Source of the DNA: a virus
Strand: one strand, 5' to 3'
IMG/VR virus record: IMGVR_UViG_3300021964_000004
Span: 1 to 41,691 of that record
Length of the DNA: 41,691 bases
A program made the translations under genes and the position numbers. The notes below the pieces were generated by a model. That model was not told the DNA's origin. It saw only the letters and a program-made list of their open reading frames with translations, and ran no database searches. Each line of letters opens with the position of its first letter. The first letter of the stretch is position 1. Shown here in pieces: positions 1 to 41,691 of the stretch.

Positions 1-127
1 TCAGGAAGTCTTCTAAGTGGTTGTTTACTACTTCCTGGGCCTCCGTCAGTTCTTTGTCCACCTTGAGGTGTAGCAACTGCAGCAGGCTTATTTGGTTGTC
101 TATATCCGCCTCTTCTACTTTTTGCCA
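1..127. repeat. Left copy of 127-bp terminal overlap (circular closure)
   Basis: Bases 1-127 are identical to 41565-41691. A gene and its operon read continuously across the join, which shows that the sequence closes into a circle. The overlap is exactly 127 bases, a common maximum assembler k-mer size, so it is most likely an assembly overlap and not a biological terminal repeat. It covers the first 127 bases after the second base of the start codon of the 129-aa late gene. Confidence 0.93.
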
Positions 128-128
128 T
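1..128 (-). CDS. 5' part of the 129-aa late gene (rest at the right end)
   Basis: This is the first 128 nt of the minus-strand gene whose remaining part lies at 41303-41564. The ATG is at 126-128. It overlaps the end of the upstream 53-aa gene by 14 nt in another frame, so translation is probably coupled. The encoded start is Gly/Arg/Gln-rich and basic (begins MAKSRRGGYRQPNKP). See the entry at 41303-41691 for the whole protein. It is truncated here only because the circle was cut inside it. Confidence 0.8.
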   Translation of the reverse strand, partial: MAKSRRGGYRQPNKPAAVATPQGGQRTDGGPGSSKQPLRRLP

Positions 129-276
129 AAAAATCCTTTGTAATTAAAATTATTAATCCAGGTTGTGGTTGTATTATCTCTAATACATTTTCAGATAATA
201 TATCTAATTCGTCCACAACTCCGTATTCTTGATACACCATATCCCAAAATTCTGCTTCAACAAAATCTTCATTCAT
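115..276 (-). CDS. Small late protein, 53 aa, between portal and giant protein
   Basis: This is a 53-residue acidic protein of unknown function. I chose the ATG at 274-276 because it lies just after the portal stop (278-280). A longer frame starting at 318 would run back into the portal gene. It has no recognised motif; the C-terminal third is hydrophobic (LIILITKDFY) and could pack against another virion protein. Its stop overlaps the start of the next gene (128) by 14 nt. Its place in the tightly packed late operon suggests a virion or assembly role, which is inference only. Confidence 0.65.
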   Translation of the reverse strand: MNEDFVEAEFWDMVYQEYGVVDELDILSENVLEIIQPQPGLIILITKDFYGKK

Positions 277-277
277 C

Positions 278-2056
278 TTACATACCAAAGGCCTGAGCCA
301 TTGTTGGTGGTCCACCACCCATTTGTTGTTGCATCATTTGTTGTTGTATCAAAGCTTCTTGTTCAGGTGTCATCTGTGGTTCTTCAGGTGTATAGAACTG
401 CTTCATAATTTCTGTAATTTGATTTGGCATTTCATAAATAGCAATTGCAGCCATAGTTGCAGCCATATCACCCTGAGCTGACCTAGCTAATATAGAATCA
501 AACAATACTTGTTCTGCTTTATTTTTACGTATACGTTCTTGTACTTTAGCTATATTTTCTAGTCCATCAATATTATCTTGTAAAGTTTCTACGTCTATAA
601 CACCTGCTTGTAATAATTGCAATCCAGTTACAATTTTCTGTGGTTCATCAAATCCAGCCATAACACCATAGATACGTCTAGTAGTAAAGTCACCACCAAT
701 ATCACCAAGTGGAGAATAGTTTTCAGAGAATGATGCACCATTAAAGAAACCTGCCATAGGTTTTTTATTAATACCTTGTGAGTATGAAAGTACTACATCT
801 AGCTCTAATCTTTTTTCGTCCATTTGTGTAATAGAGTGTTTTATGATTTCTCTATATTCATTAATCATTAATGACATAGTGCTGTTTAATTCTGATAGTC
901 CAGCACCAGTAACAAAACTATTAGGAGATTGGCTATCGTCAGTTACAGGATAACCACCAACCATACGCAATTGTCTTTCAAGTCTATCAACTTGTTGGAA
1001 CAATTGATATGGAATGTTATTCATTGGTTTAGAAACTTGTGTACCAGGAGCTAGATAATTAACCGCAAATCGACCTTTTCTATATTGTCCGGATTCTATC
1101 TCTCCTGATATGTTAGTTTCTGTAAAGACAGAATCTTCCATTGCTATTGCTGACATAATATTTATTTTTGCCATCATAGCCATCAAACCTATAACGTGGT
1201 CATACTGACCTTTAAGTGCATCAAAAGATACACGTTTCATAAATACAAATGGTGGAGTAGATAAAACGTTAGGTATGAAATCTAAAATCATATTACGTTC
1301 TGGGAATACAACGTAAGTACCTCCCATATCGTAATATTCAATAATTCTTACACCAGTGTATGTATTATCTTCCCAAGCTTGTTCTCTAGCATTTTCGTAA
1401 GACATAAACTGTGTTGCAGTTTCTGAAGCTGTATCTGTATCATCTTCATCAGTCTTTAAAATTTCATCAGCAAACTCTGGATAGATTTGTGCAAGTTTAT
1501 ATCTAGGTACTCTACGTACAACAGCCATTTCTCTAGGTTGTTGGTCAGGACCAAAGTTACCTGGAAATGTATCATAAGGGTCACGTAGTTCAGCACTAGG
1601 ATATGCGAAACCATTTTTATCTCGTTTAGTTGTTATTACCCAAGCACAGTAACCATAACCTGGTAACCATCTTGCAGCTTGTTGTAACTGACTTCCTAGA
1701 TTTTGTTTACTATCATAGTTAGTAACAATACGTTCTAATTTTTCTGCACGTACTTTACTTCTAGTTGAATCATTAAAGTTTGGTACATCTACACGTACTT
1801 GAGGTATACCAGATATTTTTTGTGCAAGTCGGTCAATACCTGATTGCAACATGTTAGGAGCTGGTAATAAATCAGCATCAGAGGTTTCCATTGTATTACC
1901 TAACAATGCTTTAATGCCATCTGCACCACCATTAAGAATAGCTTTTATTCTAGCTTTCTGTACTTGACGTTCTTGTACTAATTTGCCAGATGTAAGCTCT
2001 GCAGCGTTTCTAACAATTTCTTTATATTCTTTAGTTCCTAAATTTTCTATTCCCAT
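278..2056 (-). CDS. Portal protein
   Basis: This 592-residue protein follows the terminase directly and overlaps its stop by 10 nt, the usual place for the portal, the dodecameric DNA gate of the capsid. Length and sequence style fit: an N-terminal helical part, conserved-looking Trp/Tyr-rich segments around residues 120-160 (AARWLPGYGYCAWVI), a long helical stem region near 330-420, and a C-terminal Gln/Met-rich tail (from about residue 560) typical of portal crowns and low-complexity ends. I assign it by position plus overall character; no single catalytic motif exists for portals. The next gene begins 1 base after its stop. Confidence 0.85.
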   Translation of the reverse strand: MGIENLGTKEYKEIVRNAAELTSGKLVQERQVQKARIKAILNGGADGIKALLGNTMETSDADLLPAPNMLQSGIDRLAQKISGIPQVRVDVPNFNDSTRSKVRAEKLERIVTNYDSKQNLGSQLQQAARWLPGYGYCAWVITTKRDKNGFAYPSAELRDPYDTFPGNFGPDQQPREMAVVRRVPRYKLAQIYPEFADEILKTDEDDTDTASETATQFMSYENAREQAWEDNTYTGVRIIEYYDMGGTYVVFPERNMILDFIPNVLSTPPFVFMKRVSFDALKGQYDHVIGLMAMMAKINIMSAIAMEDSVFTETNISGEIESGQYRKGRFAVNYLAPGTQVSKPMNNIPYQLFQQVDRLERQLRMVGGYPVTDDSQSPNSFVTGAGLSELNSTMSLMINEYREIIKHSITQMDEKRLELDVVLSYSQGINKKPMAGFFNGASFSENYSPLGDIGGDFTTRRIYGVMAGFDEPQKIVTGLQLLQAGVIDVETLQDNIDGLENIAKVQERIRKNKAEQVLFDSILARSAQGDMAATMAAIAIYEMPNQITEIMKQFYTPEEPQMTPEQEALIQQQMMQQQMGGGPPTMAQAFGM

Positions 2057-3960
2057 GGTGCGTTATTCATATCCGTTAATTTATAATCTCCATAACTAGG
2101 ATTGTAGTCCAACCCTATATCTGCCGCATGCTCTTTTTGCATACGCCTAAAAACCTTCATTGGAAACCAACTAGCCATAACTATATCAGTTTTTTCCTTG
2201 TTTCGTTTAGAAACAGGTTTACCATCAAAGTATAACAGTTGTTGCCTGTATTGTTGTACTTTTGCATTTGACATACCATCACCGACAGGAAGATGTATAC
2301 GTTTATCTTCAAATAGGTCTGCCATTGCACCTACACCATACAGAGGGTCATGTTTGTTTTTACCTGTTAAATGACCTTGTACAGTGATACCAGTACGCAA
2401 TGTAAATTCTTTTATAGCTGCATCTTGACGAATTGCAGTTTGAAATCCGTTTTCTTCTACTATCCAATGTCTACAATCATAATCATGTAACCATTGTGCC
2501 ATTTGGTCTAATGCAGCCCTGATACCACCACCACGTTTGTTTTCTAAATCTACTAAATATAATTCACCTTTGTACTGGTCTATACCCCACAATACCGATG
2601 CTTGGTAGCCACTTGATGCAGGGTCTAGTCCAGCAACTAAATATAAATTTTTGTACATTTGACCCATAACTAAATCAGGTCGCATACATTGGTCAATAAC
2701 ATTCATAGTAAAGATTTGTGTACCTTCTACATATGCCTGGTTAAAATAAACCATTTCAAATGTCTGCCTACCACCTGTAGATTCAGCAGAATGCAACCTA
2801 GACATTAACCATTTAAAAGAACGTTTGGTAGGCCATAACATACACTCAACGTGTTCTTCTTCTGAATGTTCTGGTATTTCACAATCAAGTTTGTGTGCAG
2901 TTTCTACTATGCTTGTAAAGTTATCTGATTCAAGCAAGTGGTTATATAAATCATCAGGATGTTGACGTGAACCAATTACAACTACAGCTGTATGTTCCTC
3001 TTTACGACTTGATAGTGTAGTAGTCCACCATTGTCTTGTACTTTCTCTAGCACCAGGTTGTTGTGTAGTTTGATGGTCCTCAATGTCGTCTGCAATTATT
3101 ATGTCACAGTCACGTGATAGAATTTTACCACCTTTACCTACAGCTACCATAGTTGGAGATTTAATACCTGCAACTGTTCTAGTACCTACAGTAAATTGAT
3201 TTTGTGACCAGTTTTTACCTGACCTGTTATCTGGTTTAAAGTTTTGTCCAGGAGGACAGTATGCTTCTCGTAACTCTTCGTTTGTATCTAGTACATCAAG
3301 TACAGCAGATAACGCATTCTTTGCAATATCTTCATTACCACCTACCCACATAATACGTACATTGGGGTTACGGCATATCTGATATACAGCAAAGTGTATA
3401 AGAAGTTCTGTTTTACCGTGTCGTGGGGGTGACAGTATTAATAATTCTTTACCTTCTTCTATAGATTCAATAATGTTATTTATCCAATTAGTATGAAAAA
3501 GCGCGGTTTCATATTTCTTACCTAGTTCGGTACGAAAGTATTTATCGCGGAAGCTTGAAAAATTTTCTAATGCAGCTTTGGCATCTTCGGATAACTCCCA
3601 ATCTTCAGCTGCTACTGAGTTACGTAAGTCAATCTTGTAGGCAGCGAGCATACGACTGACAGTAGCCGATGTGCAACCAAGGAGGGAAGCTGCCTCAGCT
3701 ACTGCCATGTCGCCAGTTGCAACTGTTTCAGCTATACCTTCGCTTACGAAAGCTTGGTAATACTGCCCTCTTCTGACGCTAGCGTAGTCGCCCTCGTCAG
3801 ACTTACGTTCTATATTAATCGGTTTTGCATCAATTTTCTTGTTGTATCTATTAGCTGCTGCCCAGACACGTTTAGAACACTTAGGGGAACAAAATTTCTT
3901 TTGTTTACCAGTTAATCGCTTCTTGCAACTTGGTGCATGACATACCACATAATTTGGCAT
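2047..3960 (-). CDS. terL: Terminase large subunit with N-terminal zinc finger and HTH
   Basis: This is the DNA-packaging motor and nuclease, 637 aa. The ATPase part shows a Walker A (SPPRHGKTE, about 177-185) and a Walker B (IIIADDIED, about 287-295). The RNase H-like nuclease part shows acidic residues at D446 (GLDPASSG), E502/E503 (WIVEENG) and D592 (TDIVMASW). The N-terminus is unusual: four cysteines (C7, C12, C24, C28) look like a zinc finger, followed by a helix-turn-helix candidate at about 82-110 (VAEAASLLGCTSATVSRML). No separate small terminase gene is apparent, so this N-terminus may supply DNA recognition (inference). An AAGGAAG ribosome site precedes the ATG, and this is the first gene of the late operon. 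Confidence 0.95.
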   Translation of the reverse strand: MPNYVVCHAPSCKKRLTGKQKKFCSPKCSKRVWAAANRYNKKIDAKPINIERKSDEGDYASVRRGQYYQAFVSEGIAETVATGDMAVAEAASLLGCTSATVSRMLAAYKIDLRNSVAAEDWELSEDAKAALENFSSFRDKYFRTELGKKYETALFHTNWINNIIESIEEGKELLILSPPRHGKTELLIHFAVYQICRNPNVRIMWVGGNEDIAKNALSAVLDVLDTNEELREAYCPPGQNFKPDNRSGKNWSQNQFTVGTRTVAGIKSPTMVAVGKGGKILSRDCDIIIADDIEDHQTTQQPGARESTRQWWTTTLSSRKEEHTAVVVIGSRQHPDDLYNHLLESDNFTSIVETAHKLDCEIPEHSEEEHVECMLWPTKRSFKWLMSRLHSAESTGGRQTFEMVYFNQAYVEGTQIFTMNVIDQCMRPDLVMGQMYKNLYLVAGLDPASSGYQASVLWGIDQYKGELYLVDLENKRGGGIRAALDQMAQWLHDYDCRHWIVEENGFQTAIRQDAAIKEFTLRTGITVQGHLTGKNKHDPLYGVGAMADLFEDKRIHLPVGDGMSNAKVQQYRQQLLYFDGKPVSKRNKEKTDIVMASWFPMKVFRRMQKEHAADIGLDYNPSYGDYKLTDMNNAPWE

Positions 3961-3996
3961 AAATTCTACTTCCTTGTAGATTGTTGTATAGATTGA

Positions 3997-4025
3997 ATTA
4001 TATGCTATAGTTCAGTTAAATACAA
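3997..4025 (-). promoter_or_regulatory. Late promoter candidate
   Basis: On the minus strand a perfect -10 hexamer TATAAT (3997-4002) has TTGTAT (4020-4025) as -35 at 17-bp spacing. The start would be near 3990, giving a leader of about 30 nt before the terminase ATG. This is a sigma-70-like candidate that would drive the whole late operon. The -35 matches the consensus only in TTG. Confidence 0.55.
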
Positions 4026-4027
4026 AC

Positions 4028-4148
4028 ACTTAAAACAAGTATTTTGTTACAGGTAAAGCGGTGACCGGGACATCAAAAGCTGCTGACAGGTAAAACTGTA
4101 CACTAGAAAGACAAAGGCAGTACCCAAGGACTGAAGAAAAGTTTAAGT
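4028..4148. ncRNA. Possible structured RNA in the control region
   Basis: ACTTAAA (4028-4034) can pair with TTTAAGT (4142-4148) and enclose several small hairpins: ACAA/TTGT (4035-4047), CGG/CCG (4059-4067), ACAG/CTGT (4086-4099) and CAGT/ACTG (4118-4133). The stretch is richer in G and C than its surroundings. The individual helices are short, so this is a weaker case than the other islands. The transcribed strand is unknown. Confidence 0.3.
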
Positions 4149-4271
4149 TAGACTACCCTCCCCCATATGCCCGCTCATGCACAAAAAGACTATAGACATT
4201 GGGGTTTTACTGTAGTACAGAATTACCAACATATTTTCTTAGACTTACGTACAATATGTAAAGGACTCAGA

Positions 4272-4300
4272 TTGACATATGTAAGTCAAACAGATATGTA
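4272..4300 (+). promoter_or_regulatory. Early promoter candidate
   Basis: A perfect -35 hexamer TTGACA (4272-4277) is followed after 17 bp by TATGTA (4295-4300), a weak -10. It points into the early block and lies upstream of two hairpins in the 5' leader. This is the best plus-strand sigma-70-like match I see in the control region. Confidence 0.45.
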
Positions 4301-4307
4301 GAAACAA

Positions 4308-4336
4308 TAAATATATTATCCTTCGGAATATATTTA
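4308..4336 (+). other. Leader hairpin with loop ATCCTTCGG
   Basis: A 10-bp perfect stem (TAAATATATT with AATATATTTA) holds the 9-nt loop ATCCTTCGG (4318-4326). The loop is nearly the same as in the hairpins at 4447-4475 and 4655-4691, although the stems differ. It lies in the untranslated leader of the early transcript. Confidence 0.6.
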
Positions 4337-4446
4337 CTGTCTACACATACTGTATACAGTATACTGTATAAATATACTTAGGAAATAAGTACATTTGAAA
4401 TTAAATACAGGGGTATGTCGGTTTAATATATTCCCTTACAGTAATA

Positions 4447-4475
4447 TGAATTATATATCCTTCGAATATAATTCA
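4447..4475 (+). other. Leader hairpin with loop ATCCTTCGA
   Basis: A 10-bp perfect stem (GAATTATAT with ATATAATTC plus one closing pair) holds the 9-nt loop ATCCTTCGA (4457-4465). It lies just upstream of the ribosome site AGAAAGG of the first early gene. It has the same stem length and loop as 4308-4336 with an unrelated stem sequence, which suggests selection on structure and loop. Confidence 0.6.
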
Positions 4476-4494
4476 ATTACAGAAAGGAAACATT

Positions 4495-4635
4495 ATGAAT
4501 TGTTTTGTATGTGAAAGTTATACTGAACCACAGTTAACAACTACTAATAAATATACTGATGAAACTGTATCAGTATGCCAATCTTGTGCCTATGAGTTAG
4601 GTACATATAACCTAGCGAAGCGTTTAGGTTATTGA
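4495..4635 (+). CDS. Small zinc-ribbon protein, 46 aa
   Basis: This first gene of the early block starts at ATG 4495 after AGAAAGG. It has two CxxC pairs (CFVC near residues 3-6 and CQSC near 29-32), the arrangement of a one-zinc ribbon. Such mini-proteins usually bind nucleic acid or a host protein, but no specific function can be read. Hairpins flank it on both sides (4447-4475 and 4655-4691). Confidence 0.75.
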   Translation: MNCFVCESYTEPQLTTTNKYTDETVSVCQSCAYELGTYNLAKRLGY

Positions 4636-4654
4636 TAAGTTCTGTACTTATCAT

Positions 4655-4691
4655 ACAGTATTCTGTAAATCCATCGATTACAGAATACTGT
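4655..4691 (+). other. Intergenic hairpin with loop ATCCATCGA
   Basis: A perfect 14-bp stem (ACAGTATTCTGTAA with TTACAGAATACTGT) holds the 9-nt loop ATCCATCGA (4669-4677). An outer helix (TACTTA near 4645 with TAAGTA after 4691) extends it across an internal loop. No T-run follows, so it is not an ordinary terminator. It sits between two small genes and ends about 20 nt before the next ribosome site. Confidence 0.7.
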
Positions 4692-4725
4692 AAGTAAGTA
4701 TAGTTATATAAAGAAAGGATTGATT

Positions 4726-4977
4726 ATGTCAAATTATAACTGGACTAAACCTAAAGTATGTAAATATTGTAAGTACAATATTGTACATAAAGGCGAAACC
4801 TACTGGAAAGCTGGTACAAAGCGAGATAGTCAGGGAGAGCTTATACGCTATCCACTTAACTTACACTACCAATGTGGTGTTGAGTTATATAACAAAGGCG
4901 AAAACCTTTGGGAATGGAGCAAGCGTGACTTAAATGGTAATTCTATAAAACAACTTGCTTTAAGTATATTTAAGTAA
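4726..4977 (+). CDS. Small Cys-rich early protein, 83 aa
   Basis: I chose the ATG at 4726 because AAAGAAAGG ends 7-8 nt upstream; a TTG two codons earlier is less likely. It is basic and carries CKYCKY near the N-terminus and HYQC near residue 50, so a zinc site is likely. It also has a Trp/Lys-rich C-terminal half. I recognise no family. Its stop abuts the hairpin at 4978-5018. Confidence 0.75.
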   Translation: MSNYNWTKPKVCKYCKYNIVHKGETYWKAGTKRDSQGELIRYPLNLHYQCGVELYNKGENLWEWSKRDLNGNSIKQLALSIFK

Positions 4978-5018
4978 ATATCATCTAGTACTGTACCAGT
5001 GACAGTACTAGTTGATAT
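4978..5018 (+). other. Intergenic hairpin with loop ACCAGTG
   Basis: There are six base pairs (ATATCA/TGATAT), a T·T mismatch, then ten base pairs (CTAGTACTGT/ACAGTACTAG) closing the 7-nt loop ACCAGTG (4995-5001). It starts directly after the previous stop codon and is followed by AAAAGAAAGG and the next ATG. It belongs to the RCYNNTG-loop family described in the findings. Confidence 0.75.
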
Positions 5019-5039
5019 ATATTAAAAGAAAGGAATGCT

Positions 5040-5165
5040 ATGAAAAAGAAATTAGCTAACTATATTATGTCCAAAGAAAATGGCATAGTCGCAAGACTTG
5101 CATTTAAATTTGGACTGCACGATAAGTGCTACATAAATCAACGTATGGAATGTTGGTGTTGGTAA
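5040..5165 (+). CDS. Small early protein, 41 aa
   Basis: The ATG at 5040 follows AAAGAAAGG at good spacing. It is a lysine-rich 41-aa protein ending in CWCW, with one further Cys near residue 31. It is too short for family assignment. The stop and the next start overlap as TAATG, so the following gene is translationally coupled. Confidence 0.6.
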   Translation: MKKKLANYIMSKENGIVARLAFKFGLHDKCYINQRMECWCW

Positions 5166-5248
5166 TGCACGTATGTAATTATGAATTAACTTATTGGAAC
5201 GAGTACAGATGTACAAGTTGTAATACAAAACAAAATCAAGAAGAATAA
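5165..5248 (+). CDS. Mini zinc-binding protein, 27 aa
   Basis: It starts on the ATG overlapping the previous stop (TAATG). Its 27 residues include three cysteines plus a histidine (HVC near the start, CTSC in the middle), enough for one zinc site, and an acidic/Gln end. It is very small, but the coupled start and the same Cys pattern as its neighbours support it. A hairpin follows 3 nt after the stop. Confidence 0.45.
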   Translation: MHVCNYELTYWNEYRCTSCNTKQNQEE

Positions 5249-5250
5249 TG

Positions 5251-5295
5251 TATATATCACTCTGTCAGTACTCGTGACTGACAGACTGATGTATA
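5251..5295 (+). other. Intergenic hairpin with loop ACTCGTG
   Basis: An outer 9-bp helix (TATATATCA with TGATGTATA, one G·U), a C·C mismatch, and an inner 9-bp helix (TCTGTCAGT/ACTGACAGA) close the 7-nt loop ACTCGTG (5270-5276). It is followed by AAAAGAAAGG and an ATG. The stem is almost identical to that at 5574-5618, but the loop differs. Confidence 0.75.
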
Positions 5296-5313
5296 TTAAA
5301 AGAAAGGAATACT

Positions 5314-5571
5314 ATGAATAATTGTATGAAATGTGATAAACAAAGTCATTATATGATAGATATATATAATCAAAATGACTTTCCAACAAACTTATGCAAT
5401 AGACATAAAAGCTTTAAACCTAATAAAGCGATAGTATGGTTAGACCATAAATGGCACATACATTATAAGTTTCCAAAAACTTATATGCGAGTGCATAACA
5501 TATCCTATAAAGAAGCGAAGCTTAAATATTATAGGTTAAAGTATTGGCAACAAAAAACATTAAATTGGTAA
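5314..5571 (+). CDS. Small Cys/His-rich early protein, 85 aa
   Basis: It starts at an ATG after AAAAGAAAGG. It has CMKC near residues 4-7 and CNRH near 28-31, a likely zinc-ribbon N-terminus, followed by a basic, aromatic-rich C-terminal part (many Tyr, Trp, Lys). Unknown family; nucleic-acid binding is a reasonable guess. It is flanked on both sides by hairpins with the same stem. Confidence 0.72.
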   Translation: MNNCMKCDKQSHYMIDIYNQNDFPTNLCNRHKSFKPNKAIVWLDHKWHIHYKFPKTYMRVHNISYKEAKLKYYRLKYWQQKTLNW

Positions 5572-5573
5572 TG

Positions 5574-5618
5574 TATATATCACTCTGTCAGTGCCAATGA
5601 CTGACAGACTGATATGTA
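5574..5618 (+). other. Intergenic hairpin with loop GCCAATG
   Basis: An outer 9-bp helix, a C·C mismatch (5583/5609) and the inner 9-bp helix TCTGTCAGT/ACTGACAGA close the loop GCCAATG (5593-5599). It lies 2 nt after the previous stop. The stem matches that of 5251-5295 almost base for base, so one is probably a copy of the other with a changed loop. Confidence 0.75.
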
Positions 5619-5672
5619 TATAAAATATATATATATATCGTTGCTATTAAGAATATTATGAAAGGAGTACTA

Positions 5673-5957
5673 ATGGCAAGTAAGTTAAACTATGAAATGG
5701 TATGTGGTATCACTGGTGAACAAATCACTGAGTGGAAAGACGTAACATTTATTACAACATATATCAAAGGGGAAAAGGTAACTATCCCATTGCATATAAA
5801 TAAATGGGCATTATTGGAACTACATAATGCAAGTCCTACATCTAAGAAATCACGTGAAGAAGCAAACAAATCAGAAGCTGAAAGCGTGTCAGAAGACGTA
5901 GCTGTTGAGGACGCAGTCCTTGATGTCGAAGTTATGGAAGAAGTAGCACCCTACTAA
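5673..5957 (+). CDS. Early protein with acidic tail, 94 aa
   Basis: I chose the ATG at 5673, which follows AAAGGAG by a normal spacing; an in-frame ATG at 5658 would place that ribosome site inside the gene. The first 60 residues form a mixed domain (CGITGE near residue 11, WKDVTFITTY), and the last 40 are strongly acidic (Glu/Asp/Val). An acidic tail of this kind can mimic DNA, but nothing here proves that. Unknown family. Confidence 0.7.
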   Translation: MASKLNYEMVCGITGEQITEWKDVTFITTYIKGEKVTIPLHINKWALLELHNASPTSKKSREEANKSEAESVSEDVAVEDAVLDVEVMEEVAPY

Positions 5958-5959
5958 TT

Positions 5960-6006
5960 TGTAGCTTCTTAGAGCGTGTTAGAAATAGCACGCTTTATAG
6001 AAGTTA
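5960..6006 (+). other. Intergenic hairpin, two-tier stem
   Basis: Inner helix AGCGTG/CACGCT and outer helix AGCTTCT/AGAAGTT (one G·U) are separated by an internal loop. The loop (TTAGAAATAG) does not match the two conserved loop families. It has the same two-tier architecture and position, between a stop codon and the next ribosome site, as its neighbours. Confidence 0.5.
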
Positions 6007-6052
6007 TATATATAGCTTCTGTATAATAGATAAAAGAAAGGGGATATCTACA

Positions 6053-6256
6053 ATGGATATTGTCAAAATAAAACAGGCACTAGAAACATTAGAGCCATTA
6101 ATAAATACAACTGATTATGAAATATTAAGACGCCAAGTAGGACAAGGTGTCATATTGTTTCATGAAAATAAATCAGAAGATAACTATAGGGCAGATTTAA
6201 TGGCATTAGGTATCGATATGAAACTTGATGTAGAAGTTTTTGATGCTCCATTTTAA
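6053..6256 (+). CDS. Small early protein, 67 aa
   Basis: It has an ATG after AAAGAAAGGGG with a rather long spacing. It is a helical, acidic protein with no cysteines or recognised motif; the start MDIVKIKQALETLEPLI is predicted helical by eye. It lies between two intergenic hairpins in the early operon. Unknown function. Confidence 0.68.
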   Translation: MDIVKIKQALETLEPLINTTDYEILRRQVGQGVILFHENKSEDNYRADLMALGIDMKLDVEVFDAPF

Positions 6257-6265
6257 GTAAAAGTA

Positions 6266-6319
6266 CGTATATATTACAGTCTGTTGTCTGTACTTATGAC
6301 AGACAACAGTCTGTATACG
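6266..6319 (+). other. Intergenic hairpin with loop ACTTATG
   Basis: An 11-bp inner stem (CTGTTGTCTGT/ACAGACAACAG) closes the 7-nt loop ACTTATG (6292-6298). Below it are a T·T mismatch, a 5-bp helix and a further CGTA/TACG helix. CGAAAGGG and the ATG of the next gene follow directly. It is a member of the RCYNNTG-loop family. Confidence 0.72.
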
Positions 6320-6329
6320 AAAGGGAATT

Positions 6330-6530
6330 ATGGATACAGAAGATAAATTAAAAGAACTATCTAAAGAACAATTAATAAATATTATTAACTGGACACGAAG
6401 AGATTTATATAATGCTGCTATCAATACAGAATTAAATTCATTTGTTCGTGGCTGGTGTCGTATGTTAAAAGAAGCTATTGAATATCAAGTTACAAAAGCT
6501 TTTAATACATTAGTTAAGGAAGAAGAATGA
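6330..6530 (+). CDS. Small early helical protein, 66 aa
   Basis: It has an ATG after CGAAAGGG. It is helical, with alternating Lys/Glu and LSKEQLINIINWTRRDLYNAA-type amphipathic segments. No family is recognised. Its stop overlaps the next start as ATGA, so the two are probably translated together. Confidence 0.68.
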   Translation: MDTEDKLKELSKEQLINIINWTRRDLYNAAINTELNSFVRGWCRMLKEAIEYQVTKAFNTLVKEEE

Positions 6531-6667
6531 CTGAAGTAGAAATCATACAACAATTATGGGAATGTTTACGCAGAGGTTATTCATATAGTGAAGCACAGCT
6601 TCATATGAAAGCTTTTGGAGAAGGTAAAAATACAATTAAAAAAGTAGTAGTGATAGATGATGAGTAA
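6527..6667 (+). CDS. Small early protein, 46 aa
   Basis: The start overlaps the previous stop (ATGA). Its 46 residues include a short helix-turn-helix-like stretch (LRRGYSYSEAQLHMKAFG) followed by a basic and then acidic end. This could be a single DNA-binding hairpin, but it is too short to be sure. Its end overlaps the next gene by about 8 nt. Confidence 0.55.
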   Translation: MTEVEIIQQLWECLRRGYSYSEAQLHMKAFGEGKNTIKKVVVIDDE

Positions 6668-6815
6668 CTATTGTACAAATTATGAAGAATGTCGTAACGT
6701 AATTACAAACAAGGGACATAATGGACTGCCATTATTTGATGGCAGAGTATGTGATGATTGTAATACACTCGTTATTAATCGTAGATTATATTTATTAGAA
6801 AGGTCATTACGATGA
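6660..6815 (+). CDS. Small zinc-binding early protein, 51 aa
   Basis: There are two adjacent in-frame ATGs (6657 and 6660); I list the second. It overlaps the previous gene and contains two Cys pairs (residues 5 and 11, then CDDC near 33), a probable zinc ribbon, followed by a basic helix at the end (INRRLYLLERSLR). Its stop overlaps the next start (ATGA). Confidence 0.6.
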   Translation: MSNYCTNYEECRNVITNKGHNGLPLFDGRVCDDCNTLVINRRLYLLERSLR

Positions 6816-6964
6816 TATGTACAACACCAAATTGTGGTACAGAAATAAATCCAAAGAACTTTAATGCAATTAAATTTGCTGATGATGGTGAAAAAATGCG
6901 TGTTGTTTGCAACTTTCATTATGCAGATTGGAAAGAAAGGAATAAAAATGCCAAATTGGACTGA
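6812..6964 (+). CDS. Small zinc-binding early protein, 50 aa
   Basis: The start overlaps the previous stop (ATGA). It has Cys3, Cys8 and a C-x2-H near residues 33-36, a possible CCCH zinc site. Its end overlaps the next gene by 17 nt, and the ribosome site of that gene (GAAAGAAAGG) lies inside it. Confidence 0.55.
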   Translation: MICTTPNCGTEINPKNFNAIKFADDGEKMRVVCNFHYADWKERNKNAKLD

Positions 6965-7508
6965 TAATCAGGCCACTATCATTGGTAAAACAGCTGACGT
7001 TGAAAAACTTATAGCTGACATTACTAATGAAGATGGAACATATGCATTAACAAATGTATATCCAACACCTACAGAACTAGAAAACATACATCAAGGTTCA
7101 AGAAATATTGATGGTGTTAGACACGATGCTTGGTTCGAAGACGAAGATGGTGTACGACCATTACTAGATATGTTTAAGCTAGAGCTTGTTGAAAAGTATG
7201 GTACATACAAATCAATTGACTGGCAGTATAACAACTGGGGAACTAAATGGGGCGACTGTCAAACTACTATCAAGTGGGATGGCGAAGTTTTATACGTAGG
7301 ATTTGAGTCTGCTTGGGGAGAACCATTCTTGTTGTTACAAGAAATAGCTACCAAGTATAATGTTAATATCAATAACAGATGGGACATTGAATTTGGACAA
7401 GATTCTGGACAAACTATATATCCATTTCCTAATGGTGAAAAAGTTAAAGCAGACCATATAAAATCTTTACAAGAAAGTAGAGATAAAATAGACAGTATGT
7501 TTAAATAA
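6948..7508 (+). CDS. Api92-like (DUF1281-type) ferredoxin-fold protein, 186 aa
   Basis: It starts at ATG 6948, right after GAAAGAAAGG; a longer frame from 6864 belongs to the preceding small gene region. It opens with MPNWTDNQATI, close to the MPNWC-N-x-hydrophobic start typical of Api92-like proteins. It also has their second hallmark, a Trp-rich stretch (DWQYNNWGTKWG near residues 91-102) followed by a Trp-Gly-Glu-Pro segment. These proteins occur in phages and plasmids; their biochemical role is not established to my knowledge. It ends the first early cluster; a 300-nt structured noncoding region follows. Confidence 0.8.
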   Translation: MPNWTDNQATIIGKTADVEKLIADITNEDGTYALTNVYPTPTELENIHQGSRNIDGVRHDAWFEDEDGVRPLLDMFKLELVEKYGTYKSIDWQYNNWGTKWGDCQTTIKWDGEVLYVGFESAWGEPFLLLQEIATKYNVNINNRWDIEFGQDSGQTIYPFPNGEKVKADHIKSLQESRDKIDSMFK

Positions 7509-7515
7509 GAAACGC

Positions 7516-7834
7516 AGCTACTTACATTGCTTGTACCCCTTTGCAAGCCATTAGACCAAAATGTAGGTAGCTTGTAGCACATAGAGTAAGATAGGCCACG
7601 CCAGCTGACGAGCTGAGGCAAAGTAGGACGACTGTGTGTTACAAGCTATCTATTAGTAAGAATTGCAGCTGCCCTGTTGCTTAAATGACTGAACGTAGAT
7701 AGCTTAGTACTTATACAGAATCGGTGTTCTAATTGCCCAATAAAGTTATCCGAAGTGTAAGTACTGAGCTATATGATATAGCACTAAAGTAAAAAATATG
7801 TAATCTGTCTGCACTATTGACAGACAGATTACAT
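7516..7834 (+). ncRNA. Chain of overlapping hairpins (structured RNA island)
   Basis: This noncoding stretch has successive helices that share their end bases. H1 is AGCTACTTACATT (7516-7528) with 7560-7572. H2 is GCTTGTA (7570-7576) with 7640-7646, containing CAGCT/AGCTG (7602-7615). H3 is AAGCTATCTA (7643-7652) with 7696-7705. H4 is AGCTTAGTACTTA (7701-7713) with 7758-7770. H5 is GCTATA (7768-7773) with 7777-7782. A final perfect 14-bp hairpin (7798-7834) precedes the next ribosome site. Neighbouring helices overlap by 3-5 nt of AGCT-type sequence, so they either stack end to end or exclude one another. No open reading frame is apparent. Confidence 0.55.
7798..7834 (+). other. Intergenic hairpin, 14-bp stem, loop core ACTATTG
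   Basis: The perfect stem ATGTAATCTGTCTG/CAGACAGATTACAT closes CACTATTGA. If the first and last loop bases (C·A) count as a mismatch, the remaining 7-nt loop ACTATTG fits the RCYNNTG family seen upstream. The ribosome site AGAAGGG and ATG 7852 follow. Confidence 0.7.
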
Positions 7835-7851
7835 TAACAGAAGGGAAAACT

Positions 7852-8316
7852 ATGTATGATAATGAAGATATAGAAGGTATATCAGCAGAACCATCAATCG
7901 ACCATTACATTGTTACGTTTATTCAAAGTAAACCAGGCGATGATAAAGGTACGTTTGCAAGAGTTGTTCACGTTGATGCACCAGACCACGTAACAGCTAT
8001 ACAATATGCACAACGTATTGATATGTCTGCTAGAGCAGAAGTAATGACAGACTGGCTACCACCAGATGATATAGCTGAGAAATTACTTGGACCTAATCCA
8101 ACTCTTGACGACCTTAGAAAGCTTCATACAAAATTCATTGACGAAAATATGTTCAAAGCTTTTATGATGGAAGATTATAAAGCTATACAAGTAACTAAAG
8201 AATCTGATATTGAAGAACTGAATGAAGAAACTATTAATCTTGTCATCAATAATGCAAATAATATTGGTGATGAAGCAGAAGAGTTTCTAAGAAAGGAGGG
8301 TAATGACACTACCTGA
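7852..8316 (+). CDS. Unknown protein, 154 aa, first gene of MoxR/VWA operon
   Basis: It has an ATG after AGAAGGGAAAA. It is an acidic protein with a compact N-terminal alpha/beta part (HYIVTFIQSKPG near residue 18, then ARVVHVDAPDHVTAIQYA) and a helical acidic C-terminal half. I recognise no family. Four genes (154 aa, 100 aa, MoxR ATPase, VWA protein) overlap or nearly touch, so it probably acts with the ATPase. Its end overlaps the next gene by 14 nt. Confidence 0.75.
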   Translation: MYDNEDIEGISAEPSIDHYIVTFIQSKPGDDKGTFARVVHVDAPDHVTAIQYAQRIDMSARAEVMTDWLPPDDIAEKLLGPNPTLDDLRKLHTKFIDENMFKAFMMEDYKAIQVTKESDIEELNEETINLVINNANNIGDEAEEFLRKEGNDTT

Positions 8317-8605
8317 AGGTATGTATGCGGCTACACCACCAGCTGTTAGACGTAGAGGTAAACAACCTAAACTACTAACAGATGATAAAGTAAAAATATT
8401 ACTGGCAAGTCCTAATACTTGGTACGTAATAGGCAAGTCAGAAAAATTTATCAGTGGTGTTAAAGCAAACATAGAGTCTATGACTCAATCAAATATATCT
8501 CATCTTGCTACTAAAGGTAAGTTTGAGGTATTACAAAGAAAAAACTCTGAAGGAGCTATCGACATTTACTGTCAATGGATACCTACAGAACAAGAAATAA
8601 TATAG
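8303..8605 (+). CDS. Unknown basic protein, 100 aa, MoxR/VWA operon
   Basis: It starts at ATG 8303 after a strong AAAGGAGG ribosome site. It is basic at the N-terminus (RRRGKQPK near residues 17-24), then a mixed domain with a Trp-Tyr segment (TWYVIGKSEKF) and a final beta-rich part (FEVLQRKNSEGAIDIYCQW). It could be a small DNA- or partner-binding adaptor. The gene ends 13 nt before the ATPase start, with GGAAGG in between. Confidence 0.72.
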   Translation: MTLPEGMYAATPPAVRRRGKQPKLLTDDKVKILLASPNTWYVIGKSEKFISGVKANIESMTQSNISHLATKGKFEVLQRKNSEGAIDIYCQWIPTEQEII

Positions 8606-8618
8606 GAAGGAAATAACA

Positions 8619-9332
8619 ATGGATGATTGTTGGAAATTAGTTGCATCTGTACTAGGAAAGTCACGTAGAGTATTACTCTATGGGCCACCAGGTACAGGTA
8701 AAACATACAGTGCAGTAAAACAAAGCACACCATTAGATATAAATGGTAATCCAAATATATATCAAATAACAATGACAGAAGATACTGCCGCTGCAAACTT
8801 GGAAGGCTTTTATATGCCTAGCAAGGATGGCAGTTTCGAATGGCATGACGGTATTGCAATACAGTCGTGGCGTAATGGAGGTAGATTGGTTATCAACGAG
8901 ATAGACCACGCTTCTCCAGATGCAATGACATTCTTGCATGCAATTCTTGACGACCAAGACATAGCTATGTTGACATTGAATAATGACAATAAAGAAACAG
9001 TACGACCAGCTGAAGGGTTTCAGGTAGTAGCTACTACTAACAGCCCACCATCTTCATTGCCGCCAGCATTGAAAGATAGGTTTCCAGTTAAGATACACGT
9101 TGATACTGTACACCCTAAAGCTATGGAGAAATTTCCAGAAGAATGGCATAACGTAATTAAGGATACAACATTAGTTGAAGACCCTGAAGAACGTGTGTCG
9201 CTTCGTGCTTGGACAGAGTTCTTTGCATTGCAAGACAAAGGTTTCTCACAAGAAACAGCAGCTAAACTTATCTTTGCTGACAAAGCAGATGAGTTAATCG
9301 ATGCAACTGTATTGGCGAAAGCTGATGCATAA
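8619..9332 (+). CDS. MoxR-type AAA+ ATPase
   Basis: This is a 237-aa ATPase of the MoxR/AAA_5 group, which remodels protein complexes with a VWA partner. It shows a Walker A GPPGTGKT (22-29), a Walker B LVINEID (90-96), a sensor-1 Asn in ATTNSP (about 139-143) and an arginine-finger candidate in LKDRF (R154). It is shorter than cellular MoxR proteins (about 300 aa) and has a small C-terminal lid. The next gene, which overlaps it by 8 nt, encodes the expected VWA protein. The actual substrate is unknown. Confidence 0.92.
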   Translation: MDDCWKLVASVLGKSRRVLLYGPPGTGKTYSAVKQSTPLDINGNPNIYQITMTEDTAAANLEGFYMPSKDGSFEWHDGIAIQSWRNGGRLVINEIDHASPDAMTFLHAILDDQDIAMLTLNNDNKETVRPAEGFQVVATTNSPPSSLPPALKDRFPVKIHVDTVHPKAMEKFPEEWHNVIKDTTLVEDPEERVSLRAWTEFFALQDKGFSQETAAKLIFADKADELIDATVLAKADA

Positions 9333-10824
9333 AGCATATCCATATCCAGAAATAGTTACAGGTGACAACTGGCAAGTTAATGAACTAGTACCAGGTGATA
9401 TTGCATCTACAGATAATCTAAATAAACAGATGACAGTACCACTTGACCAAGCATGTGACAAATGTGGTCTTAATCATAGTCGTATGATACGTAGACACGA
9501 GCTAGGTCATGCTAAATGGTCACCTAAAACTATGGGTAAACTAATGCGTGGCACACGTAAAGAAGCAATAGAAGTGTTAGAAGAAATACGAGTTAATTAT
9601 TTATTGTTTATAAATGGACTTGGTATTAACGAACCTTCTAGCTGTATAGATATTATAAGAATGCAAACTACAAGGTTAGTCTATGAAGGTAGTATAACTG
9701 AAATTATATTGTATGGTCTAGCTAGCAACTGGGTCACAAATACAATTGATAAAACACATAGATATTATCAAACAGACGATGAACACAGAGAGTATCATAA
9801 ATACAGTTATGCATCTCGTTTAGACCGATTTAAACGTGGTGAAGAGTATAGAGCATTCAAAGATATAATGGCACACGCTATTACAAACCCTGATATATCA
9901 CCAATAAGACAAGAAGAACTACAATTTGCACTTAATCAAATTGGATATTTTTTCGATAAATTACTTGTTAAAGGTAATACATACAGGTATTCAGAACAAG
10001 TATCTTATAGAAAAGTACAGAAAGTAGCAGAAGAACTATCAACAGTACTAGATATGTTTATGGATAAACCTGAAGAGGTTTATGCGCAGCCTAGTGCAGC
10101 ACCAGGTACTGATGGAACTGAAGGTGAAGAGTCAGAAACAGAAGAAGGTACATCTGGAGGTATAGGTCCTACAGCAAACGACTTAGAAAAACGTATGCGT
10201 AAACAACTAATAGACCAAATGCAGAGCTTTAACAGAAGCTCAGGTGTTGGTTATTGGGGTGAAATGACAGTACATAATCCAGTAATGACTGTAAATTTAC
10301 AGGGCAGATTACAGAACGGAAGACAGTACAGACCTCAAGAGTATGGTTACAATCCTAAATATATACATCGTTATTGTGTAGATAAAAAGATATTTAAACA
10401 AAAACAACATGTATTAGGTGGCACAATACTTATTGATGCATCTGGTTCTATGCAGTTTAATGGCTCTGATATCTTAGAAATAATGCAGTTGTTACCTGCA
10501 GTTACTATTGCTATGTACAATGGCGTTGGTAATTACGGTGACTTACGTGTTATTGCTAAGAATGGTATGCGTGTAAGTGAAGATTACTTAAATCAACATT
10601 CAGGTAAAGGTAATATTGTTGATGGCCCTGCTTTGCAATGGCTTGCATCAATGCCTGAACGTAGAATATGGGTATCAGATATGCATGTATTCGGTGGGTC
10701 TGGTAATACAACAGGTTTTAATCTAGTAAAGGATGTTATAAATACCTGTACCAGAAACAAAATTATTAATCTAAAGAACATAGAAGAAGTAAAGGAACAC
10801 GCTTATAAATTAAACGTGTTATAG
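9325..10824 (+). CDS. VWA-domain protein with N-terminal HExxH metallopeptidase-like region
   Basis: This 499-aa partner of the MoxR ATPase starts at ATG 9325, overlapping the ATPase stop by 8 nt; an ATG at 9301 would overlap more. The N-terminal part has a CxxC (44-47) and the zinc-peptidase motif HELGH (58-62), with glutamates at 83-87 in a following helix as possible third ligands. An acidic linker (about 260-278) leads to a VWA domain with the MIDAS motif DASGS (371-375). This arrangement is like DUF2201/CobT-type VWA proteins. Whether the peptidase site is active is not known. It may extract or remodel a host complex (inference). Confidence 0.88.
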   Translation: MHKAYPYPEIVTGDNWQVNELVPGDIASTDNLNKQMTVPLDQACDKCGLNHSRMIRRHELGHAKWSPKTMGKLMRGTRKEAIEVLEEIRVNYLLFINGLGINEPSSCIDIIRMQTTRLVYEGSITEIILYGLASNWVTNTIDKTHRYYQTDDEHREYHKYSYASRLDRFKRGEEYRAFKDIMAHAITNPDISPIRQEELQFALNQIGYFFDKLLVKGNTYRYSEQVSYRKVQKVAEELSTVLDMFMDKPEEVYAQPSAAPGTDGTEGEESETEEGTSGGIGPTANDLEKRMRKQLIDQMQSFNRSSGVGYWGEMTVHNPVMTVNLQGRLQNGRQYRPQEYGYNPKYIHRYCVDKKIFKQKQHVLGGTILIDASGSMQFNGSDILEIMQLLPAVTIAMYNGVGNYGDLRVIAKNGMRVSEDYLNQHSGKGNIVDGPALQWLASMPERRIWVSDMHVFGGSGNTTGFNLVKDVINTCTRNKIINLKNIEEVKEHAYKLNVL

Positions 10825-11067
10825 TGTAAGGAGTAAAGGTCTACAGGCAACTGTGCTTTTGTTTCCTTTCGCAAAAGTTAAGCCTTTACAGTAGCAGAAT
10901 AGAGTCGGAAGAGAACTCCGGACAGGTAAACATTCAACTTCAACAATCAACCCATAGTGAACACTGCTACACTTACAAATTCATGTAATTCCGCCTTCAG
11001 GCTTTACATCAGTTCATCGTTTGCTGGAAACCCCGCGCACTCTTCACTTCTGTTTAGCCTATCCAGC
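10825..11067 (+). ncRNA. Structured RNA island with three-way junction
   Basis: This noncoding stretch is between the VWA gene and the phosphoesterase operon. Closing helix P1 is TGTAAG (10825-10830) with CTTACA (10972-10977). Inside it, P2 is GTAAAGG (10833-10839) with CCTTTAC (10883-10889), carrying CTTTTG/CAAAAG (10856-10861/10872-10877). P3 is GTAGCAG (10891-10897) with CTGCTAC (10964-10970). Downstream are ATGTAA/TTACAT (10983-11009) with an inner GCC-TTCA-GGC, and GCTGGA/TCCAGC (11023-11067). The nested order gives a three-way junction followed by two hairpins. Confidence 0.5.
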
Positions 11068-11124
11068 GGAAATATATTCAGTTAAATACTTGTAATAAGA
11101 ATAAAGATGTGTATAGTGAATAGT

Positions 11125-11358
11125 ATGAATATAGATGAACTGCTAGCAGAAGCAGAAACAGGGAAACGTAGTGCGATAGTCGATAGAATTACAGACGAAG
11201 CCAGACCATTTTGGCAAGGATGTGAAGAACGTGTTATTGCAGGACGACAATTAAAACCATACGTGGTATCTAGATTATTAAAAGAAAATTTTAATATCAA
11301 GATTAGCGAGTCAGCAGTAAGACATCACTTTCAGAATTTAGTAGACCCTAATGAATAA
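11125..11358 (+). CDS. Small DNA-binding-like protein, 77 aa
   Basis: I prefer the ATG at 11125 (MNIDELLAEAE), though an in-frame ATG at 11107 cannot be excluded; neither has a strong ribosome site. The C-terminal two thirds look like a helix-turn-helix: RQLKPYVVSRLLKENFNIKI, then SESAVRHHF as a recognition-helix candidate. Its stop overlaps the phosphoesterase start by 8 nt. This could be a regulator or a recruiting partner of the phosphoesterase. Confidence 0.68.
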   Translation: MNIDELLAEAETGKRSAIVDRITDEARPFWQGCEERVIAGRQLKPYVVSRLLKENFNIKISESAVRHHFQNLVDPNE

Positions 11359-12400
11359 AAAAGAATTAGATAAACTATTTGCTGAAGCTGAGTCACAAAA
11401 AATTACTGAACTTAAATCTGACAATGTTAGATTACTTAAGCAGTTAGAAAAAGCTAAGAATAAAAAAGCTGACCTAATTGAAGCAGTGTACGATGCAGTT
11501 GCTACAAGTTTACGTACTTGGGATAAACCTAAAGTACCTAAACCTTCTCTTCCAAAGAAAAATAAACACGAAGAGATTGCAGTAGCTGTACTATCTGATG
11601 TTCAGTTAGCAAAAGTAACGCCAGATTATAACACACAAGTAGCTGAAGAACGTGTAATTAAATACGCAGAAAAGATAGTTGAGTTGACAAACGTACAACG
11701 ATACTCTCATCCAGTTAAGAAATGTGTTGTATTGGCAGCTGGTGATATTGTAGAAGGTGAACTTATATTCCCAGGCCAAACACATCTTATTGATGCTTCG
11801 TTATACAACCAAGTAACAATAGATGGACCTAGAATATTGACACAATACTTTGACATATTATTAGCAAACTTTGAAGAAGTAGAAGTGCATTGGGTTATCG
11901 GTAATCACGGTAGCTTAGGTGGACGTGCTAGAAAAGACTATCATCCTGACAGTAATGCTGACAGAATGTTAGGCAAGATAATGGATATGGTATATGAAAA
12001 CGATAAACGAATTTCCTTTATTATTCCAGATAGTGAAGGCGATAATCATTGGTTTGATATTGCTAATCTGGGTAAAGGATGTAAGTTCTTCGTCTGGCAC
12101 GGAGATAATATCAGAGGCCACTCAGGATTTCCTTGGTATGGCTTCGGTAAAAAATTACTAGGATGGAAAGCATTAGCTAGTCGTGGTTTAATGCCAGACT
12201 TTGATTATGCAATTGCAGGCCATTGGCACACTCCGACTACTATGTATGTTAACGATATACGTTTATGGGTAAATGGTAGTACAGAAAGCTACAATACATA
12301 CGCTCTAGAACAGTTAGCTAGCATGGGTAGACCTTGTCAATGGTTATTATTTGCAAAACCTAATCATGGAGTTACTGCAGAATACCTTGTAAAACTATAG
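11351..12400 (+). CDS. Calcineurin-like metallophosphoesterase
   Basis: This 349-aa two-metal phosphoesterase has a helical N-terminal extension (residues 1-50, coiled-coil-like). The metal motifs occur in order: LSDVQ (82-86, where the usual His is Gln), GDIVEG (131-136), GNHG (184-187), WHGD (249-252) and GHWH (290-293). The family includes Mre11/SbcD-type nucleases and phosphatases. The neighbouring Rad52-like gene suggests a DNA-processing role, but no ATPase partner (SbcC/Rad50) is present. The D-x-Q in place of D-x-H is a departure to note. Confidence 0.88.
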   Translation: MNKKELDKLFAEAESQKITELKSDNVRLLKQLEKAKNKKADLIEAVYDAVATSLRTWDKPKVPKPSLPKKNKHEEIAVAVLSDVQLAKVTPDYNTQVAEERVIKYAEKIVELTNVQRYSHPVKKCVVLAAGDIVEGELIFPGQTHLIDASLYNQVTIDGPRILTQYFDILLANFEEVEVHWVIGNHGSLGGRARKDYHPDSNADRMLGKIMDMVYENDKRISFIIPDSEGDNHWFDIANLGKGCKFFVWHGDNIRGHSGFPWYGFGKKLLGWKALASRGLMPDFDYAIAGHWHTPTTMYVNDIRLWVNGSTESYNTYALEQLASMGRPCQWLLFAKPNHGVTAEYLVKL

Positions 12401-12410
12401 AAAGTATAGT
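12394..12410 (+). other. Small hairpin overlapping the phosphoesterase stop
   Basis: The perfect 6-bp stem ACTATA/TATAGT with the 5-nt loop GAAAG starts at the end of the phosphoesterase gene and includes its stop codon TAG. There is no T-run. It may affect translation termination or mRNA processing, or may be chance in AT-rich DNA. Confidence 0.35.
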
Positions 12411-12423
12411 TATAATGTATATT

Positions 12424-12594
12424 ATGGACAATATAAATGTCAAGTCTAAGTGGAAACTTAGTGGTCTTGAGTATAGTGGTCTAGGTGACAAGCCATACTT
12501 TATACTTACAAATGACCAAGGTGACGTTAAGTTGCTACCAGTAAAACGTGGTGTAACTAATTTACGTAACTTACTACACTTAGAAGAAGAATAA
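12424..12594 (+). CDS. Small early protein, 56 aa
   Basis: It has an ATG at 12424 with only a weak ribosome site. The 56 residues look like a small beta-rich domain (WKLSGLEYSGLGDKPYFILT, then DVKLLPVKRG) ending in Glu-Glu-Glu. Codon use and position between two real genes support it. Unknown function; the hairpin at 12597-12637 follows its stop. Confidence 0.6.
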   Translation: MDNINVKSKWKLSGLEYSGLGDKPYFILTNDQGDVKLLPVKRGVTNLRNLLHLEEE

Positions 12595-12596
12595 TT

Positions 12597-12637
12597 TATA
12601 AGTCCTTTCGCTGTCCTTCGACACGAAACGACTTATA
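12597..12637 (+). other. Intergenic hairpin with C·C mismatch and CTTC loop
   Basis: There is an outer 8-bp helix TATAAGTC/GACTTATA, a C·C mismatch (12605/12629), TTTCG/CGAAA, a bulged C, and TGTC/GACA closing CTTC. AGAAAGG and the ATG of the Rad52-like gene follow. The loop region reads TCCTTCGA, echoing the loops at 4318 and 4457, and the C·C mismatch echoes the hairpins at 5251 and 5574. Confidence 0.65.
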
Positions 12638-12651
12638 GAGAAAGGAATGTT

Positions 12652-13212
12652 ATGTCTAATAACGTTGAATTACTATCCCCTTTTCCAGCTGAACTAGTGC
12701 GTAAAGCACCAGCAGGTAAGTTTGGGGACTATGTACCACACGCACATTATGTAGAAAGACTACGTGATAGTGGTGTTGTATACTCTTGGAGTTGTGAACC
12801 AGTATATGGTATGCACAATGGAGAGAAAAGAATAGTCGGTGCTAAAGGAACTATAACCATAGAAGGTATGGGTAGTTACGATGGCTTCGGTGACGTTGAT
12901 ACCTTTAAGCTAGGCAATGCCAAGTTTAATGATGGTACTAACTTAAAAGATGCTGAGTCTGATGCATTTAAGCGTGCATGTATGAGGTTCGGCTTAGGAG
13001 TAGAGCTATGGTCTGGTTCTACGCAATCAGAAGAAGAGGCTACTGCTGTAGCACCTGATGGTTACACTCAAGAAATGGCAGATAAAGATGCCCAAGTTGA
13101 AGTAACTAAAGCTGATATGCGTAAGAAAGAAAACAAGCCTACTAAAGAAGATATAGCACGTATGGAATCAATCATGGATGACATTCTTAATGCATCCGAG
13201 GAAGGAAAATAA
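12652..13212 (+). CDS. Rad52-like single-strand annealing protein
   Basis: This 186-aa recombinase follows AGAAAGGAATGTT. The core (about 20-125) has the Rad52/Rad22-like pattern: a YVPHAHYVERLRD helix, a beta sheet with GAKGTITIEGMGSYDGFG, then the characteristic ESDAFKRACMRFGLGVELW helix. The last 60 residues are charged and flexible. Such proteins anneal single strands in phage recombination-dependent replication. The next gene starts on its stop (TAATG). No exonuclease of lambda type is visible; the phosphoesterase upstream could serve in its place (inference). Confidence 0.82.
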   Translation: MSNNVELLSPFPAELVRKAPAGKFGDYVPHAHYVERLRDSGVVYSWSCEPVYGMHNGEKRIVGAKGTITIEGMGSYDGFGDVDTFKLGNAKFNDGTNLKDAESDAFKRACMRFGLGVELWSGSTQSEEEATAVAPDGYTQEMADKDAQVEVTKADMRKKENKPTKEDIARMESIMDDILNASEEGK

Positions 13213-13514
13213 TGGAATATAAAGTAGGTCAGGTAATACCTGACGATATTATGCCAGAAGATAGCAGTAGAAGATATGACATATTCAAAGATGACTATAA
13301 AGATACACTTGATATGTCACCTAACAAATGGGTTGCTATGGATGTAGTTAGCATTGAAGGTTTAGATAAACCAGCATTGAATGCAGCTATAACTAAATAC
13401 TATGCAAGAGTAAATTCTTGGAACAAAAAGTATGATGGCGAATATGCATTTAGAACCTACAGAGATGGCAAACAATTTGTTGTTTTTGGAAAGCGAGTTA
13501 TAAATGGAATATAA
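13212..13514 (+). CDS. Unknown protein, 100 aa, tandem paralogue A
   Basis: The start overlaps the Rad52-like stop (TAATG). It shares with the next gene the beginning MEYKxGQV, a central PNKWVxxDxV, a YNKKY-type motif near residue 75 and a final aromatic beta segment. The two are clear tandem paralogues. I recognise no named family; linkage to the annealing protein suggests a nucleic-acid or regulatory role. It overlaps the next gene by 11 nt. Confidence 0.78.
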   Translation: MEYKVGQVIPDDIMPEDSSRRYDIFKDDYKDTLDMSPNKWVAMDVVSIEGLDKPALNAAITKYYARVNSWNKKYDGEYAFRTYRDGKQFVVFGKRVINGI

Positions 13515-13794
13515 AATAGGACAGGTATTAACAGAAGTACCTGAATCAACATTTCAAAGAACTGGTAAGAAAGAACCTATCTTTGAGAAAGATAATTATG
13601 CCCAGCAATTAACAGACAATCCAAACAAATGGGTTGTACTTGATATGGTTGAAGGTAGAAAAGCTACTAAATTACATACAAGATACGTAAGGTATAACAA
13701 AAAATATAATTCTAAAGGATTTGAATTTAGAAGAATAATGTTACCTACAGGTCAATTGTTTATGGGTAGATATAATCCAAGTCTTTTATCATGA
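13504..13794 (+). CDS. Unknown protein, 96 aa, tandem paralogue B
   Basis: This is the paralogue of the gene before it (shared MEYKxGQV start, NPNKWVxxDMV and YNKKYNSKGFEFRR). It is more basic and lacks the longer central insertion of copy A. Its start lies 11 nt inside copy A, and its stop overlaps the next start as ATGA, so all three are coupled. Unknown function. Confidence 0.78.
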   Translation: MEYKIGQVLTEVPESTFQRTGKKEPIFEKDNYAQQLTDNPNKWVVLDMVEGRKATKLHTRYVRYNKKYNSKGFEFRRIMLPTGQLFMGRYNPSLLS

Positions 13795-14354
13795 GTCAGG
13801 ATATTCAGTTCATAGCTACAACTGTTGCAGGTATAACTGAACATATTCAGGATATTGATGAACGTAAAATAGTTATTGGCAAAGCTAATGATTATGCACG
13901 TGTCAAAAATTTCCCAAATGATAAAACATACTGGAGTGATGAGCAACTAGATAAATATTTCTCTATGTTAGAAAAATTATCTGGAACTATGGAAGCTAAA
14001 ATTCCTAGTGCATTAGACCAAATGTCTTTAGATGACAAAGTTGAAACACTCGTGGAAGCAGATATAGTTGAAGACATTACTCCAGACAATAGTAATCCAG
14101 AATTATCTGGAGTTGTAGGAGATATAGTAAATAAAATGGAAGAAGCTAAAAGCTATCGTGATGACCTTAAATGTCCATTCTGTGGACAGATGGTCTACGA
14201 TAATCGTAAAAGCAAAAAGGGTGACAAGTCACCTGACTTCGTTTGTTCTACCAATGACCCTGCTATATGCGGTGGTCATAGTGGTAAGTGGCGTAAGTCT
14301 TGGTGGTTAGATAACTCTGACATACCTAAAGAATGGGGTATCGAACAATTCTAA
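13791..14354 (+). CDS. Zinc-ribbon protein, 187 aa
   Basis: The start overlaps the previous stop (ATGA). A helical acidic N-terminal 120 residues is followed by a C-terminal zinc ribbon: CPFC near 127, then C and C in VCSTNDPAICGG near 152-161, with Trp-rich end (KWRKSWWLD). Similar C-terminal ribbons occur in phage proteins that bind single-stranded DNA or act with recombinases, so a replication/recombination accessory role is likely but unproven. Confidence 0.75.
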   Translation: MSQDIQFIATTVAGITEHIQDIDERKIVIGKANDYARVKNFPNDKTYWSDEQLDKYFSMLEKLSGTMEAKIPSALDQMSLDDKVETLVEADIVEDITPDNSNPELSGVVGDIVNKMEEAKSYRDDLKCPFCGQMVYDNRKSKKGDKSPDFVCSTNDPAICGGHSGKWRKSWWLDNSDIPKEWGIEQF

Positions 14355-14370
14355 AGGTGGAAAGGAAATT

Positions 14371-14643
14371 ATGATACCAGAATATTTCAGGGGCGTAAAA
14401 ATCCCTGCATATATTAAATCAAAGACACAACTCATAGCTTGGGTATTTACCGAGTTTATGGACAGTGACCCAATTAGTAACTGGGAGTTTGTGGCAGAAC
14501 TACATTGCCACAGGTTCGGTGGAATAATACATAATCTTAGAGCAGAAGGTTATGAAATTACTACCTTACCTTCTAAGAAGAGAGGTCTAGTACATTACTA
14601 CTGTACTAAACTACCTTCATCGAAAGCTGCTACCATTAGCTAA
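14371..14643 (+). CDS. Winged-helix DNA-binding-like protein, 90 aa
   Basis: It has an ATG after GGAAAGGAAATT. The fold reads as a small winged helix: helix KTQLIAWVFTEFMDSDPIS, recognition part NWEFVAELHCHRFGGIIHNLRAEGY, then a beta wing (EITTLPSKKRGLVHYYCTK). This resembles HTH_55-type domains that many phages carry next to replication genes. The stop overlaps the lysin start (TAATG). Confidence 0.75.
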   Translation: MIPEYFRGVKIPAYIKSKTQLIAWVFTEFMDSDPISNWEFVAELHCHRFGGIIHNLRAEGYEITTLPSKKRGLVHYYCTKLPSSKAATIS

Positions 14644-15080
14644 TGATAGAAGTAATCGTTGGGTGTATTATACCTTTGGCTCTTACACCCAACTCTTTGA
14701 CAGAGTATAAATCGTGTCATGATATGCAATATGAAATAAATAATGTTATTGAATGGCACGATACTGTCGATGAATATTTTGCCGAGGAAGACATTCTTAA
14801 AGCTCTAAATATAATATACTGCGAAAGCTCAGGAATAGCTGAAGCAGTAGGGGTAAATACAAATGGCTCTAAGGATGTCGGACTCTGGCAATTCAACGAC
14901 AATACTTGGTCTTGGTTAAAATCTAAATTAGGTATAATGGGTAATAGAACTAATCCACAAGTTGCAACTAAATACGCAGCTTGGTTGGTGTACAACGATG
15001 GTTGGCATCATTGGAACAGTAGTAAACATTGTTGGAAAGGAACTAATAATGAATTGTTATATTACAGAAAGGAAACTTAG
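14643..15080 (+). CDS. Secreted lytic transglycosylase (lysin candidate)
   Basis: This is a 145-aa protein with a short hydrophobic N-terminus (residues 2-15) that could be a signal or anchor. It has a lysozyme-like core: catalytic Glu candidate E61 in YCESSG, then DVGLWQFNDNTW (78-89), the Gly-Leu-x-Q pattern of SLT/goose-type transglycosylases. The end (YNDGWHHWNSSKHCW) resembles the last part of such domains. It would cleave peptidoglycan glycan strands for lysis. It is on the early strand, away from the holin-like gene, which is unusual. Confidence 0.82.
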   Translation: MIEVIVGCIIPLALTPNSLTEYKSCHDMQYEINNVIEWHDTVDEYFAEEDILKALNIIYCESSGIAEAVGVNTNGSKDVGLWQFNDNTWSWLKSKLGIMGNRTNPQVATKYAAWLVYNDGWHHWNSSKHCWKGTNNELLYYRKET

Positions 15081-15235
15081 TGGCATATAAAAACATTAAT
15101 AAACAATTTAGTAAACAACTAGATACAGTACTTAACGTAACTTGTACTATATGTGGTAAAGCATATATGACTGATTTTGAATTAGTACAGTACTGTGATA
15201 GTTGTATAGCAGATTTAGAAGAAGAAATATCATGA
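15080..15235 (+). CDS. Small zinc-ribbon protein, 51 aa
   Basis: A GTG start at 15080 follows AGAAAGGAAACTTA at good spacing and overlaps the last base of the lysin gene. Two CxxC pairs (CTIC near residue 23 and CDSC near 41) make a zinc ribbon; the end is acidic. Its stop overlaps the next start as ATGA. Role unknown, but it is one of many zinc mini-proteins in this block. Confidence 0.68.
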   Translation: MAYKNINKQFSKQLDTVLNVTCTICGKAYMTDFELVQYCDSCIADLEEEIS

Positions 15236-15429
15236 AAGAAAAAATTGATATTACAAAAATAAATATATTTACAAATCCAAAGTTTATGAAAGTATGGGCA
15301 AAACAGTTTGACCAAGCTTGTGGCAGCGATACTTTTAACGTAGCACCTAATATGATTAAGTTACGTTTTCTTATGGATAAATTTGTAACAGATTACAACT
15401 GGCATTTAAGTCAGTTAGAGGAGGAATAA
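15232..15429 (+). CDS. Small early protein, 65 aa
   Basis: I chose the ATG at 15232 because it overlaps the previous stop (ATGA); a longer frame upstream lies inside the previous gene. It is helical (MKVWAKQFDQACG, then FLMDKFVTDYNWHLSQLEEE). No family is recognised. Its stop forms TAATG with the next start. Confidence 0.68.
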   Translation: MKEKIDITKINIFTNPKFMKVWAKQFDQACGSDTFNVAPNMIKLRFLMDKFVTDYNWHLSQLEEE

Positions 15430-15542
15430 TGCCTACATATAAAATACTTGTAAGGTTTGATGCAAAAGATTGGGATGACGCTGTTAGCGTTGTAGAAAAT
15501 ATGTATGTAAAAGATTGGATAGCAGAAATGGAGGAAGAATAG
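15429..15542 (+). CDS. Small acidic protein, 37 aa
   Basis: The start overlaps the previous stop (TAATG) after GAGGAATA. Its 37 residues form a beta strand (TYKILVRFDAKD) and one helix, then an acidic end, the size of half a ferredoxin-like fold. The stop overlaps the GTG start of the next gene. It is supported mainly by the coupled starts and stops. Confidence 0.5.
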   Translation: MPTYKILVRFDAKDWDDAVSVVENMYVKDWIAEMEEE

Positions 15543-16111
15543 TGAATAATTTTACAGATTATTCTACAAAACAAAGTGATATGAGTACTGAAGTATCAGA
15601 TGCTAGAAAATCATTTGTTAAGTGGACAAAAGAAATGAAAGAACATGCTGCTACTATTGATACATTTGGTGGTAGAAGACTATTAGGTACTAATAAAAAT
15701 GGTACACCTGTATGGATTTCATACAGTATTGATAAAGAAACATTGAACTTAGAAATAAAAACTACACACGAACTTAATAGTTTACTAGAAGAAGGTGCAA
15801 AGTTATGCCCACGTAGAGTTACATTAGCTACTAATGCACAACTACCTTTAGATATTGAACACGAAATGCGACCAGCTACAAGAGTAGATGCAGGTGAAGT
15901 AACTGAAAATACATTACGTTACTTACAAAAAATACTTGATTTACCTAAAGGTGTAGGTTTTGTTGATGGTAAATGTAGTACACAAATGTTTATGTATGTT
16001 TCTAATGCAATATATGAAGGTGAAACTGTAAAAGAAAAAGGTGTACGTTGGTCAGATATACTACATTCTTGGGACTTTCCTTCAGGTAAATACTTTACAA
16101 TATATGGATAG
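15542..16111 (+). CDS. Unknown early protein, 189 aa
   Basis: A GTG start at 15542, overlapping the previous TAG and preceded by GGAGGAAG, fits best; an ATG at 15515 would lie inside the previous gene. It is a mixed alpha/beta protein with a compact middle (RRLLGTNKNGTPVWISYSID) and Tyr/Phe-rich end. No family is recognised. Its last 8 nt overlap the SET-domain gene, so the two are probably made together. Confidence 0.72.
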   Translation: MNNFTDYSTKQSDMSTEVSDARKSFVKWTKEMKEHAATIDTFGGRRLLGTNKNGTPVWISYSIDKETLNLEIKTTHELNSLLEEGAKLCPRRVTLATNAQLPLDIEHEMRPATRVDAGEVTENTLRYLQKILDLPKGVGFVDGKCSTQMFMYVSNAIYEGETVKEKGVRWSDILHSWDFPSGKYFTIYG

Positions 16112-16442
16112 TCAACCTACTTATAGACCTTTACCAAAGTATATGACTATAAAAGAAAGTCCTATAGAAGGTTTAGGTTTATTTACTAATAAAGAAATTA
16201 AAGTAAAAAATCCTGACGATGCTAGCTCATTAGGTATCACACACGTATTTGTACAAGGTGATAAATTTATATACAGAACACCATTAGGTGGGTTTATTAA
16301 CCATAGTGATACACCTAACTGCGAAGTAATACGTATGGACCAATCACCAGACCAAGGTGTTAATCATCTCTTCCCTTTAAGAACTATTAAAGCAGGAGAA
16401 GAAATTACACTTAAATATACTATGTATGATGTCAATGGATAA
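16104..16442 (+). CDS. SET-domain protein (putative lysine methyltransferase)
   Basis: I chose the ATG at 16104 (112 aa) because the longer frame would lie deep in the previous gene. The core shows SET-domain hallmarks: an N-terminal SPIEGLGLFT (19-28), the S-adenosylmethionine/pseudoknot motif NHSDTPNC (66-73), and GEEITLKYTMYD (98-109) with its catalytic Tyr position. It is shorter than most, near a minimal SET. Such small SET proteins occur in marine phages; the substrate is unknown. It overlaps the HNH gene downstream. Confidence 0.82.
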   Translation: MDSQPTYRPLPKYMTIKESPIEGLGLFTNKEIKVKNPDDASSLGITHVFVQGDKFIYRTPLGGFINHSDTPNCEVIRMDQSPDQGVNHLFPLRTIKAGEEITLKYTMYDVNG

Positions 16443-16710
16443 CTTGTCACAAATGCGTGAAAAAGCTCTTAAAAGGGCTGGAGGACGCTGTGAGTGGGCA
16501 TATTGTAACGATAACAAATGGTTAGAGCTAGCTCATATACAAGGTATAGGTATGGGTGGTAGTAAGTCACGTAAGTTTGATATGAATAATGTGGCTATCT
16601 TATGCAAATGGCATCATGACATATATGATGGTAGGCAATCAAGTGGACATAGTAAAGCTATAAGGGACTTATTACAAGGTTTTTTAAAGAGAGAGTATAA
16701 AGGAAAATAG
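16426..16710 (+). CDS. HNH endonuclease-type protein, 94 aa
   Basis: Three in-frame ATGs (16426, 16429, 16435) all overlap the SET stop; the exact start is uncertain. The HNH motif is clear: GGRCEWAYC, the catalytic His in LELAHIQGIGMGG, a conserved Asn (MNNVAILC) and KWHHDIYDG. It is small and complete, likely a free-standing homing or packaging-associated nuclease. It is the last gene of the early block; its stop codon forms one arm of the terminator hairpin. Confidence 0.85.
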   Translation: MMSMDNLSQMREKALKRAGGRCEWAYCNDNKWLELAHIQGIGMGGSKSRKFDMNNVAILCKWHHDIYDGRQSSGHSKAIRDLLQGFLKREYKGK

Positions 16711-16732
16711 CTGACGACTATTTATTTTTTTT
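16705..16732. terminator. Bidirectional terminator between converging blocks
   Basis: AAATAG (16705-16710) pairs with CTATTT (16718-16723) around the 7-nt loop CTGACGA. On the plus strand a run of eight T follows closely; on the minus strand CTATTTT follows the helix. The plus gene ends with TAG in one arm and the minus gene ends with TAG in the other. The stem is only 6 bp, so it may be weak. Confidence 0.6.
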
Positions 16733-17014
16733 AAGTTTCTTTAAACCTTCAGATAATTTACCAACTTTTTGTAGGTTCATATAGGCCTTAACACCTTGTT
16801 CAACACCATATTTATGCACTTCATCAACAGCTTTTTTCTTTGATGGGTCACTACCAAATTCACCTACAAGTTTCATTGCTTGTTGATAGTCTTTTTGTTG
16901 ACGAGTATAAGTAGAAAAAGCTTTAGCTCTTAAAGCAGAATGTTGTTTAATACGTTTATTAAGTTCTTGTTTACCAAGACCAGCGTACCCTTGACCTACT
17001 TCGTTTTTAGCCAT
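16718..17014 (-). CDS. Unknown late protein, 98 aa
   Basis: This last gene of the late block encodes a basic, helical protein (many Lys, Gln, Tyr; MAKNEVGQGYAGLG start, KKLKKNK end). No family is recognised. Start and end overlap or abut the neighbouring gene and terminator. It is transcribed after the holin-like gene; a lysis or late virion role is possible but unproven. Confidence 0.72.
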   Translation of the reverse strand: MAKNEVGQGYAGLGKQELNKRIKQHSALRAKAFSTYTRQQKDYQQAMKLVGEFGSDPSKKKAVDEVHKYGVEQGVKAYMNLQKVGKLSEGLKKLKKNK

Positions 17015-17253
17015 TATGGATTTAACTTAGTACCTTGATTAGAAGCATTTCTATCTTCCCAAGATTTTATTAATGGTTTCATTACTAAAGCATTAAATTT
17101 CATTTTATCTACTGCTTGTTGCTGTGCAAATACTTCTGCAGCTCTTGCTGCTTTTTTAGGTAAAGGAATTACATCTCCAGCTTCTTTATTGTAATAAGTA
17201 TATAATGTCTTTTTACCTTTACCAGCACCTACAATTTTTGGTACATTATTCAT
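17014..17253 (-). CDS. Unknown late protein, 79 aa
   Basis: It starts by overlapping the stop of the holin-like gene by one base and ends overlapping the next start. It is a basic protein with a Gly-Lys-rich N-terminus (VGAGKGKKTLYTYY) and helical remainder (AARAAEVFAQQQAVDKM). No family is recognised. Confidence 0.7.
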   Translation of the reverse strand: MNNVPKIVGAGKGKKTLYTYYNKEAGDVIPLPKKAARAAEVFAQQQAVDKMKFNALVMKPLIKSWEDRNASNQGTKLNP

Positions 17254-17462
17254 TACTTACTCACTTTCTTAACAGGTTTAGCTAATTGTTTTTTAGCAAA
17301 TTCTTTAATTACTACTAAAGCTGCAGACGCACCTGATATTGCAGCAAGTTGTACTGCGTCAGCATCTACACCAACTAATGGAGCAACTGTTAATGCACCA
17401 ATAAATGCTTCAACAAATGTCCAAATTGTTTTTTCTAAAATTACTTTGTATTCTGCGTTCAT
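17253..17462 (-). CDS. r1t-like holin candidate, 69 aa
   Basis: This is a 69-aa protein with two hydrophobic helices (about 12-30, TIWTFVEAFIGALTVAPLV, and about 38-52, LAAISGASAALVVIK) separated by an Asp-Ala-Asp turn and ending in a Lys-rich tail. This is the layout and sequence flavour of r1t-type holins (TFxxAFxGAL... then ALVVxK). Holins form membrane pores that release the lysin. It overlaps both neighbours by one base. Confidence 0.8.
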   Translation of the reverse strand: MNAEYKVILEKTIWTFVEAFIGALTVAPLVGVDADAVQLAAISGASAALVVIKEFAKKQLAKPVKKVSK

Positions 17463-18757
17463 TATTTCTCCAAGTCTTTACTAAGTATAGCACCAATACC
17501 TACAGCACCAAGTGTTGTAAGTAGTTTGCCTTTACCTTTACCCTTGCCACGTATTTTTTGTAGCTTCATCATACGTTGTGCATTACGTAAAGCCCTCTGA
17601 GATGTTTGCCCAGCAGCTTTAAACTCATCAACGTATTGTTTAAGTTCAGGACTGTCAGCTTCTTTTAAACCAGAATACTCTTGTTGTTTAGGAGCATCTG
17701 GAGTAACTGAGCTTACTTTAGCACCTGAAACTTTTTTAGTTTGAAATTTACCTGTAGGTTTTTGTCCTCTACGTTCAGCTATACGAGCAGCTTGTAATTG
17801 TTCTGCTTTTTCTATATCAAGAAAACTTGATGGTTTATCTAATTGTATATCACCAGCTTTAGTAACACCTGTCATAGTTTTGTATGGTTTCTGTGTAATA
17901 GGGTCTATCTTACCTTCACGTGCAGCCATAACTTCACTTAAACTACCAGATGTTTGAGATGTATTATTAACTGCAGCTTTATCAATACCTTTAGGTTGAT
18001 TTAATTCTCTTTCAATACTAACTGACTTCATACTAGATTTAGATTGAGAGTATTCACCTGATTTTAATTTATCTGTTGGTAATTTCTTAGGATATAAACC
18101 TGTTTGAATAATTGATTCAGCAGCTTTAATGCCAGGTCCTTTACCTTTAGCAGTAGTAGATAATGGTTTAACATCTTCAGCCATTAACTCTAAATTTTCT
18201 GGGTCAACTTTACCTTTTAATCTTGCAGATATAGTTTCTTTTAAATACTGTGTTTCATATGCTTCACCAAATGTTTCTTTTTTAGCAGCTGTTACTTTAA
18301 TAGCTTTATCTAATTCTTTTTGTAAACCTTTAATTTTAGTTTCAGCTTCCATAACGCCAACAGGGTCTGCACTTCTTTGTGCTATATCAAGCTTGTCAAT
18401 CTCTGCATCTAGTGCAGCTTCAATTGCAGACTCATCTGCTAGTTCTGCACCAACAGCTTTAGCTTGTTCACGTTCAAATGGTATCTCTTCCATTTTTCCA
18501 GGCCTACCATACTGTGTAGGGTCTGATATAGGACCAGATGCATAAGAACTTTTAGCGCCAATACGAGCTGCACCAGCTAATTTAAAGTCAATGTCTTGAC
18601 CCATAAAAGCTTCTGAACGTTGTTTAGCTAGTGGGTCATACTTACCTGGGTCATAATCTTCAGCACCTTTAACATCAGTCATTTCTGAATATTCATCAGG
18701 TGTTAAATCTTCATCTGAAAGTTTATTACTTTTACTAAAATTAATATTTCTTGGCAT
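17462..18757 (-). CDS. Unknown late protein, 431 aa
   Basis: This long, charged protein has little recognisable fold. It has many Lys/Glu/Ser repeats, a helical middle (about 105-170, Glu/Asp/Lys-rich) and a basic, Gly-Lys-rich C-terminus leading into a hydrophobic stretch (LLTTLGAVGIGAILS near 412-426). It may be a flexible virion protein or an assembly factor tethered to the membrane. It overlaps the holin-like gene and the DUF5675 gene by one base each. Confidence 0.7.
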   Translation of the reverse strand: MPRNINFSKSNKLSDEDLTPDEYSEMTDVKGAEDYDPGKYDPLAKQRSEAFMGQDIDFKLAGAARIGAKSSYASGPISDPTQYGRPGKMEEIPFEREQAKAVGAELADESAIEAALDAEIDKLDIAQRSADPVGVMEAETKIKGLQKELDKAIKVTAAKKETFGEAYETQYLKETISARLKGKVDPENLELMAEDVKPLSTTAKGKGPGIKAAESIIQTGLYPKKLPTDKLKSGEYSQSKSSMKSVSIERELNQPKGIDKAAVNNTSQTSGSLSEVMAAREGKIDPITQKPYKTMTGVTKAGDIQLDKPSSFLDIEKAEQLQAARIAERRGQKPTGKFQTKKVSGAKVSSVTPDAPKQQEYSGLKEADSPELKQYVDEFKAAGQTSQRALRNAQRMMKLQKIRGKGKGKGKLLTTLGAVGIGAILSKDLEK

Positions 18758-19365
18758 TATATCATTCTCCTGCCGTCTAGTTTAGCAGACAATATTTGAA
18801 CTTCACCACTTATCTCTTGTAATTTTTCCATTACTTGTTTAGGTTGTATCATATCTGGTGGAGCTGTATTAGAAACTTCAGCTGTAGGTAGCTTACCATC
18901 ATAGTCTATATATTCTACTTCTACATTTAAACCTGACTCAATAGCTGCTACAACACGTGGATATACAAAAGCATATGCATCACGTGACGCACCAATAAAC
19001 CCATCTTTTTTAACTATATTACTTTCTTGTGAGTTACCTAATAGAAGACAACCTGCAGTTTGTTCATCAGTATTACCTGCATGCCATAGTATCCATTCAA
19101 ATCCAGGTACATCTTTAACCCATATCATACCTTTATGAAATGATGCACCGTATCGTGATAGATAACGATTATGAAAACCTCCTTCAGTACGTAACTCTAG
19201 CTTGTAAGTACCAGCAGGTATCCTAGTTTCACCCCAGACTTTAACATCACGTTGTTCGTCTTCTAATGTGTAGCAAAGAAATGTACGTTTACCATTGTCA
19301 ACTTCAAATAATAAACCTGATGTACTATCTTTTTGGCTACTAACTCTTAATACTTCGTATTTCAT
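18757..19365 (-). CDS. DUF5675-type protein, 202 aa
   Basis: The N-terminal 140 residues match the DUF5675 pattern: LLFEVDNGKRTFLCYTLEDE, then GTYKLELRTEGGFHNRYL, then WVKDVPGFEWILWHAGN and CLLLG. The last 40 residues form a short coiled coil. The family is frequent near phage lysis genes; a hydrolase or virion-lysis role is suspected, not shown. Its start overlaps the end of the preceding 56-aa gene by 26 nt. Confidence 0.82.
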   Translation of the reverse strand: MKYEVLRVSSQKDSTSGLLFEVDNGKRTFLCYTLEDEQRDVKVWGETRIPAGTYKLELRTEGGFHNRYLSRYGASFHKGMIWVKDVPGFEWILWHAGNTDEQTAGCLLLGNSQESNIVKKDGFIGASRDAYAFVYPRVVAAIESGLNVEVEYIDYDGKLPTAEVSNTAPPDMIQPKQVMEKLQEISGEVQILSAKLDGRRMI

Positions 19366-19510
19366 CTACTGGTTCCCAGACTGCACACCAACCATATGGT
19401 GCTACTTGTTCTTTAAATTTAACGCAATAATTATTAGAGTAATATTCGCAATTATCACAATACTCCATAGCTTTAGGGCTAGCATTAACGTAAGCTTCTG
19501 GTAATGGCAT
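19340..19510 (-). CDS. Small four-Cys protein, 56 aa
   Basis: The ATG at 19508-19510 overlaps the previous stop (TAATG). Four cysteines (CDNC near 18-21, C29, C42) with aromatic residues between them (EYYSNNYC, YGWCAVW) look like a small metal or iron-sulphur site similar to high-potential iron-sulphur mini-proteins found in marine phages. It is placed between basic small proteins and the DUF5675 gene. The family assignment is tentative. Confidence 0.65.
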   Translation of the reverse strand: MPLPEAYVNASPKAMEYCDNCEYYSNNYCVKFKEQVAPYGWCAVWEPVDEIRSIKS

Positions 19511-19665
19511 TACTTAGTTTTCCTTTTTTTATTTTTAGGCCAACCTTTTTTCATATCAGAATAAGCTTTTTTAGAAATAGTAGAATTTTTTTTAGAACGA
19601 GAAGTACCAGCTTTTTTACGTTTATTAATATTACCTACTAAACTATTCTTCTTCTTTGCCGGCAT
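19510..19665 (-). CDS. Small basic protein, 51 aa
   Basis: There are two adjacent ATGs (19668 and 19665); I list the second because AAGGAG lies five bases upstream of it. It is extremely Lys/Arg-rich, with the end SKKAYSDMKKGWPKNKK, a pattern seen in small proteins of other marine phages. It could bind nucleic acid or coat DNA. It overlaps the start of the 56-aa gene by one base. Confidence 0.65.
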   Translation of the reverse strand: MPAKKKNSLVGNINKRKKAGTSRSKKNSTISKKAYSDMKKGWPKNKKRKTK

Positions 19666-19783
19666 CATATCTCCTTAATTGTTTGTTATATTCAACACAA
19701 CCTAGATTACTACAAATTTTATAGTTTTTAAAGAACTCTAAAGGTTTGTTGCAAAACGAACAAGTTGTTTTTTTATTTACCAC
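19643..19783 (-). CDS. Small zinc-ribbon protein, 46 aa
   Basis: No ATG is available, so it would start at GTG 19783, preceded by AAGG, overlapping the previous stop by 7 nt. CSFC (8-11) and C24/C29 form a zinc ribbon; the C-terminus overlaps the next gene by 23 nt. The start codon is the weak point, but the Cys pattern and packing are good. Confidence 0.52.
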   Translation of the reverse strand: MVNKKTTCSFCNKPLEFFKNYKICSNLGCVEYNKQLRRYDAGKEEE

Positions 19784-20070
19784 TTAACCTTGTGTGACCA
19801 ATACTTAGCAGACAACTTAGATTTAGGTTTACCTTGTGCATTATGTCTAGCATAATAAGACTTTTTACGTGCTTTATCTTTTTTAGTTTTAGGATTTTTA
19901 CCAGCACCTTTAACACCTTGTTGTCCAAATCTAATTAACTTGTATGTGTCACCTTCTTTAGCCATAACAACATGTGATTTAGTTTTGTGGCTAGGTGTAC
20001 GTTTAGGCTTATTAACACCTTTAAGGCCTTCTTTTTTCATTGTGTTTTTAACACGTTCAGGTATTGCCAT
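19777..20070 (-). CDS. Conserved small basic phage protein, 97 aa
   Basis: This very basic protein has the pattern PKRTPSHKTKSHVVMAKEG, KLIRFGQQGVKGAG and a final SAKYWSHKVKW. I recognise this layout from many marine phages, where it lies among late genes. Its function is not established; DNA binding is likely from the charge. It is preceded by AGGAGATACA. It overlaps the end of the small membrane protein upstream by 14 nt. Confidence 0.8.
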   Translation of the reverse strand: MAIPERVKNTMKKEGLKGVNKPKRTPSHKTKSHVVMAKEGDTYKLIRFGQQGVKGAGKNPKTKKDKARKKSYYARHNAQGKPKSKLSAKYWSHKVKW

Positions 20071-20185
20071 TGTATCTCCTATTTTCTTTTTTTATTAAGT
20101 ATAATGATAGTATATTACTAAAGCTAGTTATTAGTGCAGCAATCACTGCCGTGCTTACAATTACAAATTTGTACAACCGAACCAT
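20057..20185 (-). CDS. Small single-TM protein, 42 aa
   Basis: The ATG is at 20183-20185. Residues 4-29 (about FVIVSTAVIAALITSFSNIL) form one membrane helix, followed by a Lys/Arg-rich tail. A weak AAAGAAG site precedes it. Such tiny membrane proteins often belong to phage lysis modules. It is short and has no family match, so treat it as a candidate. Confidence 0.42.
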   Translation of the reverse strand: MVRLYKFVIVSTAVIAALITSFSNILSLYLIKKENRRYNGNT

Positions 20186-20213
20186 CTTCTTTTTCTTTTA
20201 CCATACACATATC

Positions 20214-20417
20214 TTAACCATTTAATTTAAAAAGTAGTTCTGTAAAGTTACTTTCTAACATATCTAATTCACTATTTATTTCCATAACCATAGCATCACA
20301 AGCATTCTGATGTGATTTAATTTCTTCTATAGAGTTAAATACCCAACCAAATGCACTAAGTATTGCTGTAAATACTATAGGTGCTAGTGTTTTTGTGTCT
20401 ATTTTTAATGTTGCCAT
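20214..20417 (-). CDS. Small membrane protein, 67 aa
   Basis: It has an ATG after GGAGAACA. One membrane helix (about 11-28, LAPIVFTAILSAFGWVF) is followed by an amphipathic, acidic coiled segment (residues 30-65). This could be a lysis accessory or anchor. It lies 7 nt after the XhlA-like gene and is probably co-translated with it. Confidence 0.65.
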   Translation of the reverse strand: MATLKIDTKTLAPIVFTAILSAFGWVFNSIEEIKSHQNACDAMVMEINSELDMLESNFTELLFKLNG

Positions 20418-20424
20418 TGTTCTC

Positions 20425-20598
20425 CTACATTAAGGCAGCAACAACAACACCACCTACTGCTACCAATAATCCTAATACTTTATAAAATTCTGCTTTATCT
20501 AGTTTTGCATCTAGTTTACTATCGATTTCATCAAGGCGTTTTAATACCATATCTAACATCTCCTTCTGTGTATAACCATTGCCGAGATAGTCAGACAT
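20425..20598 (-). CDS. XhlA-like membrane protein, 57 aa
   Basis: The ATG overlaps the previous stop (TAATG). An N-terminal amphipathic helix (LDMVLKRLDEIDSKLDAKLDK) leads into one C-terminal membrane helix (FYKVLGLLVAVGGVVVAALM). This coiled coil plus tail-anchor layout is that of XhlA-type phage lysis proteins, which partner with a holin. The sequence match is by layout only. Confidence 0.62.
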   Translation of the reverse strand: MSDYLGNGYTQKEMLDMVLKRLDEIDSKLDAKLDKAEFYKVLGLLVAVGGVVVAALM

Positions 20599-20750
20599 TA
20601 TGGAAGGTCATCTTCCTGGATAGGTGACATCCAATCCCATTCTTTATCCCAAGATTTACGATTATCCCAATCCCATTGACTTAGTTTTTTAAGATAAGAT
20701 ACAATTTCTTTTAAAAAATATCCTAATAAAAATCCAATTATAAAATCCAT
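20598..20750 (-). CDS. Small N-anchored Trp-rich protein, 50 aa
   Basis: The ATG is at 20748-20750. A short N-terminal membrane helix (FIIGFLLGYFL) is followed by a Trp/Asp/Lys repeat-like stretch (WDWDNRKSWDKEWDW) and an acidic end. The Trp-Asp alternation is unusual. The stop overlaps the next start. It is likely part of the small lysis or membrane gene group. Confidence 0.58.
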   Translation of the reverse strand: MDFIIGFLLGYFLKEIVSYLKKLSQWDWDNRKSWDKEWDWMSPIQEDDLP

Positions 20751-20773
20751 AAACAGGATTATATCATAAAATT

Positions 20774-21076
20774 TTATGCAGGTTTTGGATTGTCTGATTT
20801 AACTTGTGCTACATGGTCTTTCCAATTGGTTGTACCATTTACTGCATCCCAGTATTGCATATCTAACTGGTCAGCAATAGAACCATAAGCCTCTTGTCTA
20901 GCTTGTATATAACCGAACTGTTGGTCATTCCATTTGCTGTTAGCCAAGTCTGTTACAGCTTGTGCATAATCAGCATCAGAAAATTCAAGTCGTTCATTAT
21001 TAACTTGCTTGTACAAAGGCTTTGCAGCTTCTATTTCTGCTGTAGCTTCTGTTGTTAGTTCTTCTAATGTTGCCAT
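20774..21076 (-). CDS. Tail-fibre assembly chaperone candidate, 100 aa
   Basis: This acidic, helical protein directly follows the fibre genes in transcription order. The C-terminal part (RQEAYGSIADQLDMQYWDAVNGTTNWKDHV) has the EQLDxxYWD... NGT...W pattern of small chaperone-like proteins encoded after phage tail fibres. It probably helps fold or attach one of the fibre proteins. AGGAGATATT precedes the ATG. Confidence 0.7.
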   Translation of the reverse strand: MATLEELTTEATAEIEAAKPLYKQVNNERLEFSDADYAQAVTDLANSKWNDQQFGYIQARQEAYGSIADQLDMQYWDAVNGTTNWKDHVAQVKSDNPKPA

Positions 21077-21103
21077 AATATCTCCTATATTACCATACTT
21101 ATA

Positions 21104-21670
21104 CTATATTGTGTTTGAATAACCATAAAGAATAAATGTGCCACGAGTAAATTCTCCACTGTCATTAAAAAATGATATACCATCTGATACACTTTGACTT
21201 GCAGGAGTAAATCCACCTGCACCTTTTGTACTTGAAATACCATCCCAACTTTCATCATTAAAAATACAACGCCAAGCAACTTGTGTGTTAGCATCAGGAT
21301 TTCTAAAGTTAAATAAATCCATTTCTAAATTTATACCAATTGTTGTTCCTGCTTGTGTATCAGAATTTTGATGTTGTATTCTCCAACTTCCTCCATTAGC
21401 AGAACCGTATGGATTATCAAAACTATTAAAACCTGGACTTGCTCTATTTGTTAAGCGTTCCCACCACGCATAATCGTAATTATTATCGCTATCGACTACA
21501 ACTCCACTTTTTGTTATTCTTGCTCTTAATGGTTCTGTGGTAGTACTTTGTGCATCTACTATTCTGACATGGTAAACATCATAAGTATCATCAATTCCTG
21601 TTAATGTTACAGCAGCAGTGTTGCTTGTTATAACAGTTTTTTGAATTATATGTAATCCTTGGTTAGCCAT
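21104..21670 (-). CDS. Fibre paralogue 6 (receptor-binding candidate), 188 aa
   Basis: This is the last of six related genes. The strand pattern ITSNTAAVTLTGIDDTYDVYHVRIVDA near the start and FILYGYSNT at the end match the other members: a beta-sandwich that starts with a Thr/Ser strand, then D-x-Y-D-x-Y-x-V, and closes with a LYG-type strand. It lacks the N-terminal attachment part of members 1 and 5. It probably binds a host surface sugar or protein (inference). Its start overlaps the previous stop by one base. Confidence 0.75.
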   Translation of the reverse strand: MANQGLHIIQKTVITSNTAAVTLTGIDDTYDVYHVRIVDAQSTTTEPLRARITKSGVVVDSDNNYDYAWWERLTNRASPGFNSFDNPYGSANGGSWRIQHQNSDTQAGTTIGINLEMDLFNFRNPDANTQVAWRCIFNDESWDGISSTKGAGGFTPASQSVSDGISFFNDSGEFTRGTFILYGYSNTI

Positions 21671-22209
21671 TATGTTGGTACTCCATACACAGATAATTTA
21701 GTTCCTGCAATAACTCCATTTGAACCACCACTTATTTGAAATCCTGTAATTGAAGAAGCATCAGGATAAACTATGTTTGTATGACTTGCATACAAACTAT
21801 ATTCACTATTAGAACTGTGTGCTCTACCTGTTACGAAAGTAAACTTATCACTTTCAAATGGCATATAGAAATCCCAAACTCCATGTATAGTATTTTGATA
21901 ACTATTTATTCCTTGTCCTGCAAAATATATCATATAATCTAAAGTATCCCTATAACCTCCATAATAAAAACCCTGACCACCACCTGAACCTGCAGTTCCA
22001 AATTTTCCTAATTGGTGTTGAATATAGTTAGTACCACTTACTTCACCTGAACTATCTCTTAATTTACCATGATGATATTTAAAACCATAAGAGTTTAAAT
22101 TATCCATAAATACTTTATAGTGTGAGTAACTTGAATTAAAGCAATCATCTATTGCTAAAATACTTACATTACTACTTGCAGTTACTGTTTTTATATGTTT
22201 TAAATTCAT
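21670..22209 (-). CDS. Fibre paralogue 5b (receptor-binding candidate), 179 aa
   Basis: It shares the family plan: an N-terminal strand pair (IKTVTASSNVSILAIDD), a YSHYKVFMDNL segment, a Gly/Tyr-rich middle and the closing LSVYGV. It has no N-terminal anchor and is more divergent than its neighbours, with extra aromatic loops. It overlaps the next gene upstream by 4 nt. Confidence 0.72.
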   Translation of the reverse strand: MNLKHIKTVTASSNVSILAIDDCFNSSYSHYKVFMDNLNSYGFKYHHGKLRDSSGEVSGTNYIQHQLGKFGTAGSGGGQGFYYGGYRDTLDYMIYFAGQGINSYQNTIHGVWDFYMPFESDKFTFVTGRAHSSNSEYSLYASHTNIVYPDASSITGFQISGGSNGVIAGTKLSVYGVPT

Positions 22210-22862
22210 GGTTTATATACTCCAAATACTTTAAGATGACCACTTATGTTATTTGAGTTTTGAAAAAAATGTATTGCTTCTTGCCTTGTTCTTGTTGGAG
22301 TTGTACCTGTACCACCATCTGAAAACATACCATCTCCATCAAAAGATAAAGTATCTCCATTTGCATCTACACTAACACCAGTCCAACTACATTTTGGAAT
22401 TACTGTATCATTCGCAGCACCATGTATCATCATGTTCCAACCACCTGAATATTTTATTTGGGAACTTGTAGCATTAAAAAGTACCATACTACTTGTTGTT
22501 GAAACAAGACTATAGGTATTATTACTATCATCATTTCTTAAAGTATGATATGAATATTTACTACTTGTATTAATACTTCCATTTATTATAAATCTCGCTT
22601 GCAATTGAGTGTTATCAGCAATAGGACTAAACTCATTAAACATTAAAATATGAGTATCATAACCAGTAGGTAAACCAACACTTAAAGTACTTACATTTTC
22701 AAAGTCCATAGTACTTAATAAAACTAAATCTGAATTTGCTACTGTCCATTTGCTTTCATTAGCTAAGTTACTTATTTCATTAACACTTAATACACCTGCA
22801 TTAGATTTAAATGCCTGTTGAGGTATATCGCTTTCTTTTCCTATGTATCCATACTTACTCAT
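22206..22862 (-). CDS. Fibre paralogue with N-terminal anchor, 218 aa
   Basis: The first 38 residues (YGYIG..., then NAGVLSVNEISNL) match those of the gene at 23908-24558, and probably attach the fibre to the virion. The rest is the common beta-sandwich, with the start of strands at LVLLSTMDFENVSTLSV and end LKVFGVYKP. It is one of two long members; the others contain only the sandwich. Confidence 0.75.
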   Translation of the reverse strand: MSKYGYIGKESDIPQQAFKSNAGVLSVNEISNLANESKWTVANSDLVLLSTMDFENVSTLSVGLPTGYDTHILMFNEFSPIADNTQLQARFIINGSINTSSKYSYHTLRNDDSNNTYSLVSTTSSMVLFNATSSQIKYSGGWNMMIHGAANDTVIPKCSWTGVSVDANGDTLSFDGDGMFSDGGTGTTPTRTRQEAIHFFQNSNNISGHLKVFGVYKP

Positions 22863-23399
22863 CTATATCACCTTATACAATGTAAATGTTCCACTTGTTA
22901 TAGTTTGAGAGCTACTCCAACTTAACTCAACTCCATCAACTTGTGTAGTTTGAATTAACACTGCACCACCTTGTCCACCATATAATTTATCTGCAGTTGA
23001 ACTTGATATTCCAACTCCTTCTATTGTGCAGAAAGTAAACTCTGAACTGTTATAAGCATTGTATATGTAGTAAATTCCTTGCACTGTTTGATTTGTACCA
23101 GTGCCAACATGCACAAGGTTTAGCTGAATATCATCATTACTTGTATTTACAATATTTAAAAAGGTACCACCTGAATATAAAAGTTTTCCTGTAGCATGAT
23201 AATTTGTTGTTGTATTTGGAGTGCCACTTTCAGTAAATCTTATATAAGGATAATGATAGCTCCCTGCAGTAGTGTTAGAACTATCCATATTTGTTATTGC
23301 TAACATATAAACATCATCACTATCTATGCCTGTTAAGATAACACTAGATACTGCACTTGTTACTGTTTCTGTTGCTACTTGAATTAATTTTGCTGCCAT
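22863..23399 (-). CDS. Fibre paralogue 3 (receptor-binding candidate), 178 aa
   Basis: A short member of the array: starts IQVATETVTSAVSSVILTGID, then VYMLAITNMD, and ends GTFTLYKVI. The same strand order as its neighbours suggests one common fold. It lacks the anchor domain. Start and stop abut or overlap the genes on each side. Confidence 0.74.
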   Translation of the reverse strand: MAAKLIQVATETVTSAVSSVILTGIDSDDVYMLAITNMDSSNTTAGSYHYPYIRFTESGTPNTTTNYHATGKLLYSGGTFLNIVNTSNDDIQLNLVHVGTGTNQTVQGIYYIYNAYNSSEFTFCTIEGVGISSSTADKLYGGQGGAVLIQTTQVDGVELSWSSSQTITSGTFTLYKVI

Positions 23400-23911
23400 T
23401 AGCTATCTACTCTCAATCCATAAGTTTTAACTTTTCCTGATGTAAAAGTACCACCTGATTGTTGAGTTATTTGTATTCCTGTAACTCTTGTTAAAGTTTT
23501 TTGAACACCAATATTTTTAGTATTTAAATTATTACCAAATCCAAATCCTGCATCTTGTCCTAAAACAAATGTATAACTAGAAGTACTGTATGGATTGATA
23601 AAATAATAAACACCATTATTGCCATTTGAGTAGCAAATATTAGAAGTTGCCCACAAACTTGCAGTATTAGTTCCTCTGTACTCTACAAAAGTGGTATGAC
23701 TTTGTACTAGTAAAGTAGCAAAATCATTACCACTTGTTATAGCACTTCCACTACTGTTCAATGGTCTTAGATACCAATATCCATTACTGCTTACCCAATC
23801 AGATAACACAACTTTGTAAATATCAAAATCTTCTGTAAATATATCTGTTACTGAAAAACTAGATACACCACTTGTTAATTCAGTTTCATTAATTAATCTT
23901 AGGTTACTCAT
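23399..23911 (-). CDS. Fibre paralogue 2 (receptor-binding candidate), 170 aa
   Basis: A short member: starts LINETELTSGVSSFSVTDIF, then DFDIYKVVLSDWVS, and ends VKTYGLRVDS. Trp/Tyr-rich loops (NGYWYLRPL) could form a binding site. It overlaps the upstream gene by 4 nt and the downstream gene by one base. Confidence 0.74.
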   Translation of the reverse strand: MSNLRLINETELTSGVSSFSVTDIFTEDFDIYKVVLSDWVSSNGYWYLRPLNSSGSAITSGNDFATLLVQSHTTFVEYRGTNTASLWATSNICYSNGNNGVYYFINPYSTSSYTFVLGQDAGFGFGNNLNTKNIGVQKTLTRVTGIQITQQSGGTFTSGKVKTYGLRVDS

Positions 23912-24558
23912 ATCTGTTTTATTCCATAAAGTTTTATATCAAAACTAGCTAAATCAGTTCCTGTACTTGTTGTAACTCTTATACCATCTACCAAACTTGC
24001 TTGTGGTAAAACTCCACCACCAAAATGTGAATTCATAACTGTTCCTGCACCTGCAAAAGCATCATGTCCATATGAATGACTTGTTTGAAAACTATACTTT
24101 GATGAGTTGCCTAAGTCATATAAATAACAGTAAAAATTATTTGGTTTTCCAACTCCACCACCTGTTGCAGTATGACAAGTTTTCATAATACTAAATGCAG
24201 TACTCTTATCTTCTGAATTTGCAGCTGTTGAATTTACTTGTAAAGCATACTCATAAACACTTGCAGTTTCTAAAGTTCCACTTTCATAAAGTTGTATTCC
24301 AATAGGAGAATTATTACTAGATACAGATTTAAAATTTTTAACTGTTAATAAATGAACATCATAAATATCTTGTTTTATATCTGTAAAATCAACAGCAGTT
24401 ACTGTACTTGAATAAGTTTGTTCAGCAATAAGTTCTAAGCTACCACCAAACTGTCCTTTACCTTCTAGGTCTAAGACATCACTAACTGATAGAACACCTG
24501 CGTTCTTAACTTTTTGTTTGATACTTGTAGAAGTATCGCCTACATATCCATAGGACAT
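23908..24558 (-). CDS. Fibre paralogue with N-terminal anchor, 216 aa
   Basis: The first member of the array has the N-terminal anchor (YGYVG..., NAGVLSVSDVLDLEG) shared with 22206-22862. The sandwich follows: LIAEQTYSSTVTAVDFTDI, then DIYDVHLLTVKNF, and the end IKLYGIKQI. It lies directly after the 110-aa virion protein. Its anchor may bind the tail through that protein (inference). Confidence 0.76.
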   Translation of the reverse strand: MSYGYVGDTSTSIKQKVKNAGVLSVSDVLDLEGKGQFGGSLELIAEQTYSSTVTAVDFTDIKQDIYDVHLLTVKNFKSVSSNNSPIGIQLYESGTLETASVYEYALQVNSTAANSEDKSTAFSIMKTCHTATGGGVGKPNNFYCYLYDLGNSSKYSFQTSHSYGHDAFAGAGTVMNSHFGGGVLPQASLVDGIRVTTSTGTDLASFDIKLYGIKQI

Positions 24559-24569
24559 AGACTAACTCC

Positions 24570-24902
24570 TTATGTTATTTCTAAAACTGATATAAACGCT
24601 TCTAAATCTCCTGATGCAGCACCACCTGTGAGTTCTATATCATCTCCTGCTTCAAGAACTAACTTAGATGTACCTGCTAACTCCAATGAGGTGTCTGCAG
24701 GAACTGACATTGTGTGAGCAATTTCAGCAGTAGTAGTTTCACTACTGTCATTAACTTCAGCAGTAATTGTGTCATCTGCACTACCATCAACATTAGTTAT
24801 TCTTAAAGTAATAACTATTGCTGTAGTTGCAGCAGGACAAGTATATATTGACTGTGCTGAATTAGTTACATCAAGGTTAGCGTTCTTAAATGTTTCTGCC
24901 AT
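24570..24902 (-). CDS. Small virion protein, 110 aa
   Basis: This beta-rich protein opens MAETFKNANLDVTNSAQSIYTCPAA... (first part shown), a start that recurs in structural proteins of marine phages; it also has TAIVITLRITNVDG and a Leu-Val-Leu-Glu-Ala-Gly-Asp segment. It likely decorates the tail or links fibres. Assignment is from pattern and place between the tail nozzle and fibre genes. Confidence 0.72.
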   Translation of the reverse strand: MAETFKNANLDVTNSAQSIYTCPAATTAIVITLRITNVDGSADDTITAEVNDSSETTTAEIAHTMSVPADTSLELAGTSKLVLEAGDDIELTGGAASGDLEAFISVLEIT

Positions 24903-24923
24903 TTATTTTATCTCCATATATTT

Positions 24924-25121
24924 CTATACTCCCATAACTATAGCACGAGCTTGACTGCTTGTACTATTTGTTACAGAAATAACTTCCATTATTTCCCTGA
25001 AAGCTAGTGACAATGAGCCACCTGCATCAGGTAGTAAATCTATATCTTCATCTATTGGTAAATTACCAATAGTATCTATTCCTAAACTTCCACCTTCTTT
25101 GAGGATTAATAATATACCCAT
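24924..25121 (-). CDS. Unknown late protein, 65 aa
   Basis: It starts on the base shared with the previous stop. It is a small acidic protein with Gly-Gly-Ser segments and a final hydrophobic strand (ARAIVMGV). Unknown; probably a minor virion component because of its position. Confidence 0.65.
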   Translation of the reverse strand: MGILLILKEGGSLGIDTIGNLPIDEDIDLLPDAGGSLSLAFREIMEVISVTNSTSSQARAIVMGV

Positions 25122-25645
25122 TATGATAACGCTATTACAAGCCCAAGACTTGCACCTAATGATTGTGCTGCATTCTGTGCATCTACATAGGCTTTAATAC
25201 TTTCAGAACTAGCTACATCTGTTGCTGTTGCACTAGCAAATGTGTCATCATCTTGTATATCTGCTACTTGTACAGCAGTTGCTAATGATGCAAGACCTGC
25301 ATCAAGTCTGTCATTCATATCTTCAAAATGTTCTGCTAATACAGCTAAACGTACAGTTGTACCTATTTGATGGTCAGGCGGAGTACCACCATATCTGTTT
25401 TCTAAATCTCTTGTTATTGCAGATAATGTAGTTCCTGATGATGATGTAACAGATACAACTTCTCTGTTACCAGAGTTATCTGGGTCTAATACTAAATAAA
25501 TAGGACTACCTGCACTAGCATTAATAACTGTAGTACCATTAGTTGTAGGTGCAGTAGCAACTGTAGTTGATGTAGCACCACTAGCTAAAAGAGTAGCTAA
25601 AGTACTTTCGTAAAAGTTTACTATTTGACTTTCTATATCTGCCAT
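25121..25645 (-). CDS. Tail or baseplate-like protein, 174 aa
   Basis: It has an N-terminal helix (ESQIVNFYESTLATLLASG), a Thr-rich beta domain with PIYLVLDPDNSGNREVVSV, then a short collagen-free helical linker (HFEDMNDRLDAGL) and a hydrophobic end. The YLVLDPD plus REVV pattern resembles minor tail proteins that carry fibres. It overlaps both neighbouring genes closely. Confidence 0.68.
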   Translation of the reverse strand: MADIESQIVNFYESTLATLLASGATSTTVATAPTTNGTTVINASAGSPIYLVLDPDNSGNREVVSVTSSSGTTLSAITRDLENRYGGTPPDHQIGTTVRLAVLAEHFEDMNDRLDAGLASLATAVQVADIQDDDTFASATATDVASSESIKAYVDAQNAAQSLGASLGLVIALS

Positions 25646-27628
25646 TTACGCTCCAAATCTCATAATACCATAAGCTGCAATACCTACTGTGTTTACAGAT
25701 GTTACATCTTCTAGCGATGGTTGTCTAGTTCCACGCACTGTAATGATAGCATAATGAGTATCACTTCCAAGAACTTCATTAGATTGTATTGGATAGCTTA
25801 TTTGCTCTACAACACCACGTATAATTTCAGTAGGTTGAAATATTTCTAATGTAACAGATGTACCTTCTTTATCACGTAATGCTCTATATAATGTTTCTCC
25901 TAAACCTTTAACACGTATTGGTTTTCTACCAGGTCTTTCTACTCTATCAGATATATTTATAGGTATTTGTGCTACTACCAATTCAGGTCTAGCTAATGCA
26001 CGAAACTGTACTGACTTGACTTTAGGAGTATTCAAACCAGTTGTACTTTTAAGTACGACTTTACCAATAATATATCTTGACACTTCTGCTATTTGTTTTT
26101 CAACATCACCAATACCTGATATTTGTTCTATAGCTGTAGTAAATGTTGCAGCTTCAGGATTATCTAAATCTTCAAATTTAGTTGAATATAATAAATCTAC
26201 TTGTGTACTAGAAGGTAAAGTATTAGTTGATAATTCTGCACCTACAAATTGTTTACTTTCTGCTGTAAAAAAATCTGCAGCAGATGTCATTAAATAACCT
26301 TCAGCTTCATATGTAGATGTTTCTTTATATACATCAGAACCTTCAACTACTATTACAAATTTACCATTAGATTGTGTAATACCTGATACATAACTATTAC
26401 CAGCTGTTTGTAAATCTCTAGCCAAACCACCTGTTGGTAGATAATATCGCCACAAATTTACTTCATTAGTTGCTTCTTTAACACCCATATAAACACTATC
26501 ACGACTTACAAACATAGCGTGTGGTGTTGTATCTACGCTATCTACAACCCATTCTTTTATTAATTGTCTATTAGCTAATACATACAAGTCATCAGCATTA
26601 ACAAGTTCTGCTCTGTATAACCTACCTACACTTCTTGTATTTTCTTTAGTACCAAAAAATATAATTCCTTCTGCAGCAGCAATAGAATGTATTTCTTCAA
26701 AAGGTATTTTTGTTTGTCCTTGATTTACAAACACACCAGATGACAATTTAAATGAATATACATTACCATCAGTACTAGCAGCTAAAACTACAGCACCACC
26801 ATCAACAATACCTTTTATTTGATGTGTAGGTTCTACTTCTATTATTGCATCTGCTGTTGCAAAAGCTGATGCCCAACTGTCTGCAAATGCATCACCTTCC
26901 CAAACATACTCTGCAGTACCATCATTACCAGTAACAAACAAAGTATTTTTAACAAACCATACGCCTGTTAATCCACCTAATGTATTAAAAGCTGTGTTAT
27001 GTGTAGACCAACCGTGTCCACTTGGTTCATAATGTATAAACTCTGAGTTAGAATTAGTAGCATCAGCAGTAGTAAAATATACTGTGTTTCCAAATGCAGC
27101 AGCACCTGTAAAGTTATAAGTTGCACCATTAGTTGCAGCTAAAATAGCACTCCAAGTTTCTGTACTAGCATCATACTCGTGTACAGTTGTACCATCAGTA
27201 ACGTATATATTACCATTAGTAGTTTGTGTCATATAATTATTGCTATTACTAAAAGATAAACTTTCTGCAGCTGTTGTGTATAACAAATGTATATGATAGG
27301 AAGTTTCATCATCTCCATGAAATACATCAATACCTTTGCTATCCCAAAATCTATTTACATCATCTGGTTGACCATCTGCTCTATGTGCAGTATCTAATCC
27401 TTGACCTGCTGAAAAATTGTTTCTTGAATATATACGACCTAAGTTAGAAGTAAAATCTTCAGGATTTTGTTTAACATTAACTTGTTGTCCTGCTTGTACA
27501 TCAGATGATTGTATAGTCATTTCACGACCAGGACCTACAGCTGTACGTAAATAAATATTATCTAACTGTAAATCATAACCATATCGTTTTGGATTACGAA
27601 CATTTGATGTAGTAGCTACTCTAGGCAT
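25646..27628 (-). CDS. Tail nozzle / beta-propeller tail protein, 660 aa
   Basis: This 660-aa beta-rich protein follows the 335-aa adaptor-like gene. The N-terminal part contains NLGRIYSRNNFSAGQG and RFWDSKGIDVF, a signature I associate with tail tube-end or nozzle proteins, followed by several blades with repeated strand patterns (DGTTVHEYD, VWFVKNTLFV, IFFGTKENT) as in a propeller. The C-terminal domain (about 540-660) could contact fibres. The role is inferred from order and fold style, not a known family name. Confidence 0.7.
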   Translation of the reverse strand: MPRVATTSNVRNPKRYGYDLQLDNIYLRTAVGPGREMTIQSSDVQAGQQVNVKQNPEDFTSNLGRIYSRNNFSAGQGLDTAHRADGQPDDVNRFWDSKGIDVFHGDDETSYHIHLLYTTAAESLSFSNSNNYMTQTTNGNIYVTDGTTVHEYDASTETWSAILAATNGATYNFTGAAAFGNTVYFTTADATNSNSEFIHYEPSGHGWSTHNTAFNTLGGLTGVWFVKNTLFVTGNDGTAEYVWEGDAFADSWASAFATADAIIEVEPTHQIKGIVDGGAVVLAASTDGNVYSFKLSSGVFVNQGQTKIPFEEIHSIAAAEGIIFFGTKENTRSVGRLYRAELVNADDLYVLANRQLIKEWVVDSVDTTPHAMFVSRDSVYMGVKEATNEVNLWRYYLPTGGLARDLQTAGNSYVSGITQSNGKFVIVVEGSDVYKETSTYEAEGYLMTSAADFFTAESKQFVGAELSTNTLPSSTQVDLLYSTKFEDLDNPEAATFTTAIEQISGIGDVEKQIAEVSRYIIGKVVLKSTTGLNTPKVKSVQFRALARPELVVAQIPINISDRVERPGRKPIRVKGLGETLYRALRDKEGTSVTLEIFQPTEIIRGVVEQISYPIQSNEVLGSDTHYAIITVRGTRQPSLEDVTSVNTVGIAAYGIMRFGA

Positions 27629-28635
27629 TAGGTTGGATAATTTATACTATTAAGTTGTACTGGTTCTGGATATTTAGACCTAAGATTTGTTCGAGCTTGC
27701 TGTATAAGTATTTGTTGATACTGTAATAAACTGTTTCTAATTGTATTAGAACTACCAACAGGATAATTTTGTGCAGCCATTTGTTCAGTAATATATCTAG
27801 CATCAACATTTTTAATATCTTTACCAGCTAACATTTGAGCTGCAACTCCAGCCATAACAATTGGTTCATATTCAGTTTCTAAACCAACGCTAGTTAATGT
27901 TGTAGCTTCAGATGTAGGTGCAACAAATTTCTTTTTAAAAGTAACATAAACTGTGTGTCCATTAGCAATACCATAAAATTGCAATGCATGTACTACATTT
28001 GGACCAACTGTATAAGTTTTAGTTCTTTCTGTTTGTGTATCATCAGTCCATACAAATGGATTAGGTAAATCAATAAGTTCTACTGCAACACCTTTATAAG
28101 TTAAACCTGTTTGGTCTGAACCTGATGACCAATCTGTGTATTGAGATATAGCTTTTAAAGGTGCAACAATATGGTTATAAGTATCACCATCTGTTCCATA
28201 TGTACCAAGTAATCTATAACCTGTACCTGATACAAGTTCTAAAGTTTCAACAGCAAATAATGTAGGATATAAATTTTTAATTTGGTCAGTTACTGCGTCA
28301 TAAACATTTTTACGAGGAAACGCAGGAGTTATTTTAATTAAATCACCAGCACTGTGAGCTGCAGCTGTTGTACCTCTAGCACCTCTAGTTACAGTTATTT
28401 CATTAGTAACAGTATTAAGAGCAGTAGAAAACATAAGTTCTTGTCCTACTTCTAAAATTGCACCAGCATCTAATGCATCTTCTTCTTCAGAACTAAACAT
28501 ATCATTAGCGTATGCTAATGTTGTGTCAGAATCAGATATACCACCAGTTAAGTAAGAATATGATTCTATGCTATCTGCTGGCTCTAGGTATTCTCTAAAG
28601 ACCCTATCTACTAGGTCGCCTATTGTGTCACTCAC
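27628..28635 (-). CDS. Head-tail adaptor / tail tubular-like protein, 335 aa
   Basis: It lies between the capsid region and the nozzle-like gene. The N-terminal 100 residues carry a small beta domain (ITVTRGARGTTAAAHSAGD), common in structural proteins of marine phages, and the rest is helical with ending QQILIQQARTNLRSKY. The length and the helical C-terminus fit a podovirus-type adaptor (tail tubular A-like). The assignment is tentative. Confidence 0.6.
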   Translation of the reverse strand: MSDTIGDLVDRVFREYLEPADSIESYSYLTGGISDSDTTLAYANDMFSSEEEDALDAGAILEVGQELMFSTALNTVTNEITVTRGARGTTAAAHSAGDLIKITPAFPRKNVYDAVTDQIKNLYPTLFAVETLELVSGTGYRLLGTYGTDGDTYNHIVAPLKAISQYTDWSSGSDQTGLTYKGVAVELIDLPNPFVWTDDTQTERTKTYTVGPNVVHALQFYGIANGHTVYVTFKKKFVAPTSEATTLTSVGLETEYEPIVMAGVAAQMLAGKDIKNVDARYITEQMAAQNYPVGSSNTIRNSLLQYQQILIQQARTNLRSKYPEPVQLNSINYPT

Positions 28636-28643
28636 AATGACTC

Positions 28644-28976
28644 CTAACTTTGTTTAAATATAAGTTGTATGTTTCTATCAGCTAATTCAGTTGCATCTGA
28701 AGATACTCTAACAAATCCAGCAGTAGCAAAAGCCCAACCACTAGGGTCAACTCTTGTTACGTTTCCAGCTGATACTGTATAAGATACTTCAGTACCATCA
28801 GTTTCTACTACATCTACCCAAGTACTTCCATCAAATGAAAAATCAAATGTTACGGCTGTACCTGTCATAGCTGCAGGAAATACAATACCAGATAGTAATA
28901 AACCATCTGTTTGTACACCAGTAGAATTAACTGCGTCTTCTGAAATGTCGATTAAAACTTTTTTTGATAATTGCAT
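28644..28976 (-). CDS. Capsid decoration or adaptor-like protein, 110 aa
   Basis: A beta-rich protein (LSKKVLIDISEDAV start; VTFDFSFDGSTWVDVVE; RNIQLIFKQS end) between capsid and adaptor genes. The immunoglobulin-like strand pattern and place suggest a decoration or head-completion protein. No family is confirmed. Confidence 0.62.
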   Translation of the reverse strand: MQLSKKVLIDISEDAVNSTGVQTDGLLLSGIVFPAAMTGTAVTFDFSFDGSTWVDVVETDGTEVSYTVSAGNVTRVDPSGWAFATAGFVRVSSDATELADRNIQLIFKQS

Positions 28977-29042
28977 ATTGTCCTTACTATAGCAGAAGAA
29001 ATGGGAGGAAGGTGGATTCCCCCCAAATCTTCAATATTTTTA

Positions 29043-30161
29043 CTAAGCTACGTCAGTAATCTTCAAGTGATATGAAGGAGGACCAAAGTCATATCCCATT
29101 TCCATGTAGATAGCTTTAGATACTCTTGCATAATCATCTTGGTCAATATCTCTTACGAATACTGTTCCATAACCAGGAATGTTTGTAAATACTGGTTGTA
29201 TGAAAGCAAAATCCAAAATGAAAGCAGTATTTGCAGGAATGATATTAGGGTCAATGACCATAAGACCAATTGAACCAAATGGGGTTACAATTGTGTCAAT
29301 ATCAATACCAGCGATACTTCTATCTCTTGGAAGAATTGCTCCAGTAATACCAACGTTACCAGCAAGTAATTCTTTGTTAAGGTCCAATAATTGTTTTGGA
29401 CTTACACAGAGAACTGGAGATTGCATTGGTGCGTGTGCATCATACAATCTTTTAAGGGAATTAGCTATAGCATCCCAAGAAAGAACTTGGTCTGTTCCAG
29501 AACCATCTCCAGCTGTATCGTTGTAGTATACGTTACCACCAACGAATGTTGGAGCTGTGTCATTATCAGCGTTAGCATTTAATGCACAATATTCAGAAAG
29601 ACCTCTCATTTCTCTAGTACCAGCTCCTGGAGTTACATTAGCTCCATCAGCGAAAGTACCATTGAATGCGAACCATTCTACTTCTCTAGCTACTTTTTCA
29701 AGAGCTAAAGCCATTTGCTCTGCAAATTCATCAACGATTGGGTTAGAACCAGCTAATGCTAATTTGTCAGCAGCTGTTACTGTTCCATCACCATCAGATG
29801 AATTAACAATGTTAGCACTTAAATCGAAAGGATTTTGGTGCTGAAATGTTGCCATTGCTGTATAGGTCATCTTTACACCTTTGTGGAAGACCTGTGTCAC
29901 ACCAGTGTACGAAACTCTATCTCTTCCAAGATATTCAGTTGGTTGCGCACCTTCTTGGCCTTTTGTTGGCTCAGAAGAAACTGTATGACTATCAGCAGCT
30001 TGGATTTGCCAGAAAGTAGATTGTAAAACCTTACCTCCGTTTAATCCTCCTGTTGCTGATAAGAAAGGAGTTCTTTGACCACCTACACGGAATAGCTCCC
30101 CAGAAAAGTTATTAACGTTCTGGGAGTAAATTGCGTTATTTGTCAAGCTTATGCTTGCCAT
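29043..30161 (-). CDS. Major capsid protein (SU10/DUF5309 type)
   Basis: This 372-aa protein follows the scaffold gene. It has the HK97-like features of the SU10 major capsid family: an N-terminal arm with RTPFLSATGG, a spine helix (VDEFAEQMALALEKVAREVEWFAF in part, about 140-165) and a beta-rich P/A-domain end. Hundreds of copies form the shell. The name is from family pattern, not a search. Confidence 0.85.
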   Translation of the reverse strand: MASISLTNNAIYSQNVNNFSGELFRVGGQRTPFLSATGGLNGGKVLQSTFWQIQAADSHTVSSEPTKGQEGAQPTEYLGRDRVSYTGVTQVFHKGVKMTYTAMATFQHQNPFDLSANIVNSSDGDGTVTAADKLALAGSNPIVDEFAEQMALALEKVAREVEWFAFNGTFADGANVTPGAGTREMRGLSEYCALNANADNDTAPTFVGGNVYYNDTAGDGSGTDQVLSWDAIANSLKRLYDAHAPMQSPVLCVSPKQLLDLNKELLAGNVGITGAILPRDRSIAGIDIDTIVTPFGSIGLMVIDPNIIPANTAFILDFAFIQPVFTNIPGYGTVFVRDIDQDDYARVSKAIYMEMGYDFGPPSYHLKITDVA

Positions 30162-30198
30162 AATTACACCTCCGTATGTGTCGTATTAAATTAAACTA

Positions 30199-30672
30199 TT
30201 ACTTTTTTTGTTGTTCCATAAGCCCTAGCTTTGCTGCCATACTTTGTTTGACAGTACCATTCTTCATGATATTAGCTAGTTGCTCGTCAACATTTCGAGG
30301 AACTTCTGATACAGAATTTGCATCAAGTGCAGCCACTCTAGCTCTAGCATCATCTTGTAACACTGGTTCAGGTGCAGGTTGTGTTATTTCCTCTACCTGT
30401 CCTGTAGGTTCAAAACCATACTCGTCTTTAGCAAACTGTGAAATGGACTCTAAATCAACTGGTCCATCATACACTTGTTTTAACGCCTTACCGAAACCTT
30501 TGTCAGTAGACAAACCTAACTTACCAAAAACATTATTAATTTCTTTATCTTTAAAAGAAGCTAACTCTGCCTCAAGTTTTTTGATAGTTTCATCTTTTCT
30601 ATCAATTGTTTCTCTCATTTGTTTTACACCATGTTCTTGCGGTGCATCAAATTCTTCCATTAGTACCTCCAC
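30199..30672 (-). CDS. Scaffolding protein candidate, 157 aa
   Basis: It is directly before the capsid gene. It has a coiled coil (about 10-45: KQMRETIDRKDETIKKLEAE) and an acidic middle with a Gln-Pro-rich segment, the usual make-up of phage scaffolds that shape the procapsid and then leave. GGAGGTACTA precedes the ATG. The gene is preceded by a 190-nt structured leader. Confidence 0.78.
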   Translation of the reverse strand: MEVLMEEFDAPQEHGVKQMRETIDRKDETIKKLEAELASFKDKEINNVFGKLGLSTDKGFGKALKQVYDGPVDLESISQFAKDEYGFEPTGQVEEITQPAPEPVLQDDARARVAALDANSVSEVPRNVDEQLANIMKNGTVKQSMAAKLGLMEQQKK

Positions 30673-30675
30673 TAT

Positions 30676-30815
30676 GTGTTAACCTATCAGACAAGACCAT
30701 AGGCATCTTGCCGTGGTGCTACCTATAACACTTGACTTTAGCTCTGGTAGCTGCAAGCTATAAGTCCATTACTCTACGGTTTTAATACGAGCTTTCTACG
30801 TAGGCTTTGAAAGCT
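30676..30815 (-). ncRNA. Structured leader RNA before the scaffold/capsid genes
   Basis: In the minus-strand transcript, three helices follow one another: AGCTTTC/GAAAGCT (30790-30796 with 30809-30815), GACTT-A-TAGCT with AGCTAAAGTC (30734-30743 with 30756-30766, one bulged A), and GTGTTA/TAACAC (30676-30681 with 30726-30731) enclosing ATAGG/CCTAT (30699-30703 with 30722-30726). No open reading frame fills this 195-nt gap. It may stabilise the capsid mRNA or control its translation. Confidence 0.5.
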
Positions 30816-30858
30816 GAGTGCAGGTCTATTTGTAGCGGACCACGCAACGCATATGTAT

Positions 30859-30864
30859 ATTATA
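30859..30864 (-). promoter_or_regulatory. Possible internal late promoter (-10 only)
   Basis: A perfect minus-strand TATAAT lies just after the stop of the 319-aa gene, ahead of the structured leader and capsid cluster. No good -35 is found at 16-18 bp spacing. It could give extra transcripts for the abundant scaffold and capsid proteins, but the DNA is AT-rich and the match may be chance. Confidence 0.35.
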
Positions 30865-30866
30865 CA

Positions 30867-31826
30867 CTAATCTGCTATAAGTCCAGTAATTTCGTCACCT
30901 TTTTTAGCAGCACCTAATGTAATACCTTGTTTAGATTGAAGTTCTGCTTGTACACGTTGTATACGTTTCTGAGCTTCTACATCGCCTAATGCAGCTTCTT
31001 CAAGTGTTTCTAACTTTAAATCTCTACCAATTGTTGTAGCTTGTTGCATAACAGTACCAGCAGTTTCATACAAACTCTTAGCTTGTTGTTGTGTTAAACC
31101 AAGATTTTTAAGCTCTTGAAATCTAGCAAATGATGTACTAAATCCTCTTGATGCAGCTTCAGCTTGCAATTGTATAGTTGCTATTTCACCAGCTAATACT
31201 TTATCTTGTATCTTAGGATTAATTAACGCAGCAAATATTGTAGGTTGGTCAACAGTAATGTTATATCGTTCTCTAAATAATGTTTCTACTTCAGGTATTT
31301 GATTAACTACACCAGAATATACAACATCTACACGTTGTTGAAACTCAGCACCAGATACTTCTCCAGTAATCATTTCTTTAAAATCATCTTCAAAATCTGT
31401 ATAATCTTGTATTCCTACTTCACCTAATGTTTGTTTGTAGGTAGCTATTGTAGATTCTGCTGATAGTTCATCCATTATTAAAGAACCATCTTCACGTTCT
31501 AAATATCCGTAATTATCTTTCCATTCTTTAGTTTGTCTAGTAGCACCTAAAGCAATATTAGGGTCACCTGATTTAACCCAATTTTTAGCAAATTGCTCTA
31601 CAACTTTTGGAGGTAAAAACGAATACATAGCTTTTGCAAGGTCTTTACCTTCTGATACAGTTCTACCTGATTCAGCATCTCCACCAAAGTTTTGTCCACC
31701 TGTAGCAAATGATGCAGCTTGTGCTTCAGCATAATTAGTTGTATAACCAACTTTAGCTAATTCTTTTGCTTCATCAGGAGATACTTCATAACCTTCAAGA
31801 AAATCTTTTCTATATACTCTAACCAT
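30867..31826 (-). CDS. Presumed internal virion protein, 319 aa
   Basis: A helical, acidic protein in the row of large genes between the giant protein and the scaffold. It has long helices with few hydrophobic breaks (RGFSTSFARFQELKNLGL, then AQKRIQRVQAELQSKQG). Such rows commonly encode ejection or internal core proteins. No family is recognised. It starts overlapping the previous stop by one base. Confidence 0.65.
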   Translation of the reverse strand: MVRVYRKDFLEGYEVSPDEAKELAKVGYTTNYAEAQAASFATGGQNFGGDAESGRTVSEGKDLAKAMYSFLPPKVVEQFAKNWVKSGDPNIALGATRQTKEWKDNYGYLEREDGSLIMDELSAESTIATYKQTLGEVGIQDYTDFEDDFKEMITGEVSGAEFQQRVDVVYSGVVNQIPEVETLFRERYNITVDQPTIFAALINPKIQDKVLAGEIATIQLQAEAASRGFSTSFARFQELKNLGLTQQQAKSLYETAGTVMQQATTIGRDLKLETLEEAALGDVEAQKRIQRVQAELQSKQGITLGAAKKGDEITGLIAD

Positions 31827-33043
31827 TATCTACCTTCCACATATGCAGTACTTTGTACTACACCACTACCAAATGTTGACATCATTGCTCTAGTCAAATC
31901 ATCTTTTGTTTTTTGATAACCACGTTCTAAACCTATTTCACGTAAATATTCTTGTTCTTTAGAAGTGTCATTCATACGTATTATAGAATCAAGAACAGGG
32001 TCATCTTCTTTTAATTCTATACCTAAAACATTTTTTGCAACTTGTTTTTTAGAACTAACAATAAAGTTCCAATCAACATCTTCATCGTACATATTGTATA
32101 ACGAGTATCTTTGTTTTTTTAACTTACTTGCAAATACATCTGCATAATCTGCATCAGCTCTAATCTTTCCAGCTTCAGCTGCAATATTAACTGTATCATG
32201 TAGGTATGAAGGTAAATACTGGTCTAATAAATCCTGTACAGTTTTTTCTTTAGCACTTGTAACACTAACTTCTCCACCTTCAAGTATCGTTTTAAATGTT
32301 GCATTTAAGTTTTGTGCGTTTAATGAGTAAGGGTCAGTTGCACCAGCTATTTGCCTATTAGCTTCTGATAAACTCATTGCACCTTTAGCAACACTATCAG
32401 CTAACCAATCAATAGCAGCTTCTGGTATAGAACCACCTGATGCTTCCACAATTGTTGTAAGATAATTTTTATTTTCATTTTTTGTATTTTGAAAACCAAT
32501 AGGGTCAGTCTTAGCCATTTCTTGTGCATCAAGCATTTCTTGAGATAATTCAAGTCTTGATAATATATCTCCATATGCTGGTGTACCTTTAAACTGTTTT
32601 ACAGCTTCATCAACATCTCCATCTAATGTTGCTGATATAGCAGCAATTTGAGATAAATACTCATCATCAGTCCATAATGTTGTAGCAGCACCATATGTTT
32701 CAACTAGATTTTGTGTTGATGTAAAAAAGTCACCTAGTATATCTGCAGCATCATCTGCTATTGCAGGAGTAATTTGTCCTACTGCAAGAGGTACACTAAC
32801 CAATCTATCGTTTTTATAAAAACCTGCATTAAATGTTTTACTATCTGTTGTATAAATACCAGCTTTAGCAATTGCATCTTTTTCAGCATCTCCTGTATCT
32901 ACGTAATCAGTTAAGTCAGATAAAGTAGCATCTGATGGTGTATCAAATACATAAATTGTACTACCTACGTCAACTATAATTTTATATTCTTTTGTATCTG
33001 TAATGTACATTATCTGTGCTGATTTATCTGATTTAACCTTCAT
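31826..33043 (-). CDS. Presumed internal virion protein, 405 aa
   Basis: A mostly helical protein with a beta-like N-terminus (AQIMYITDTKEYKIIVDVG). Ends with helical segments (REIGLERGYQKTKDDLTRAM). It overlaps the Nudix gene by 11 nt and the 319-aa gene by one base. Position suggests an internal core or ejection protein; no family recognised. Confidence 0.65.
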   Translation of the reverse strand: MKVKSDKSAQIMYITDTKEYKIIVDVGSTIYVFDTPSDATLSDLTDYVDTGDAEKDAIAKAGIYTTDSKTFNAGFYKNDRLVSVPLAVGQITPAIADDAADILGDFFTSTQNLVETYGAATTLWTDDEYLSQIAAISATLDGDVDEAVKQFKGTPAYGDILSRLELSQEMLDAQEMAKTDPIGFQNTKNENKNYLTTIVEASGGSIPEAAIDWLADSVAKGAMSLSEANRQIAGATDPYSLNAQNLNATFKTILEGGEVSVTSAKEKTVQDLLDQYLPSYLHDTVNIAAEAGKIRADADYADVFASKLKKQRYSLYNMYDEDVDWNFIVSSKKQVAKNVLGIELKEDDPVLDSIIRMNDTSKEQEYLREIGLERGYQKTKDDLTRAMMSTFGSGVVQSTAYVEGR

Positions 33044-34202
33044 TAAATATTCCTTTTATTCTTTTAGCTCCTTCAACTAACCATTCACTACCATATTTAC
33101 CAGTAACTTTATTAACAACTTCATCTAATTGATAGCTAGGACTAAATTCCATTTGTTCTGCAAATCCTTCTATACCTGCAATTAAAGCATCCATACCTGG
33201 TTCTTCACTACCTTTTGCAACTTGTTTACCTGTTAATGCTGCACCAGTTGATAAATTCATAACAGCAGGTCCAGTTGTTTCTCCTAAATATTTTCCTCCA
33301 CCTTTTGCCATTCCACGTAATATACCAGCTAATAAGTTTTGTGTTTCTAATTCTATCCAAGGTTTTACTATTGAACCTAAACCTACTTTTCCTAAAGCTA
33401 CTTCTAAAGCTTCTGATACAGGGTCTAATGCACCTGCACCTAAACGTCCTAAAAGACCGCCTAGTTGTTTAGGATTAACACCTTTTTGTTTTGCAACAGC
33501 TTTATAATCTATACCATAAAAGTCATCTGCAAATTTCATTGCATTATCATTTGCTTTATTAATACTCATTAAAGGTTGATTATCTAAAGTACGTTTTTTA
33601 TTTATTTCTTCCATAAAATTAATATTACGTGTTCTATCTTTATCTACTATTTCTTGTAAAGCAGGAGCTGTAGGAGAATTTAATTCAACAGCAGTATCAT
33701 GTATCCATTCACTATGTAAAAATGCTACATCAACTTTACCTGAAACAATATCTTCTACTGGTACAAACTTTGCAGATACTGCATCATCTCCAGCTTTAGG
33801 TACAAAATTTTCATCAACTAAAAATATTTTACCGCTTACATCTACACCATCAGCAAATCTAACATCCCAATCATATCTATTCATTTTTGTAGGTAAATCA
33901 ATTGTTTGTTTAATATCTGTATCTTTTAACCCTGTTTCTTCTAATGCTTCTCTAGCAACAAAATCTTCAACAGAATCAGATTCTTCTTTAAATCCACCAG
34001 GTAATGCTAGGCCTCCTTGATGAGGTCCTCTTTTACGTTCAATTAATAATACATCAAAACTATCACCATTAGGTTTTACAATAATTGCATCACCAGTAGT
34101 TTGTTTACCTGTTTTTTTATAAACAAAATCATTAGTAACTTCATTAACCTCTGGTGAAAAATCAGGATTATAATATGGGTCTTCTTTAGGGTTTCTAGCC
34201 AT
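33033..34202 (-). CDS. Nudix-domain protein fused to a virion-like C-terminal part, 389 aa
   Basis: Residues 35-170 form a Nudix hydrolase domain. The Nudix box occupies 70-92: Gly-x5-(Asp76 in place of Glu)-x7-REALEETGL, with the catalytic REUxEE core intact. Nudix enzymes cut nucleoside diphosphate-linked compounds such as ADP-ribose, NAD or nucleotide triphosphates; the substrate is not evident. The C-terminal 200 residues are Gly/Ala-rich and helical (LLGRLGAGALDPVSEALEVALG), unlike enzymes and like internal virion proteins. The gene is within the virion cluster, so the enzyme may travel in the particle and be injected. Confidence 0.82.
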   Translation of the reverse strand: MARNPKEDPYYNPDFSPEVNEVTNDFVYKKTGKQTTGDAIIVKPNGDSFDVLLIERKRGPHQGGLALPGGFKEESDSVEDFVAREALEETGLKDTDIKQTIDLPTKMNRYDWDVRFADGVDVSGKIFLVDENFVPKAGDDAVSAKFVPVEDIVSGKVDVAFLHSEWIHDTAVELNSPTAPALQEIVDKDRTRNINFMEEINKKRTLDNQPLMSINKANDNAMKFADDFYGIDYKAVAKQKGVNPKQLGGLLGRLGAGALDPVSEALEVALGKVGLGSIVKPWIELETQNLLAGILRGMAKGGGKYLGETTGPAVMNLSTGAALTGKQVAKGSEEPGMDALIAGIEGFAEQMEFSPSYQLDEVVNKVTGKYGSEWLVEGAKRIKGIFNEG

Positions 34203-35491
34203 TATCCTCCATACATAGCAGACATAATATTATTCTGCATTTCTCTAATCTGTGAACCACGTTCCCAAGCTTCCATCTCTCCACCAAGTTCTTCTTCAAA
34301 CTTAGCTTCAAATATTTCAGCTGGTGTCATAGGTTGCATTTCTTGCAAGTTACCAAAATCTAATCTTTGACCTGTAACTGTATCTACACGTCTAGGTCTT
34401 TCTGTTACTGGGTCAACTGTAAATTTAGTATCGTATATAGGCTTTGTAGTTATATCCATATTTTCTACTTCGTATTTAAAACGTTCTAATTGTGTATAAC
34501 TATCTGAATAACTTTGTGCTAAAGCTGTTGACCAATCACTTAATTCTTTTGCTGAAGGACTTCTACCTGTATTAGCAACAAAATAAGCTTCTACCATATC
34601 ATCTAGTGTTTCTTTTTTAGGAGGAAGATATTTAATTTTTTCAGCTTCTAATTCTTCTTCTAATGCAAATTTCTTTAAATCAACATTTGCTTTAGCTAGT
34701 TCTTTAACTGCATAATTAAATAAATTTCTTTCAAAAGATACATCCATATTTTCATATTCAATATCACTAAAAAATACAGGTTCTTCTGATAATATTTGAT
34801 TTCTTAATGGTGTACCTTCAGCAGCATTAATATTTTTATCTGCCCAATTCATAACAGTTTCAATTATTCCTCTTAATTTTTCACTGTATACACCTTTAGT
34901 TCCAGCAAAATCTTGTGGTGTAGCTATATCATTTTGTATTAAATAATTTTGAAACGCTACTATTTCTTGAGTGGAAGCTGCTTGTGAAAATATATTAGAA
35001 AATAAAACATTATTAAAATATCCATCAAAAACTTGTAATGTACCATCAGCTTGTTCTAGTAACCTTGTTCCTGTTTCAGATGACAATTGAAATGCCATGT
35101 TTTTAACTTCTTGTTTTATAGCTTCAGCAGCATCTTCAGCAGATATATCTCCACGAGCTTCTTGCATATTTATTTGTTCAAGAGCGCTAGTAAGATACTG
35201 TCTTTGCTCATTATTATATTTATAACCTTGTTCTTTTTCTATAGCATCAATATCTGGTTTATATTTATCCTCAACATTTTTAATTGCTGTATCAAGTATT
35301 TCTTTAAATTTATCCATATCTTTAGCAGCTCTAGCAGCAATAAGGTCGCTGATTAATTCTTCTTGACTTGAAAAATATATATTTTCTTTAAGATTATTTA
35401 TTTCTGATACAACATTAAAAGTACCTTCAGTAGGTACACCTAATACATCGTAACTTCTTAATATTTCAATTATTTGTTCGTCTGTTGTCAT
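34202..35491 (-). CDS. Presumed internal virion protein, 429 aa
   Basis: A helical, acidic protein (many Glu, Asp, Lys; TSALEQINMQEARGDISAED, then a NTGRSPSAKELSDW loop). It overlaps the giant gene by 4 nt and the Nudix gene by one base. Its place in the row of large late genes suggests an internal core or ejection protein. No family recognised. Confidence 0.66.
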   Translation of the reverse strand: MTTDEQIIEILRSYDVLGVPTEGTFNVVSEINNLKENIYFSSQEELISDLIAARAAKDMDKFKEILDTAIKNVEDKYKPDIDAIEKEQGYKYNNEQRQYLTSALEQINMQEARGDISAEDAAEAIKQEVKNMAFQLSSETGTRLLEQADGTLQVFDGYFNNVLFSNIFSQAASTQEIVAFQNYLIQNDIATPQDFAGTKGVYSEKLRGIIETVMNWADKNINAAEGTPLRNQILSEEPVFFSDIEYENMDVSFERNLFNYAVKELAKANVDLKKFALEEELEAEKIKYLPPKKETLDDMVEAYFVANTGRSPSAKELSDWSTALAQSYSDSYTQLERFKYEVENMDITTKPIYDTKFTVDPVTERPRRVDTVTGQRLDFGNLQEMQPMTPAEIFEAKFEEELGGEMEAWERGSQIREMQNNIMSAMYGG

Positions 35492-38400
35492 TTTATATAA
35501 TCCAGTACTTCGTAGTCATCTCTGTATAACTTTAACATAACTCCGTTCCATACACCCCAAAAATCAGGATATTCTGCTATAATCTGCTGTGCTTTATTAT
35601 ACATCCAAATTCGCATAGATAAAGCAGTTGGGTCATTAGATGTTAACCACCAAGTAGTAGTACCTAGTACGTTACCTTTAGCCGATTCTTCCCTAGATAT
35701 TTGTTCCATTTCTTCCCAGTAAGGTAATATTTCTAAAAAGCCTTTTCCTGCTTCTTGGTCTGCAACAAAATCAATTGTTGTCCATTTGTTACGCATTTCA
35801 TTAAATATATCAGTAACAGCAGGAGGAGTTAACAAACCGTATTCATCAGCTTGAAAACCAGGTAATGCTTGTTTTAATTCTTCCCTGTATGTTGTTTTAA
35901 TTAGATTTTTTTGTGCATATGGTATATCTAGTTTTTCTAAGTTAGAACTAAATGTTTTATATCTAAAAAATCCTATAGTATCATTTACAGCTCTACGATA
36001 TTGGTCTGGTGACATTAATGATTTTTCAGCAACAATATCTCTATAATTTTTTTCTTCATTAGGATTGTCCATATTTAAGTAATAACCAGATAATTTAAGT
36101 TGGTCAAAAACTTCTTTGTTTTCTTCTTGAAATTCTTGAACGCGTTTACTGCTAGGTTTTCTACCTGTTTCTGATTGTGACTTAGGACTTGTAATATATG
36201 GATGTTCTATACCATACAAAGTTAAAAACTCAGTATATGCAGCTAAATTATTACCTTCATTTTTTTCTACAATTCTTACGTACTCATCGTAAAGTACAGC
36301 TGTACCCCATAATGCACCATCATTATCTTTAATAAAATACTCTGGTTTAAATCCAGTAGGACCAAAGAATTGATATGCAAACTGCATAAAGAATAACTTA
36401 CCTGATTTTATTTTTGCATATTCTAAAAATGCTTCATCAATTTGTTTTTGAGTAATAGATTCTGCGTCCCATTGATTTGGAAATAATGTATTTAAATAAG
36501 AATTTAATTTACCTTCATTATACAATCTCATATTTTCACCAGATGCCATACCAAATCTAAATATATCTGCAGTAGCATTAGCTCTTAATTTATGTATTTC
36601 ACGACTATCTTCTGTTATGTTTTCAAAATCTTCTGGCTTAACTAAAGCTGCAGCAAATTTTTTATAAACAGGTGATACAGCAAATGCATCAGTTATTTTT
36701 TCTGGTGGAGGGAAATCTCCAAATATACCTTCAATAACCATATCTGGTGCATTAAATTGAGATAATACTTTATTTGCAGCAAAACCTACTAATGGGTTAG
36801 GTCCTGGAACAAAACCTTGTCCTAATAAGTTAACACCTTGTACATAACCTTTTGGAGATATTTTTGTATTACTATCATCACCAAAAATTATATTTGACAT
36901 CCAACCACCAAATGGCAATACAAACATATCTTTATCTGGTTCATTAGGATTTTGTGTAAAGAAACCATCTTCAGAGCTACTACCAAAATCATCAGCAGCA
37001 GTACCACCTCTTAAACCTACATATCCTTTTCTTAATACTGTTGGATTTGCAGCTAACAATTGTCCCCAAGTTTGGAAGACTTCAAACCATACTTCTACGA
37101 ATGGGAATATATTTAATAACTTATCTGATAATGCATGCTTTTGTGATGTATCATAGAGAAGATTTTTAACCATTGCTAAACCAAAAGCTTTACTTTCTAC
37201 ATTCATTGCATCGTAATCTGTAATAGTACCTTTTTTCCATAGGTTGGATAAACCTTTTAATTCATCAATAACAGATTGTGGAACTGCAGCATCTTGTGCT
37301 TCTTTAATAAATTGTTTTTGTAAAGCAGGAGAATAATTTTTAAATTGACTTGTAATGTATTCCCATCGATATTGTTTAAATACTGGTGACCTATTTAAAT
37401 ATCCAATAGGTTTAGTAATTAAATTATCAAATGCAACATTTAACATTTCATCCCAACCACCTTGTAATAAACTACTATTTTCATCAATTAATTTTCTAGT
37501 AATTTTTACAGCACCACCGTTAACACCTTCATCATAAAATCTACCTAATTCATCAAGCACTGCTTTCTTTTTAAACATTTTTAATGATTTTTCAGGATTT
37601 TCAAAAAAGTCTAATACTTTACCGTCTTTTGTTTTTAATTGACCTTTAGCAATAGCTTCACGAATAGCAGGTTCACCTAAGTTTTTACTTGTTAAATTAT
37701 AACGATATGTACCATCTTTTTGTTTAAATAAATCTTTACCTTCTACTACATCACCACCAGATTTAATACGTATACGTGATTCAAGATATTGTAAATGTTG
37801 GTCAAGAAAATCTCCATCTTTTAATATTTCTTGCCATTTAGAACCACCATCTTTTACATATTGCATTCTTACATCTCTACCAGCAGGAGAAGATAACCAT
37901 TCATTTAATGCTTTAGAACCATAACCAAACTCAGCAACTTTTTGTGCAAGTCCTTCAGTTCTTAAAAATAATAATTCTGCAAACCATTGTTGAGCATATT
38001 CATCTCTTTTTAGTTCATCAGGTAACTTAGCTAAGTATTCAGTATTCTTTTTATTTCTAGTAGGACCTATTAATTCTGTAGCTTTAAAACTATTTTTACT
38101 AGCTTCTATAGCTTCAATAGATGCTAATAATTCAACACCATCATCGCTATATTCTGCTTTACGTATTCTGTCTAAAGGTATTTTAGAAATAACTTTACCA
38201 ACTTTAGAATTAGGGTCGTGCGCAGCTAACCATTGTATATATTTAAATGGATGATTATATATACCTGATAATCCAGATGTAGCAATACGTGCTTGTTCTT
38301 CTAAAAATACACGAGTAAAAAATGCAGCTCTTAACAAAACAAATGGTTTAAATACATTTCTTGTGTAAAAAGATAAAATATTACCAACAAAATCTTCTTC

Positions 38401-41301
38401 TAATTTTTTAAGAGTAATAATACCTTCATCATAAGGATTTTTTAAATCTGTACCATCTGCACTTTTTCTTAATTTATATTTACCATAATCAACAACATCT
38501 TGTAAATTCTTTTTAAATACATCCATTGGTGCTATATCTTTTTCTAAATCGTTAGTGTAAGATTTCCACATTCTACTCATAGACCTTTGAATAATTTTAT
38601 GATTCATTAAAGGAACAACATTGTCATTCATTTCAGTTAACATAGAACCAGTCATCATTGGCATATCAACATACTTACCATCTGGTGTTTTAATACGATA
38701 CATTTCATAACCACTACCTGTGTTAGGTAATATTTTTTTATCACGCATTAATGCATATATTTTAGATTTTTCCATACCTTCAAATAAACGTTTTTGAGCT
38801 GCAGCAACGTATTCCCAGTTACCGCCACGTTTTGCAACAAGTTCTAAATCGTATTGCACTAATTCTTTTCCAAAATTTCTAACAGCTGATTTATCAGCAA
38901 AATCTATATTTAAAAATTGATTAATAATTTTATTAGCGTCTTTATCACCGTATGCATTTATTTGCAAATGACTTACAAGTTGTTTATAACCATTAGAAAA
39001 ACTGTTTAATGGAATACCTTGGCCTGGAATTAAACCTAATAATTTTCTATAATAAGGATTATAAGTAGAGTTAAAGTTAGAACTAAATCCTAAATATTTT
39101 TCAAATTCTAATTTATCTCCTAATCCATATTTGTCTACAACTTTTTGTGCTTGTATTAATTCACCTGCAGAATCTAAGTCATCAAGAACTCCTGCAACTG
39201 CACTATCTGTATCAAGAAGTTTTTTAAATTTTCTAGTAGGAGAACCAGGAATTGCTTGTTCAAGCATTGTTCTACCTACACGTGCTTTTTCTCCTAAGAA
39301 ACTTCCAGCACTACGATACGCAGCTCTTTCATCTCCAACAGCAGACAAAGCTGTACCCATTGCTTTACCAAATACACCTTTAGATTTTTGCAACTCTGTA
39401 CCTTTTGTAGCTGCTTGTTGTAATAATTTATTAAGTACAAATGAACCTTTAACAGGTAAAGTACCATCTTTAAAGTATGTTGAGAGTTTTACGTTAGTAG
39501 TCATACCTGTATCTTCAACAACTTGAAAACCAGTGTCTAACATATCTCCCCAAATTTTTCTTTGTTTTTGCCAATCTGCTTCTTCAGCTATAGCCTGTAT
39601 AGCTTTAGGGTGTAATTTTCCTATATAAGGATTAGTTGATAATGCAAATATATCATCAGGAGTTGTTGCTGCAAGAGTTTTAAAAAAGTTTTCCATAATT
39701 GGTTGAGATAAAATATCATCTTTAGTAAGTTGAAAAAATCTAGGAACTCTACCAAAAAATGTATGGTCTTTTTTAGTTTCTCTAACAGCTTTTCTAGTTG
39801 TTTTTTTAGAATATACTACTTCATCTAAATCTTTTAACTTACCTGTTTTAGGATTTAAATGTTTACTAAAATTACCTGTACCTGTAAATGGGTCTGCTTC
39901 ATCAGCAACAGTATCAGCAATTTTATTTGCGATACCTCTTGGAGATAAATTAACTTTACCTTCTTTTGTATATTGCCAATTTTTTGTCCATTTAAAATCA
40001 GGAACAGCTTGTCTAATAAAACCACCTTTTTTAAATGTTCCAACATCATGAGTTAACTCAACTGCATCATTAATTCTTCTAAATCCTTTACGTAAGTTAC
40101 TTACTCCTTTAACACCCTTACCTGCAAGCAACTCAGGTACTATTTGATAAGCAGCATCTATAGTTCCAGACATCATATCAAACTGTACAGAACCCGGTTC
40201 AAATATTTCACCTGTGTAAACTTTACCTGGTGAATACTCAAGTAAAATATTTTTATCTGCAAACTCTGGTCTATATAATTCTTGTTGTGTATAGTCACTA
40301 GAAAACATAAAACGTTGTTTATGTCTACCTGCATAAAAATTAATTTGATTTGGTTTAAATGAAGATGTGTAATTTAACTGACCATTTTCATCAAAGTTTT
40401 TAATTGGCGAACCAATTTTGTTATAAATAAATTTACGTGCTTCTTCTGGTGTCATGTTGTAATTAGTTATTAAATCGTTGTAATAAGGAGTATCTTCAGC
40501 TTTAACAGACTCTAATGTTATTTTTGTACCTCTATCAAAGTTAACTGGTTTACCATTTACAACTTGTCTAAACATATTCCAAAGAACAGCTTCACCACCC
40601 ATATCATTAGCTTCTCTCATCATTGCAATATGTTTTCTCATATCACCTCTAAGGTTTGTATCTTTACCAATATTTTCTACTTCAGTCATAGAAACATCTA
40701 TTTGTAATTTTGATTGTGCTTCAGCTGGAGAATAACCTTCTTGTAATAATTTATCGTATGCACGTAAATCTCTTAAATAAGCTTGTGACCTACCAACAAC
40801 CATTGGTTGTCCTGGTACAAGAGCATTAGCAGCGGAAGCAATAACAGACCATTTACCAGAAGGGCCAAATGTTTGAAATAACGCATCTAATCCAGCAAAT
40901 GCCCAAACACCGTATTGAACATCTCCTGGTTTAGCTCCGCCTGGTGCAATACCAAATGTAAGTAAATCACCAATTGACATTTTCATATTGTCTTCTAAAT
41001 TTTCATATTGATATTTTTCCTGAAGCTCTTGCCAAATTTCACCTTCTTTTTTAGCACGATTGTAAACCACTTCTTCAGCAATTTGTTTAGCACTTTCATG
41101 TTCTGCTGTACCGCCAGCTAAAACAAAAGGAACTGCAATAGATGCAGGTAATTGAAATTTTTCTGTTATTTCTTCTAAAGTTTTGCTATATAAATCATTA
41201 ACAGCAAAATTATTATTATATTGACCTATTTGTAAATCATCATGCTTATTAGATAAAGCATCATCTATTTCTTTATTTTCGTCAAATAAATGAAAAGCCA
41301 T
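35488..41301 (-). CDS. Giant virion protein, 1937 aa (internal/ejection candidate)
   Basis: At 5.8 kb this is 14 per cent of the genome. It is mostly helical with scattered hydrophobic stretches, such as near residues 103-160 (LLTFGIAPGG, VWAFAGLDALFQTFG), about 975-1005 (NVFKPFVLLRAAFFTRVFLEEQ) and about 1390-1420 (FPFVEVWFEVFQTWGQLLAANP). No polymerase, protease or lysozyme motifs are apparent. Size and position between portal and scaffold genes are like large ejection proteins (T7 gp16 or N4-type inner proteins), and there is no separate tape-measure gene. It overlaps the next gene by 4 nt. Confidence 0.8.
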   Translation of the reverse strand: MAFHLFDENKEIDDALSNKHDDLQIGQYNNNFAVNDLYSKTLEEITEKFQLPASIAVPFVLAGGTAEHESAKQIAEEVVYNRAKKEGEIWQELQEKYQYENLEDNMKMSIGDLLTFGIAPGGAKPGDVQYGVWAFAGLDALFQTFGPSGKWSVIASAANALVPGQPMVVGRSQAYLRDLRAYDKLLQEGYSPAEAQSKLQIDVSMTEVENIGKDTNLRGDMRKHIAMMREANDMGGEAVLWNMFRQVVNGKPVNFDRGTKITLESVKAEDTPYYNDLITNYNMTPEEARKFIYNKIGSPIKNFDENGQLNYTSSFKPNQINFYAGRHKQRFMFSSDYTQQELYRPEFADKNILLEYSPGKVYTGEIFEPGSVQFDMMSGTIDAAYQIVPELLAGKGVKGVSNLRKGFRRINDAVELTHDVGTFKKGGFIRQAVPDFKWTKNWQYTKEGKVNLSPRGIANKIADTVADEADPFTGTGNFSKHLNPKTGKLKDLDEVVYSKKTTRKAVRETKKDHTFFGRVPRFFQLTKDDILSQPIMENFFKTLAATTPDDIFALSTNPYIGKLHPKAIQAIAEEADWQKQRKIWGDMLDTGFQVVEDTGMTTNVKLSTYFKDGTLPVKGSFVLNKLLQQAATKGTELQKSKGVFGKAMGTALSAVGDERAAYRSAGSFLGEKARVGRTMLEQAIPGSPTRKFKKLLDTDSAVAGVLDDLDSAGELIQAQKVVDKYGLGDKLEFEKYLGFSSNFNSTYNPYYRKLLGLIPGQGIPLNSFSNGYKQLVSHLQINAYGDKDANKIINQFLNIDFADKSAVRNFGKELVQYDLELVAKRGGNWEYVAAAQKRLFEGMEKSKIYALMRDKKILPNTGSGYEMYRIKTPDGKYVDMPMMTGSMLTEMNDNVVPLMNHKIIQRSMSRMWKSYTNDLEKDIAPMDVFKKNLQDVVDYGKYKLRKSADGTDLKNPYDEGIITLKKLEEDFVGNILSFYTRNVFKPFVLLRAAFFTRVFLEEQARIATSGLSGIYNHPFKYIQWLAAHDPNSKVGKVISKIPLDRIRKAEYSDDGVELLASIEAIEASKNSFKATELIGPTRNKKNTEYLAKLPDELKRDEYAQQWFAELLFLRTEGLAQKVAEFGYGSKALNEWLSSPAGRDVRMQYVKDGGSKWQEILKDGDFLDQHLQYLESRIRIKSGGDVVEGKDLFKQKDGTYRYNLTSKNLGEPAIREAIAKGQLKTKDGKVLDFFENPEKSLKMFKKKAVLDELGRFYDEGVNGGAVKITRKLIDENSSLLQGGWDEMLNVAFDNLITKPIGYLNRSPVFKQYRWEYITSQFKNYSPALQKQFIKEAQDAAVPQSVIDELKGLSNLWKKGTITDYDAMNVESKAFGLAMVKNLLYDTSQKHALSDKLLNIFPFVEVWFEVFQTWGQLLAANPTVLRKGYVGLRGGTAADDFGSSSEDGFFTQNPNEPDKDMFVLPFGGWMSNIIFGDDSNTKISPKGYVQGVNLLGQGFVPGPNPLVGFAANKVLSQFNAPDMVIEGIFGDFPPPEKITDAFAVSPVYKKFAAALVKPEDFENITEDSREIHKLRANATADIFRFGMASGENMRLYNEGKLNSYLNTLFPNQWDAESITQKQIDEAFLEYAKIKSGKLFFMQFAYQFFGPTGFKPEYFIKDNDGALWGTAVLYDEYVRIVEKNEGNNLAAYTEFLTLYGIEHPYITSPKSQSETGRKPSSKRVQEFQEENKEVFDQLKLSGYYLNMDNPNEEKNYRDIVAEKSLMSPDQYRRAVNDTIGFFRYKTFSSNLEKLDIPYAQKNLIKTTYREELKQALPGFQADEYGLLTPPAVTDIFNEMRNKWTTIDFVADQEAGKGFLEILPYWEEMEQISREESAKGNVLGTTTWWLTSNDPTALSMRIWMYNKAQQIIAEYPDFWGVWNGVMLKLYRDDYEVLDYIK

Positions 41302-41302
41302 A

Positions 41303-41691
41303 CTACCTGTTCCTGTTATTAATTAGTTCTAACAGGACAGGTGAAGGATTTATTTCGTACATAGCTTGTAACATCATATCTATATTGTCAGTCACTCTAG
41401 TACCATTAGAACCTGGACCTACTGGTACACCTTCAGTAATTTGTTCCTGTGGTCTTTCAGTAGGTGCAAATATGTTTGGTGGTGCAACTTCTACCCTTCT
41501 TGCAACTGGTAACGCAGCTCCTTGTTGTTGTTGTACAAATGCTTTATTTGCACCATAATCAGCATCAGGAAGTCTTCTAAGTGGTTGTTTACTACTTCCT
41601 GGGCCTCCGTCAGTTCTTTGTCCACCTTGAGGTGTAGCAACTGCAGCAGGCTTATTTGGTTGTCTATATCCGCCTCTTCTACTTTTTGCCA
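41303..41691 (-). CDS. Small late protein, 129 aa, spanning the circle join
   Basis: The frame reads from the stop at 41303-41305 to the window end; only the first base of its ATG is lost here and is found at 128 in the left copy. The whole gene is 390 nt. The protein is Gly/Gln/Arg/Pro-rich and poorly ordered (RRGGYRQPNKPAAVATPQGG, then VQQQQGAALPVARR), with a helical acidic C-terminus (NIDMMLQAMYEINPSPVLLE). Likely a flexible virion or assembly protein, directly ahead of the giant gene. Confidence 0.75.
   Translation of the reverse strand, partial: AKSRRGGYRQPNKPAAVATPQGGQRTDGGPGSSKQPLRRLPDADYGANKAFVQQQQGAALPVARRVEVAPPNIFAPTERPQEQITEGVPVGPGSNGTRVTDNIDMMLQAMYEINPSPVLLELINNRNR
41565..41691. 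repeat. Right copy of 127-bp terminal overlap
   Basis: Identical to 1-127. After removing one copy the circle is 41,564 bp. It contains the start region of the 129-aa gene. See the left copy for the interpretation. Confidence 0.93.

Follow-up and report, generated by a model that had tools for sequence, protein, structure and literature searches.

Arrays of frame hairpins with exchangeable contents are structured sense-strand RNAs between phage genes

This analysis concerns a viral fragment of 41.7 kb from IMG/VR (IMGVR_UViG_3300021964_000004, 41,691 nt), hereafter called the window. Positions 7516-7834 hold an array of hairpins, whose parts are listed in Table 1 together with the genes that follow. 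A first-pass annotation of the DNA had described these genes as a MoxR/VWA operon. The MoxR-type AAA ATPase was confirmed (AAA_5), but a Pfam search found no VWA domain in 9301-10824. Elsewhere in the window, a 1937-aa ORF at 35488-41301 on the minus strand had no PHROG match. A fold scan covering the intergenic regions revealed strong plus-strand hairpins 5' of start codons (4985-5011, 5261-5285, 5584-5608, 6281-6309 and 7798-7834), most of them about 10-20 nt 5' of the ribosome-binding site and with related 7-nt loops (U[RCNNNUG]A in the first four); they may be likened to intercistronic processing sites. Since leader hairpins like that at 7798-7834 are found before further genes of this phage, it is probably a separate element and not a link of the chain.

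Table 1. Parts of the window array and the genes downstream of it
Feature	Position	Strand	Description
H1, linker-type hairpin	7516-7572	+	helix 7516-7528/7560-7572, 13 bp; R1 7516-7524, R1' 7564-7572
H1 inner hairpin	7529-7548	+	apical loop with CCCCUUU
H2, frame hairpin, extended form	7563-7653	+	helix 7563-7584/7632-7653 = R1' + TGTAGCACAT and GTGTGTTACA + R2
H2 inner stem	7572-7581/7635-7644	+	13 bp including G-U
H2 exchangeable cargo domain, 51 nt	7583-7633	+	unrelated cargo instead in L084 and L085
H3, linker-type hairpin R2..R2'	7644-7704	+	helix 7644-7652/7696-7704, 9 bp; apical GCCCUGUU
H4, second frame hairpin	7696-7775	+	R2' + TAGTACTTATAC ... GTGTAAGTACTG + AGCTAT; inner helix 7705-7716/7755-7766, 12-13 bp; cargo about 7717-7754
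H5, short terminal hairpin	7768-7782	+	GCTATA/TATAGC, 6 bp; chain conformer only
Leader hairpin	7798-7834	+	directly 5' of the ribosome-binding site of 7852-8316
Downstream gene, 154 aa	7852-8316	+	no confident family; genes related to it follow arrays most often
MoxR/CobS-type AAA ATPase	8619-9332	+	AAA_5 E 2.9e-20; PHROG 249; two genes after the array

Folded as the plus strand, 7516-7834 reached -112.7 kcal/mol, whereas 100 dinucleotide-shuffled controls gave -74.5 ± 5.2 kcal/mol, with no control folding as well (z = -7.4); the minus strand gave z = -2.0. The annotation's contention that the stems exceed chance is thereby borne out, and the five hairpins of its chain could all be located by sequence, with the AGCT/AGCTT ends it had described as shared between successive hairpins. 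Its stem lengths (13, 7, 10, 13 and 6 bp) stood for H1 (13), H4 (12-13) and H5 (6), whereas H3 has 9 bp and H2 has 13, not 7, once its G-U pairs are counted. In the unconstrained fold of 7500-7797 (-93.8 kcal/mol), H2 is extended to 22 bp and H4 to approximately 7699-7716/7755-7772, and the two together consume bases of H1, H3 and H5. Pair probabilities are about 0.95-1.0 in the extended H2 helix and mostly >0.9 in that of H4. Forcing H1 to form yields the five-hairpin chain at -93.1 kcal/mol, less than about 1 kcal/mol from the best fold. The annotation had offered two possibilities, that the helices stack in one rod or that odd and even ones exclude each other. The complete odd and the complete even hairpins of the window array are mutually exclusive. 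This exclusion is physically real, and in the window the energies of chain and extended form are almost equal. The chain could be favoured by coaxial stacking where helices abut flush, an effect that the energy model handles poorly. The two forms of 45 arrays differed by a median of 1.9 kcal/mol (SD 4.5), and 17 of the 45 lay within 3 kcal/mol.

Comparison of related arrays reveals their plan. Two 9-nt sequences, R = AGCTAYYTA and R' = TAGRTAGCT, alternate along each array and form ends common to neighbouring hairpins, which are in turn of two alternating kinds, frame hairpins (with a helix of 20-24 bp) and linker hairpins. The frame hairpin sits between R' and the next R: the R'/R pairing is continued by about 11 further pairs, which enclose the contents that I hereafter call the cargo. 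The canonical frame helix is TAGGTAGCT-TGTAGCACAT / GTGTGTTACA-AGCTATCTA, and some 20 other covarying sequences are found in its place; the H4 frame is one that departs from the canonical sequence. In canonical and other frames alike, the uninterrupted helix measures mostly 19-25 bp, that is, about two turns, as in RNase III stems.

Pairing in the frames was quantified on 291 units chosen by R' and R alone, with the inner stem unconstrained and some units counted on both strands; most of them pair at 9-11 of the 11 inner positions. All 11 positions pair in 26 of the 85 non-canonical units, against 2.1 with shuffled partners, a tally that overstates the independent events. When 38 distinct frames were aligned, 11 of the 19 pairs proved to have changed on both sides, and double-changed cells numbered 95, against 19.6 in shuffles; 99.6% of the cells pair, a value that comes partly from the preselection of rows for moderately good pairing and no A-C mismatches. 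The sequence of the frame may change, while its pairing and length are kept. R' shows 0.014 mismatches per pair with the next R (0.109 when shuffled) and 0.479 with its own R (0.558 when shuffled; the own-R assignment is noisy). The match of R' to the next R is thus close to perfect and that to its own R looser, so that of the two pairings the extended frame is conserved better.

The linker hairpins covary in their own right. For 15 aligned H1-type sequences, RNAalifold gave a structure in which 8 of 18 pairs have changed on both sides; for 21 relatives of H3 it returned the structure drawn by hand, in which double changes affect 6 of 15 pairs and the loop motifs are invariant. Compensatory changes are therefore present at homologous loci in frames and in both types of linker hairpin. 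The internal loop of H3, AGUAAGA / GACUGAA, can be read as loop-E-like (AGUA/GAA). The apical loops of the window's 7529-7548 hairpin and of H1-type hairpins in relatives carry CCCCUUU or CUCCUUU and resemble the anti-Shine-Dalgarno end of 16S rRNA.

Mismatches in the frame stems reveal which strand carries the structure. In 143 units, each read in its G-T-richer orientation, there were 258 G-T mismatches, 3 A-C and 1 other, and G-T and A-C were mixed within one unit in just 3 of the 143. The orientation given by G-T agrees with that of the neighbouring genes, by 112 to 19 for those downstream and by 110 to 15 for those upstream, and 127 of 138 units lie outside ORFs. The G-T bias and the orientation that follows the genes indicate that the array acts as a sense RNA, and a DNA element gives no reason for either. 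The array is therefore a structured sense-strand RNA between genes. A MITE-like inverted-repeat element is disfavoured, since its terminal repeats should be conserved as DNA and indifferent to strand, which is contradicted by the G-T bias, the gene-following orientation and the covarying stems.

Eighty loci came from a search with the MoxR-type protein, and arrays resembling that of the window were recognized at 47 of the loci compared. The 5' arm TAGCTTGTAGCACAT alone matches at least 120 stretches. Among the matches listed, the 3' arm lies within 220 nt in 127 of 137 distinct occurrences of the 5' arm (about 4% by chance), and 94 of the 120 loci have proteins in common with the window; related sequences inflate counts across the family. 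Compared with a collection of bacterial and archaeal genomes, the 3' arm gave 64 matches, nearly all of them due to chance; the only true array was in PAEL01000115.1 (L225), probably a phage contig inside a marine metagenome bin, which is labelled as a gammaproteobacterial MAG. The viral contig IMGVR_UViG_2537562005_000004 (L191) has a genome-like and not a metagenome-like identifier and, like L225, is a possible lead to a host. No DNA similarity of the window to cultured phages was found. The closest cultured relatives of its capsid protein belong mainly to Mycobacterium, Propionibacterium and Bifidobacterium phages, and its terminase matches mostly Streptomyces phages. The lineage in which the arrays were found is marine, and its hosts are probably Actinobacteria. 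The G+C content of the window, 34%, is near the about 32.5% of Ca. Actinomarinales (PMC7771536), which makes a marine actinobacterial host, for example Ca. Actinomarinales, likely on compositional grounds.

The first-pass annotation recognized the chain of hairpins but missed its modularity, that is, a conserved frame with swapped contents. The canonical frame alone encloses 150 distinct cargos in 80 clusters, an upper estimate of the number of families in this sample since blastn clustering separates cargos that are only distantly related; that of the window itself is similar to a cluster to which it was not assigned. Cargo size ranges from near-empty loops of 9-11 nt (L015, L133) to 141 nt, empty frames being rare, and the successive units of an array hold unrelated contents. 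Several domains recur both in frames of differing sequence and in linkers. One of them, AUAGCGUGCUGU...UAGGUGGA, has a covarying stem and occurs in at least two frame sequences as well as in linkers. Over many frames, cargo domains keep invariant unpaired motifs. Flanking H2 on either side, identity among the window, L084 and L085 is 95-99%, yet the similarity between their H2 cargos does not exceed that of shuffled sequence: only the H2 cargo has been replaced, and cleanly, between near-identical phages. The arrays are structured, modular sense-strand RNAs that undergo exchange. A hairpin whose sequence reads as T-arm-like, GUAGG UUNRAAU CCUAC, was noticed in cargos of L048, L066, L115, L131 and L133 and in the 64-nt cargos of L007 and L086. 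On the reverse strand of L101, an H3-type hairpin after the second frame runs directly into eight T and looks like an intrinsic terminator.

The annotation's author knew no RNA family with such a plan, which agrees with comparisons to Rfam 15 (GOLLD, ROOL, IMES, ribozymes, riboswitches and Y RNA included): no match reached the gathering score in the window and 13 relatives, nothing was found at E<=1 in six relatives, and the array region alone gave chance-level matches only. Nor was a described counterpart found in the open literature, as far as it could be searched. The array belongs to a large family that is apparently undescribed. Known ribozymes and riboswitches were rejected for want of an Rfam match. 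ARAGORN finds no tRNA or tmRNA in the window or in 30 relatives. A Y RNA with a Ro protein beside MoxR was likewise discarded, there being neither a TROVE nor a VWA domain in 9301-10824 by Pfam and no Rfam match. A type III toxin-antitoxin RNA was set aside, as successive units are unlike each other instead of tandem direct repeats and the downstream gene has no confident family.

As to function, I tentatively favour the hypothesis that the array is transcribed, cut by RNase III at the two-turn frames, and releases domains that act in trans. The array would be co-transcribed with the operon. Host RNase III would cut the two-turn helices of the frames as it does the stems flanking rRNA, to judge by helix length, and cutting would release small, stable, structured RNAs. 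These may act on host factors as decoys or mimics; some of the candidate domains contain what read as T-arm-like or loop-E-like motifs. The R/R' and frame sequences common to units could provide recombination with short homologies for domain swapping. Action in trans is preferred because the cargo is independent of the downstream gene and because unpaired motifs stay invariant while frames change; the absent linkage between cargo and downstream gene is what the proposal rests on. That nearly all arrays lie sense and 5' of genes, as expected of a cis element, counts against it. A broader proposal, which I regard as speculative, is that the phages of this lineage keep a common stock of small folded RNA domains and exchange them rapidly. 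Displayed on chained frames and processed from these, the domains would work in trans, as decoys or mimics directed at the host's translation factors or at its RNA-targeting defences.

It is possible, though somewhat doubtful, that the arrays act instead in cis on mRNA metabolism, as intercistronic processing or protection elements like the RNase III sites of T7 that separate and armour mRNAs, the cargo merely blocking nucleases without a specific target. Intercistronic sense position, strong two-turn helices and cargo that is not tied to a gene would all be accounted for, as would the further leader hairpins before genes in the window genome. Invariant unpaired motifs kept over many frames, however, exceed the needs of a plain barrier, and empty frames would not be expected to be rare.

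A regulatory leader in cis, in which the choice between chain and extended forms is set by a domain-binding factor and controls the downstream gene or genes, appears unlikely. Two nearly isoenergetic conformers sharing R' would suit such a switch, and both pairings of R' are better than shuffled; yet so few arrays (17 of 45, as above) have the two forms within 3 kcal/mol. Of the 39 cargo clusters with repeated occurrence, 28 lie before genes of at least two families, and one cargo is found before up to six; the family of 7852-8316 alone follows 29 different clusters. The link between domain class and controlled gene that characterizes riboswitches and attenuators is thus absent. This independence of cargo and downstream gene is evidence against a switch dedicated to the MoxR genes. 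The annotation's proposal of a switch for a MoxR/VWA operon is not supported: the array precedes 7852-8316, two genes 5' of MoxR. Many relatives do have mutually exclusive helices after the array that hide or free the ribosome-binding site. In L007-L011, L019, L022, L029, L030 and L059, the last ~110 nt before the homologue of 7852-8316 comprise segments A, B and C, unrelated in sequence between phages; B can pair with either of the other two, and the ribosome-binding site lies in C. The A/B hairpins often have GCCC in the loop. From their pairing potential, these segments look like a translational switch. Seen in many relatives but absent from the window, such a ribosome-binding-site switch was rejected as the general function.

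A repeat acting at the DNA level is very unlikely. It would be a mobile element bounded by inverted repeats, or an array of recombination sites, and its RNA structure would be incidental. Variable contents between terminal inverted repeats and clean replacement between genomes fit such an element, but not mismatches that are almost all G-T on one strand, an orientation that follows genes, stems replaced in sequence with pairing kept, or covarying domains inside.

To my knowledge, the structured RNAs of phages are single folds. The unit of evolution in the arrays seems instead to be the small RNA domain, moving between frames, genes and genomes; these viruses seem to shuffle such RNA tools as one might rearrange strung beads. 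One scan has provided dozens of candidate new RNA folds, covariation being established for the frame and three domain families, and the frame is a natural scaffold for the display of RNA domains. If the domains do act in trans, they would point to an RNA-level conflict of marine phages with their hosts and to host factors yet to be discovered.

Several known systems share features with the arrays. RNase III processing stems occur around rRNAs and between the early genes of phage T7, and a helix of 19-25 bp has the size of an RNase III substrate. Like the array frames, these stems are long helices within polycistronic RNA and either flank functional RNAs or lie between cistrons; in the arrays, by contrast, stems of a single family enclose dozens of exchangeable domains that are unrelated, neighbouring stems share bases, and cleavage is putative. 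Tandem riboswitches and attenuator leaders also place serial folded domains with alternative pairings before genes, but the domain type of an array is not gene-linked and no known aptamer class matches. The attC sites of integrons work as folded DNA with an integrase. Gene-cassette arrays resemble the present ones in having exchangeable cassettes between conserved structured ends, whereas the hairpin arrays have RNA-level wobble pairs, carry their cargo inside the stem and have no attC core where the frames end. Among phage RNAs, those closest in spirit are GOLLD and ROOL, large structured RNAs of phages and prophages with variable regions and of unknown function (PMC12286853); each of these is one conserved fold, while the arrays are chains of interchangeable domains.
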